A DNA stretch of 46,680 bases from a virus: the IMG/VR virus record IMGVR_UViG_3300020020_000583, positions 1 through 46,680 of that record. One strand, 5' to 3'. Both the position numbers and the translations under genes were made by a program. This document shows positions 1-46,680 of the stretch, piece by piece. Within the stretch, counting starts at the first letter, position 1; each line of letters starts with the position of its first letter. Below the pieces are notes generated by a model. That model did not search any database and was not told where the DNA came from. It worked only from the letters and a program-made list of their open reading frames with translations.

Positions 1-130
1 TGCGCACGCCATACGCTCGCGTCGTTTCGATGGCGAGTCGCAGCCCACCGGGGTCGGCGGTCCGGGCTGGTGCTGTCGTCTCTGAGGCGAGGGCGGCGAG
101 ATGTCCTTCGGTCACGAGTTTGTGAGCCAC
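1..130. repeat. Terminal direct repeat, left copy
   Basis: Bases 1-130 match 46551-46680. Only base 4 differs (g here, t at 46554), leaving 126 identical bases from position 5. The repeat lies inside a gene that continues in frame from the right end of the window. This fits an assembly overlap of a circular or circularly permuted genome better than a physical terminal repeat. The gene itself carries internal repeats, which could have made the assembler break here. Confidence 0.9.
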
Positions 131-463
131 CCACGCATCGTCTCGCTTGCCTTGAACCCACAGGCCGAAGATGTCGAGCAGTCGGCCATCCGCACGCTGT
201 AGCCACTCCTGAACATCGTCCTCTCGCAGCCCACCGGGGTCGGCGGTCCGGGCGGCACGGAAGGCGCGTTCGCGGTCTAGCATCTCGATGAGGTAGTGCC
301 TCTGCCATGCGGCGGGCGACGGCTCGCCGGTTCTGAACCGTTCGCTCCACTCCTTGTCCGCGTTGCGGACGAACGCCTCACGCTCTGGGTCGCTCAGGCG
401 TGCCTCGCGCTCCTCTGGCGTTTCCTTCGGTGTCAGCGGCTGCGGCTGGGTGCTGTCGTTCAT
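1..463 (-). CDS. Repeat-linker protein of unknown function, 5' part (continues at 46680)
   Basis: This is the N-terminal part of a protein that continues across the window ends; joined with 45766-46680 it is 415 residues. The start is ATG at 463, inside an ATGA overlap with the gene ending at 460... that is, the gene starting at 675 lies downstream and its frame begins after this region, while this gene's ATG shares bases 461-463 with the TGA at 460-462. The N-terminus is rich in Glu, Arg and Pro. It contains copies of a linker with the core TADPGGLR followed elsewhere by ALASETTAPAP. No catalytic motif was recognised. The shared codon phase at both window ends supports circularity. Confidence 0.8.
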   Translation of the reverse strand, partial: MNDSTQPQPLTPKETPEEREARLSDPEREAFVRNADKEWSERFRTGEPSPAAWQRHYLIEMLDRERAFRAARTADPGGLREDDVQEWLQRADGRLLDIFGLWVQGKRDDAWVAHKLVTEGHLAALASETTAPARTADPGGLRLAIETTRAYGVR

Positions 464-675
464 GGCTGTGTCCCGAACATGACGATGACCAGCACGAGCA
501 GCGCCCAGACAGCGACCGCCGTGATGACGGCGGCGATGACGAGCAGGGCATCCTGCAGGCGTGTGGGCTTGGTGCCACGCTCTTGTTCGAACGTGGTGGG
601 AAGTCGGTCGATGACGACCGGTGGTCGCTTCTCTCCGCTGACCCAGATGCGCGTGGGCTTGGTTGGTGTAGGCAT
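460..675 (-). CDS. Small single-pass membrane protein
   Basis: This 71-residue protein is polar for about 40 residues and then has one hydrophobic segment near residues 43-67 (ALLVIAAVITAVAVWALLVL). It is probably anchored in the host inner membrane; its function is unknown. The ATG at 675 follows an exact copy of the start-associated motif at 682-692, with AAGGAG spaced correctly. Its stop overlaps the ATG of the gene starting at 463, so the two are probably translationally coupled. Confidence 0.7.
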   Translation of the reverse strand: MPTPTKPTRIWVSGEKRPPVVIDRLPTTFEQERGTKPTRLQDALLVIAAVITAVAVWALLVLVIVMFGTQP

Positions 676-681
676 GGTGCT

Positions 682-692
682 CTCCTTGGTGA
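682..692 (-). promoter_or_regulatory. Start-associated Shine-Dalgarno motif
   Basis: The minus strand reads TCACCAAGGAG, followed by AGCACC and the ATG at 675. The same 11-mer precedes the starts at 4503 and 5907, and near-copies precede at least eight other starts in the leftward arm. Confidence 0.75.
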
Positions 693-710
693 GGGGTTGG
701 CGAGATTGTA

Positions 711-926
711 CTACCTCATGCGTCTCGGTAGCGGGTTCTTCGGACCGATGACGTGGTCGGCATCGAACGTCCTGCCGATGCCGTCACGCCCGTCGAGGTC
801 GACGACGAGCAGGTACTCGTCGCCGCCTGTCTCGACGCGCCGGGCGATGCCCTCGCGGATGACGCCGGGCTTCGGCTTGACGAGCACGCGCCTGCCGAGC
901 AGCGCTTGGAATGAACCGTCGTACAT
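711..926 (-). CDS. Small hypothetical protein, beta-rich
   Basis: This 71-residue protein starts at ATG 926 behind a good GAGGAG ribosome site. The middle alternates hydrophobic and charged residues (RRVLVKPKPGVIREG, then EYLLVVDLDG), which suggests a small beta barrel. That is an inference, and I do not recognise the family. It lies in the chain of small genes downstream of the VWA gene. Confidence 0.6.
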   Translation of the reverse strand: MYDGSFQALLGRRVLVKPKPGVIREGIARRVETGGDEYLLVVDLDGRDGIGRTFDADHVIGPKNPLPRRMR

Positions 927-935
927 GGGTCTCCT

Positions 936-1184
936 CTACAGGGTGTGGATGGGGTCGACGCTGACCTCGGTGAGGTCATCGACCTGCGTCACGACAGGCG
1001 TGGCGGCGGCGCTGCGGATGCGTCCGTCCGTGAACGGCTCACGTCCTTGGATGAGGCCACCCGGATGGCAGTCCTCGCACGGGCACCAGATGGCGGTGCC
1101 GTACGGTGCGCTGTACTCGTACAGCGTGGTGTGGGGGCAATGGGTACAGGTCACCTCCTCGGCGACCTTGCCGATGCGCTTCAT
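936..1184 (-). CDS. Small zinc-ribbon-like protein
   Basis: This 82-residue protein has two cysteine knuckles, CTHC near residue 13 and CPCEDC near residue 34, so it probably binds one zinc ion. I start it at ATG 1184, which overlaps the previous stop as ATGA and follows AGGAG. In-frame ATGs lie upstream at 1190 and further. Its function is unknown; proteins of this type are common in early regions of phages of GC-rich hosts. Confidence 0.6.
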   Translation of the reverse strand: MKRIGKVAEEVTCTHCPHTTLYEYSAPYGTAIWCPCEDCHPGGLIQGREPFTDGRIRSAAATPVVTQVDDLTEVSVDPIHTL

Positions 1185-1399
1185 ACACATTCTCCTGAGT
1201 GGTCCCGACCGTACTCGCAGTCGGGTGAGTCGAGGGCATCGGCGATGTTGTCGCAACCACCGGCCCAGAAGTTGGCGGCGAGCACGAGCACCCAGCCACC
1301 GATGAACACACGCCAGTGCAGACGACGCTCGTCTGCCTTGCGCTGCTCCTCTCGCTGACGCAGGTACTCGGCTCGCTGGGCCTTGCCCTTACCCGCCAC
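1181..1399 (-). CDS. Small membrane protein with basic N-terminus
   Basis: This 72-residue protein starts at GTG 1399. The N-terminus is strongly basic and helical (QRAEYLRQREEQRK), followed by a hydrophobic segment around residues 27-45 (VFIGGWVLVLAANFWAG) and a short acidic tail. It is probably a single-pass membrane protein with the N-terminus in the cytoplasm. The frame extends upstream to 1660, but that part overlaps the neighbouring gene and looks like a shadow. Confidence 0.55.
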   Translation of the reverse strand: MAGKGKAQRAEYLRQREEQRKADERRLHWRVFIGGWVLVLAANFWAGGCDNIADALDSPDCEYGRDHSGECV

Positions 1400-1667
1400 G
1401 GTGCTGGTGCTCCATGTCGACCGAGCCGCACGAGCGGCAGCGGTAGACGGCACAGATGCAGTAGCCGTAGTCGGGCAGGCACTCGGTCTTGCCCTCGACG
1501 TCCTCGCAAGCGAGGCACGTGTCGCTCGGGTACTCGCAGGTGCAGGCATCGCCCGCTCCCGCTGCCGAGTGGGTGCTGGTCGGATGACCGCACCGGCACG
1601 AGGTGGTCGCCGCCTTCGGGACGGCGGTCGCCGGGATGAACCCGAAGGGGGTGTCGGCAACGTTCAT
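1389..1667 (-). CDS. Cysteine-rich small protein
   Basis: This 92-residue protein has about eleven cysteines in closely spaced pairs (CRC, CTC, CLAC, CIC, CRSC) and ends in a His-rich tail (MEHQH). It probably binds two or more zinc ions, though the fold is not recognised. ATG 1667 overlaps the stop of the upstream gene (ATGA), indicating coupling. Its own 3' end overlaps the start of the membrane protein at 1399 by 11 bases. Confidence 0.6.
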   Translation of the reverse strand: MNVADTPFGFIPATAVPKAATTSCRCGHPTSTHSAAGAGDACTCEYPSDTCLACEDVEGKTECLPDYGYCICAVYRCRSCGSVDMEHQHRGG

Positions 1668-1867
1668 CGCGTGCCACCAAGGGCTTCGATGAGGGCGATG
1701 CGTTCGGCCTCGCTCAGGGTGAGGACGGCGTCGCCCTCGTTGACGGTGATGATGGCCCCGCCACGTGAGCGGCGGGTGACCTGCACGAGGACGTCGCTGC
1801 GTCGGGCCGTGCTGTTGTCGATGCTGACCTGCAGCACCGATGCGAGCGTGCGTCGAACCTGAGTCAT
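1664..1867 (-). CDS. Small hypothetical protein
   Basis: This 67-residue protein starts at ATG 1867 behind GAGAGGAA. It has a beta-strand pattern (VLVQVTRRSRGGAIITV) and a C-terminal helix that begins LSEAERIALIEAL. The latter resembles short phage helix motifs following a beta sheet, but I do not assign a function. A variant start-associated motif, which is also a small palindrome, lies at 1881-1892. Confidence 0.6.
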   Translation of the reverse strand: MTQVRRTLASVLQVSIDNSTARRSDVLVQVTRRSRGGAIITVNEGDAVLTLSEAERIALIEALGGTR

Positions 1868-1911
1868 GGCTGGTGTTCCTCTCACTTGGTGAAGTGGTGG
1901 CAAGGAGCGGA

Positions 1912-2910
1912 CTAGCGCCGCCCCTTTGCCTTGGACTTCGCTGCCTCGGCGAGCGTGTCGCCGAGTGCAGCGCCGAAGGTGACGGCGAGCCGCCCCCACG
2001 GGTTGTCGTCCGACTCGCAGTCGAACGGGATGACGTTGTCCTTGCCGTACATGCCGGACTGGTTGATGCCGTCGGCGATGGCCACGGACAGGACGCGAAC
2101 GCCCCGCTCTCGTGCCTCGTTGACGGCGTTGAACACGAGCGCCGTGCCGTCGTTGGCCAGCGCCTGCTGGTCGAGCGGCAGGCTGTACCACGTGTTCGGG
2201 TCACGGTCGGCCAGCCACGAGGGCAGGCCGTCGCTGATGACGATGAGCAGCGACACCTCGTCGGAGCGCGACTCCTTGCGGAGCAGGTCGACGACGTGCT
2301 TGATGGCGTAGCCGTCACCGTTCCCGCCGTCGGCCATCTTGACCATCGACGGGATGTTCTCCGCACCACGACCTGACTCGACCACCTTGTACAGGGTGAT
2401 GTCCGCATCGCCGTGGAACTGGGCGGTGTGCAGCGTGACGCTGACCCGCACGGTGGGGATGGAGCGGAACGCCTCGGTCAGCGTGGCGCTGATGTCGGTG
2501 GCCCGCTCGATGCGGCGCTTGATGCCACGCGGCCAGTGCTTGTTGCCGATGGGCGTGTTCTTCCAGTACGCCCGGTCTGCCTCGGTGACCGGTCGGTCCG
2601 GCCAGTCCATCGACCCGGATGAGTCGACGAGCAGGTGGACGTTGACCTTGGTCGCACCCGGAGCACGGCGGTCGCGGAAGATGTCGGTCATCTGCGTGGC
2701 ATCGTTGCGCCACACGTTCCTCGGGTCGATGCGGCCCGCCGTCTGGCGGGTCTCCCAGTTACGGCGTCCGGTGCGCTGGCGCTGGAACGCCAGTCGTACC
2801 GCCTGCACCGTCCCGGCATCGACTGCCGGGACGTAGCGGAGTGGGTTCGGGTCGACCAAGCGGTCGGCCCAGTTGAGACCGTTCGCGGTCATGCCGGTGA
2901 CTCGTGCCAT
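1912..2910 (-). CDS. VWA-domain protein (CobT C-terminus / MoxR-associated type)
   Basis: This 332-residue protein has a von Willebrand factor A domain. A complete MIDAS motif (DSSGSM) lies near residue 94, followed by a conserved loop ISDG near residue 223, so it should bind a divalent metal ion and a partner protein. VWA proteins of this type work with MoxR/CobS-type AAA+ ATPases in metal chelation or in assembly and remodelling. The gene lies directly downstream of an HExxH/acidic-hinge gene and an AAA+ gene on the same strand. Together they look like a CobT split into two genes plus its ATPase. The first 80 residues are basic and unrecognised. The substrate is unknown. Confidence 0.85.
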   Translation of the reverse strand: MARVTGMTANGLNWADRLVDPNPLRYVPAVDAGTVQAVRLAFQRQRTGRRNWETRQTAGRIDPRNVWRNDATQMTDIFRDRRAPGATKVNVHLLVDSSGSMDWPDRPVTEADRAYWKNTPIGNKHWPRGIKRRIERATDISATLTEAFRSIPTVRVSVTLHTAQFHGDADITLYKVVESGRGAENIPSMVKMADGGNGDGYAIKHVVDLLRKESRSDEVSLLIVISDGLPSWLADRDPNTWYSLPLDQQALANDGTALVFNAVNEARERGVRVLSVAIADGINQSGMYGKDNVIPFDCESDDNPWGRLAVTFGAALGDTLAEAAKSKAKGRR

Positions 2911-2925
2911 GTCTGTGCCTTCCTC

Positions 2926-4503
2926 TCAGTCCTTGCGCCAGTCAGCAGCGCTGACGGCCTTCACCTTGGCGGTACCCCACAGCCCGGTCTTGACCCGGTC
3001 GATGGAGCGCTCCTTGTAGATGACCTGCGCCATCATGTGACCGACGTTGCGGTCGTAGTAGTCCTTCGAATGGTTGAGGCCGTCGACCCCCTTCTCGATG
3101 TTGCGCGAGTCGAAGTCGAGCAACTTGTCGAAGCGGTCGGGGTCGTCCGGGTCCATCGTCGGCGGCACGTCCTGCTTGGGCTTGCCGTCATCGCCGTCGG
3201 CCTCGTCGTCCTCGTCCCACCCTTCGGGCGGGGTGTCGGATGACGTGCCGTCCTTGCCCTCACCGTCGTCGGTCGGCTCGTCGCCGCCCTCGGTCTCGGT
3301 ACCCGGCTTGGTCTCGGTGCCCGGCTCGTCGCCGTCCTCGGTGTCGTCGTTACCGCCACCGGGTTCGGTCTCGTCCTCGTCGGCGTCCTCGTCCGGCTCG
3401 CCCTTGCCCCCTTCGGGGTCGGTCTCGTCGTCGTCGGCATCCTCGCCGTCGTCGCCGCCCGGGTTGGTCTCACCGTCCTCGTCCGAGTCGTCGTCGTCGA
3501 AGTCGTCCCAGTCGGGGCCGTCGTCGTCGCCCGGCTCGTCCGTGTCGTCGTCACCACCATCGGTGTCGTCGCCCGGCTCGTCGTCGGTCTCGTCGTCGTC
3601 CGCGTCCTCGTCCTCGTCGTCCTCGTCGAAGTCGGTGCCGGGATTGACCGGGGCCTCAGGCTCCGGCTCGTCGTCGACCTCGTCCTCGTCGATGTCCTCA
3701 CGCTCGGGTGAGCGCAAGCGGTCGAGACCCTCGGCGATGCTGGCGAGCATCGCATCGGTGTCACCCTCGGCGATGTCTCCGTAGGCCGTGGCCCACGATT
3801 GCCACCACGCCCGCTCGGTTCGGGTCACGGCGTCCTTGGCCCACACCGCGCACCACGGGTAGCGGGTGGCGAAGGACACGAAGTTCATCCGGTTGGTCAG
3901 CCCCTGCATGGTCTGCTCGGCGTCCCAGCGGACGTGCTTGCCGACCATGCCGGTGTTGAGCGCGACCCAGTGGAGCATCGTCGGGAACACGTCCCGGGCG
4001 ATGGGGAAGCGCTGCGCCTGACGCCGCTCCAAGCGCACGTCGTCGGCGATGTTGAGCAGGGAGTAGGCGAGCGCGTCGTAGCGCTTGCGCTGCTTCCAGC
4101 CATTGGCTGCCGTGCCCCGCTCGATGTCGCCGGGCTTGCCGTACACCGCTTCGAAGGCGGGCAGGTTCGGGAACGTGTCGAGCGTGTGCCCGACCTCGTG
4201 GAACACGAGGCCGGTCATCACCGTGCAGGCCGTGCTGATGCGGATGCTCTTGTCGAACACCGGCTTCCACGTGATGTTGATGTGCTTGGTGCCCGGCGTG
4301 GTGCTTGCGCCCACGTTCGGGTCGAGGCTCACGACGTAGCGGTCACCGGTGTTCGGGTCACGCATCACGTCAACGACCGACTGCACGGCGTCAAGCACCT
4401 CGACGAGGTGTTCACGCATGCTGTCGTCCTTCATCAGGCGGGCGACTTGCCCGCGCTTGACCCTCGCCTTGCCGAAGGTCTGGTCAAAGATGGTCAGGGA
4501 CAT
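2926..4503 (-). CDS. HExxH protein with long acidic hinge (CobT-like N-terminal part)
   Basis: This is a 525-residue protein. Residues 1-260 form an alpha-helical domain with HEVGH near residue 101 and NIADDVRLERR near residue 150; that pairing of HExxH with a downstream Asp/Glu helix is typical of zincin-like domains attached to VWA ATPase partners. Residues about 265-440 are almost pure Asp, Glu, Gly, Pro and Thr, like the acidic hinge of CobT. The last 85 residues are ordinary and probably dock the VWA or ATPase subunit. The gene lies between the AAA+ and VWA genes, with only 15 bases to the latter. Whether it cleaves protein is not known. ATG 4503 follows an exact start-associated motif. 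Confidence 0.8.
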   Translation of the reverse strand: MSLTIFDQTFGKARVKRGQVARLMKDDSMREHLVEVLDAVQSVVDVMRDPNTGDRYVVSLDPNVGASTTPGTKHINITWKPVFDKSIRISTACTVMTGLVFHEVGHTLDTFPNLPAFEAVYGKPGDIERGTAANGWKQRKRYDALAYSLLNIADDVRLERRQAQRFPIARDVFPTMLHWVALNTGMVGKHVRWDAEQTMQGLTNRMNFVSFATRYPWCAVWAKDAVTRTERAWWQSWATAYGDIAEGDTDAMLASIAEGLDRLRSPEREDIDEDEVDDEPEPEAPVNPGTDFDEDDEDEDADDDETDDEPGDDTDGGDDDTDEPGDDDGPDWDDFDDDDSDEDGETNPGGDDGEDADDDETDPEGGKGEPDEDADEDETEPGGGNDDTEDGDEPGTETKPGTETEGGDEPTDDGEGKDGTSSDTPPEGWDEDDEADGDDGKPKQDVPPTMDPDDPDRFDKLLDFDSRNIEKGVDGLNHSKDYYDRNVGHMMAQVIYKERSIDRVKTGLWGTAKVKAVSAADWRKD

Positions 4504-4513
4504 TCGGGGTGCT

Positions 4514-4524
4514 CTCCTTGGTGA
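4514..4524 (-). promoter_or_regulatory. Start-associated Shine-Dalgarno motif
   Basis: This is an exact TCACCAAGGAG on the minus strand upstream of ATG 4503. It is directly preceded by the stem-loop at 4531-4563. Confidence 0.75.
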
Positions 4525-4530
4525 AGGGGC

Positions 4531-4563
4531 AACGAGGGGCAGGCGTGCCGCCTACCCCTCGTT
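4531..4563 (-). terminator. Stem-loop between AAA+ and HExxH genes
   Basis: Arms AACGAGGGG (4531-4539) and CCCCTCGTT (4555-4563) pair perfectly, and further inner pairing is possible. The AAA+ gene's stop codon lies within the structure. There is no U-tract, so it may act as an attenuator or mRNA-stability element rather than a full terminator. Confidence 0.55.
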
Positions 4564-5907
4564 GATGGCCTCGGTGTCGACGTCGAGCAGGTCGTTGGCG
4601 ACCGGCGGGAAGTGTGAGTCGAGGATGTTGATGAGCGCCTTGCGGTCACCCGGGTCGAACTGTGCGGCGAAGCACGACAGCAGCGCTGCACGCGGGTCGG
4701 TGCCGGAGCGCACGATGCGCCGGGCCGTGTCGACCAGCATGCGGGTGCTGATGCCGACGCTCGACGGGAACTGCGACAGGTCGTCCTTGATGGCACGCTG
4801 CTGCTGGGCCAGTGCGACGAACCGCGCAGCGATGTCCGCGCCGATGCCGGTCAGGTCGACGACCACTTCGGTCTCGACCTTGGTCGGCGGGTAGTCGAGC
4901 AGGATGCCCGACGAGAAGCGCTGCGTGACCGCAGCGTCGAACGGCACGGTGCCGACGTACTCGGCACCCTTGTTGGCCGTGACCACGACGAGCATGCCCT
5001 TGGGCTTGCGCAGGGTCACGTGGGCGTCGGCCACGTAGTGCGTGCCGGTCTCGTCGAGCAGGCCGAGCGCCGCGTTGAGCGCGGCGGGAGTCTCGGACCG
5101 GTTGGCCTCGTCGAGGAGCACGACGCACTCGATGCCGTCGCGCAGGGCCGTCCCGAAGGGCGACCACTGGTAGGCCCACGTCTTCGTGTTGGGGTCCTGA
5201 CGCAGCGCGCCGAACCAGTCGTCCGCCGTGCGGATGCCGCCACCGTCCACCTTGATGAACGGCAGGCCGACCGACGCGGCGAACGCCTTGACGAGGAGCG
5301 TCTTGGCCGTGCCTGACGGCCCAGTGATGACGACCGACACGTTCTGCCCGGCGCGGACACCGGCCAGCGCATCTTCCAGCGTGGCGTGGTCCTCGACCGG
5401 GGTGACGACCGGACCGATGTGGACGTACTCGGCACCGTCGTAGCGCTTGTGCTTGACGGTGACCCTCGGGTCAGGTGCCGGGATGACCGACGACATGACC
5501 GGCTGCGGTGTGACCGCAACCTCGACGGTCGGCTCCGGCGTGACCGGGGCGACCGGGGCGACTACCGCCGGAGCGGCAGGCGCTGCGACCGTCGGGATGC
5601 TGCGCTTGACGCTGGGCTTGGCCGCACGCGGTGCGTTGGGGGCCGTGCTCACGACGCGGTACTCCTTGGTGCGCCAGTACTTCTCGACCTTCTGGGTCGA
5701 GCCGACCGCCGCCAGCCATGCGTTGACGTACGGCACGGTCAGCGAGTCGAGGTTGCGCAGGTTGACGTCCGCCGTGCCGTCGTTGCGCATGTTGGCGAGG
5801 TAGCCGACGGTCCCCTGCAGGCCGATGTAGTGCTCGGTCGCCTTGCAGTACGGCCCGTAGGGGATGACCGCACTCCCGGCCAGTGCCGGGACGTTGATGT
5901 TCGCCAC
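4552..5907 (-). CDS. AAA+ ATPase, MoxR/CobS type
   Basis: This 451-residue ATPase has Walker A GPSGTAKT near residue 196, Walker B VVLLDEAN near 261, sensor 1 TAN near 305 and an arginine finger in the sequence TQRF near 327. A sensor-2-like helix follows (STRMLVDTARR). The layout fits MoxR, CbbQ or CobS ATPases, which form hexameric rings and act on a VWA partner. An N-terminal domain of about 90 residues and a Pro/Val/Ala-rich linker precede the ATPase. The frame is open to ATG 5955, but GTG 5907 sits correctly behind an exact TCACCAAGGAG, so I start it there. It is the first gene of the AAA+/HExxH/VWA set. Confidence 0.88.
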   Translation of the reverse strand: MANINVPALAGSAVIPYGPYCKATEHYIGLQGTVGYLANMRNDGTADVNLRNLDSLTVPYVNAWLAAVGSTQKVEKYWRTKEYRVVSTAPNAPRAAKPSVKRSIPTVAAPAAPAVVAPVAPVTPEPTVEVAVTPQPVMSSVIPAPDPRVTVKHKRYDGAEYVHIGPVVTPVEDHATLEDALAGVRAGQNVSVVITGPSGTAKTLLVKAFAASVGLPFIKVDGGGIRTADDWFGALRQDPNTKTWAYQWSPFGTALRDGIECVVLLDEANRSETPAALNAALGLLDETGTHYVADAHVTLRKPKGMLVVVTANKGAEYVGTVPFDAAVTQRFSSGILLDYPPTKVETEVVVDLTGIGADIAARFVALAQQQRAIKDDLSQFPSSVGISTRMLVDTARRIVRSGTDPRAALLSCFAAQFDPGDRKALINILDSHFPPVANDLLDVDTEAINEG

Positions 5908-5916
5908 GTTGGTGCT

Positions 5917-5927
5917 CTCCTTGGTGA
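5917..5927 (-). promoter_or_regulatory. Start-associated Shine-Dalgarno motif
   Basis: An exact TCACCAAGGAG on the minus strand decides the GTG start at 5907 of the AAA+ gene in favour of the upstream ATG at 5955. Confidence 0.75.
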
Positions 5928-5960
5928 AGGGGATGTGGTGTGAATGATACGCCATTGTGG

Positions 5961-5995
5961 CGCACCGTGTCGGCCCTACGTGGTGCGAAGGGCCG
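5961..5995 (-). terminator. Possible stem-loop upstream of the AAA+ gene
   Basis: Two alternative hairpins overlap here: CGCACC (5961-5966) with GGTGCG (5982-5987), and CGGCCCT (5971-5977) with AGGGCCG (5989-5995). The two exclude each other, which could allow regulatory switching. There is no U-tract. Confidence 0.35.
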
Positions 5996-6016
5996 AAGGC
6001 GGTGGGTCGAATGGGG

Positions 6017-6160
6017 CTACTTCAGGTGGATGAGGCGGGTGCCCCGCGTGCCGGGGACCTTGACGCCCTGTGCGGGCTTGCCGCAGATGGAGCAGGTGGC
6101 ACGCTGGCCGGGCCGCACGCTGATGCGTACGACCCGGTGCGCGTCGACCGGTCCCCTCAC
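6017..6160 (-). CDS. Very small CxxC protein
   Basis: This 47-residue protein starts at GTG 6160, which overlaps the stop of the upstream gene (GTGA). It contains CSICGKPAQG and ends with RLIHLK, a layout seen in small zinc-knuckle phage proteins. Only one CxxC is present, so it would need to dimerise to hold a structural zinc. Its function is unknown. Confidence 0.5.
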   Translation of the reverse strand: MRGPVDAHRVVRISVRPGQRATCSICGKPAQGVKVPGTRGTRLIHLK

Positions 6161-6672
6161 TTGACCGTCCCGGCGTAGCCGTCCTTGATGACCTTGCGGA
6201 TGGCCCGCGACTGGTCCTCGGTGAGGTCTACGTGGTCGAGCAGGTACTGGGCGCTGGCGAACGCCTTCTGGTAGATGGCGTCGAGGCGCAGCGCATCGCG
6301 CCGGGCCTTGATGTCCTCGACCATCTGGTTGGCCGTGAGCACCGCGTGGAACGGCTCGTAGTCGAGCGTCCGGGTGTAGCGGGCGTTGCGGGCGGTGCGC
6401 TCGTCGAGCGCCTTGTGCTTGGCGCAGCGGCGCTCCGGGTACTGCCCGAAGACGGGCGTGCCGTCGTCCTTGCGGTAGACGACCTTGACGTACTCGGCGG
6501 CGTCGCTGCACGACATCCACGTCCGGCCTGAGCGCGGCGTGAAGGTGCAGCCGATGCTGTGCTCGATGCGCCGGGTCTCGTCGCGCTCCAGCGCGATGCC
6601 GTACTTGCGTTCGGCGTTCTGGACGAGGCCCGCCGACATCCCGATGGACGGGTACTTGGTGGTCGATGCCAC
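6157..6672 (-). CDS. Hypothetical early protein
   Basis: This 171-residue soluble protein starts at GTG 6672, placed correctly behind CACCAAGGAG at 6681-6690. The N-terminal half has a few Cys and His residues (GCTFTP, CSDAAEY, RRCAKH) that may bind metal. The C-terminal half is helical and ends with TEDQSRAIRKVIKDGY. I do not recognise the family. Confidence 0.65.
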   Translation of the reverse strand: MASTTKYPSIGMSAGLVQNAERKYGIALERDETRRIEHSIGCTFTPRSGRTWMSCSDAAEYVKVVYRKDDGTPVFGQYPERRCAKHKALDERTARNARYTRTLDYEPFHAVLTANQMVEDIKARRDALRLDAIYQKAFASAQYLLDHVDLTEDQSRAIRKVIKDGYAGTVK

Positions 6673-6808
6673 GGTGTCTTCTCCTTGGTGGGTGCTACTC
6701 GGACTGCGGCCTGCCGACGCGCCACGACGTCGGGACTGCTGTGCTCTCTTGGCGAGGAGCGGCGTGACCTTTCAGGTCGCTGGTCCGGGGGTGCTAGGTC
6801 GCACCGTG

Positions 6809-6833
6809 CGTGCCCTGAACGCGTCAGGGCACG
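6809..6833 (-). terminator. Stem-loop downstream of the 87-residue gene
   Basis: Arms CGTGCCCTGA (6809-6818) and TCAGGGCACG (6824-6833) form a perfect 10-bp stem with a 5-base loop. It lies 13 bases downstream of the stop at 6846 and upstream of the next start-associated motif. It lacks a U-tract. Confidence 0.55.
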
Positions 6834-6845
6834 AGGCGGTGGGGT

Positions 6846-7109
6846 CTAGTCGTTGCTGGCGATGGGGCCGACGCACGGGCAACCGACGATGCGGTGCGAG
6901 CGGCAGGGACCGTCGCTGACGTAGCGGACGACCGGGGTGACCGGGGCGAGGTCGAGACCCTTGGCGACCATCGCCGTGTAGTCGGCGGTGCCCGTCCAGT
7001 CGGTCTCGTGGACCCACGACTCCCACGCCGCGTCGTCGATGGCGGCGAGCGCGTCGTCGCAGCCTGAACACCCGGCGCACACCGCCGGGTCCTTGGGGTA
7101 CTGGGCCAT
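6846..7109 (-). CDS. Small cysteine-containing protein
   Basis: This 87-residue protein starts at ATG 7109 with AAGGAG nine bases upstream. The N-terminus has CAGCSGC and the C-terminus has CRSHRIVGCPC, so four to five cysteines and a histidine probably hold zinc between the two ends. The middle is acidic and aromatic (WESWVHETDW). Its function is unknown. Confidence 0.6.
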   Translation of the reverse strand: MAQYPKDPAVCAGCSGCDDALAAIDDAAWESWVHETDWTGTADYTAMVAKGLDLAPVTPVVRYVSDGPCRSHRIVGCPCVGPIASND

Positions 7110-7148
7110 GCGGGGTGGCTCCTTCCTTGGTGTGAGTGCAAGCGCACT

Positions 7149-7175
7149 GGTCCGGCCCTCTCTCGGGGCCGGACC
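7149..7175 (-). terminator. Stem-loop between two small early genes
   Basis: Arms GGTCCGGCCC (7149-7158) and GGGCCGGACC (7166-7175) pair perfectly around a 7-base loop. It lies downstream of the stop at 7190 and upstream of the start-associated motif at 7119-7135. Confidence 0.6.
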
Positions 7176-7189
7176 GGTGGGCGTGACCT

Positions 7190-7450
7190 CTAGCGGTGAC
7201 GGATGCTGATGGTGTTCAGGAACGACTCGGGGACGCGGTACGAGGGGACGTTGTAGCGTCCCGTCGTGCCGTCCCAGTGGTAGACGACCTCGCGGATGAG
7301 GTCGATGCTGAACGTGACGACCGCTGTCGCTCGGTTCAGGCGGCGGCGGACGAGGGTCTCGACCTCATGCGAGGTGCGGCCCGACTCGGTCGTCTGGACC
7401 GGGTTGCCGTTGATGGTGTAGTCGACGATGAACGTGCCGTAGTCGGTCAC
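7190..7450 (-). CDS. Hypothetical early protein
   Basis: This 86-residue protein starts at GTG 7450 behind CACCAAGGGAG at 7459-7469; the frame is open further to 7486, but the ribosome site points to 7450. It has a beta-strand start (YGTFIVDYTING) and a helix with paired arginines (VETLVRRRLNRA). I do not recognise it. It is the last leftward gene before the gene-free region. Confidence 0.6.
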   Translation of the reverse strand: MTDYGTFIVDYTINGNPVQTTESGRTSHEVETLVRRRLNRATAVVTFSIDLIREVVYHWDGTTGRYNVPSYRVPESFLNTISIRHR

Positions 7451-8409
7451 GGTGTCTTCTCCCTTGGTGTTCGTGCTTGGTCGCACGGCAGGGTACTGAG
7501 CGTGATGTGCTGTGCGTCACTCGCCCCCGGCCCTCAGTCTCAGTCGCCTCAGACACGCCCTGTCTGCCCTGTTCGGGGCTGGCGCGGCATCTTGGTTCAG
7601 TCGAGACATGGGGTTGTCGGTCGGCCCGGGCGTCGCTCCCGGTCCTCTCAGGACCCTGCCGTGAGTCCAAGCGGACTCACTCCCGGCTGGCTGCATCGCT
7701 GCGAGCGGGCCGGGTTCAGGTGTTGCGGTGTGGCGCTCGTCGACTCCCGACGTCCACGCTCATGGCCCGGTGGGCCGTACGTGGGGGGTGGTCGTTGTTC
7801 GCGTTGTCGGTGTCAGGCCGTACTTGCCACCGTGGTGGACGCCGGGGGGACCCGGTCCGCTGTCCCGCGAGTGTGGTTCCCCCGGTCCTTGGCCCTACTT
7901 CCCCCGTCCTCGCGGTCGGTCTCGATGCTTGCGCACCGTGCCGTGCCGTCCGTTCGGGCTACCTGAGCCGTACCCGGGCTACCTGCCCACTCGCCGTGAG
8001 CCTGACTTGCCGTTGGTGCGGGCCTCTCGGCCTGCGGTGCCCGCTTGGTGTCGGGCGTTCTGTTCGCGTTCGTTGGTCGGGGGGCCTGTTCTCACGCTCT
8101 CTGCCGAGTGTTCGGTCCGGCTTGCTCGGGGGCCTGTTGGCCGCTGCGGCTTCCGGACTTGCAGTCCAAGGGGAGGGGCTGTGAGACCCCGGTCTGTGGG
8201 CCGCTCCCGACGTCCGGCGAACCGGGGGGTGGCGGCTGATGTGGGAACAATACGGTGGTGGCGTGAAGTGTGTCAAACGCCTCGTGACTGAGCACGGATG
8301 TGGCGTGGTGTGGGGCGATGGTGGTGCGTTCTGTCACCACTTCCTGTCACCGAGCGTGAGCCGAACGGCGCGGGGCGTGGGGGCTGCGTTGGTCCCACGC
8401 CTGCCCGAT

Positions 8410-8435
8410 GTGGGGGCAACGGGCGTGGGGGCAAC
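8410..8435 (+). promoter_or_regulatory. Pair of GTGGGGGCAAC sites
   Basis: There are two exact copies of the 11-mer at 8410-8420 and 8425-8435, both followed by GGG, with starts 15 bases apart. Related pairs or triples lie at 10881-10930 and 41871-41911. Direct clustering in one orientation suggests binding sites for a regulator. Confidence 0.5.
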
Positions 8436-8470
8436 GGGCCGAGACCGCTGCTCGTGTCTGCCGACCACGC

Positions 8471-8495
8471 GGGACCGGGGCAGGGGGGGGGTGGG
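8471..8495 (+). other. G-quadruplex-forming motif
   Basis: The plus strand reads GGG, ACC, GGGG, CA, a run of nine G, T, GGG. Four or more G-runs with short loops meet the usual G-quadruplex pattern. It lies in the gene-free control region upstream of the iterons. Confidence 0.5.
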
Positions 8496-8725
8496 TCGTG
8501 CTCGCAGCCAGAGTCGGGTTCCGATAATGAGGGTTATGTCCGTGCTGCCGGGCGAGGGCCGGTCTGTATAGGTAGACCCTGCCTCGTCCTCGTGTATACG
8601 GCCCGCGCCCCCCACGCTTGCCGACGGGTCGAAGACCCCTCCCCCCGGCGGTTTCGTGCGCTCCCGGCTGCGCAGGGGGATGAGGTCCCCGGGAAACGCA
8701 CAGGGGGTCTGGGTCGGGGGCCAGA

Positions 8726-8855
8726 AAGGCGACAGATAAGGTGACAGAACGTGCGTTCTAATCAACCCGACACGAAGGCGACACCGAAGGCGACATAAGG
8801 CGACATCCACGCTCAACGTAAGGCGACACGGCCCCCAGACGCGAGAAAGGCGACA
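8726..8855 (+). repeat. Iteron array AAGGCGACA (probable replication origin)
   Basis: There are exact copies of AAGGCGACA at 8726, 8775, 8787, 8797, 8820 and 8847, a variant AAGGTGACA at 8738, and an inverted copy at 8883-8891. Some spacings are 10-12 bases, about one helical turn. The array is next to the 3' end of the primase-polymerase/RepA-like gene, as in iteron-type origins of plasmids and phages. Two CTGTCACC elements near 8333 and 8345 match the variant in reverse. Confidence 0.75.
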
Positions 8856-8892
8856 GACCTCCGTACCCCTAGGTACGGAGTCTGTCGCCTTT
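8846..8892. terminator. Long hairpin at the end of the iteron array
   Basis: The 22-base arm at 8846-8867 pairs with 8872-8892 through a 4-base loop and one bulged base. The arms include the last direct iteron and the single inverted iteron. Read on the minus strand, the stem follows the primase stop at 8912 and ends in TTTCT, so it may end that transcript. It could also be extruded as part of the origin. Confidence 0.6.
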
Positions 8893-8911
8893 CGCTGGCC
8901 CCGAGCCTCGG

Positions 8912-10996
8912 TCAGTCGATGCGGTCGACCGGGTCCGACATCACCGCATCGAGGTCGAGCAACCCCTCGGGAGTACCACCCGGCGGGTAGTACCGCGCTT
9001 CGTCCTTCGGACCCTTTCCACCACCGACCTGCTCGACCTTGCCCGCACTGCGTAGCCCGCGCAGGCGAGCGCCGACGGTGTCGCGAGCGATACCCGTCTC
9101 GCGAGCGATGATGTTGGCGGTCACCCCCGGGTAGGCGGCGACGATGGACTCGATGGTCTTGACCGCCGCCACCTGCGGTACGCCCGTCGAGAACAGTCCG
9201 GTCGTCGGGTCGTAGCCCCACGCCGACTTCCACGACGAGTCGCCGCGCGTCTCGACGAAGACCTTGCCCTCGGCAGGGAGCACCTGCGCCAGCGCGTCGT
9301 CATCGAAGTCGAGGTCGGCGACGTGCTTGTCCTTCGACCGTCGCCACGTGATGGTCGAGTCGACGGCCCCGTAGGTCGCACCGGACCCGGCCATCTCCAG
9401 CCCCGAGTCGCCCTCTGCCGACTTCCTGAGGTGATGCACCAAGACGATGGACAGCCAGCCGAACTCGTTGAGCAAGCGGCGCATCCACTGCTTGACCTCG
9501 CCCATGACCTGCGCATCGTTCTCGCTCCACTTCGCCCCAGCCGGGAAGAAGTCACGGAGCGGGTCCATCGCCATGAGCACGCGCAACGGCTTGCCGTACA
9601 ACTCGGCCAGTGGGGCGAAGCGCTCCTCGACGAGGAGCAAGCCCGAGCGCATGCGTTCGAACCCGCGCCTATCCAAGCGCACCTCCTGCAGGTACGCGGC
9701 CATGAACCGCCCTGCGGCATCGGGGTACAGCCCGGTGTACGTGGTCAGGCGCTCGCGCATCTCGTAGCGCGACCCTTCCTCGGTCACGTACACGAACACC
9801 GGGTAGGCGTCCTGCAGCGCGACCTTGCCGAGGAACGGCTGGTGCGCGGCGTAGGCGAAGCCCGCCTGCAGCAACGCCAAGGACTTCATGCTCTTGGGAT
9901 GCCCCGCCACGATGGTCAGCCCGTTGTTGACGATGAACCTATCGACGAGGTACGGGTCGAGACGGACTTCGTTGAGCAGGGCCATGAGCGTCCCGATGTC
10001 CGAGAACAGCGGACCAGCCGGTGGGGCGATGACGTCGTCGAGTTCCAGCGGGTCGACCGGGAACTTGGTGACGTCGCCGATGGCCCGGGCCACTTCCAAG
10101 CGTGGGTCCAACGGGGGCAGGTACGGCTCGCAGTTCGCTTCGTACCACGCGTACACCGCGCCGAACAGCGCCTCGCCCGTGACCCCCGTGGCCCGGTAGA
10201 TGAAGTGCGCCTTGTCGCGGATGGCATCGTGGCGCATGCCCTCGCCGACGACGGTGACTTCGGCGAGGGCGCGGTGCGCCGCCTCGCGCGCCGGGTTGGC
10301 CTCGATGGCCGCACGCGCCCACGCGATGGGCAGGCTCGCGATGTCCTCGTCGAGGAGCACCGAGTACGGGTGCTCCGAGCCGTTCGACAGCACCGACCCG
10401 GGTCCGACGACGTAGCCCTGTCCGACATCGCCGAATGGCCAGCGCGTGACGATGCGCTTGAACATCGGGCCGCGCGGGCGCGGGACGGTGTCCGGCCAGC
10501 GGTAGAACACGTGCTTGCCGTGCGGACTCTTGTGGGCGCGCGTCGGGGGCAGCGGGCCGAGCGTCGCGGTCTGGTCGGCGAGGAAGATGGGCACGTCCTT
10601 GTCGACGTCCCAACAGAAGCACCCGGGCGGCGGCAGGATGCCGTAGTTGCGCGTGCCCGGGTTGCGCAGGAAGACCGCCGGGTCGTTGTGGACGGCCTGC
10701 TCCCAGCGGTCGGTCGAGGGGGCCTTGCCCCCGGTCTTGACCGGCAGGATGGTGAAGCCCAGTGCCTGCAACGCGAGGGCTTGGGTCACGACCTCAGGGG
10801 TTCCCTCCCCTACGGGGAGGAAACCCTCTGCGGAAACCCCATCGCTGTCAGTGGGATTGTTCGGGTTTCCCCCCTCGGATGTGGGGGCAACGACGGCAGA
10901 TGTGGGGGCAACCTCGGATGTGGGAGCAAAGCGCGCGACTGCCTCGGCGTCCGAGTCCGGGTCGGGCTGGGGTTCGTCGAGGTCCCTGACCCTCAC
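8912..10996 (-). CDS. Primase-polymerase / RepA-like ATPase
   Basis: This 694-residue replication protein has three parts. The first (about 70-300) matches a bifunctional primase-polymerase domain: a KTGGKAP entry, the acidic pair in CWDVDKD near residue 128, the catalytic histidine in SPHGKHVFY near 156, and GQGYVVGPGS. The second (about 340-590) is a RecA-fold ATPase of the RepA/AAA_25 type, with Walker A GHPKSMKS near 365, an MDPLRDFF Walker B, and LVHHLRK near 518. The C-terminus is a winged helix-turn-helix, probably for DNA binding. The start is GTG 10996, overlapping the previous stop. It probably initiates replication at the adjacent iterons and relies on a host polymerase. Confidence 0.88.
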   Translation of the reverse strand: MRVRDLDEPQPDPDSDAEAVARFAPTSEVAPTSAVVAPTSEGGNPNNPTDSDGVSAEGFLPVGEGTPEVVTQALALQALGFTILPVKTGGKAPSTDRWEQAVHNDPAVFLRNPGTRNYGILPPPGCFCWDVDKDVPIFLADQTATLGPLPPTRAHKSPHGKHVFYRWPDTVPRPRGPMFKRIVTRWPFGDVGQGYVVGPGSVLSNGSEHPYSVLLDEDIASLPIAWARAAIEANPAREAAHRALAEVTVVGEGMRHDAIRDKAHFIYRATGVTGEALFGAVYAWYEANCEPYLPPLDPRLEVARAIGDVTKFPVDPLELDDVIAPPAGPLFSDIGTLMALLNEVRLDPYLVDRFIVNNGLTIVAGHPKSMKSLALLQAGFAYAAHQPFLGKVALQDAYPVFVYVTEEGSRYEMRERLTTYTGLYPDAAGRFMAAYLQEVRLDRRGFERMRSGLLLVEERFAPLAELYGKPLRVLMAMDPLRDFFPAGAKWSENDAQVMGEVKQWMRRLLNEFGWLSIVLVHHLRKSAEGDSGLEMAGSGATYGAVDSTITWRRSKDKHVADLDFDDDALAQVLPAEGKVFVETRGDSSWKSAWGYDPTTGLFSTGVPQVAAVKTIESIVAAYPGVTANIIARETGIARDTVGARLRGLRSAGKVEQVGGGKGPKDEARYYPPGGTPEGLLDLDAVMSDPVDRID
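10881..10930 (+). promoter_or_regulatory. Triple of GTGGGGGCAAC sites inside the primase gene
   Basis: There are exact copies at 10881-10891 and 10902-10912 and a variant at 10920-10930, with starts 21 and 18 bases apart. On the minus strand they encode the repeats VAPTS in a low-complexity N-terminal tail, so they may be a coding repeat, a binding site, or both. Confidence 0.4.
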
Positions 10997-11223
10997 CGCC
11001 CGACGACCCGGCGCAGCAGGTACTGCGCATCGGTCAGCACGGCGGCGGTCGTGTCGACGCTATCCAGCCCGAGGTGCAGGTAGTGCAGCCGGATGGCCAC
11101 GTCCATCTGCTTGATGGCCATGCACCGTCGACAGTTGTCGCGCTTGCGCTGCACGCCGGTGGTGATGACCGCGCCGGGCTGCGTGACGTCGTGGCCTCGG
11201 GAACATCGTCCATCGCGAAACAT
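10993..11223 (-). CDS. Small zinc-finger protein
   Basis: This 76-residue protein starts at ATG 11223 behind AAGGATAG. It has a CSRGH motif near residue 7 and CRRC near residue 32, giving a likely Cys-His-Cys-Cys zinc site as in small HNH-like or zinc-finger phage proteins, but the nuclease residues of HNH enzymes are not evident. Its stop overlaps the primase GTG start, so the two are probably coupled. Confidence 0.65.
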   Translation of the reverse strand: MFRDGRCSRGHDVTQPGAVITTGVQRKRDNCRRCMAIKQMDVAIRLHYLHLGLDSVDTTAAVLTDAQYLLRRVVGR

Positions 11224-11264
11224 GGGTGCTATCCTTCGTGACTGGTGCTTCCAGCACCTTGGTG

Positions 11265-11314
11265 ACAACGAAGCCCCGGTGCCCGCTTACGCGAGCGGCC
11301 CGGGGCTTCGTTGT
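11265..11314. terminator. Strong stem-loop downstream of the SSB-like gene
   Basis: Arms at 11265-11279 and 11300-11314 (ACAACGAAGCCCCGG and its complement) pair perfectly for 15 bases, with a second small stem in the loop. It lies between the SSB-like stop at 11329 and the next gene, and could act in both directions. Confidence 0.7.
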
Positions 11315-11328
11315 CTTCTGCGTGCTGG

Positions 11329-11793
11329 CTAGAAGGGCAGGTCGTCCGTCTCGGCCTCGGCGGTCGGGACAGGGGCGGGGACCTCGGATGCGGCGACGGT
11401 AGCGGGACCGGCGACCGGACCCTGCGCCCGGCGGACCGGGAGCGGGGACAGGCTGTCGACCCGGTTGTAGCCGTCGTCGTTGATGCTGACGAGGGCGAAG
11501 CACTGGCGACCGATGAGGTCGCTGGCTTCGACGGTCAGGTGCTCCGCGCGCGGGACGCCGAGGGCGACGAGCGCCTTGAAGAAGTTCGACTTCTCGGACG
11601 TCGGGTCGCGGCGGGTGAGGTAGTCGAGCGGTTCGCCGTCTTCGGTGTCGAGGTCCCAGCGGAAGACGTTGACTTCCTTGCCAGCGTCGCGCCCCATCTT
11701 GGGCGTGATGACGTCGGCGTTGATGGCCCGGACGGTGACGACATAGGTACCGGGTGCAATCTCGGTACGCGGCTCGGCTTCAGCGAGAGGCAT
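11329..11793 (-). CDS. Single-stranded DNA-binding-like protein
   Basis: This 154-residue protein has a beta-rich body (PGTYVVTVRAI, VNVFRWDLDTEDGE, QCFALVSINDDG) and a disordered Ala/Pro/Val tail. It ends in DDLPF, which closely matches the acidic tip with which bacterial SSB proteins recruit replication partners. The start is ATG 11793 behind AAAGGA. As the first gene of the leftward arm, just upstream of the primase gene, a role in coating single-stranded DNA is likely. The body does not show the classic OB-fold SSB motifs clearly. Confidence 0.72.
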   Translation of the reverse strand: MPLAEAEPRTEIAPGTYVVTVRAINADVITPKMGRDAGKEVNVFRWDLDTEDGEPLDYLTRRDPTSEKSNFFKALVALGVPRAEHLTVEASDLIGRQCFALVSINDDGYNRVDSLSPLPVRRAQGPVAGPATVAASEVPAPVPTAEAETDDLPF

Positions 11794-11891
11794 CGGGTGA
11801 GTCCTTTCAGGACAGGGGAAGATGCGGTGGGTCGAAGTGGGGTGCGAGCATGGTGATAGGCTCTAGGCGCTTCTCCTTGGTGTGGCCCACC

Positions 11892-11921
11892 ACTATACAG
11901 GACCGCTCGCTTGACTGTCAT
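11892..11921 (-). promoter_or_regulatory. Candidate promoter of the leftward arm
   Basis: On the minus strand, ATGACA (11916-11921) and TATAGT (11892-11897) are separated by 18 bases, each one base off the sigma-70 consensus. It would drive the SSB-like and primase genes and perhaps the whole leftward arm. It overlaps the start of the first rightward gene. A copy of CACCAAGGAG lies just downstream at 11873-11882, about 80 bases before the SSB-like start. Confidence 0.55.
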
Positions 11922-12474
11922 GGAACCTAGCAAGGCCCCGCGCCCGCCCGGGGTCCGGGGTGTGCAGCCCAAGCGCTGCAAGGTCTGCGCCCGTCCGGCG
12001 GTCGGCGGACTGGTCGACAAGGCCATCGAGCAGGGCGAGAGCGACAACACCATCTTCGCCCTCCTGCTGCGCGCCGGGCTGACCCGCACCGATGGACCGT
12101 TCCCGCCCGGCGTCATCGCGTGGCACCGGATGGGCGGGGAGTGGTGCGAGGCGGGCAAGAAGAACATCGAGGGCACGGCGGCGGCGCGCGAGGTGGTCGT
12201 CGTGCCCGACCTCGCGACCTTGGTCAGGGACAAGGCCGTCAAGATGGTGCAGCAGGGGAAACTGAAGCCGACCCTGCAGCATGGCCTCATGGCGCAGGCG
12301 CTCCTCGACAAGCGGGTCGAGCGCGCCGCTGACCGGCAACTGGCCCTGACCGTGGCCGGGATGCTGGCGGGGACGCCTGCGCCGAACCGGGTCATCGTCG
12401 TCGGTCCGGCGCGCGACGACGATGACGACCCGCTGCTCTTGGAAGACCCGGACGACCTTGGCTTCCCAGACTGA
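11911..12474 (+). CDS. Probable small terminase subunit
   Basis: This 187-residue protein begins at TTG 11911, eight bases after AGGA; an in-frame ATG follows at 11920. It has an N-terminal CKVC pair, helical segments (VDKAIEQGESDNTIFALLLRAG, then LVRDKAVKMVQQG) and an acidic C-terminus. The helical pattern could hold a helix-turn-helix that recognises the packaging site. The call rests mainly on position, directly upstream of and overlapping the large terminase gene. Sequence alone does not prove it. Confidence 0.55.
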   Translation: MTVMEPSKAPRPPGVRGVQPKRCKVCARPAVGGLVDKAIEQGESDNTIFALLLRAGLTRTDGPFPPGVIAWHRMGGEWCEAGKKNIEGTAAAREVVVVPDLATLVRDKAVKMVQQGKLKPTLQHGLMAQALLDKRVERAADRQLALTVAGMLAGTPAPNRVIVVGPARDDDDDPLLLEDPDDLGFPD

Positions 12475-14107
12475 CATCCTGACCGTCCTCGGGGAGTGTC
12501 GCTGGGACATCCCGAGGTTCAGTCGCGACGTGCTCGGCATCAAGCCCCACCCCGGGCAGGTCGACATGTTCGACATCGCCATCAGCCGGACCGAAGACGG
12601 CTACACCCCGGCCTACCTGACCATCGCCTGCAGTGCGGGCAACCGTGCCGGGAAGACCTTGGGCCTCGCCGTGTTGGTCGCGCACTCGACGTTCTACAAG
12701 ATGGGCCTGCGGCCACCCGACACGAACGACCCGTCGGACCTGCGCCGCTGGAGCACCGCGCCGTACGACTGGTACCACTTCGCCATGCAGCAGGACACCA
12801 GCGAACTGCTGCACATGGAACTGGCCCGGGTGATGCTCGGCATCCACGAGGCACAGCGCGGTGGCGGCTGTCCGCTGACCGAGTCGCTGGGCATGGACAT
12901 CGCCGAGTGGGATAGGAAGGAACGAGGGGACTGGGCGTGGTTCCGCTGGAACGACCTGTTCGGTGGCGGCGAGGTCCACTTCCGCACGACCGGCGAGAAG
13001 GCGTTGGGCACCCTCGGTCGGGACATGCATGGCTGGTCGTGGGACGAAGCCGCGTTCGACCCGAACCTCGTGTTCATCTTCGACGAGGTGCTGAACCTGC
13101 GGCGCATGAGCACCGGCGGGCAGGCCATCCTCATCGGCACGGCGACCGAGGGTTCGCACCAGTACGAAGACCTGTGGACGCGCGGCGACCCGCTGGCCCC
13201 CGACCGCCAGCCGGACTCCATGTCGATGCGCATGAGCACGCGCCAGAACATCGGGTTCGGCATCAGCCAGAAGATGTTCGACCGGATGCTGGCCACCGTA
13301 CCGCCGACCTTGGTCCCACAGAACATCGACGGCTACTTCATCGAGGCCCGCGCCCAGTACTTCGCCAGCAGTGCGGTCAACCAGACCTTCGACCGGGGGC
13401 TGGCCCTCAACCTCCCGGCCAAGACCCCGGCCTCGCCGTCGCGCGTGTACGCGCATGGACTGGACCCGGCCATCACCTACGACTCGACGTGGAGCGTGGT
13501 GCTTGATGTCACCGACCCGGCCCAGTGGGTCGGCGTCTTCGCGGCCAAGCGCTCGGGACGCCAGACCGCCGAGTCCATCGTCGGGCTGGCCTACGACATC
13601 CATGCCGAGTACGGGCAGTTCGGACGGCTGACCTCGGGCATCGACGCGACCGGGTTCGGCGGCAAGGTGTTCCGGTCACTGCTGACCGGGGCGGGCGTGC
13701 CCGCATCGCCGGTCGAGTTCGGTGGCCGGGCGACGACCAAGCAGCGCCTCCTCGCCAACCTGCGCTCGGCGCTGGAGACCGGGCGCATCGTCCTGCCCAA
13801 GGAGGGCGTGTGGCTGGAACTCCGTCGCCAGTTGCTGACCTACAAGTTGAAGGACAGGTCGCTCCAGACCGATGCAGTCATGGCCCTCGTCGTGGCTGTT
13901 CGCATGGCATTGCGCCAAGTCAGCCCAGATGGTGTCGCGGGCAAGTTCGACTACTTCGGTGCGGAAGCCTTGCCATTGCCCCCACGGACTGGAGTAGACT
14001 CCGCTGCTGAAGGGAAGCCACACCGCTACGTCGATGACCGTGTTGTCCGTCTCAATACGCTCCCGACCGCGTCTGTCGCCTCGCTGAGTTCCCTCTTCAA
14101 GAGGTAG
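12422..14107 (+). CDS. Terminase large subunit
   Basis: This 561-residue packaging ATPase and nuclease has a Walker A-like AGNRAGKT near residue 72 and Walker B WDEAAFD near 206. An RNase H-like nuclease domain follows: GLDPA near 346, GIDATGFGG near 406 and TDAVMA near 483 carry the conserved acidic residues. It moves DNA into the prohead and cuts the concatemer. ATG 12422 lies inside the preceding gene without a ribosome site. TTG 12458 would shorten the overlap and is a plausible true start. Confidence 0.93.
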   Translation: MTTRCSWKTRTTLASQTDILTVLGECRWDIPRFSRDVLGIKPHPGQVDMFDIAISRTEDGYTPAYLTIACSAGNRAGKTLGLAVLVAHSTFYKMGLRPPDTNDPSDLRRWSTAPYDWYHFAMQQDTSELLHMELARVMLGIHEAQRGGGCPLTESLGMDIAEWDRKERGDWAWFRWNDLFGGGEVHFRTTGEKALGTLGRDMHGWSWDEAAFDPNLVFIFDEVLNLRRMSTGGQAILIGTATEGSHQYEDLWTRGDPLAPDRQPDSMSMRMSTRQNIGFGISQKMFDRMLATVPPTLVPQNIDGYFIEARAQYFASSAVNQTFDRGLALNLPAKTPASPSRVYAHGLDPAITYDSTWSVVLDVTDPAQWVGVFAAKRSGRQTAESIVGLAYDIHAEYGQFGRLTSGIDATGFGGKVFRSLLTGAGVPASPVEFGGRATTKQRLLANLRSALETGRIVLPKEGVWLELRRQLLTYKLKDRSLQTDAVMALVVAVRMALRQVSPDGVAGKFDYFGAEALPLPPRTGVDSAAEGKPHRYVDDRVVRLNTLPTASVASLSSLFKR

Positions 14108-14113
14108 AGCCGG

Positions 14114-16096
14114 ATGGCGGTCGCGCGACTCGACATCAACCGGGCCTATTCGCTGGCTGCGGTCTCGGACTCCATGTCCGAGGAAGACATCGAGTACTTC
14201 CAGCGGATGCGCTGGCGGCTCCTCCAACTGGAACCCGAGCAGACGCGCTTCGCGATGCTGGCCGACCGCTGGGACAACCTGTACTACCCGAACGACCTGA
14301 CCAAGGGTGGCCCGTCGCACTGGGCCGACCATCCATCGGCGTCGCTCCCCGGTCGCGCCCACGTGTCGGTCAACTCGTACCCGTCGTACGTCGACATCCC
14401 GGCGGCGATGCAGGCGGTCCCGCCCATCGAGAACTTCGTCAGCGCCGAGGACGACGCCGCGCGCATGTTGGCCTCACTCGCCGAGCGCGCCTACCGGTCG
14501 TGGCTGGAGGACGAGGCGTTCAACGCCAAGGTCCACAAGGCGTGTGTGGTCAAGGGCCTGTACGGCAAGACGGCCCTGAAGGTCTGGTGGAACGAGACCC
14601 TTGACCGGGTGTCGACCACGGTCGTCGAGCAGCCGAGGAACCTGCGCATCGGGTACGCCTCGTCGGACTACACCAAGCCCGCGTGGGCGACCTACGTCTA
14701 CCGCATCTCGCCCGAGACCGCCGAGGAGGAGTGGGGCCTCAACGTGGCGGTCGGGCGTGACCCCAACACCGGCGACTACTACCCGTACATCATCGGCGAC
14801 GCCTCGACGTTGAGCGCACGCTCGTGGCTCCAGTCGCCGAGCGAGTTGTCGATGGAGGTCTACGACTACTGGTACCGCGAGCGTGCCGAGGGGGTCGTGG
14901 TCGAACTCGGCAAGCCGGTCAAGTACGAGACGTGGAACGCCATCTTCATCGGCAATGCGCTGGTCAAGCGCAAGCGCCACCCGGAATACAACGGTCGCCT
15001 GCCGTACCTGCCCCTGTTCAACACGTATATCCCGGGCGTGCCCGATGGGCGCAGCGAGTTCTACGACATCGAGCAGTTGGTGCGCGAGAAGGACGAGCGC
15101 ATGACCGAGGCGGCACAGATGATGTCGCGGGCCATCAACGGCCAGATGTGGCAGTTGGTCGGACCCGAGTCGCCGGATGTCGTGCCCGCGTCGGCGATGC
15201 CCCAGCCCAACCGGGTGGTCGGCCCCGGTGCGGGCAACCGCATCGAGAAGGTCGAGCCGTGGATGCCCGCCTTCCAAGTCGAGACCCATCTCGCGCGTAT
15301 CGACCGGGAACTGGCGGACGTGAGCGGGCTATCGGACCTCCTCCGAGGGCTAGCCTCGTCCGCCGTTCTCTCCTCGTCGAAGGCCATCAGTGCGCTCATC
15401 GCCAACTACGAGGCGCGCATCTCGATGAAGCGCGACCTGCTGTACGACTGGCGGCGTGAGGCCATCGACCTCGTGTTCGAAGTGTGGGCTAGCAAGAACA
15501 GTGAACTTCGGCCCATCCTGCGCTCCGGTTTCCGCCACGAGATTCTGCCGCCGAGCCTGACCCCGCGTGACGACATGGAGGCGGCGCAGATGGCGCTCAA
15601 CCTGTCGAGCGGCAAGTTGTGGTCACAGGTCCGGGCGATGGACCGGGTCGGGGTCGACGACCCCGAGGCCGAGCAGGACGCCATCCGCACCGAGCGCACC
15701 GACGCGACCCTGTTCCCTGCCGACGTGCAGGTGCAGGCGGCGCTGCTGGCGACGCTCGCCCAGACGAAGGCGATGCAGGCGCAGATGGCCGCACCGCCCG
15801 GTGGAGAGCCGCCGCCCGGAAGCACTCCTCCGGGCGGTGGCCCCCCGCCACAGGAAGAGGCGCAGATGCAGGCGATGGCCGGGCTGATGGCGCAGGGTGG
15901 CGGGCAGCAGGCGATGAACGGGATGCAGGGGCCGGAGGAGCAGCCGCTCGGCGGACCGCCACCGGCCAACACGCCGGAGGGCGCGGCGATGGCCACCCCG
16001 TCGCAGTTGCTCGGCCAGTTCCAGATTCAGGAAGGCGAGGCGTCCAACCGCCTGCTCGGGCAGCAGACCCTCCAGAAGACCGAAGAGGAAACCTAA
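14114..16096 (+). CDS. Portal protein
   Basis: This 660-residue protein follows the large terminase by six bases and probably forms the portal ring at the packaging vertex. It shows the usual portal features: an alpha/beta body (residues about 30-450), a helical region around AVLSSSKAISALIANYEARI near 420, and a C-terminal Gly/Pro/Gln/Met-rich low-complexity tail (about 555-640). Position and length both fit. No separate protease gene is visible next to it. Confidence 0.85.
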   Translation: MAVARLDINRAYSLAAVSDSMSEEDIEYFQRMRWRLLQLEPEQTRFAMLADRWDNLYYPNDLTKGGPSHWADHPSASLPGRAHVSVNSYPSYVDIPAAMQAVPPIENFVSAEDDAARMLASLAERAYRSWLEDEAFNAKVHKACVVKGLYGKTALKVWWNETLDRVSTTVVEQPRNLRIGYASSDYTKPAWATYVYRISPETAEEEWGLNVAVGRDPNTGDYYPYIIGDASTLSARSWLQSPSELSMEVYDYWYRERAEGVVVELGKPVKYETWNAIFIGNALVKRKRHPEYNGRLPYLPLFNTYIPGVPDGRSEFYDIEQLVREKDERMTEAAQMMSRAINGQMWQLVGPESPDVVPASAMPQPNRVVGPGAGNRIEKVEPWMPAFQVETHLARIDRELADVSGLSDLLRGLASSAVLSSSKAISALIANYEARISMKRDLLYDWRREAIDLVFEVWASKNSELRPILRSGFRHEILPPSLTPRDDMEAAQMALNLSSGKLWSQVRAMDRVGVDDPEAEQDAIRTERTDATLFPADVQVQAALLATLAQTKAMQAQMAAPPGGEPPPGSTPPGGGPPPQEEAQMQAMAGLMAQGGGQQAMNGMQGPEEQPLGGPPPANTPEGAAMATPSQLLGQFQIQEGEASNRLLGQQTLQKTEEET

Positions 16097-16099
16097 CCG

Positions 16100-18715
16100 A
16101 TGGCCCGACGTGGTCGGTTCGGTCGGCTGCCACGGTCAGCGCCGGACCTCAGTTCGACCCTCGTTGCCATCCTGCGCGAGTACCAAGCGCAGCGTGACCG
16201 CAACATCCAAGAGGCGTGGGAGAAAGGCGGGGACTTCGAAGGTCACAAGGTGACCGACGACATGATTCTGGCCCACTGGAAGGACCGCCGCGACACCGTC
16301 TCCAAGGACGACCCGCTGTACGACACCTACCAGCAGAGCGTCCAGAACATGGAGTTCGGCATCGACAACTCCAAGCAGGAGTTGCGCTACGCGCAGGGCA
16401 AGGTCAACGACGGCGCGATGGCTGCCTACTACCGGGGCTGGGCGACCAAGTACCCGGTCGACTCCGAGGCGTACCGGCGGATGATGATGCTCGCCGCCCA
16501 GTACACCGAGCGCTCCAAGGCGATGCGCTCGGCGGGTCGTCGTGGTGCGAGCCACGCGGTCTACGGCGGCAATGTCGAGGCGGCGCAGAAGAAGACCGTC
16601 GCGTACAAGACCATCCGCGACGTGCTGACCACGATGGCCCTCAACCGGGGCATCCTCAACACGAGCGAGGAAGACCTGCTCGACATGCGCGCCTACGAAG
16701 GCGAGATGGGCGACTCGCGCGAGTTCATGGGTCTCATCAACGAACTGGCCACCAGCCAAGCGCCCGAGATGGTCAGCGCCCGCGAGCAGTTGACCGCGTA
16801 CATCCGGCAGTACGGCAACCCGAACTTCAACGGGGACTTCTCGTACGAGTCGTGGATGGCCATGCGGCCCGATGCCAAGGCCGGGCTGTCGTCGGTGCTG
16901 CGCCTCGCCCAGCAGTCCGGGCTGAAGGGCGACACGACCAAGGCCCTGAAGGAACTGACCGAGTTCTCGACCGAGGGCCTGCGCTTCGGCCTCATCGACG
17001 AGGTCGCCGCCTACGAGGAGTACAGGCGCGGCTGGGACACCATCATGGCCGACCCGGCGACGTCGGTCATCGAGAAGTGGGAGGCGACCAACCAGTACCG
17101 CAACCAACTCAACGCGCTGATGGGCCGGGTGACTGCCGAGCGCGGTGGCGACATCACCCTCGGGTCGACCGTCGAGGGCCACCTGTACTCCGAACTGCAG
17201 GCGCTCAACGGGGAGCGGGTCAACAAGCCGACCCTCTGGGACGACAGCCGGGGAGCGGTCGCTGCGGCCAAGTCCGACCCGACCAAGTCCGATGCCTACA
17301 CGACGGCGGACTCCATCGAGCGGATGTACGGCGACCTCCAGAAGTTGATGACCGGCGAGTACGTGTCGGTCATGGTCGACGGGAACAACAGCCCGACCAT
17401 CGCCGGGGGCGGCTCGATGGGCGTCGTGCCGAGGGCGTCGCTCGGCGAGGGCACGGCGTACATCGCCGGGACGATGGGGGTCAAGACGGTCAACATCCCG
17501 AACGCCGACGGAACGGTGTCGAACGTCGGGACCGACACGATGCTGACCGCCATCGTCGGGGCACCGGTCATGTCGCAGGCGGCGCGAGTCGATGAGAACG
17601 GACGACCCATCCCGGGGTCGGCTGGGTCAGTCGAAGCCGCCGCCGGGACGACCGACGTGGTCGCGTGGAAGTTGACCATGCCCGATGGCTCCGAGGGCTG
17701 GAAGTACCTTGATGCCACGGGCGAGCCGCGCTACTCCTCGGTGGCCCCCTACGGCGAGGGCGTCAACGTCTTCGAACGGCCCGACGGGACGACCATCCTG
17801 ACGATGCTGGTCCCCGAGGGTGCGGCGACCTACACCCCGGCGGGTGGGCTGAACCCGGCCTACCTCGGGCTGGCCGACAGCCTGACCGACACGGTCTTCA
17901 AGTCGACGATGGCGATGTGGATGTCGAGTGCGGCCAAGCAGAGCAAGGGCCTGCCCAGCCTGAGCAACGACTCCGTGCGGGCAAGCGTGTACGCCGAGAC
18001 GGGGGGCGACCCGGGCCGCTACGCGGCAGCCCTCACCGAGGTCGACCTGATGAAGGCCGAGTACATCCAAGAGCGACCGAACGCCGCCGCCATCTACGGC
18101 TCCATCGCCGACCGGACCGAGTTCGACGAGACGTTCGGTGCGGTCCTCGGGCCAGCCGAGCGCGCGGCAGCGGGCCGGTTGTGGGCCGAAGGTCGGCGCG
18201 CGAACGTGCTGGCCAACACGCCGCAGGCCATCGCCGAGCGGACCGGACGCCGCATCGCCGAGGGCGTCTACGTGCTGCCCAACGGGCAGACGACGTACAT
18301 CACCCCGCAGAAGGCCATCGCCAACATCGTGGCTCCCCCGGCGCGCGACGACTGGTACGTCCCGGGCGGGCCGTCCGAGGCGACGTCGGCCAACGCCCGG
18401 GCGCTGATGGACTTCATCCGCCAGCAGGGCAGTGACGTGACGACCGGCATCTTGGGGCGACCGCCGGTGTCCGCCGCCCAGCGCCCACCGTGGGCGGCAC
18501 CCGGCGCGACGCCGTTCTTCAAGCCACGGGCACCGAACCCGTACGTGGCACCAAGCAGGCCACCGACGCCGACACCCGGACTGCCGACGCCCGAGTTCAC
18601 CGTGCCGCCGCCGCCCATCCCGAACGTCCAGCCGGGCATGTCCTCGTCCATCTTCCGGCCCACCCCGCCGCCGCCACCGCCGGTCGTGACGCTGCCGCGC
18701 ATCGGCGGCAAGTAA
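16100..18715 (+). CDS. Large virion protein of unknown function
   Basis: This 871-residue protein starts three bases after the portal stop. The first 350 residues are helical and polar. The middle (about 430-600) is beta-rich, with repeated short turns such as PDGSEGWKYLD. The last 90 residues are a Pro-rich disordered tail (PPPPIPN, TPPPPPP). Its location between portal and the 2630-residue gene suggests an internal head or ejection protein. I recognise no enzyme motif. Confidence 0.7.
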   Translation: MARRGRFGRLPRSAPDLSSTLVAILREYQAQRDRNIQEAWEKGGDFEGHKVTDDMILAHWKDRRDTVSKDDPLYDTYQQSVQNMEFGIDNSKQELRYAQGKVNDGAMAAYYRGWATKYPVDSEAYRRMMMLAAQYTERSKAMRSAGRRGASHAVYGGNVEAAQKKTVAYKTIRDVLTTMALNRGILNTSEEDLLDMRAYEGEMGDSREFMGLINELATSQAPEMVSAREQLTAYIRQYGNPNFNGDFSYESWMAMRPDAKAGLSSVLRLAQQSGLKGDTTKALKELTEFSTEGLRFGLIDEVAAYEEYRRGWDTIMADPATSVIEKWEATNQYRNQLNALMGRVTAERGGDITLGSTVEGHLYSELQALNGERVNKPTLWDDSRGAVAAAKSDPTKSDAYTTADSIERMYGDLQKLMTGEYVSVMVDGNNSPTIAGGGSMGVVPRASLGEGTAYIAGTMGVKTVNIPNADGTVSNVGTDTMLTAIVGAPVMSQAARVDENGRPIPGSAGSVEAAAGTTDVVAWKLTMPDGSEGWKYLDATGEPRYSSVAPYGEGVNVFERPDGTTILTMLVPEGAATYTPAGGLNPAYLGLADSLTDTVFKSTMAMWMSSAAKQSKGLPSLSNDSVRASVYAETGGDPGRYAAALTEVDLMKAEYIQERPNAAAIYGSIADRTEFDETFGAVLGPAERAAAGRLWAEGRRANVLANTPQAIAERTGRRIAEGVYVLPNGQTTYITPQKAIANIVAPPARDDWYVPGGPSEATSANARALMDFIRQQGSDVTTGILGRPPVSAAQRPPWAAPGATPFFKPRAPNPYVAPSRPPTPTPGLPTPEFTVPPPPIPNVQPGMSSSIFRPTPPPPPPVVTLPRIGGK

Positions 18716-18716
18716 C

Positions 18717-21700
18717 GTGGCCAACTACTACACGCCGGGTAGCGGTGGTGGGAAGTACACGCCGTCCGAGGACTTCTACAACCGCAACGGGTCGTACGGC
18801 AGTGACCCCAACCCGGACCGTCCGTGGCAAGACCTCGGCAAGTCGACCATCAGCCTGCTCGGGACGCCCGCCGTCCAGCAGGACCCGGCGCTGACGGCGT
18901 TCAAGCAGCAGGCCCCGCATCCGCTCGATGCGCTGGGCATCGGCAAGGTGCCCATCCTCGGTGGCCTGCTGAAGGGCGCGACCGACATCATCAGCAAGGT
19001 CCCCAACGTCATGCCCTTCATGGCCGGGGCGCAACTCGCCCAGCGTGGGCTGGCCGCAGCGGCGTGGGAGCAAGGCAAGGGCACGCCCCAAGGGGCCGCG
19101 CTCCAGCAGCAGATTGACTCGGGCTGGGTCGGGGCGGGCGAAGCACAGGCCCAGTACCTGCGCTCGTGGTGGAAGGACAACTCGCCGCTGCCGCTGCTGG
19201 CTGACTACGTCGTGCCCCACGACACGCTCGGCGGGCAGGTCTTCCAGTCGCTGGGCGTGCTCAGTCTCGGGCAGATGGCGCTGCAGCGGACGCTGGTCCC
19301 GGGCGGTCCCCGGTTGCGCGAACTGGTCGAGGCCAGCGACGAGGTGCTGGAGAACAACCCCGACCTCATCCGCATCCGTGACGAGTACAAGGCCGGGACC
19401 CTCACCGAGGACCAGACCTACGACCAACTGTGGGAGGCGGGCTTCCTGCTGTCGAACCCGATGGGCCAAGACCTGTTCGGGCGGATGGCTTCACTCGGGC
19501 AGGAGATTGTCACCGACCCGGTCAACCTGCTGTCGGGCGGGACGGCGCTGCTCGCCCGCCAGACGACCCGGGCCGCTGCCCGGCTGGCGGCGAACCTCGC
19601 CAAGGAGGTGGGGCCGGACGCGCTGGAGCCGCTGCTGACGTCGTACGCCGCACGGACCGGACGGTCGCTCGATGCCAACCTCGGGCAGGAGTTCATCGAC
19701 GAGGTGCTGTCCAACCCGGCGACCACGCAGCAGGCGCAGCGTGCCATCAACGGACTGAGCAAGCAGCAGCGCTTCTGGGCGGGCCAGACCGGTGGGGTCA
19801 TGGGCCAGACCATCGTCAAGTACGGGCGCTACGCCGAGCGGGTGCTCGACCCGTTCACCCTGTTCGGTGGCGGCGACGCTGCTCGCGGCTCGGCCCAGAT
19901 GGTCGCGCGTGCGGCGGCAGAGGGCAGCATGGAGACGTACGGGGTCGGGACCGTGCGCGCCGCCCAGACCACCATCGCGCGTGTCGCGGGCGTGCAGGCG
20001 CGCGAGCAGTTCGACCACTTCTACGGCAGCGCCATGCAGCAGACCGTGGCGATGGTCGGGTCCGAGGGCCATGCCCAGAAGATGCTGGCGACGATGGCCT
20101 TCGATGCCGCCGACAACCCGGCTGACCTCGCCCTGCAGGCGACCCGGATGTACGGCTCGGACATCCGGCGCTACGTGCGCGACAAGGGCGAGACGGTCAT
20201 GTACCGGGTCATCCCCAAGGCGGGCGAGACGATGGAGCAGGCGATGGACGCCGCTCGCGGTCGAGCCACCCAGCAGTTGCGCACGATGCTGAACATCAGC
20301 GACACGCAGGCCCGGTCCATCATGCAGGGGCAGGGCGAGCAGTTCATCTCACTGGTCGATTACGCCCACTTCGGGCACGCCGTGCGTTCGTTCCTGCTGG
20401 CCAAGCGAGCCGCCGGCGCGACGGTCGACGAGGTCACCTTCCTCGGGCCACGGCAGTTGACCCGGCCCGAACTGAAGCGCTTCCGGCAGGCCATCAAGAA
20501 CCGGGAGGTCACGGTCGTCCGGCAGATGGTCCGGCAGTACGACCAGTTGTACTTCAACATCGCGCTGGACGGGACCGACGACTTCCTGCTGGAGCACGCC
20601 GACCTGCTGGCCAAGGGACTGGCCGACAAGGTCCCCAACGAGATTACGGGCAAGGCGCTGAAGGCTCTGCCCAAGGACATCCGCGCGTGGGTCTCGGCGA
20701 ACCCCGGGTACCGGCTGGCCTACAAGCCCAAGGACCAGTGGGGCGCGGTCATGGGCAAGGACAACCAGTTGGTCGGTATCAACCCGTGGGTCGACTGGGT
20801 CGACGAGGGGCTGGCCGTGCCGACCATCGGCAAGGTGCGCTCGCTCGTCGAGCGCAGCCTGAAGCCCATCGCCTCGTCGACCATCCAGCGCCGGGCCATG
20901 CACCGCTTCAGCCAGCGGATGGGCGAGCGCTACGGGATGAACGAGCAGTTGTCGCAGGCCATCTTCTGGTCGGTGTCGAAGCGTGCCGACATCGCGGCGG
21001 TGTCGGTCCGGGGTCTGCAGCGCAGTGACTTCTACGCGGCGGCGATGGACGTGTCCATGCCCAAGAGCCTGCGCAACAAGATGACCGAGCGGGACGTGGC
21101 CGAGGACGTCATCTGGGCGTTCGAAGGGGAACTCGGGCAGGTCGGCATCACCCAGAAGTTGACCGGCAAGGTCAAGACCAAGTTGACCCCCATCGGCAAC
21201 GCCGCTGGCGTGCTGGCCGAGCACGTGTACCCGCTCGTGCGCTTCAAGTGGAACCCGTTCTTCCAAGCGCAGGAGGTCTTCGAAACGCCCATCATCCTCG
21301 CTGGTCGCGGGGTCTGGCCGGGCGGCAGCACGAAGGTGCTCAACGCCAAGACCGCGTACGTGCGCGCGAAGTTGGCGGGCTACAACGAGTCGTTCTACCG
21401 GCAGGACCAGATTGAGTTCTCGTCGCTGGTCAACGCCAGCGGCGAGGCGATGGGTTCGGTGTTCGGCCCACAGTCGCGGCTGGGCCGGGTGCTGGCCCAG
21501 ACGACCTCGGTGCGTGGCATCAAGCGCGCCGGTGAGCAGGCCATGTTCCGCAACGAGATTGGCCGGATGATGGTCGCCGACATGCGCCGCCACTCGCCGA
21601 CGCAGTTCGCCAGCATCGCCGAGTGGAACGCGGTGCGTGGCCTGTACTCGACCATCGACGATGGCGAGACCGCCATCCACATGCTCTACGACATGTTCTC

Positions 21701-24700
21701 GCGGGCTGACCCCGATGGTGCGCTGAAGGCCGTTGACCCCACGGGCGCGCTCGGTGCGGCCAAGGTCTTCGGTGAGCACGGCCCGGCGATGTTCCGGCCA
21801 CGCCATATCGCATCGAGGCCGAGGGTCGAGACCTCGCTGGTCCGCTACATCGCGGTCGGCGAGGGCTGGCAGGACATGTCGTGGCGGGTCCTGCGGCGGA
21901 AGTTGCGCGACCCCGCCGACGCCGAGTACGACCTGATGCGCCTCGCCCAAGACCTGCACAAGGCGGGGGCCGATGCCGACTACATCGACCGGGTGGCGGC
22001 GATGGTCACCTTCCCGACGGCCAAGGAGTTCTTCGCTGAACTCAATACGATGGGCTTCCCCAAGGAACAGGTCGAGCGCATGCGCCTGTGGTCCGAGGAA
22101 CTGGCCAAGTCGCAGGGCCAGTCGCTGACCGAGTTCCTGTCACGGACGTTCGCCGACGCGCCGCAGGTCATCGACCGCCACGGCAACAACCGGGGCCGGT
22201 CGCTGTTCCAGCGCATCGTGTCGGCCCACGAGGAGCGCGGCTTCGCGGTCGTCGGGCGTGACAGCGAACTGCTCATCGACATCCAGCGGGTCGGCAACTC
22301 GTACATGCCCAAGTTCACGTTCGACCCACTGAAGCCGGTCAAGGACATGACCACGCTGGAGGTCAAGGCCCGGGAGTGGACCGGTGCTCGCGAGACCCGG
22401 GCGGTGACGCCGACCATCGGCATGCCCGACCGGTTGATGGACGCAGCGGGCCAGCCCATCACCTTCGTCAACGGCAAGTACATCAGCGGTCACTTCACCG
22501 CCAAGCAGTGGCGGGAAGCGCTGGAGGCGACGCTGTCCGAGGACGAGATTCGGGAAGCCGCCGACTGGTACGTCGACATGCGCATCGTCGTCCTCGCCCA
22601 GTACGACAACGATGTCGACGCGGCGACCCGGGCCATCCTCGGCTTTGCCCTCACCCAGAAGAACACCTCACCGGCTGGTGGGATGAACCACTTCTACGCG
22701 GCGATGGAGAAGGTCCGGCGCGGCGAGAAGTTGCCCATCGACAAGAAGTTCGACGGTCTCGGCACGGCGGAACTCCAGCGCCTGCTGGAAGACGACATGG
22801 TCACCGACGCCGGGATGGCCCAGAAGTTGACCGACTTCATCGACAGCCTGCTCGGCAACACGACCCGGACGGCGATGGTCAAGGGACCGGACGGGACGTG
22901 GATGCCTGCGGCCATCGACATCTGGGCCAAGCGCGACCTCGGCTTCCTCGACAGTGGCATCAAGCCCGAGTACTGGGCGCGCATCACGGGTGCGCAGCGT
23001 GCGGTCAAGAAGCCGCGCCTGCTGTACCGCGAACTGGAGGACGGCACCAAGGTGCCCATCCTCATCAAGGCGGGCAAGGACAAGGGCCAGCAGGCGACGA
23101 CCGATGACGTCCACCTGTACTTCGAAGACGGGACCGAGCGGGTCATCAAGGGCGATGACCTCACGAGTGAGCAGCCTGACTCGTTCCAGTACGACTACGG
23201 GGTCGAGCGCTACAACGAGATTGCCGAGTACCTGAACACCGAGAAGTACCTGACCCGCGAGAACTGGACGGCGGCGGACGTGCAGGCGATGGGCTGGTTC
23301 CGGGCCAAGGTCGCTTTCGGTGACAGCACCGGGTCGCCGCTCGACGCGTTCTTCCGCAACCACTACAACGTGACCTTCGAAGCCACGCCCGCGCCCGGCA
23401 CCCGGTACGCCGACCTGTATCCGGGCCTCGCCGACGACGGGCGGGTGCCCATCACCGAGGCGCAGGCGGCGTCCATCACGTCGGACGTGATGGAGGTCTC
23501 GGTCGCCGAGGCGGCGAGCATCGCGGGCGTACAGGTGCTGACCAAGCACGCGACGACGGGGACGTGGGCCGATGCCTCCGGTGTGGCCAACGTCACGCCC
23601 CACGTGACGGTCGAGATTCTGGGGACCGATGACGGCCTCCGGCGGTTCATGGCTGCCATCGGGGAGTTGAACCAGCAGCCGCGCGTGCGGGCAACCAAGA
23701 CGGTGGCCATCAAGACCAATCCGACCAAGGACAACGGGATGCGTTGGGCCATCGACTACCCGCTGCCCACGGGCATCAGCAAGCACGAGGCCAACGAGAT
23801 TCACCGGGAACTCATCAGCCACGACGACGTCATCGCGGGCGGGTCGGTGCTCGTGCGCTACGACGACGGAACGTACGTGGTGCGCTCGGTGTGGGAACCC
23901 GAGGAGGGCGTCGAGTACTGGCAGCGGTCGAAGTTCGAAGACGAGGTCCGCATCGAGAACCGGGCCTCGTTCGAATGGCGCGGTCGGATGTACGACTACG
24001 ACGAGGACGGCTACCGGCGTGGGCGCTACGTCTCGCAGGAGGAACTGGACGGCGCGCGTGCGCGAGGCGAGGCGCTGGTCGCGGCGATGGAGCAGGAGCC
24101 GGTCCTGCGGCTCGACAGCCGTGGACCGATGGGCGCGGACATCGAGGACGTACCCGAAGACTTCGCGCCCGACGCGACGCCGCTGCACTACGAGCCGATG
24201 GGCGAGCCGGGCGTCTCGTACAGCGTCGACAACTACAACGAGCGCGACGTGCTGGTCATCTACCGGGACAACGAGGGCAAGCCCGTCGGGTACGTGCGCA
24301 TGGACTCGGGTAACAAGGACGTGCCGATGCGCTGGAACGATGCGGCCCGTCGGCCCATCGTCCCGGGCGCGGTCCGTGGTCCCATCCATGTGTACGTGGA
24401 GCCGGATGTTCGGCGCACGGGCGTCGCCACCGCGCTGTACGACTGGGTCGAGAAGCAGGGCTGGGACCTGTCGGAGTCGAGCGGCAAGACGGTGACCGCC
24501 GCTGGGCGGGCGTTCACCAGCGCTCGGTACGACCGGCTTGCCCCCACCGGCTTGGTCCCACTGACCGACGAACTGGTCACCGACATCGCCAACCGTGTAC
24601 GGGCTGCGAAGTGGAGCGGCGCTTCGGTCGACTTGCGGACGGGCGAGTTCCTGCCCAAGGGCAAGCCCCGGCAGGGTCCGTTCGTGACGGCCATCGGTGA

Positions 24701-26609
24701 CACCAAGTCGGTGGCGTTCCAGAACGTGACCGAGGCCAAGTTCCGAACAGCGCTGACCGAGTTCATCGAGGAGAACCGGGAGGAACTGTCGAAGCCCGGG
24801 CGCTACCTCGGCGTGTTCCGCGACGAGCAGGCGGGCCGCTTCGACTTCGACATCAACTACGCGACGTGGGACGAAGACGATGCCGAGGCGTTCCAGTTGG
24901 TCTTCGGTCGGGAGGGTGGGGCCTACGACACGTACAGCGGGAACGGCGTGTACGCTCCGGTCCTGCGCGACGAGGCCAAGGTCCCGGCCCGCACCGAGCC
25001 GACGTTCATCCGGCCCGTCAGGGCCAAGGTCTACTACCACCGTATCGAGGAGGCCGACTATGCCACGGAGGTACGGGGAGCCGGTCGAAGGGGAGCCGTC
25101 CCCAACGCACGTACAGACCGGCTGGTCGGTGACGGGAAGCGTCGGACCGGGGAGGCGGTCGAGCGAGCGTACGGCGATTACGCAGGGTATGAGACCCAAG
25201 CCTTCCGGTCCGAGCGTGTCGCCGCAGGAGATGAGCGGTATGCCGCCGGAGTTGATTCCCTCCCCGACCTCGGTGGGCCAGCCGGAGCCACTTCTGCCCG
25301 GCTATTCCAACGCGCTCCCCGAGGGTACCGTGCAGCCGTCCGGTTCGACACCGCCCTCCCCGACATCGGTACCCGGGGAGGTCGCTCCACCCTCTACTTC
25401 AAGCCCGGTCGAAGTGCCCGCGATACCCTCGTCCACGAGTTCGCCCACGCCTTCTCCGAGCACCTCGACGATAGCGCCAAGCGGCTCTACCTTGCCTCCT
25501 ACAACCGAAGGTACGGTCGAGCCGCTGTAGGTGCGCCGCAGCCCAAGAACGGGGCCAAGCGAGCGCAGAACAAGAACTCGTGGGACGAAGATGTCCACGA
25601 GCAGTTCGCGACCGACACCATCGAGTACTTCCGTACGGGCCAGCCGGTGCAGGCCGAACTGCAGCCCATCTTCGACTTCTACGGCAAGTACCTGCGCGCC
25701 AGCCGCAACCGACCCGGCCTCGACCCGAAGGCCCAGCAGGAACTGGCCCAGTTGGTCGGCACCAACCAGTACAAGGGCGGGCTGGCGTACAGCGCGGGCG
25801 AGCAGGCGCTCGTCGACCTCGCCTTCGGCACCAGTCGTCGGGCCGAGCGGACGACCAACGACACCGTGTACTTCAAGGGCGAGCGGTCGTGGGCCGAACG
25901 GTCGGTCAACCACCCGTTCTTCGGGCTGTACCCGGCGTCGTACATGTGGGGCAAGGTGCTCCCCGAACTCGTCGAGTTCCTCACCTTCCGCCCGTTCGGG
26001 TTGAAGGCACCGTTCGTCGCCCTGCACAACGTCAATCAGGTCTACCAGTCGGTGATGACCCAGCAGGAGAACGACCCCGAACTGCGCAAGTGGCTGGACG
26101 ACAACGAGGAGTACCTGCGGGCCATCTCGATGATGACCCCGGGCCTGCCGTGGGACATCCCGGTCAACGCACCGCTCGGCGTGCGCCGTCTGGTCGAGGC
26201 GCTGGAGGAGAACTACTACCGGGAGATGACCGGGCAGGAGTTCGACACCATGCCCGAGTTGATGCAGCGCTACCTCGGCAAGACCATCCCCGACATCATG
26301 GGCTACCAGTTCGGTCCGGCGATGGGCGTCGAGAGTCTGGTCGAGACGGGGTCCGGCGTCATCGGCTTGGGGTCACAGGCGCTCGGGGCCGGGTTCAACG
26401 CCGTCGTGCCGAAGCCGACCGAGGACCCGGGCTTCTTCCCCGAGGCCGACTCGCCCGCAACCCCGGGTCTCGGCGACTTGCGCGGTCTGCGGACCACGCC
26501 GCGCACGCTGGAGCAGGCGGTGGCGCAAGGTGAGCAGACGCTGGTCGAAGGGTTGGACGTTGATGCGTTGACCGAGGAGATTACGCAGGAGTTGTACGCC
26601 ACCGATTGA
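18717..26609 (+). CDS. Giant virion protein with GNAT-like and zincin-like domains
   Basis: At 2630 residues this is the largest gene, starting at GTG 18717. The first 1100 residues are helical with many Arg, Gln and Met and look like an ejected virion protein. Residues about 1820-1945 hold a GNAT acetyltransferase-like domain with motif A as VYVEPDVRRTGVATALYDWV. Around 1970-2090 is a compact domain with KPGRYLGVFRDE. A zincin motif HEFAHAFSEHL begins near 2240 and HEQFATD near 2294. The last 300 residues are conserved-looking and membrane-neutral. It may cleave or modify host proteins during entry. Codon use falls away between 25060 and 25530, where a second frame is open. Confidence 0.8.
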   Translation: MANYYTPGSGGGKYTPSEDFYNRNGSYGSDPNPDRPWQDLGKSTISLLGTPAVQQDPALTAFKQQAPHPLDALGIGKVPILGGLLKGATDIISKVPNVMPFMAGAQLAQRGLAAAAWEQGKGTPQGAALQQQIDSGWVGAGEAQAQYLRSWWKDNSPLPLLADYVVPHDTLGGQVFQSLGVLSLGQMALQRTLVPGGPRLRELVEASDEVLENNPDLIRIRDEYKAGTLTEDQTYDQLWEAGFLLSNPMGQDLFGRMASLGQEIVTDPVNLLSGGTALLARQTTRAAARLAANLAKEVGPDALEPLLTSYAARTGRSLDANLGQEFIDEVLSNPATTQQAQRAINGLSKQQRFWAGQTGGVMGQTIVKYGRYAERVLDPFTLFGGGDAARGSAQMVARAAAEGSMETYGVGTVRAAQTTIARVAGVQAREQFDHFYGSAMQQTVAMVGSEGHAQKMLATMAFDAADNPADLALQATRMYGSDIRRYVRDKGETVMYRVIPKAGETMEQAMDAARGRATQQLRTMLNISDTQARSIMQGQGEQFISLVDYAHFGHAVRSFLLAKRAAGATVDEVTFLGPRQLTRPELKRFRQAIKNREVTVVRQMVRQYDQLYFNIALDGTDDFLLEHADLLAKGLADKVPNEITGKALKALPKDIRAWVSANPGYRLAYKPKDQWGAVMGKDNQLVGINPWVDWVDEGLAVPTIGKVRSLVERSLKPIASSTIQRRAMHRFSQRMGERYGMNEQLSQAIFWSVSKRADIAAVSVRGLQRSDFYAAAMDVSMPKSLRNKMTERDVAEDVIWAFEGELGQVGITQKLTGKVKTKLTPIGNAAGVLAEHVYPLVRFKWNPFFQAQEVFETPIILAGRGVWPGGSTKVLNAKTAYVRAKLAGYNESFYRQDQIEFSSLVNASGEAMGSVFGPQSRLGRVLAQTTSVRGIKRAGEQAMFRNEIGRMMVADMRRHSPTQFASIAEWNAVRGLYSTIDDGETAIHMLYDMFSRADPDGALKAVDPTGALGAAKVFGEHGPAMFRPRHIASRPRVETSLVRYIAVGEGWQDMSWRVLRRKLRDPADAEYDLMRLAQDLHKAGADADYIDRVAAMVTFPTAKEFFAELNTMGFPKEQVERMRLWSEELAKSQGQSLTEFLSRTFADAPQVIDRHGNNRGRSLFQRIVSAHEERGFAVVGRDSELLIDIQRVGNSYMPKFTFDPLKPVKDMTTLEVKAREWTGARETRAVTPTIGMPDRLMDAAGQPITFVNGKYISGHFTAKQWREALEATLSEDEIREAADWYVDMRIVVLAQYDNDVDAATRAILGFALTQKNTSPAGGMNHFYAAMEKVRRGEKLPIDKKFDGLGTAELQRLLEDDMVTDAGMAQKLTDFIDSLLGNTTRTAMVKGPDGTWMPAAIDIWAKRDLGFLDSGIKPEYWARITGAQRAVKKPRLLYRELEDGTKVPILIKAGKDKGQQATTDDVHLYFEDGTERVIKGDDLTSEQPDSFQYDYGVERYNEIAEYLNTEKYLTRENWTAADVQAMGWFRAKVAFGDSTGSPLDAFFRNHYNVTFEATPAPGTRYADLYPGLADDGRVPITEAQAASITSDVMEVSVAEAASIAGVQVLTKHATTGTWADASGVANVTPHVTVEILGTDDGLRRFMAAIGELNQQPRVRATKTVAIKTNPTKDNGMRWAIDYPLPTGISKHEANEIHRELISHDDVIAGGSVLVRYDDGTYVVRSVWEPEEGVEYWQRSKFEDEVRIENRASFEWRGRMYDYDEDGYRRGRYVSQEELDGARARGEALVAAMEQEPVLRLDSRGPMGADIEDVPEDFAPDATPLHYEPMGEPGVSYSVDNYNERDVLVIYRDNEGKPVGYVRMDSGNKDVPMRWNDAARRPIVPGAVRGPIHVYVEPDVRRTGVATALYDWVEKQGWDLSESSGKTVTAAGRAFTSARYDRLAPTGLVPLTDELVTDIANRVRAAKWSGASVDLRTGEFLPKGKPRQGPFVTAIGDTKSVAFQNVTEAKFRTALTEFIEENREELSKPGRYLGVFRDEQAGRFDFDINYATWDEDDAEAFQLVFGREGGAYDTYSGNGVYAPVLRDEAKVPARTEPTFIRPVRAKVYYHRIEEADYATEVRGAGRRGAVPNARTDRLVGDGKRRTGEAVERAYGDYAGYETQAFRSERVAAGDERYAAGVDSLPDLGGPAGATSARLFQRAPRGYRAAVRFDTALPDIGTRGGRSTLYFKPGRSARDTLVHEFAHAFSEHLDDSAKRLYLASYNRRYGRAAVGAPQPKNGAKRAQNKNSWDEDVHEQFATDTIEYFRTGQPVQAELQPIFDFYGKYLRASRNRPGLDPKAQQELAQLVGTNQYKGGLAYSAGEQALVDLAFGTSRRAERTTNDTVYFKGERSWAERSVNHPFFGLYPASYMWGKVLPELVEFLTFRPFGLKAPFVALHNVNQVYQSVMTQQENDPELRKWLDDNEEYLRAISMMTPGLPWDIPVNAPLGVRRLVEALEENYYREMTGQEFDTMPELMQRYLGKTIPDIMGYQFGPAMGVESLVETGSGVIGLGSQALGAGFNAVVPKPTEDPGFFPEADSPATPGLGDLRGLRTTPRTLEQAVAQGEQTLVEGLDVDALTEEITQELYATD
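25060..25530 (+). CDS. Possible overprinted gene in the +1 frame of the giant gene
   Basis: ATG 25060 lies six bases after GAGGAGG and opens a 156-codon frame fully inside the giant gene. The product is rich in Pro, Ser, Thr and Glu (for example PSPTSVGQPEPLLPG) and has no Arg in its last hundred or so residues, unlike typical shadow frames here. Between about 25240 and 25380 third-position GC is higher in this frame than in the main frame, which locally uses rare codons such as CGA, GGA, GTA and GCA. This fits dual coding, though a recently acquired segment could also explain it. Its function is unknown and there is no signal peptide. Confidence 0.45.
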   Translation: MPRRYGEPVEGEPSPTHVQTGWSVTGSVGPGRRSSERTAITQGMRPKPSGPSVSPQEMSGMPPELIPSPTSVGQPEPLLPGYSNALPEGTVQPSGSTPPSPTSVPGEVAPPSTSSPVEVPAIPSSTSSPTPSPSTSTIAPSGSTLPPTTEGTVEPL

Positions 26610-26680
26610 CGGGATAGTGGGGTGATACAGTTCCGGTTGAACCCACACCCCTCGATGTGGTAGAAACCGAGGTAGCAACG

Positions 26681-27259
26681 GTGACCTTATCGCCCGAACC
26701 ACCCGGCACCCTGACGAACGGAGAGGCGCAGCCTGCCGAAGGCTCCGCACCGACCGAACCTCAGACGCCCGAGGAAGTCGAGGCCATCTGGCGTAACCGC
26801 TTCAGCCAGAGGGACAGGGCACACAACGCCGAGGTCCAGTCGCTGCAGGAACAGTTGGCTGCACTGAAGACGTCGCCGCCGTCCCAGCCACCCGGCGGTG
26901 GGGGCAACCCCGACGACGGGTACAAGGCTCGATACGAGCAGACGCAGCAGGAACTCCAGCAGGAGCGTCAGTTGCGGGCCATCGAAGCCCGCAGGGGCAA
27001 GTTCCCGGCACTGGCACAGGAGGTCGCAGCGGATGACCCGCTGTGGGCTTCGGCCAAGGACGAGACCCTGTCCCGCCTGAACGCCACCATCGCCGTTCCG
27101 CCGCCGCTGCCATCGACCGGGCCTATCGACCCGAACAACCCTCGGCGCGATGCGCGACCGGCGACCAAGGACCCGATGCAGATGACCAAGGACGAACTCC
27201 TGCGGGAACTGCAGCGGCTCTCGCCTGTCGAAGAGGAGCGCCTGAGGAACCAGATGTAA
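26681..27259 (+). CDS. Scaffold protein
   Basis: This protein of about 192 residues, acidic and Gln/Glu-rich, lies immediately before the major capsid gene. It has a predicted coiled coil (YEQTQQELQQERQLRAIEAR) flanked by disordered Pro-rich stretches, and it ends in a charged helix (LLRELQRLSPVEEERLR) as capsid scaffolds often do. GTG 26681 has GAGGT at the right spacing; the frame is open back to GTG 26657. It should assemble the prohead and then leave. Confidence 0.75.
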   Translation: MTLSPEPPGTLTNGEAQPAEGSAPTEPQTPEEVEAIWRNRFSQRDRAHNAEVQSLQEQLAALKTSPPSQPPGGGGNPDDGYKARYEQTQQELQQERQLRAIEARRGKFPALAQEVAADDPLWASAKDETLSRLNATIAVPPPLPSTGPIDPNNPRRDARPATKDPMQMTKDELLRELQRLSPVEEERLRNQM

Positions 27260-27272
27260 GAGGTTCCGTCAC

Positions 27273-28307
27273 ATGGCGAATACGGCAGGGTCCGTCGGCG
27301 GCACTGGCTCACCACAGGGTGGTCAGCAAGGCTGGGATGCCGCAGTCAACACGCAGCCCATCCCCGGGTCCAACGCGGGTACGCTCGCGGCTGGCACAGC
27401 GGGCGTCGCCTTCACGGCGCTCAACTCCGACTTCGCGAAAATCGTCACGGCGCTCGTCGTCCGCAATATCGTGGACAACCTGCGCTCGCAGCCGGTCTTC
27501 GCGGCGATGGGCAACTACATCCGGGCGCGCAACGTCCCGGGCACGAACAAGTTCGTGTACACCGCCTTCGCCGACCTCGCTCCGGCGCAGGTGCTCTTGG
27601 AGGGCGTCCCGCCCGAGAGCGAGAAGATGCAGTTCGACACGATGGAACTGACTGGTGCCCAGAAGGGCAAGTTGGTCGCCGTCACCGACCTCGCATCCCT
27701 CCATTCCCCGTTCGAACTCTATTCCGTCGCCGCCGAGAAGGTCGCGTTCAACGCGGTCGACACGCTGGAGAAGGACTTGGCCGCGCTGGTGCAGGGTGCC
27801 GACAACGGCATCGGCATCGCCACGGTCGGGGCCACCTCCGTCGCCCGTGTCATCGAGGTCGTCACGGGCATGAAGGTCGCGGAGGTCCCGACCTTCGAAG
27901 ACGGCTACTACCGGGCCTTCATCAGCCCGGCGGACGCCGCCAAAATCATGTCCGAGGCGGGTGAACTCGGCTGGACCGACACGATGAAGTACGCCGGGAC
28001 GACCCAACTCCTCAATGGGGAGATTGGCCGGTTCCGGGGCATCCGGTTCATCGAGACGACCCGCGTCGCCGACAGCAAGACCGTCGTCTTCGGCCCCGAG
28101 TGGGCCGTGTGGGGCGACTACCAGACCATCCAAGCGTACCGGGTGGCTCCGGGCGGCGACCACGCCGACCCGCTCGCCCAGCGCGGTCTGGTCGGCTGGA
28201 AGGGCATGTGGGGCGTCGGCCTCGTCAAGTTCGATGGGACCCCGGCGATGGGTCCCGCCAGCAACCCCGGCGCGGAGCGCTGGACGCTGGCCGACCTGAC
28301 CCCGTAG
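27273..28307 (+). CDS. Major capsid protein, N4-gp56-like
   Basis: This 344-residue protein has an HK97 fold of the N4-gp56 family. Its recognisable stretches are KLVAVTDLASLHSPF, AFISPADAAKIMSE, and GRFRGIRFIETTR followed by VVFGPEW. It starts at ATG 27273 behind AAGAGG. A short Gly/Gln-rich N-terminal arm precedes the fold and no delta-domain protease site is apparent. It forms the head shell around the scaffold product. Confidence 0.9.
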   Translation: MANTAGSVGGTGSPQGGQQGWDAAVNTQPIPGSNAGTLAAGTAGVAFTALNSDFAKIVTALVVRNIVDNLRSQPVFAAMGNYIRARNVPGTNKFVYTAFADLAPAQVLLEGVPPESEKMQFDTMELTGAQKGKLVAVTDLASLHSPFELYSVAAEKVAFNAVDTLEKDLAALVQGADNGIGIATVGATSVARVIEVVTGMKVAEVPTFEDGYYRAFISPADAAKIMSEAGELGWTDTMKYAGTTQLLNGEIGRFRGIRFIETTRVADSKTVVFGPEWAVWGDYQTIQAYRVAPGGDHADPLAQRGLVGWKGMWGVGLVKFDGTPAMGPASNPGAERWTLADLTP

Positions 28308-28334
28308 TTCCCCCGGCTGTGGGGTAGGGTGAAC

Positions 28335-28370
28335 CCCCGGGGCTGGACTGAGCGTTGTCCAGTCCCGGGG
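28335..28370 (+). terminator. Stem-loop after the capsid gene
   Basis: Arms 28335-28348 (CCCCGGGGCTGGAC) and 28357-28370 pair with one mismatch around an 8-base loop. With no U-tract it may be a partial terminator or a processing site that keeps capsid mRNA above that of the tail genes. Confidence 0.55.
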
Positions 28371-28390
28371 ATAGCCCATGAGGTGAACAC

Positions 28391-29071
28391 ATGGCCTACC
28401 AGCCGCCGACGCTGGCGGACCTGAGGCCCGTCATCTTCAGGTCACTGCGCGACCCTGAGGGGAAGGTCTTCAGCGCGGACAACATCGACGACTTCATCAA
28501 CGAGGGGCTGTCTGACCTGTCCCAGTTCCGGCCTGTCGAGGACACGGTCACGGCGGTCTGGGACTCGGCGGACATCACGCCCGACACGGGTGACCTCGAC
28601 TACATCTGGCACGTCGAACTGCTCGTGCCCGACACCCCGCAGTACCTCGTCCCGCCCAACGAGCAGGGCTACCCGGGCCGCACGGGCTGGGAGTTCTACG
28701 ACAACCGGCTGCGCTTCGGCGCGTACTGGGTGTCCATCCTGAACGGGCTGCTGGAGCAGGGTCGCGAGCCGCAGGTCGAGGTGTGGGGGTATCGCCCACG
28801 GAACCTGCCGACGTCCGACGACGACGTGCTCGACTTCCAGCAGTCGGTCGACGAGATGGCCGTGCGCAAGTACGCCCGGCTGCAGGGCTTCACGTTGCTC
28901 TCACATGACCGGTCGCTCTACCAGCAGTGGCTCGCGGCGACCAACAACACCGATGTCAGCCCGACCCAGTTGCAGGGCATGCTCGCCCAGTCGACCGACG
29001 AGTACGAGCGCTTCCGCAAGCGCTCGGCCATCCTTCGGCGCACGTCCATCTACCCCTCCTATACGACCTGA
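28391..29071 (+). CDS. Head-tail adaptor protein
   Basis: This 226-residue protein has the helical layout of phage adaptors (SU10 adaptor-like): an N-terminal segment VIFRSLRDPEG, then DDFINEGLSDLSQF, a beta insertion, and C-terminal helices. It should bind under the portal ring and connect the tail. It starts at ATG 28391 behind GAGGTGAAC. It is the only connector-type gene found between capsid and tail genes. Confidence 0.7.
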   Translation: MAYQPPTLADLRPVIFRSLRDPEGKVFSADNIDDFINEGLSDLSQFRPVEDTVTAVWDSADITPDTGDLDYIWHVELLVPDTPQYLVPPNEQGYPGRTGWEFYDNRLRFGAYWVSILNGLLEQGREPQVEVWGYRPRNLPTSDDDVLDFQQSVDEMAVRKYARLQGFTLLSHDRSLYQQWLAATNNTDVSPTQLQGMLAQSTDEYERFRKRSAILRRTSIYPSYTT

Positions 29072-29074
29072 CCC

Positions 29075-29977
29075 GTGGACCTGACGCAGTCGGTCTTCTA
29101 CCGGGGTCTGAACTTCAACAGCGTCGACACGCTGCCGGGTGACGGCAAGCGGGCCGGGTGCCTGCTGGAGGAGGCCGACTACGGCGACGTGCCGGGCATC
29201 GGCTACAAGGAGAAGCGGGCACAGGACGATGGCTTCGATGCGACCGAGGTGTTCCTCGGCCTGCGCACCGTTCGTCTCACGGGCTTCGTCTACGGTGAGA
29301 ACAAGGGCGACCTGTGGGACCGCTGGCAGGACATCCGTTCAGCGTTGACTCCGAGCGCGGCGTACCTCGACGCGCCCGGGCTGGATGGGTTCCTGCCGTT
29401 CCAGTTCTACGTGCCGACCCTGCGCCTCGCCGAGTTCCCGACGGGCTACCGGCAACTGGAGTTGCGCGCACGGCCCGCTGGCCAGCCGCACTTCACGGTC
29501 CGGCGCGACACCGGCACGGGCGGGGTCGACAACGGACAGGCGCTGGCGTGGACCGGCGTGCTGGAGTGCAAGGACCCGCGCTTCTACGTGTGGCCCCAGA
29601 AGGTGAACACGTTCAGCGCCAGCGAGAGCGGCAACCTCGTCAACCGTGGGGACTACCCGGCCCCGCTGTCGCTGACCTTCCGGGTCCACGGCGGCTCCAC
29701 GGCGGGCAACATCCTGTTCGAAGTCGGCGGCTCGCGCATGCGCATCACGGTGCCCGATACGGGCACCATCCAGACGCTTCGCTACGACGGCAACCTGAAG
29801 GTGCTGACGCTGGAGGAGAACGACGTCGAGGTCTTGCGCATGGACCTGCTGACCTTCCTGTCGAACACGACCCACCCGAAGGTGCCCAGCGGTACGAGCG
29901 CGTACACCATCACCGTGAGCGCTGGCCTGACCGACTTCGACGCGGGCTACATGTTCTACTCGGAGGCGTTCGCATAG
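29075..29977 (+). CDS. Distal tail (Dit-like) protein
   Basis: This 300-residue protein starts at GTG 29075. It is beta-rich with a core reading RTVRLTGFVYGENKGDLWDRWQDIR, followed by QFYVPTLRLAEFPTGYRQLELRA. This pattern is found in siphovirus tail components and Dit proteins, which form the ring joining tube and tail tip. It directly precedes the Tal/hub gene, the usual order. It is odd here because no tape measure gene comes before it. Confidence 0.75.
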   Translation: MDLTQSVFYRGLNFNSVDTLPGDGKRAGCLLEEADYGDVPGIGYKEKRAQDDGFDATEVFLGLRTVRLTGFVYGENKGDLWDRWQDIRSALTPSAAYLDAPGLDGFLPFQFYVPTLRLAEFPTGYRQLELRARPAGQPHFTVRRDTGTGGVDNGQALAWTGVLECKDPRFYVWPQKVNTFSASESGNLVNRGDYPAPLSLTFRVHGGSTAGNILFEVGGSRMRITVPDTGTIQTLRYDGNLKVLTLEENDVEVLRMDLLTFLSNTTHPKVPSGTSAYTITVSAGLTDFDAGYMFYSEAFA

Positions 29978-29978
29978 C

Positions 29979-32900
29979 GTGGCCGTCCACGAGGTCCCCA
30001 TCACCAAGACGACGAGCGTCCGGCTTCGTCTGGCAGATGGCGTCGCCCATCAGGCGGCAGCCGAGCGGCACATCGTCGGTGTCCGCAACAGCACGTACTC
30101 GTACCGCGCCCTGCTCCAGTGGCCCGCCATCGACTGGAGTGGGCTGAACGTCCATCAGGTCGTCAAGGCCGAACTGGTGTTCTTCTCGGTCGAGGACCAC
30201 TTCGGCAACTCGGCGCTGGCCCAGAACATCAAGGTCATCCGGGTCAAGTCGGCGTGGTCCGAAGCGGGGACCGGTGGCGAGGACGACTGGGACACGGTCA
30301 TCGACCTGCCCAGCAACGACGAGAACTACAAGGCGTACGGCGGACCCGAGACAGCAGCCCCGACGACGTTCACCATCGACGTCACCCCCATCCTCCAAGC
30401 GTCGATGCCCAAGACCGTCCGTGGCCCCGATGGGCAGGCCGGTGCGGGGCTGGCCGACTACGGCGTCATGCTCACTTCGGCGGGCAGCGTCGCCCAGCAG
30501 CAGGCGCGCTACTTCTGCATCGCCAGCGAGGACTTCACCGATGCCCTGAAGCGGCCCATCTTCCGGCTGACCTACGACAGCGTGCTCGGGCCGGGCAGCG
30601 TGACCCCCCATGAGCCGATGGGCGACATCCCCGACGTGTTCGGGGAGAACTTCACCGGCACGTACAACGCGTCGGGTGTCGGTCAGCGCATCTCCGAGCG
30701 GCACATCGAGGTCCGCTTGGCAGGAGGAGCCGAGGTATGGCAGCACATCGCCCCCACTTCACAGCAAGAGTCCGAATCGGGGACGTTCCAGTGGCCACTC
30801 CCCGGGTCGCTGAAGTCGCTGACCGACTACGAATGGCGCGTGCGCGCGAGGAACAACAAGACCGCGACGTGGACACCGTGGTCGGAATGGGTCGCGTTCA
30901 AGGTCTCGACGACCGCCCCCGCCCTGACCTTGGAGGGTCCGTCAGGTTCTCACTCGACACTCAGTTTGGTGCGGTTCGCGGCGACGTACGAGGACCCCGA
31001 GGGGAACTCACCGAGATTGGTCCGCATCCAAGTGCGCTCGACGACGACGCCAGTCAACCCGGTGTGGGACACCGGCGACCACTACTGGGACACTGGCGAC
31101 ACCGCCGTTCGCAAGGTCGAACGTGACGAACGGCGCATCTCCCGGCTGTACGAGGGCGAGGGCCTGCTGGCTGGTGGCTACTCGTACCGCATGCGCGCGA
31201 CCGACCGGCTCGGTGGGGTCAGCCCGTGGGTCTACGGCTCGTTCACCCTGACCAAGGGCTACGAGCCACGCCCGGGCACGACCAACTTCCTGACCGGCTA
31301 CGCCAGCGACCAGCACGACTGGCGCGTGCGCATCTTCGACATGGGCGCGAACCGTGGCCCGGGCAAGATGGTCGCCGAGTTCAGCGACTGCCCGACCGTT
31401 GGTGCCACGGAGTACTACAACTCACCCGGTGAGTTCTACTTCACGTGCTCCATCACCCACCCACAGGCGTCGGTCGTCGAGCCGTTCCAGACCCACTACG
31501 CGCTGGAGATGTACAACGGCGAGGGCTGGTATCCCAAGGCGTACGGCCTCATCACCGACTACGACGCGACCGATGACGAGGTGGTCTTCTACGGCATCGA
31601 CTACCTCGGCGTCCTGTCGATGCTCAGTGACGAGCGGTTCAACCCGAGCGACAGCCCGGACAGGCCGGTCGAGAGCGGTGGCAGCAAGTACAACAACTGG
31701 CGCATCAGCGACATCATCAAGGACCAGTTGGACCGGGCGGTCGCCGCGCCCAACAGCCCGGTCGGGTTCATCACGGTCGAGGACATCACCGAGTGGGACG
31801 AGTTCGTCACCATCTTCTCGACCTTCAAGGAGCGCCTGTCGTTCATCAGTGGCCTCATCGAGTCGCACCGGGCCGGGACCGGCGTGCGCACCCGGTTGGT
31901 GGTCGAGCGCTCGCAGACCGGTGCGTTCTCGTTCCGCGTGCTCGACGCGCCGGGCGGTGACCGGGACAACATCCGGGCCGAATACGGCGGGCTGGTGCAG
32001 GGTTTCCGCATCATCCCGTTCGGCCAGTGGGGGACCAAGGTCCACGGCATCGGGCGGGCGGTCGACGGGACCAAGCCGTACTACTACCGGGCGACTGCGC
32101 CGGGCAAGTTCCCGGGTCCGCCCGAACAGACCTTCGAAGAGGTCTACGGGTCCTTCCCGCAGGTCCGCTTCTGGGCCGACCTCGCTGACCTCAACGACCT
32201 GAAGCGGCGGGTCAAGCAGGCCGCTCGGTCGGTCGCCAAGTTGGGCAAGCGGATGGGCCTCGGCCTGCGCGTCGATGCGCTCGACGTCAAGGATGGCTGG
32301 GACATCACCGACTCCATCAAGGTCGACGTCAAGCGCGGCATCGTCGACACCGACCGGTTCGGCTCCGGCTACTGGACTATCTGGGGCTGGCAGTGGGAGT
32401 GGGCCGCGAACTACCCGACCCTGACCCTGTCGTTGCTCCCACGCGATGACACCACGCCACCTGATACCGACCTGCTGCCGTCCGCGCCCATCCTCGACTA
32501 CCCCGAGTGGGGCCAAGGCTCGGGTCCGCCACCGGTCGACACGCAGAACGCCCTGTACCTCGACGTCGAGAACGGTGACGTCTACGAGAAGCAGGACGAC
32601 GGCACGTACCTGCTGGTCGGCAACATCGCCGGACCGCCCGGCGAGGAGGGACCCGAGGGGCCAGAAGGACCCGTCGGTCCACCGGGACCGCCCGGTGGTG
32701 GCGACTCGGTGGCACCGCCCGTGCCGACGGTCAAGGACGCCATCTCCTCGACCGTGCTCAACGGGGACGGCACGGCCATCACCAACTTGGTCGTGACCAT
32801 CGGCTACCCCGCACCACCGGTCGGCCTCGTCGACCTCGACCAGTTCATCTTGGAGAGCACGCGGTTCGCGCTGGAGTCGGACGCCTCGGTGCCCGACTGG

Positions 32901-33929
32901 GCACGGGCCACCCAGTGGGTCAGCCAGACGGCGGACGCCACGGGCACGCTCGACACGCTGGTCGTCCAGCCGCAGGTGCTTGCCGCCACCGGCTACTGGC
33001 TGCGGGCGTACGCCGTGGACCGTTCGGGCAACCGGCAGGGCACGCCGTCAGCCACGGTGTTCACGACCACCAGCGAGGACAACGAGGCGCCGCCCGCTCC
33101 GGCGGGCATCGTCGTGCAGGCCGGGATGTCGACCATCGGCGTACGCTGGGACCCCATCGAGGTCGCTGACCTCGCGTACGTGGACGTCGGCTGGCGCGAG
33201 TCGCCGGACGGCAACTGGGTACAGGTCCGGGTGGCGGGCACGATGACCGTCATCACCGGACTGGTCAACGACCAGCCGTACGACGTGCGCGTGCGCTCGG
33301 TGGACCTGTCCGGCAACACCATCCTCGACCCGACTGCGGACCCCCCGGTCACGGTCAAGGCCACGGACCCGGATGCGGGCTGGGTGGACGCTGGGTCTGC
33401 GACCCCCACCCCGCTCCCGGGTGACGCCCTCGTCTGGGACGAGGCGATGATTGAGGCCCTGTTCGCGGGCAACATCAACGCCGACTGGATTACGGCGGGC
33501 ACGCTGCGCGTCGGCGGGGCACCGGGGACCACGACGGCCATCGAGGTCTACGACGGTGCGGGCAACCTCATCGGACGCTGGTCGGACGCGGGCATCGAGG
33601 TCATGGACCCGGCCAACCCGAACTACAAACTGACCATCGCCGAGTCGTCGCTCATCATCCAAGACCTGACCGACCCGGCGGTCCCGTTCACCACGGTGAG
33701 CATCAGCCCGGTCGGCATCGACGCGGCATCCATCACCTTCGGCTCGGCTCGTGGTGGGCACAACCTCATCCTCAACTCGTCGTTCGAGACCGGTGCCTTC
33801 AGTGCGACCAACGTGGTCAACAGCACGTGGGATGTGGCTGCTGACTGGAACGCGGCCAACTCCCGTCAGGGCAGTGACGTCAACATCACCACGGGCGCGA
33901 GCGCGCTGACCATGACGACGGTGGTCTGA
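29979..33929 (+). CDS. Tail hub (Tal-like) / fibre fusion protein
   Basis: This 1316-residue protein starts at GTG 29979. Residues 1-205 form a beta-sandwich like CBM96/DNRLRE modules. FN3-like domains follow to about 430. Residues about 430-830 look like a tail-tip hub of the gp37/Tal type (for example FKERLSFISGLIESHRAG and GWDITDSIKVDVK). A short collagen-like Gly-X-Y run lies at about 884-907, then two FN3 domains. A fibre segment with DWITAGTLRV ends in the first ~45 residues of a CBM-like domain (NLILNSSFETG). It should open the tail tip and bind the cell surface. Confidence 0.8.
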   Translation: MAVHEVPITKTTSVRLRLADGVAHQAAAERHIVGVRNSTYSYRALLQWPAIDWSGLNVHQVVKAELVFFSVEDHFGNSALAQNIKVIRVKSAWSEAGTGGEDDWDTVIDLPSNDENYKAYGGPETAAPTTFTIDVTPILQASMPKTVRGPDGQAGAGLADYGVMLTSAGSVAQQQARYFCIASEDFTDALKRPIFRLTYDSVLGPGSVTPHEPMGDIPDVFGENFTGTYNASGVGQRISERHIEVRLAGGAEVWQHIAPTSQQESESGTFQWPLPGSLKSLTDYEWRVRARNNKTATWTPWSEWVAFKVSTTAPALTLEGPSGSHSTLSLVRFAATYEDPEGNSPRLVRIQVRSTTTPVNPVWDTGDHYWDTGDTAVRKVERDERRISRLYEGEGLLAGGYSYRMRATDRLGGVSPWVYGSFTLTKGYEPRPGTTNFLTGYASDQHDWRVRIFDMGANRGPGKMVAEFSDCPTVGATEYYNSPGEFYFTCSITHPQASVVEPFQTHYALEMYNGEGWYPKAYGLITDYDATDDEVVFYGIDYLGVLSMLSDERFNPSDSPDRPVESGGSKYNNWRISDIIKDQLDRAVAAPNSPVGFITVEDITEWDEFVTIFSTFKERLSFISGLIESHRAGTGVRTRLVVERSQTGAFSFRVLDAPGGDRDNIRAEYGGLVQGFRIIPFGQWGTKVHGIGRAVDGTKPYYYRATAPGKFPGPPEQTFEEVYGSFPQVRFWADLADLNDLKRRVKQAARSVAKLGKRMGLGLRVDALDVKDGWDITDSIKVDVKRGIVDTDRFGSGYWTIWGWQWEWAANYPTLTLSLLPRDDTTPPDTDLLPSAPILDYPEWGQGSGPPPVDTQNALYLDVENGDVYEKQDDGTYLLVGNIAGPPGEEGPEGPEGPVGPPGPPGGGDSVAPPVPTVKDAISSTVLNGDGTAITNLVVTIGYPAPPVGLVDLDQFILESTRFALESDASVPDWARATQWVSQTADATGTLDTLVVQPQVLAATGYWLRAYAVDRSGNRQGTPSATVFTTTSEDNEAPPAPAGIVVQAGMSTIGVRWDPIEVADLAYVDVGWRESPDGNWVQVRVAGTMTVITGLVNDQPYDVRVRSVDLSGNTILDPTADPPVTVKATDPDAGWVDAGSATPTPLPGDALVWDEAMIEALFAGNINADWITAGTLRVGGAPGTTTAIEVYDGAGNLIGRWSDAGIEVMDPANPNYKLTIAESSLIIQDLTDPAVPFTTVSISPVGIDAASITFGSARGGHNLILNSSFETGAFSATNVVNSTWDVAADWNAANSRQGSDVNITTGASALTMTTVV

Positions 33930-36349
33930 TGGCACAGGTCGTCCTGAACGTCGATGAGGATGTCGCGACGTGGTCGTCGGGCATCGCCGCTGGCGCTGGC
34001 CTGCACCTGCCGGTCGGTGCCTACGGCTCGGCCAACTACCGCAGCGCCATCCGGTTCAACCCACCGGCTGGCTGGCAGGACTGGACGGCCATCACCAAGG
34101 CCACGCTGTCGTTCTACATCAGCGACTTCGACCACGTCGGGCCGCGCAACTCGTCCATCTACGTGCGCCGCCAGAACGTCAGCGCCCCGCTCTGGACCAA
34201 GGCAGCGGGCAGCCAGAACTGCGAGTCCGGGTTCGCTGCGGGGAACACCACGCAGTACGACGACATCGCCCCGACCTCGACCGACCAAGTCACCTTCGCG
34301 TCGGGCACCACGGCCAACGCCAAGAAGACGGTCACCGTCACCGGGATGCTCGTCTACTACCACGCCCAGAACGCCAGCAAGTTGGTGTTCGTGTTCGACG
34401 AGGTCGGCTCGGGCGACTACACGGAACTGTGGAGTGAGAGCAAGTCGGGTGGCTACGACGCGACCCTGACCATCGACTACGAGGTCCAGTCGGTGCCCGA
34501 TGCGCCGACCCTCGTGGCCCCCGCCAACGGGGCTACGGTCGTGACTCAGAACCCGACCTTCGATTGGACCCACAACGACCCGCAGGGTGACCCGCAGACA
34601 GCGGCGCAGGTCCGGGTCTGGGACGCAGCCGGGACCACGCAGGTCGGCCCGACCGTGACGGTGCCCAGTTCGGCGAGCGCGGTGGTCTGGCCAGCGGCGC
34701 TGGCTCGTGGCACGACATACCAGTGGGACGTGCACACGTCGGATGCCACCGGCTATGGGACGTACTCGGCCAAGCGCACGGTCAGCATCAAGGCCAACCC
34801 GGTCGTGACCATCGACGCGACCCGCTACATGGAGATGTACAACGGGGTGCCCCGCCTGCGGGTCAAGTGGTCGCTCACGGGTGGGACGCAGAAGCGCTAT
34901 CGCGTGACCGGTCCGGGCGGCTACGACACGGGCTTGGTGACGAGCACGGCCCAGAGCGTGCGCCTCAACGGGCTTGCTCTCACCAACGGTATCGCTGCCA
35001 GCATCACCGTCGAGGTCACGACGACCGATGACCTGACCGATGACCACACCCGTTCGTTCACCCCACGCTGGGGGCTGACCGTCCATCGTCGTGACCTGAC
35101 CGCAGCACCGGTCAACTGGGGCAGCCCGGTCATCCAGTCGACGGTCCCGACCGGGGCCTCGCTGACCATCGAGTACGGGTCGGCAGCGACGGCGGTCCCT
35201 GCGCCCTCGACGTGGTACGCCTCACTGTCGAGCGTACCCAAGGCGCGCTACGTCTTCTGGCGGGCGTGGCTCCTGCCCTCGGCGACCGAGGGTCCGAGCC
35301 TCAACAAGTTGACCATCCCGGCGGACTTCGCTGCGGCAGCCGTCGACCACTGGTTCGACAACCCGACCAGCGGGCCGTTGGCCGCACCGTGGAGCATCGA
35401 CTCGGGCGAGTACGTGTACGGCACGCGCTCGCTGACCCGGCCCGGTGACGGTGTCGTCGACTACGCCTACTCGGAGCGCATCAAGGTGCGCGCCGGGCGC
35501 TCGTACATCCTGACCGGGCTGATGAAGAGTGAGGGCAACTCGGGTGCCCTGTTCAACCTGTACGACCCCGACGAGGGGCTGGTCGTCAAGAGTCCCACGG
35601 GGGCGAACATCCAGTCGGACATCCTGACCGCCACCCGGGACTGGTTCGAACCCGACCGGCTTGACGTGTATCGCTACAAGACCCCGGTGTACGTCGCACC
35701 CAACGACATGGAGGTCATGGTCCGCTGCCGCGTGGCTGGCGCAGCGGGTACGCAGGGCTGGTTCGACGGCCTCAAACTGGAAGAGTCGACAGTCGCTACG
35801 CCTTGGGGGCCTGCGGCTGTCGGCGCAGTCTCGGTCGACGCGGGGGGCGTGCAGGTCGACGCCACCAAGGGCGGCATCTTCCGGCTCCGTGCGGCCAACG
35901 GGTCGGTCGTCGAGCAGAGTCCGACCGGCCTGCAGACCAACGGCGACCTTGCCATCAGCGCACCGGGTGCGCTGTCCGTTCCCATCACCGGGAGCGCCGT
36001 GCCGACCATCAACAACGGGGGCACGGCGACCTTCTCCAACGTGTCGTCCGAGTGGGTCAAGATTGGACGGCAGGTCACCTTCAAGGTGGCGTTCACGGTC
36101 ACGGCAGCAGGCTCCGGCGCGACGGCCATCACGCTGACCGGGACCGGGTTGCCCTCACCGGGCACGTTCATCCGCATCTTCGGTGACCGTGGGTCGTCCG
36201 GCGTCGATGCGGTGGTCGGTCGACTGAGCACCGCCGGGACCATCAACCCGCTGTCCCCGGTCACCGCTCCGGGTACGGGCATCACGGGGGCAGGGCTGAC
36301 ACTCAACACGGTCATCGTGTTGTCGGGGAGTTACCTCGCCGCTGCATAA
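33929..36349 (+). CDS. Tail fibre with carbohydrate-binding modules
   Basis: This 806-residue protein has an ATG that overlaps the hub gene stop (TGATG). Residues 1-190 repeat the beta-sandwich module at the hub N-terminus (SFYISDFDHVG, then VFVFDEVGSGDY). An FN3-like domain follows at about 190-290, more beta domains, a CBM-like region with WFDNPTSGPLAAPW at about 470-600, and a short C-terminal trimer-type domain rich in Gly, Thr and Ser. It is probably the receptor-binding fibre. Confidence 0.75.
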   Translation: MAQVVLNVDEDVATWSSGIAAGAGLHLPVGAYGSANYRSAIRFNPPAGWQDWTAITKATLSFYISDFDHVGPRNSSIYVRRQNVSAPLWTKAAGSQNCESGFAAGNTTQYDDIAPTSTDQVTFASGTTANAKKTVTVTGMLVYYHAQNASKLVFVFDEVGSGDYTELWSESKSGGYDATLTIDYEVQSVPDAPTLVAPANGATVVTQNPTFDWTHNDPQGDPQTAAQVRVWDAAGTTQVGPTVTVPSSASAVVWPAALARGTTYQWDVHTSDATGYGTYSAKRTVSIKANPVVTIDATRYMEMYNGVPRLRVKWSLTGGTQKRYRVTGPGGYDTGLVTSTAQSVRLNGLALTNGIAASITVEVTTTDDLTDDHTRSFTPRWGLTVHRRDLTAAPVNWGSPVIQSTVPTGASLTIEYGSAATAVPAPSTWYASLSSVPKARYVFWRAWLLPSATEGPSLNKLTIPADFAAAAVDHWFDNPTSGPLAAPWSIDSGEYVYGTRSLTRPGDGVVDYAYSERIKVRAGRSYILTGLMKSEGNSGALFNLYDPDEGLVVKSPTGANIQSDILTATRDWFEPDRLDVYRYKTPVYVAPNDMEVMVRCRVAGAAGTQGWFDGLKLEESTVATPWGPAAVGAVSVDAGGVQVDATKGGIFRLRAANGSVVEQSPTGLQTNGDLAISAPGALSVPITGSAVPTINNGGTATFSNVSSEWVKIGRQVTFKVAFTVTAAGSGATAITLTGTGLPSPGTFIRIFGDRGSSGVDAVVGRLSTAGTINPLSPVTAPGTGITGAGLTLNTVIVLSGSYLAAA

Positions 36350-36398
36350 TCGTGGGACCAAGGGCGGGACGTACCCGCTGGGCAGAAGGAGAACCGGA

Positions 36399-36668
36399 AT
36401 GACCAGCAAGGCCGAAGACAACGACAAGAAGACCGAGGAGTCGGTCAAGCAGGCGCTCTCCGAGGAGCGCGACCCCGCAGCCGAGGTGTCCGACCGCGAC
36501 CAAGCGGTGCTCGACGCCAACGAGGCGGCACTGGAGGAGTCCCGGCGCGTCGCCGAGGAGGAGGCCAAGGCTGCCGAGGAGGCCGACGAGGCGCAGCGCG
36601 CTGCCACCCCCGAGGACGAGAAGACGGCCACCCAGAAGAAGGCCGACCAGAAGGCTGCCGAGCGCTGA
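36399..36668 (+). CDS. Highly charged small helical protein
   Basis: This 89-residue protein is almost only Glu, Lys, Ala, Asp, Arg and Gln with heptad-like helices (AALEESRRVAEEEAKAAEEAD), so it is probably a coiled coil. It follows GAAGGAGAACCGG. Its stop overlaps the lysin ATG (TGATGG), so the two genes are probably coupled. It could assist the lysin or be a small virion protein. Confidence 0.65.
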   Translation: MTSKAEDNDKKTEESVKQALSEERDPAAEVSDRDQAVLDANEAALEESRRVAEEEAKAAEEADEAQRAATPEDEKTATQKKADQKAAER

Positions 36669-37576
36669 TGGCAGCCGACCAGACGCCGACCCGCCGTCCG
36701 AAGTTCGTCTCACAGCGCGACGGGTCGGCGCTGGCCAACAGCAACTGCCGAATGGCCTCCATCTGCATGGGTCTCGACCATCACACCCGTGGGATGAAGA
36801 CCTCGACCGGCGGCAAGATGCGCTCGTACACCGACGACCAGTCGGGCGGCACCGATAGCGGGGATGCACGCGAGTCGTGGAAGCGCGGCTACGGGCAGAG
36901 CCTCATCGTCAACGACGGTGACCTCTTCGACCGGGCGTTGGTCGCACTGCGTGCGGGCAAGGTCGTCCACCTTGACGTGTGGCACGCCACGCTTGGCGGA
37001 TGCGTGTCAGGGACTGGCGCATACGGACACACCATCGCCGTCCTGCCCGACTGCGCCGACGGCAAGTGGCTGGTCGGCGACCCGTGGTGCCTACCGGGCA
37101 CCGGCTACCGGCGCATCAGCGAGTCGACCCTGCGCTCGGCATCCGAGGCGTGGGGGCGCAAGGTCATCCAGTCGACGGGCGGACCGGTGCTGCGCCTCGA
37201 CCCGAAGTGGCGGCTGCTCATCGCGGTGGTCGCCAAGCGCCTGATGTCGGAGCACTTCCCGGGCGACGACGACCCGGACGAGCCGCCTGCCGACACGGGT
37301 GGACCGCAGCCCATCCTGTTCACCACCACCAACGTCCAGCCGCTGAAGGGAACCGCCGACATGGATGACCTGTTCAACGCCGGGAAGATGCAGCGCCAGT
37401 TGCCGTCGGGCACGGACCTGTTCGATGAGCCGAACGGGACCAAGACCGGCGACCTGCCCGCCGCCAGTGCGGCCAACGTCGTGTTCACCATCGTGGCCCA
37501 GACCGCCGACGAGAACTGGTGGCTGGTCGACGGCGGTGGCGAGGGCAAGAAGATGTCGTGGGTCAAGGCGCTCTGA
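36668..37576 (+). CDS. Papain-like (C39-type) lysin with SH3-like tail
   Basis: This 302-residue protein has an N-terminal cysteine-peptidase-like domain. Cys27 lies in NSNCRMAS, the histidine near residue 121 in AYGHTIAVLPD, and an acidic residue near 138 in VGDPWC. A linker leads to a C-terminal SH3-like wall-binding domain (FTIVAQTADENWWLVDGGGEGKKMSWVKAL is its end; key residues are the Trp pair). It sits directly before two holin-like genes, so it is probably the endolysin. Confidence 0.75.
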   Translation: MAADQTPTRRPKFVSQRDGSALANSNCRMASICMGLDHHTRGMKTSTGGKMRSYTDDQSGGTDSGDARESWKRGYGQSLIVNDGDLFDRALVALRAGKVVHLDVWHATLGGCVSGTGAYGHTIAVLPDCADGKWLVGDPWCLPGTGYRRISESTLRSASEAWGRKVIQSTGGPVLRLDPKWRLLIAVVAKRLMSEHFPGDDDPDEPPADTGGPQPILFTTTNVQPLKGTADMDDLFNAGKMQRQLPSGTDLFDEPNGTKTGDLPAASAANVVFTIVAQTADENWWLVDGGGEGKKMSWVKAL

Positions 37577-37764
37577 TGCACCTTGACCCGCACGAGGCTG
37601 CACTGTGGGCGCTCATCGCCATCAGTCTCGTGCTGGTCGGCGGCATCCTGACGACCAACGACGAGGGCATCGGCATCGCTGAACGAGGTTCGCTCCTCGC
37701 TGCCATCACGGCAGTGCTGCTCGGCATCGGCTGGCGTATCCGGCGGAACAGCAAAGAGGAGTAG
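37576..37764 (+). CDS. Holin-like membrane protein 1
   Basis: This 62-residue protein has an ATG that overlaps the lysin stop (CTGATG). It has two hydrophobic segments, about residues 8-27 (AALWALIAISLVLVGGIL) and 40-56, and a basic end (RIRRNSKEE), as expected of a two-segment holin. The longer frame from 37519 lies inside the lysin gene and was not used. Confidence 0.7.
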   Translation: MHLDPHEAALWALIAISLVLVGGILTTNDEGIGIAERGSLLAAITAVLLGIGWRIRRNSKEE

Positions 37765-37765
37765 C

Positions 37766-37915
37766 GTGGGCGCAACCGAGGTCATCCTGTTCATCGCACT
37801 GGCGTTCGCCATCATCGAACAACTCGACGCCAAGGGGCGTTCGCTCCTTGCGTGGTCGGCCATCCTCATCTGCGTGGCCCTGTTGTGGTCACCCCTCTTC
37901 ACCCTGTTCGACTAG
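37766..37915 (+). CDS. Holin-like membrane protein 2
   Basis: This 49-residue protein starts at GTG 37766, one base after the previous stop, and is too short for most gene callers. It has two hydrophobic stretches (VILFIALAFAIIEQL and SAILICVALLWSPLF) around a short basic hinge. It may be a second holin, an antiholin, or a partner of the preceding protein. Confidence 0.6.
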   Translation: MGATEVILFIALAFAIIEQLDAKGRSLLAWSAILICVALLWSPLFTLFD

Positions 37916-37924
37916 GGAGACGAC

Positions 37925-38566
37925 ATGGCCTCATCCGTCATCCGGCGCAACTGGTTCGGGTGGCTCAGTTCGTCTGGGTCACAGGCCAACTTCGAAGACG
38001 GCACGCTGTCGTACTTCCAAGTCCAGTCGCCGGGCGTGGGGTCAATCACGGTCGAGCCAGCCGCCGCCAAGACCGGGTCGTACGGCCTGAAGATTCTGGA
38101 GGCAGCGGCATCGGCGTCGGCGGTCTACGTCCGGCGCACCTTTGCCGCCACCGACCACGTCAAGGTGCGCGGCTCGTTCCGCTCACCGACCGAGGGCGCA
38201 GGCGGCAACAACAACGCTGCCATGCGGGTGTTCTCGGGGACGACGCGCATCCTCGACATCTACCGGGAGAACGTGACCGGTGCCCTGTGGCTGCGCACCC
38301 TCAACGCAGCGAGCACGCTGGTCTTCACCAACAGCGGGCAGACCCGTGGCCTCAACGTGTGGGTCGACTACGAGTTCGAAGTCTGGTACCGAGGGCCGGG
38401 TGCCGTGAGCCGGGTGAAGTACACCATCGACGGGGTCGTGCGCATCGACACCGGGGTGCTCGACCTGAAGCAGGGCGGGTTCACCGCCATCCAGTATGGG
38501 GCCGAGCATCCGGCCCAGCACGTCGACCTGCATGTCGACGACATCGTCATCGACCCTGCTGCCTGA
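37925..38566 (+). CDS. Virion-surface protein with concanavalin-like fold
   Basis: This 213-residue protein follows GGGAGACGAC. It begins with MASSVIRRNWFGW, a motif shared with the protein starting at 38740. The rest alternates beta strands (VYVRRTFAATDHVKVRGSF, VWVDYEFEVWYRG, HVDLHVDDIVID) as in LamG/concanavalin-like domains. It may decorate the virion or bind sugar. The function is inferred. Confidence 0.65.
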   Translation: MASSVIRRNWFGWLSSSGSQANFEDGTLSYFQVQSPGVGSITVEPAAAKTGSYGLKILEAAASASAVYVRRTFAATDHVKVRGSFRSPTEGAGGNNNAAMRVFSGTTRILDIYRENVTGALWLRTLNAASTLVFTNSGQTRGLNVWVDYEFEVWYRGPGAVSRVKYTIDGVVRIDTGVLDLKQGGFTAIQYGAEHPAQHVDLHVDDIVIDPAA

Positions 38567-38581
38567 GGAGGTGCAGAACCC

Positions 38582-38740
38582 ATGCCGTGGGAGACGAAGA
38601 AGGCCAAGGGTGGGGGCTACGACATCGTGAAGTCCGACACCGGGGAGAAGGTCGGGCACAGTGGCACCAAGGCCAAGGCCGAGGCCAGCGTCAAGGCGCG
38701 CTACGCCAACGCCAAGGACACGAAGAAGAAGGGGAAGTGA
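38582..38740 (+). CDS. Small basic protein
   Basis: This 52-residue Lys-rich protein starts at ATG 38582 behind GAGGAGGTGCAG. It has the pattern YDIVKSDTGEKVGHSGTKAKA, a short beta-turn-beta then helix seen in small phage proteins of GC-rich hosts. Its stop overlaps the next ATG (TGATGG). Its function is unknown. Confidence 0.65.
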   Translation: MPWETKKAKGGGYDIVKSDTGEKVGHSGTKAKAEASVKARYANAKDTKKKGK

Positions 38741-39105
38741 TGGCATCGTTCGTTCATCGACGCGGATGGTTCGGCTGGGGCGGGTTCGTGGGACGAACCG
38801 CTGCCTCGGCACCAGCCGGTGGCGTGGCCGTCGTGGTCACCTACGCCAAGGCGCTGCGCCCAGCGCCTGCCCTCGCCCAGTTCACGGCCACGGTCGCGGG
38901 TGTGGCCCGTGGCGTGACCGCCGTCACGGTCGGAGGTGCGGGCAACACCCAGTTGACCTTCACCCTCGCAGCCGGGAACCTCACCGCCGGACAGCCGGTC
39001 GCCATCACCTACACGCCGAGCGGCGTGGCCGGTGAGCGGCTGGCCTACGTCGGCCCGCCCGTGTCGGAGTTCCCGGCTGGGGTCTTGGAGGTCGTCGCCG
39101 GGTAG
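38740..39105 (+). CDS. SwmB-like repeat protein with shared N-terminal motif
   Basis: This 121-residue protein begins with MASFVHRRGWFGW, like the protein at 37925, then a Gly/Ala linker and one beta-sandwich unit (FTATVAGVARGVTAV, then GQPVAITYTPSG) that resembles SwmB-type repeats. The common N-terminus suggests an anchoring or assembly signal. The gene ends one base from the stop of the convergent gene at 39107. Confidence 0.6.
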   Translation: MASFVHRRGWFGWGGFVGRTAASAPAGGVAVVVTYAKALRPAPALAQFTATVAGVARGVTAVTVGGAGNTQLTFTLAAGNLTAGQPVAITYTPSGVAGERLAYVGPPVSEFPAGVLEVVAG

Positions 39106-39106
39106 G

Positions 39107-39535
39107 TCACTCGCGGGCGATGACCGTCTTGCCGTGGGTCAGGCACTTGCCGGTCGAGTAGCGCGCATCGAACGAGGTGACCTCGTCGGGGATGACCTCG
39201 CTGATGCAGCCGGGTTTGGTGCAGCGCCACGCATGGCGCTTCTTGACCTTGCGCCCCTCCTCTCGGAGTGGGTCCAACTTGCGGCCACCCTCGATGGGTT
39301 CGTCGGGCCGGGTGACGACCCGGTAGAAGGAGTTGCCCGCCTCGTCCCTGCCCGTACTGATGACCCAGCCCGCATTGCGCAGGACGAGGATGAGCGGAGC
39401 GACCCGGGCGATGCGCACCTTGCGCACGCCCTTCTCGTCCGCCGGGTCGGGGATGCCAGCGTTCGCCTGCGCGAGGCTGATGGTGTCGTAGTCCTTGAAC
39501 CACGCCTCGATGGCTTCCTGCTGTGAGGTCTTCAT
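39107..39535 (-). CDS. Hypothetical protein with C-terminal zinc site
   Basis: This 142-residue protein starts at ATG 39535. The N-terminal half is helical and resembles a small helix-turn-helix (DTISLAQANAGIPD, LILVLRNAGWVIS). The C-terminus has CTKPGC near residue 106 and a single Cys-His (CLTHG) that can hold zinc. It is the last gene of the leftward arm and meets the last rightward gene. Confidence 0.6.
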   Translation of the reverse strand: MKTSQQEAIEAWFKDYDTISLAQANAGIPDPADEKGVRKVRIARVAPLILVLRNAGWVISTGRDEAGNSFYRVVTRPDEPIEGGRKLDPLREEGRKVKKRHAWRCTKPGCISEVIPDEVTSFDARYSTGKCLTHGKTVIARE

Positions 39536-40338
39536 GCCTTGCCCTTCTGCGAGTGGAGGACCAAGCCGTCCACCTTGTTCTGCTGCTGGTGGTTCCACAG
39601 TGAGTGGACGAGCATCGCGTTGAAGGCACGGGTCAGGTCGCGCGTGACCTCGACCTCCTGCCACTCCCAGCCATCGGGCCGAAGGTGCAGAAGCGCCATG
39701 CCATTGGCGTTGAGCAGCCACTCGGTCGCACGTGCGTCGATGACGTCGTCCTCGCCGACGAACTCGGCGAGCGCATACCCGCACACCTGCAGGGCGTGCT
39801 CCGGGTAGGTCCCCTTGCCCGTCTTGATGTCGATGACGACCGACCGGTGGTCGGGCATGCGCGCGGCCACGTCGAACGAACCGGCGTAGCCCTTGGTCAG
39901 GTTGAAGACCTGTTGCTCGACCGCGATGATGTCCGGCTTCATCACGTCGACCCAGTTGCGGTACTGCCGGAGGTACGGAACGATGTCCGGCGACACCTGC
40001 CCGAGGCCGAGGTTGCCGGTCGCCGCAGCGTGGACACGGGAGCCGAGGTCGGCAGCCGTGTCGCGCGCTTCGGTCGACGCCCGGCGCAGCCACGTCTTGG
40101 CTGCGGCGATGACCTTCGGGTCATCCTGCGTGAGCATCCGGTTGAGGTCACCGACATTGTCGACGGCCCGGTTGACGACCTGCGTGATGGCCCACTGGTG
40201 GATGGGGAAGCGCACGCCACCGGCGATGGACAGGAGCGACGTCATCGACGGGTACTCCTTGCCCTGCCACGTGTAGTAGCGCAGCCCCGTCTCGCTGTCC
40301 GTGCGGGCATTGCGCGGGCCGACTTCAGCGAGGGCCAT
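39532..40338 (-). CDS. RecB-like PD-(D/E)XK nuclease
   Basis: This 268-residue protein starts at ATG 40338. The core near residues 150-190 reads GSFDVAARM, then VVIDIKTGKGTYPEH and QVCGYAL, which gives the Asp, D-x-K and Q-x3-Y residues of the PD-(D/E)XK superfamily (RecB or Cas4-like exonucleases). It probably processes DNA ends in recombination or degrades host DNA. RusA lies in the same arm. No separate single-strand annealing protein was recognised. Its stop overlaps the next start. Confidence 0.8.
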   Translation of the reverse strand: MALAEVGPRNARTDSETGLRYYTWQGKEYPSMTSLLSIAGGVRFPIHQWAITQVVNRAVDNVGDLNRMLTQDDPKVIAAAKTWLRRASTEARDTAADLGSRVHAAATGNLGLGQVSPDIVPYLRQYRNWVDVMKPDIIAVEQQVFNLTKGYAGSFDVAARMPDHRSVVIDIKTGKGTYPEHALQVCGYALAEFVGEDDVIDARATEWLLNANGMALLHLRPDGWEWQEVEVTRDLTRAFNAMLVHSLWNHQQQNKVDGLVLHSQKGKA

Positions 40339-40516
40339 CGAGCACACCTTCCGTGACCAACTTGTCGTACAGCCATTCGCACTCGGGCTTGCCCACCTTG
40401 GGGTGGTGGCAACCACGCTCGTGGTCGACCATCGCCTTGTGGATGATGTCGAGGTGCTCGTCACGGGTGAGCGGGGCCACCCGCTTGACGTCGTTCCATC
40501 TGGACGCGAACCTCAT
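40325..40516 (-). CDS. Small hypothetical protein
   Basis: This 63-residue protein starts at ATG 40516, which overlaps the upstream stop (ATGA) and follows GGAGG. It has a His/Cys group (MVDHERGCHHPKVGKPECEW) that may bind zinc and a helical end. Its stop lies inside the nuclease gene start region, so the genes overlap by 14 bases. Confidence 0.6.
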   Translation of the reverse strand: MRFASRWNDVKRVAPLTRDEHLDIIHKAMVDHERGCHHPKVGKPECEWLYDKLVTEGVLDGPR

Positions 40517-40758
40517 CGCTTCCTCCACGACAGGCGGGCCACGTCGAGGGCCAGCCAGACGGCAGCGGCCACGCCGACGAGGGCGAGCGGCATGGGTGCC
40601 GAGCCAGCAGCGATGCCGACGAGGATGAGCAGGAGCAGGGTGCGGAACGACAGCGCGTCGTCCGTCCCGGCGGCGGCGTTAGCGAGGTCTCGGGTCCGAG
40701 CGATGAAGACGACCGGCCCACTGGGCGGTGCCTCCTGCTCGTAGTCGTTGGTTGCCAT
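40513..40758 (-). CDS. Small two-segment membrane protein
   Basis: This 81-residue protein starts at ATG 40758 behind AAAGGAACACCG. After a polar 38-residue head come two hydrophobic segments (LLLLILVGIAAG and LALVGVAAAVWLAL), then a basic end. It could be an early membrane protein or an extra holin-like factor, although it is far from the lysis genes. Confidence 0.65.
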   Translation of the reverse strand: MATNDYEQEAPPSGPVVFIARTRDLANAAAGTDDALSFRTLLLLILVGIAAGSAPMPLALVGVAAAVWLALDVARLSWRKR

Positions 40759-40780
40759 CGGTGTTCCTTTCGCTTGGTGA

Positions 40781-40814
40781 GGCCCGGCTCAGTGGTGTGG
40801 CACCAAGCCGGGCC
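40781..40814 (-). terminator. Stem-loop after the secreted Thr-Pro protein gene
   Basis: Arms GGCCCGGCT (40781-40789) and AGCCGGGCC (40806-40814) pair perfectly around a 16-base loop. It lies between the stop at 40821 and the start-associated motif of the next gene. Confidence 0.6.
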
Positions 40815-40820
40815 GGTGGT

Positions 40821-41543
40821 TTACTCCGTGTCGGTCGGAGGCAGGGTCGGGGTGACCGGTGTCGGCGTCGGCGTAGCCGGTGGTGCCGTCGGGGTCGGAG
40901 TCGGGGTCGGCTCCGGGCAGGCGACGATGGTGAACGGGACCTCGTCGGTCACGACCTCGTCGTCGACCACACCGTAGATGCGGTAGTCACCGGGGGCCAG
41001 CGGATAGACGCCGTCCTCGGTGATGACCAGCCCGACCGGGTCGACGACGGCGGCGTCCACGTTGGCGAACTCAAAGTTCGACACCGTCAGGAAGCCACCG
41101 CACTCGATGCTGAACGCCGGAACGCTGAACAGGCCACCCGGGGGCGGGCTGGGCGTCACGACGGGCGTCGGCGTGGGCGTGGGCGGGGGTGTGGGCGTCA
41201 CGTCCGGGGTGGGCGTAACGACCGGGGTCGGGGTCGGGGTCGGCTCGGCGTCGTAGACCACGTAGTGGCTGACGTTCGGGACCTGACCGCCGTTGTTGAG
41301 CAGCCCGCTCGCTTCGATGTACTCGGCGAGGGTCGACTCGCCATCCGTGGTGAACGTCCCAGTGTTGTCGTCACCGGCCTTGATGCAGACGATGAGTCCC
41401 GCTTCAAGGACGATGCTGCCGTCGCTGGTATCGACCTTGTCGGCGAACCCAGCAGGGCACTCGCCAGCGGCGAGGGTGATGGCCGGGATGGTCCCGATGA
41501 TGAGCAGCCCGATGGCGAGCAGCCCGATGATGATGCGCTTCAT
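40821..41543 (-). CDS. Secreted protein with Thr-Pro linkers
   Basis: This 240-residue protein starts at ATG 41543 behind AAAGGAAGCAC. It opens with a typical signal peptide (MKRIIIGLLAIGLLIIGTIP, then an Ala-rich cleavage region) and no lipobox. Two small Cys-containing domains are joined by Thr-Pro repeats (PTPTPTPVVTPTP), and the protein ends in another Thr-Pro run. Such linkers are frequent in surface proteins of GC-rich bacteria, including Chloroflexota. It is probably exported by the infected host. Its function is unknown. Confidence 0.75.
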   Translation of the reverse strand: MKRIIIGLLAIGLLIIGTIPAITLAAGECPAGFADKVDTSDGSIVLEAGLIVCIKAGDDNTGTFTTDGESTLAEYIEASGLLNNGGQVPNVSHYVVYDAEPTPTPTPVVTPTPDVTPTPPPTPTPTPVVTPSPPPGGLFSVPAFSIECGGFLTVSNFEFANVDAAVVDPVGLVITEDGVYPLAPGDYRIYGVVDDEVVTDEVPFTIVACPEPTPTPTPTAPPATPTPTPVTPTLPPTDTE

Positions 41544-41553
41544 GTGCTTCCTT

Positions 41554-41985
41554 TCAGTGGGTGTGGATGGTGACGTGGACGAGTCCGGCGCTGGCTGGTG
41601 CCAGCCTACTGAAGGACCGGACATCGAGGTCGATGACGCGCTCCCGGGGTTCGTTCCGGTAGCACTGACACCAGTCGGTGAGGCGAACGGGGATGCAGTC
41701 GTTGTCGCCACACACGACAACGGTCTGACCTCGCCAGTCCCTTCCGAGCAGGGTTCGTAGTTTGGGACCGGCGGCTCCCTCACCGGGACGCCAGTCGTAC
41801 CATGACGCCGCCCCACGCAGGGATGGGACGACACGTTCTGCGTGGGGTATGGCTTCAGGTGTGGGGGCAACGGGTCGCCCTTGTGGGACGAACGCAAGCC
41901 GTGGGGGCAACGGTTCAGGCACTGTCACAGTGTCGGTGACTGTCACCCAGTCGAAGATGAGCACGAGTGCGAGGAACGTGTGCAT
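41554..41985 (-). CDS. Exported RlpA-like double-psi beta-barrel protein
   Basis: This 143-residue protein starts at ATG 41985 with a hydrophobic N-terminus that looks like a signal (MHTFLALVLIFDW). Its C-terminal 85 residues match RlpA-like barrels: ASWYDW, then CGDNDCIPVRLTDWCQC and RVIDLDVRSFSRLAP. RlpA proteins act on or bind peptidoglycan. It lies next to the other secreted gene and may help alter the host wall. A catalytic role is not shown by the sequence. Confidence 0.78.
   Translation of the reverse strand: MHTFLALVLIFDWVTVTDTVTVPEPLPPRLAFVPQGRPVAPTPEAIPHAERVVPSLRGAASWYDWRPGEGAAGPKLRTLLGRDWRGQTVVVCGDNDCIPVRLTDWCQCYRNEPRERVIDLDVRSFSRLAPASAGLVHVTIHTH
41871..41911 (+). promoter_or_regulatory. 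Pair of GTGGGGGCAAC sites in the RlpA-like gene
   Basis: There are exact copies at 41871-41881 and 41901-41911, 30 bases apart, both followed by GG. On the minus strand they code for RPVAPTP and EPLPPR in the linker after the signal. Confidence 0.4.
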
Positions 41986-42239
41986 CAGTTCATCCGGTCG
42001 CTGCGCTGTTCGAAGCCCACAGCGGTCTCGACCTCGACCATCAGGCGCACGCCCTTGGGGAAGAACACGGGCACCACGGACTTGGTGCAGGGGCACGGCG
42101 CGTTGGCCCGGATGTACTCGGCGATGTCGGGCGTGGGGAACGGGCCGAACCCGTAGGGTCCTTCCGTATCCCGGTGCCCGCCATCGTGCATGACGACCCA
42201 GCCGTCAATCTCGTGGCCGTCCTCCTCCTCGTCAGTCAT
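41985..42239 (-). CDS. Acidic small protein with CPC motif
   Basis: This 84-residue protein starts at ATG 42239. The start is Glu/Asp-rich; the middle has a His-rich stretch (MHDGGHRD) and CPCTK near residue 51, which together may bind a metal. Its TGA shares one base with the next ATG (TGATG). It is unrecognised. Confidence 0.6.
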   Translation of the reverse strand: MTDEEEDGHEIDGWVVMHDGGHRDTEGPYGFGPFPTPDIAEYIRANAPCPCTKSVVPVFFPKGVRLMVEVETAVGFEQRSDRMN

Positions 42240-42384
42240 CGGACCAGTCCGTGAAGCCACCATGCAGGGGCTTCGGGTAGCAGCGTCGGCTGTGCCAGTA
42301 CACGGTGTCGCCGGTCATGCCGACGAAGAACCCGTAATGCTGCCACGGCCAGATGCGATGGAGGCAGGTGATGCAGCGCTTCAT
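42232..42384 (-). CDS. Small CxxC/HxxxxC protein
   Basis: This 50-residue protein starts at ATG 42384 behind GAGGAGAACCG. It has CITC near residue 4 and an HSRRC group near 34, giving a likely Cys2-His-Cys zinc site, with many aromatics between. It overlaps both neighbours by a few bases, as in a coupled operon. Confidence 0.6.
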   Translation of the reverse strand: MKRCITCLHRIWPWQHYGFFVGMTGDTVYWHSRRCYPKPLHGGFTDWSDD

Positions 42385-42572
42385 CGGTTCTCCTCGTAGG
42401 CCCGCCGAAGCGGACCCCATTGACTGCGTGGCTTGTCAGGTGGTGGGTCCATGACGTGCGTGCCACTGGCGCACGTCGGGCATGCCTCCTCGGGCGTGCC
42501 CACCCGGTTCGTACACCAGCACCACTCCTCGGAGCAGATGCAGAAGTAGACCGGCGTCTTGCCGCAGGTCAT
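42381..42572 (-). CDS. Small cysteine-rich protein
   Basis: This 63-residue protein starts at ATG 42572, overlapping the upstream stop (ATGA). Seven cysteines (CGK, CICSEEWCWC, CPTC) suggest a zinc-ribbon-like fold. The C-terminus is basic. The longer frame to 42734 overlaps the upstream gene and was not used. Confidence 0.6.
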   Translation of the reverse strand: MTCGKTPVYFCICSEEWCWCTNRVGTPEEACPTCASGTHVMDPPPDKPRSQWGPLRRAYEENR

Positions 42573-42895
42573 CGTCGCTCGACCTCGGTGTCTGCCCAGA
42601 AGTCGAGGTCGGTGCGATAGCCGTGCCACTGGCGGCGTGTCGTCCGCATCTTGGTGGCGAGGACCAGCGCCCGGGCGTCGTCCTCGCTGGTGATACCGGT
42701 CAGGTCGACGGCCTTCGGTGCGACCCGGCTGCACACCCAGTGGATACGGGCGGTGGGCACGAGGGCACGCAGGTCTTCGACTATGTGTCGACGCATGATG
42801 CGGAAGATGACCAACCGGTCGATGCCCGCGTACTTCAGCGTCATGTCGCTGACCTGCTGGCGCTGGGCTGCCACGTCGTGGCGCGGGCTACTCAT
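42569..42895 (-). CDS. Hypothetical early protein
   Basis: This 108-residue protein starts at ATG 42895, inside the end of the upstream gene (ATGAGTAG); an alternative ATG is at 42907. It has an alpha/beta pattern (DRLVIFRIMRRHIVEDLRALV, then RIHWVCSRVAP) and a basic end. No family was recognised. Confidence 0.6.
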   Translation of the reverse strand: MSSPRHDVAAQRQQVSDMTLKYAGIDRLVIFRIMRRHIVEDLRALVPTARIHWVCSRVAPKAVDLTGITSEDDARALVLATKMRTTRRQWHGYRTDLDFWADTEVERR

Positions 42896-44084
42896 GGTTG
42901 CGGACATAGCGCATGTACTCGGCTTCCAGCGGTGAGGGGAAGGGCAGGTCCGACTCGGCCTTGGCGACGAGGTCCGAGTACATCACCGGGTCGATGTCCT
43001 TGATGGCCTCGGCTGCCTCCAGATACTTGAACGCCTTGTTGTCGGCATCGAGGCGCTTGCCCTCACGTTCGATGAGCGCATCGAGTAGCGGGTAGCCCAT
43101 CAGGATGGAGTCGGGCGCTTCCTCCTCTTCCGTGGATACCTCGGTGGATACCTCGGGGATAACGGGTTCGACTGCCTTCAGCCCCGCGCCTCGGCCTCGT
43201 GCGGTGAGGTGGATGGTGGTCGGCTCCTTGCTCGCACCCTTCTCGACGAAGTCGACCTTGCCCTCCTTGTGCAGGGAATGGAGGACGTGGACGATGTCAT
43301 GGTCCGAGTCCGCCCGGCCCAGTACCTTGCGCAGTTCGCTGACGTTGTCGAAGTTGAGCACGTCGAGCGTCCACAGGATGCGCTGCTTCAGCGTGGCGTT
43401 GGCCTTCTCGACGTCCTTCGACCGGCGCAGGCCGGGCAGTTCGGCGAGCACGTAGCGGACGGTCCGCTCGGGCAGGTCGATGCGCTCGGCGAGGCTGGCG
43501 TAGTCGGCCAGCGGGTCACGTGCGCGCATGGCGACCACGCGTGCCTCCAACTCGGGCGTGACCTTGACGTAGCCGCGTGTCTCGGTGTCGTCTACCGGTG
43601 CGAGTTGCGGATGGGCTGCTGTCTGCATGTTCATGTCTTCTCCTTGTGCCTCGGCAAGCGAGGGGTGTCGGTGATGGGGATAGATGCCACGGTGTTCCTC
43701 CCACGGGAGTGCTTCGATGGGTCCTCCTTCTGCGCTCTTGTTGTGGGTCCAGTGCTCGGTCCGGTCGGGACCACGGACGTAGGCACCGGACGAGTGGTTG
43801 ACCTCACGCACGATGTGCGGGTAGCCCATCAGCGCCCAGCCCTCACGGGTCAGGCGGATGAGTACGTGCATGCCTCGGGCGAGGCGATAGGTCACGAGTC
43901 CCTTGTCGCACAGGCCAGCCACCACGTACTCGACGAAGGGCTGGATGTTCCACGCCTGCCAGTCAGGCGTGTTCCGCCACAGGGCGGCAGCGAGGGTCAC
44001 GGATGAAGCGGTCGTGCGCGACTGGCTGAGTACCAGCAGCACGTCCCGCTCGGGACTCGTGAGGTCGTCATCGTGGGTTACCAC
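42888..44084 (-). CDS. Winged-helix DNA-binding protein with possible internal start
   Basis: This 398-residue protein starts at GTG 44084. Residues 1-95 form a winged-helix-like domain (ERDVLLVLSQSRTT, LCDKGLVTYRLARG). A linker (about 95-150) has poor third-position GC. A second set of helix-turn-helix-like motifs follows (YASLAERIDLPERTVRYVL, NVSELRKVLGRAD). It is probably a regulator or replication accessory protein. At ATG 43634 an ACAAGGAGAAGAC ribosome site matches the start-associated motif, so a 248-residue shorter form may also be made. Confidence 0.7.
   Translation of the reverse strand: MVTHDDDLTSPERDVLLVLSQSRTTASSVTLAAALWRNTPDWQAWNIQPFVEYVVAGLCDKGLVTYRLARGMHVLIRLTREGWALMGYPHIVREVNHSSGAYVRGPDRTEHWTHNKSAEGGPIEALPWEEHRGIYPHHRHPSLAEAQGEDMNMQTAAHPQLAPVDDTETRGYVKVTPELEARVVAMRARDPLADYASLAERIDLPERTVRYVLAELPGLRRSKDVEKANATLKQRILWTLDVLNFDNVSELRKVLGRADSDHDIVHVLHSLHKEGKVDFVEKGASKEPTTIHLTARGRGAGLKAVEPVIPEVSTEVSTEEEEAPDSILMGYPLLDALIEREGKRLDADNKAFKYLEAAEAIKDIDPVMYSDLVAKAESDLPFPSPLEAEYMRYVRNHE
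43631..43690 (-). CDS. Possible 19-residue coupling peptide
   Basis: GTG 43690 follows GGGAGGAACACC and opens a 19-codon frame (MASIPITDTPRLPRHKEKT) whose TGA overlaps ATG 43634 as ATGA. It could couple translation to the internal start of the winged-helix gene, and it is in a different frame from that gene. This rests only on the ribosome site and overlap. Confidence 0.25.
   Translation of the reverse strand: MASIPITDTPRLPRHKEKT
43640..43648 (-). promoter_or_regulatory. Start-associated motif variant inside the winged-helix gene
   Basis: The minus strand reads CACAAGGAG followed by AAGAC and ATG 43634, matching the motif found upstream of other genes with one base missing. It marks a probable internal translation start. 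Confidence 0.5.
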
Positions 44085-44117
44085 GGGACGGTGCTTTCAT
44101 GGACGCTCCCTTGGTGA
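44068..44117 (-). promoter_or_regulatory. Start-associated motif and 10-codon upstream frame
   Basis: TCACCAAGGGAG (44106-44117) is correctly spaced for ATG 44100, which opens a 10-codon frame (MKAPSRGNPR) ending at 44068 inside the winged-helix gene. The real gene start, GTG 44084, is too far from this ribosome site. A leader peptide that re-initiates at GTG 44084 is one explanation. Confidence 0.4.
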
Positions 44118-44135
44118 GGGGGTGCGGCGTGAGCG

Positions 44136-44591
44136 CTAGGGCTTTCGCCACACCATGACGTTGACGCCCGTGACCCCATCGTTGGAGTACACCTTCTCGG
44201 CACGCAGTCGAACGACGATGCTGTCGTCGCGCAACACGGCGGCGTAGGTGAGCGCATCGAAGACGGCACGCACCAACTTGTCGAGGTCAGGGGCAGTGGT
44301 CGGGTACATCGGCGCGCCATCACGGACGGTCCGCTCGGTGCGCCTGCTGTTGGCTGGGAGGTAGTGGGTCGCGAGCCGTGGCATGACAAAGCGCAGGTGC
44401 ATACCGACCGGCTCGTCGGCGACCAGCCAGCCGTAGTCCGCACGCGCTTGGATGGCAGCGGCAGCCACGTCCGCGCGCCACGGTTTGAGCGTGCGCTCGT
44501 TGCTGTGCCGCACGGAGAACTTCGCCCGGGCCATCGACCCTTGCGGGACGGGTAGCCCGACGACGAAGAACTCCAACGGCGGGATGCTCAT
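44136..44591 (-). CDS. RusA-like Holliday junction resolvase
   Basis: This 151-residue protein starts at ATG 44591, overlapping the previous stop (ATGA). It matches RusA: FVVGLPVPQGSMAR at the start, and PDLDKLVRAVFDALTYAAVLRDDS with the catalytic aspartates near residues 108-130, then a final beta strand. RusA dimers cut four-way DNA junctions and so resolve branched replication or packaging DNA. Length agrees with the family. Confidence 0.9.
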   Translation of the reverse strand: MSIPPLEFFVVGLPVPQGSMARAKFSVRHSNERTLKPWRADVAAAAIQARADYGWLVADEPVGMHLRFVMPRLATHYLPANSRRTERTVRDGAPMYPTTAPDLDKLVRAVFDALTYAAVLRDDSIVVRLRAEKVYSNDGVTGVNVMVWRKP

Positions 44592-44878
44592 TGCGGCAAC
44601 AACAGGTCTTCGCGCCACACGATGAGCGACTTGCCATCGGGTGCGGTGCGGATGCGCACCCTCCAGCCCTGCTGCTTGGCCCAGACTCGCAAGTACGAGC
44701 CGATGACCTCACGCTGCACGGCGGTCGGCGACTGGCCCTCGGGCACGCTGACGCTGACGGTCCGGTCGGCGACGAGCGCCTCGCGGATGCGTTGCGACGA
44801 CGGCTTCAGCCGGGCGTGCGTCGTGGGTGATGTCCGCATCCGGTCGGATACGGTCTTGATGGCGACCTCTTCGGTCAT
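44588..44878 (-). CDS. Hypothetical early protein
   Basis: This 96-residue protein starts at ATG 44878 behind GAGAGGAGACACC. It is basic and has two helices and two strands (VGSYLRVWAKQQGWRVRIRTAPDGKSLIVW is the main pattern, with the WRVRIR strand). It could bind nucleic acid. It is unrecognised. Confidence 0.6.
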   Translation of the reverse strand: MTEEVAIKTVSDRMRTSPTTHARLKPSSQRIREALVADRTVSVSVPEGQSPTAVQREVIGSYLRVWAKQQGWRVRIRTAPDGKSLIVWREDLLLPQ

Positions 44879-45180
44879 GGTGTCTCCTCTCTGGTGAACA
44901 GGGCACCTGCCCCGCCGGGGTCTGCCCGGATGGTGTGGCCTCGCGCTCTGGCGAGGACGATGAGGTGGAGCGCCTTGCCCTCACGGGTGTGGCGCATGTC
45001 CTTCAGGCGGAACTTGTCGAAGCGGTACGGCTTGCTGTCGGTGTACAGGTCGAGCGATACGGCCACCTCGCTTGCAGTCACAGGCTCAGGGGCCGAGTCG
45101 ATTGCGACTACGGCCAACAGCACCGGGTCCCGCTCGTCGTGAGCAGGACCCTTGCACTGGTCGATGTCGTGTGGGTTCAA
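44875..45180 (-). CDS. Hypothetical early protein
   Basis: This 101-residue protein starts at TTG 45180, overlapping the upstream stop (TTGA); the frame is open to 45231. It has a helical centre (SEVAVSLDLYTDSKPYRFDKF) that looks like a small winged helix, then a basic stretch and an acidic end. Its function is unknown. Confidence 0.5.
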   Translation of the reverse strand: MNPHDIDQCKGPAHDERDPVLLAVVAIDSAPEPVTASEVAVSLDLYTDSKPYRFDKFRLKDMRHTREGKALHLIVLARARGHTIRADPGGAGALFTREETP

Positions 45181-45446
45181 TCGTCGGCAGTCACGTACGT
45201 CGAGCGCATGCGCTCGTCGCTGACCGTCCACAGGTCAGACCCGGGGTCGTCGTCTGGATGGTTGGTCACCAGCCAGTCACCGGCAGCGCCGGTCATCGGA
45301 CCTCGGTCGGTGTAGACGATGAACGGCTTGTCCTGCTGGACAGCGAGGATGCGGGCCGTCTTCTTCCACGCCGTGGCGGTCGGGTCCGCCAACAGTGCAG
45401 AGCGGTCGCCCTGCTTGTAGACGGCCTGCTCGGGTGCCTTGTCCAT
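45177..45446 (-). CDS. Hypothetical early protein
   Basis: This 89-residue acidic protein starts at ATG 45446 behind AAAGGATAG. It has beta strands (ARILAVQQDKPFIVYTDRGP) and then GAAGDWLVTNHPDDDPGSD, a pattern that resembles small phage proteins of the PGDWLV type. No enzymatic motif is seen. Confidence 0.6.
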   Translation of the reverse strand: MDKAPEQAVYKQGDRSALLADPTATAWKKTARILAVQQDKPFIVYTDRGPMTGAAGDWLVTNHPDDDPGSDLWTVSDERMRSTYVTADD

Positions 45447-45448
45447 GT

Positions 45449-45766
45449 CTATCCTTTCGCTTCGGGTTCGACGAGGGCGACGATGCCCAGTCGCTCGGCC
45501 ATACGCGCAGCCTGCCCGACATGGGCATCGTTGCTGCCTTTGCACACGTCGCCGACCGGACGGCCCAGCGACTGGTGGCACACCACGTGGCTGTCGTTTG
45601 CTCGCACGGATGCGAGCATGTCGGCCAGCCGCCCTTCATCGAGGTGCATCAGGTTGCCGGGCCGGAAGATGCACGTGCTGCACTGGGTGGCGAGGATGCG
45701 GAAGACCCCACGCTGTGGGTCGAAGCAGGACGGGGGTCCCTCGTCCTCCTGCTCCTCCTCGTCCAT
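45449..45766 (-). CDS. Conserved Cys-rich protein (CIFRPGNLMHL type)
   Basis: This 105-residue protein starts at ATG 45766 behind GAGGACC (GTG 45769 is an alternative). After an acidic head it has QCSTCIFRPGNLMHL, then a helix, VVCHQSL and DVCKG. This arrangement of five or six Cys with His is conserved in proteins of phages from GC-rich hosts and suggests a zinc fold. The biochemical role is unknown. The TGA of the upstream gene shares a base with this ATG. Confidence 0.7.
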   Translation of the reverse strand: MDEEEQEDEGPPSCFDPQRGVFRILATQCSTCIFRPGNLMHLDEGRLADMLASVRANDSHVVCHQSLGRPVGDVCKGSNDAHVGQAARMAERLGIVALVEPEAKG

Positions 45767-46680
45767 CACGACTGGTCCTCTTCCAGTCGGTCGATGGTGA
45801 GCGTCGGCTCGTACTCGGCGAGCGGGGCTGGTGCTGTCGTCTCTGAGGCGAGGGCGGCGCGGAGGGCGTCCGCTGCTTCACTTCGGGTCAATCCATCGGG
45901 TTCTGCCAGACCTCGGGCGACAGCTTCGACCATTCGCAGCGCGTCGTCAGGGACTCGCTCCCCGACCACGAACGGACCCTCGATGGACGATGATGTACCA
46001 AACGAAACCTGAACTTGCGTCGGCTCGGGTGCGGTGGTGAGAGCGGCACGGAGAGCGACGGCCCGTTCGCGGAGATACCGCTGTACATCGTGCTTTGGGT
46101 TGCCGTCCGCCTCGTCCACGGCGTCCATCCAGAACGCCACGGCATCGAGTACGTCAGGCAGGGTCGGCTGCGACGGCAGGTTCGGGAAGAACATATCCGG
46201 CCCGACCAGCAGCGCCGTTCGCAGCGCGTCGTCAGGGATGGAGGGGGCCGGACGGGTCATCATCACGGGCTTGCCGGTGTGCGGGTCGGTCGCGTCCGGC
46301 AGTTGCTCGATGGTCAGGGTCGGGGCTGGTGCTGTCGTCTCTGAGGCGAGGGCGGCGAGCAGGTCGTCCAGATACACGACGTTGACCTCGCGGTCGTTGC
46401 TGTCTACGAGTGTTCGGTGGTTCTTCATTGCCCACTCTCGCAGCCCACCGGGGTCGGCGGTCGGGGCTGGTGCTGCCGTCTCTGAGGCGAGGGCTTCCAG
46501 CCGGTGCAGGACTTCCGACACGGCATCGCCGGGACCGCCTGCCCATCCGATGCTCACGCCATACGCTCGCGTCGTTTCGATGGCGAGTCGCAGCCCACCG
46601 GGGTCGGCGGTCCGGGCTGGTGCTGTCGTCTCTGAGGCGAGGGCGGCGAGATGTCCTTCGGTCACGAGTTTGTGAGCCAC
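45766..46680 (-). CDS. Repeat-linker protein of unknown function, 3' part (continues from 463)
   Basis: This is the C-terminal part of the gene that starts at 463 and wraps around the window end. It contains several copies of the linker ALASETTAPAP, some joined to TADPGGLR, between short helical units (VHRLEAL, DDLLAAL, DALRMVEAVARGL). The linkers are nearly identical at DNA level (about 60 bp). No enzyme motif was found. The apparent start at 46680 is only the window edge. Confidence 0.8.
   Translation of the reverse strand: MAHKLVTEGHLAALASETTAPARTADPGGLRLAIETTRAYGVSIGWAGGPGDAVSEVLHRLEALASETAAPAPTADPGGLREWAMKNHRTLVDSNDREVNVVYLDDLLAALASETTAPAPTLTIEQLPDATDPHTGKPVMMTRPAPSIPDDALRTALLVGPDMFFPNLPSQPTLPDVLDAVAFWMDAVDEADGNPKHDVQRYLRERAVALRAALTTAPEPTQVQVSFGTSSSIEGPFVVGERVPDDALRMVEAVARGLAEPDGLTRSEAADALRAALASETTAPAPLAEYEPTLTIDRLEEDQS
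46320..46650. repeat. Near-identical linker-coding repeats
   Basis: The segment containing GCTGGTGCTGTCGTCTCTGA occurs at about 46322, 46467 (one base different) and 46619, and again at 45828 and 69. The preceding half, CAGCCCACCGGGGTCGGCGG, is at 46441, 46591, 41 and 227. The copies lie in one gene and can recombine or confuse assembly. Confidence 0.85.
46551..46680. repeat. Terminal direct repeat, right copy
   Basis: This copy matches bases 1-130, with t instead of g at the fourth base, which changes Arg to Ser in the coded protein. It marks the circular closure of the contig. Confidence 0.9.

Follow-up and report, generated by a model that had tools for sequence, protein, structure and literature searches.

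A split phage gene set of the CobS/CobT-like family encoding an AAA+ ATPase, an HExxH/acidic-linker protein and a VWA protein

Described relatives and layout of the locus

Partnerships between a MoxR-type AAA+ ring and a VWA protein are represented in cells by NorQ–NorD, CbbQ–CbbO and RavA–ViaA, and in cellular CobS–CobT the AAA+ partner acts with a protein that joins an acidic linker to a CobT-type VWA domain with an N-x-DG variant of the MIDAS. To our knowledge, a metallopeptidase domain is known in none of the partners NorD, CbbO and ViaA. In phages, a MoxR AAA+ ATPase together with a metallopeptidase-vWA protein was described in the group 2.2 jumbo phages by Iyer et al. 2021 (PMC7824862), and a phage cobST cluster, including the split cobT of HHTV-2, was described by Liu et al. 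2021 (PMC8651126).

The DNA analysed here, a virus record from IMG/VR, has 46,680 bases and 67% G+C; it is referred to in its full length as the window and carries terminase, portal and major capsid genes. Three adjacent ORFs for an AAA+, an HEVGH and a VWA protein (genes 1–3) lie on its minus strand at 5955/5907–4552, 4503–2926 and 2910–1912. They belong to the phage CobS/CobT-like family already described, in which metallopeptidase and VWA usually form a single protein, and represent its less common split form of three genes, with a phrog_249-type AAA+ ATPase, an N-terminal HExxH domain and, adjacent to the AAA+ gene, a VWA protein with a CobT-type MIDAS. An initial annotation of this DNA had proposed three adjacent co-directional genes related to CobS–CobT and MoxR–VWA pairs, and both points are borne out, the latter by the phrog_249 (CobS) and CbbQ_C matches of the ATPase and by the alignment of the VWA protein with CobT C-termini. 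Its novelty was overestimated, as the jumbo-phage pair and the phage cobST cluster with the HHTV-2 split had already been published. The features of the locus are as follows.

4552–5955, minus strand: AAA+ ATPase of the MoxR/CobS/CbbQ-NorQ type (Pfam, phrog_249, orthologues in five related phages)
5299–5322, minus strand: Walker A, GPSGTAKT (sequence)
5101–5124, minus strand: Walker B, VVLLDEAN (sequence)
2926–4503, minus strand: 525-aa protein with HExxH domain (residues 1–261), acidic linker (266–465) and conserved C-terminal tail (466–525)
4186–4200, minus strand: predicted zinc-site motif HEVGH, residues 102–106 (conservation)
4027–4053, minus strand: NIADDVRLE, residues 151–159, probable third-ligand helix (motif alignment; model helix 144–165)
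3109–3708, minus strand: acidic linker, residues 266–465, 51% Asp+Glu (composition)
2926–3108, minus strand: C-terminal tail of the 525-aa protein, kept in split relatives, a putative docking segment (alignment)
2911–2928, minus strand: in-frame junction of genes 2 and 3, TGA and 15-nt spacer with Shine-Dalgarno AGAGGAAGG
1912–2910, minus strand: VWA protein of 332 aa with a pre-VWA GR[IL]D segment (profile match)
2608–2625, minus strand: first MIDAS motif, DSSGSM (sequence)
2218–2238, minus strand: last MIDAS motif, ISDGLPS (sequence)

The window is probably a near-full genome, since four related phage records (G002, G003, G004 and G009) measure 45.2–47.0 kb; these appear to be cut at different points. 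A 21-base leader, CCCTTCACCAAGGAGAGCACC, containing a Shine-Dalgarno sequence stands just 5' of start codons at 676–696, 4508–4528 and 5911–5931 (minus strand). One of the three copies has one mismatch, none is expected in shuffles, and genes 1 and 2 are each preceded by a copy. Elsewhere, a 2630-aa open frame (18717–26609, plus strand) stands between the portal gene and that for the major capsid protein. Its sole annotation is a weak acetyltransferase-like stretch near residues 1837–1915, and its product could be a large virion protein, internal or ejected.

The closest described systems each match this arrangement in part. The group 2.2 jumbo phages (PMC7824862) pair the same three functional domains in the same way, also from adjacent genes, but there the metallopeptidase and vWA domains are fused, whereas the window phage, of about 47 kb, encodes them in two genes. 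The haloarchaeal virus HHTV-2 likewise has CobS-like and CobT-like genes and is split at the same place, with gp2 comprising HEVQH...NVLEDNHID and an acidic tail, and gp3 the VWA; its AAA+ gene is, however, six genes away, where all three are contiguous in the window, and the sequences are very distant. The ‘peptidase’ of Prochlorococcus phage Syn1 (phrog_459) also has HEVGH...NITEDARVE followed by a VWA and is encoded beside cobS, but it is a fused protein of 711 aa and its gene precedes cobS. Among the cellular systems, CobS–CobT shares the AAA+ partner, the acidic linker and the CobT-type VWA; unlike the window proteins, CobT is a single chain lacking HExxH (0/15), and its partner CobN is absent from the window. 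NorQ–NorD, CbbQ–CbbO and RavA–ViaA share the ring and its VWA partner, and the window ATPase carries CbbQ_C.

A zincin-like domain, its motor and its VWA partner

The AAA+ gene encodes 467 aa from ATG 5955 or 451 aa from GTG 5907; the latter, preceded by AAGGAG, appears the likelier start. As the initial annotation had stated, all core motifs of an AAA+ ATPase are present: Walker A and Walker B as listed above, sensor-1 in VVTANKG and the arginine in VTQRF. Pfam matches AAA_5 in the core (3e-10) and CbbQ_C, the C-terminal domain of CbbQ/NorQ (2e-9), the best phage family is phrog_249 (CobS; E 3.6e-28), and the orthologues in five related phages are 47–52% identical.

The second protein, correctly described earlier as a 525-residue chain with HEVGH and a long acidic hinge, has HEVGH at residues 102–106 and NIADDVRLE at 151–159, followed by the 200-residue linker and a conserved tail of about 60 aa. 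A Pfam search of this protein returned zero matches. A profile built from nine phage N-domains, none from the window, nevertheless picked its ORF alone among the 443 window ORFs (E 8e-7; next 6.8) and scored 25.2 bits against a best of 4.1 in 1000 shuffles of the domain, so that a chance match is not a plausible explanation. In profile–profile comparison, the N-domains of the window group matched other phage N-domains at 97–98% probability (E down to 8e-13). HE[VI]GH is kept in all six relatives described below, and NIADDVRLE aligns with the N-x-[LT]-E-D-x-R-x-E motif of fused homologues.

An AlphaFold2 model of residues 1–261, computed from 37 window and IMG/VR sequences, reached pLDDT 87.6 and pTM 0.84. 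It places strands at 57–61, 66–68 and 74–78, HEVGH on a helix spanning 89–121, and a further helix at 144–165. In the model, this corresponds to the zincin layout of an active-site helix with HExxH and a downstream ligand helix behind a beta-sheet. When the model was compared with 350,542 PDB chains by Foldseek, the top six matches were zincins (selecase, jannalysin, abylysin, ArdC), with E values of 0.6–1; the E values against solved zincins overall were 0.25–1, not significant alone. The fused family, modelled separately (pLDDT 92.2), matched abylysin with probability 0.97, followed by selecase and M1 aminopeptidases, and the top BFVD matches of the window N-domain model were mostly phage VWFA/CobT proteins, with HHTV-2 gp2 at rank 3. 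Because the PDB, fused-family and BFVD fold matches agree with the invariant HExxH, the modelling supports a zincin-like metallopeptidase domain, and the proposed zincin or CobT relation of this protein was not refuted by the structural search. The third zinc ligand probably lies in NIADDVRLE, with D154, D155 and E159 as candidates.

DUF2201, a bacterial metallopeptidase-VWA protein encoded next to MoxR, was also considered. The window gave no match to PF13203 (DUF2201); the motif of DUF2201_N lines up with the phage N-domain, but the hhalign score of 20.7, obtained with two sequences only, falls within column shuffles of up to 21.7.

Gene 3 is the only gene picked by a VWA profile in the window (E 3.6e-9). 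Its MIDAS had been called intact, which is accurate in the CobT sense, DSSGSM and ISDG being present, but not in the textbook sense, as the threonine position reads GGNGDG; cellular CobT, with NIDGEA at that position, likewise lacks the textbook form. The VWA domains of the window group match cellular CobT C-termini at 94.6% probability (E 6.9e-8) and the VWAs of fused phage proteins at 98.7% (E 1.9e-16).

Split, fusion and conservation among phages

Genes 2 and 3 share a reading frame and are separated by TGA and 15 nt, in which the Shine-Dalgarno AGAGGAAGG stands 7 nt before the ATG. Both readthrough of this in-frame stop and a sequencing error were considered as explanations and rejected: the Shine-Dalgarno fills the gap, relatives are split too, and in three of them (G002, G003 and G004) the two genes are in different frames. 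The split is thus genuine.

The relatives were found via the major capsid protein, which gave 18 related contigs, and 15 records were searched for the cassette. The AAA+, HExxH and VWA genes are carried by six of the 15, always adjacent and in the same order; the related records without the cassette are shorter, linear and may be fragments. The initial annotation had named separate occurrence of the genes in related phages as counting against it. Wherever any of the genes was found (6/6), the three-gene order was present, so separate occurrence is not what is seen. Five of the six relatives are split like the window, and the sixth (G014) is a natural fusion, with a single 815-aa frame (L141) that contains HEVGH and DASGSM and is homologous to window genes 2 and 3. 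Together with the alignment of the VWA protein to cellular CobT C-termini, this fusion upholds the earlier description of a CobT cut into two genes.

Zero matches came from a DNA-level search of phage records with the window, from tblastn searches using genes 2 and 3, and from scanning viral contigs with each of the proteins of genes 1–3; the scan with the major capsid protein did match. The failed DNA-level and tblastn searches are a sign only of the strong divergence of the window phage. In phages with a detectable CobS relative, its neighbour is a protein of 580–711 aa with HExxH, E-D-x-R-x-E, an acidic or polar linker and a VWA in one chain, as in Gordonia phage Chidiebere, Bacteroides phage BS162P1 and cyanophage Syn1 (‘peptidase’). 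A scan of IMG/VR, seeded by patterns around [ND]GLNYHE or LEDQRIE, yielded 80 fused homologues; each sampled locus was selected by at least one motif, and both were not required. HExxH is present in 80/80 and N-x-x-E-D-x-R-x-[ED] in 78/80, and the AAA+ gene is directly upstream in 78/80, the remaining two standing at contig ends.

The initial annotation had CobT ‘given’ a zincin-like N-terminus, and here the direction was wrong. As all 80 homologues, the cyanophage ‘peptidase’ and HHTV-2 carry the HExxH domain, phage CobT-like proteins normally begin with it, and it is a feature inherited from the ancestor of the phage family rather than an addition to CobT. The N-domain of Pfam CobT (PF06213) found no match in the window. 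Compared directly, the phage and cellular CobT N-domains align collinearly over 153 columns (E 0.007, prob 5.5), with LEDQRIE on EQARVE, and the score of 25.5 exceeds those of all 60 column-shuffled controls (best 18.3) and of the reversed profile (13.5), which is only suggestive of a relation between the two sequence families and weaker than the match of the VWA domains. Most cellular CobT N-domains examined (L153–L167) read H-D-x-x-x-H and E-Q-A-R-x-E; HExxH occurs in 0/15. By these alignments, cellular CobT probably keeps a degenerate metallopeptidase domain that lacks HExxH, the direction of change being inferred.

Proposed function and alternatives

In the window and its relatives, the cassette sits in a prim-pol module, and the structural genes for terminase, portal and major capsid protein occupy the other strand. 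A Prim-Pol + AAA_25 replication protein (8912–10996, minus strand) is encoded upstream on the same strand as the cassette. We consider it probable that the three genes encode a split MoxR-type AAA+/metallopeptidase-linker-VWA machine that remodels or cleaves a target early or mid infection. The domain identities, gene order, natural fusion, conserved HExxH and zincin-like model make up the established part of this explanation. In structures of NorQD (PMC13036017), the ring binds the VWA through a finger as well as the C-terminus, and it stretches the linker leading to the N-domain. By analogy with the docking of NorD by NorQ, the AAA+ ring (hexameric in relatives) would dock the VWA protein via the pre-VWA segment and the C-terminus of the latter. 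ATP hydrolysis would turn the VWA. The resulting pull would pass along the acidic linker and conserved tail of the 525-aa protein to a target that the N-terminal zinc domain holds, and this domain might then clip or open a specific host or phage protein. NorQD requires a covalent linker between N-domain and VWA (PMC13036017), whereas the split form has no such bond between linker and VWA; the conserved tail of about 60 aa of gene 2 may dock to the VWA in its place. Expression of the cassette alongside the replication module points to a role early or midway in infection, in host takeover or DNA metabolism, rather than in capsid maturation or cobalt insertion.

Three views of such systems have been published: virion assembly with proteolysis (PMC7824862), cobalamin production together with the CobN of the host (PMC8651126) and a chaperone of general function (PMC7911831). 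Known MoxR–VWA pairs work without a peptidase (PMC13036017), and a non-proteolytic chaperone, in which the HExxH domain binds zinc or the target without cleavage and the machine remodels or inserts metal like NorQD, CbbQO and RavA–ViaA, would follow their example. The catalytic glutamate of HExxH is, however, strictly kept in the 80 fused homologues and six relatives, which would be surprising without catalysis, and we regard this chaperone as rather unlikely. It draws some further support from the fact that some zincin-fold proteins are non-catalytic.

Iyer et al. 2021, who described this domain set in group 2.2 jumbo phages, proposed that the AAA+/VWA chaperone aids assembly and the metallopeptidase processes structural proteins (PMC7824862); in addition, a MoxR–VWA pair of Acidianus two-tailed virus acts in tail development, as cited in PMC7824862 and PMC7911831. 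The position of the cassette in the prim-pol module, opposite to the terminase, portal and capsid genes, speaks against such virion maturation, as does the location of the cyanophage, Gordonia and Bacteroides versions, which adjoin replication genes. Moreover, the neighbours of 31 sampled fused loci include HNH, endonuclease VII and WhiB, and no head or tail family is named among the 25 listed. A maturation role is therefore judged unlikely here.

That the AAA+ and CobT-like proteins assist host CobN as a cobaltochelatase and raise cobalamin, as proposed by Liu et al. 2021 (PMC8651126), agrees with the sequence relation to CobS/CobT but is quite improbable, as CobN was found in none of 38 phage records (the window and 37 others), every sampled phage form retains HExxH and 15/15 cellular CobT lack it, and the ribonucleotide reductase large subunit was not found in the window group. 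The earlier preference for a role other than metal chelation accordingly stands as far as phage-encoded CobN is concerned, while use of host CobN stays compatible with the data.

The split/remodelling machine favoured above bears on a gene pair that is widespread in cyanophages and in haloarchaeal, Gordonia and Bacteroides phages, where it is labelled vitamin B12 synthesis or peptidase; taken with the zincin-like model, the invariance of HExxH and the occurrence of natural split and fused forms point to a powered protease or remodeller. The split form, in which the peptidase part and the motor-binding part are on separate proteins, is convenient for reconstitution. A further proposal from the sequence comparisons, which we hold only tentatively, is that the CobT proteins of phages are genuine zinc proteases driven by ATP and that cellular CobT descends from such a machine, its N-domain having lost HExxH. 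If so, the published remark that cobT was ‘mistakenly annotated as a peptidase’ would have the matter backwards.
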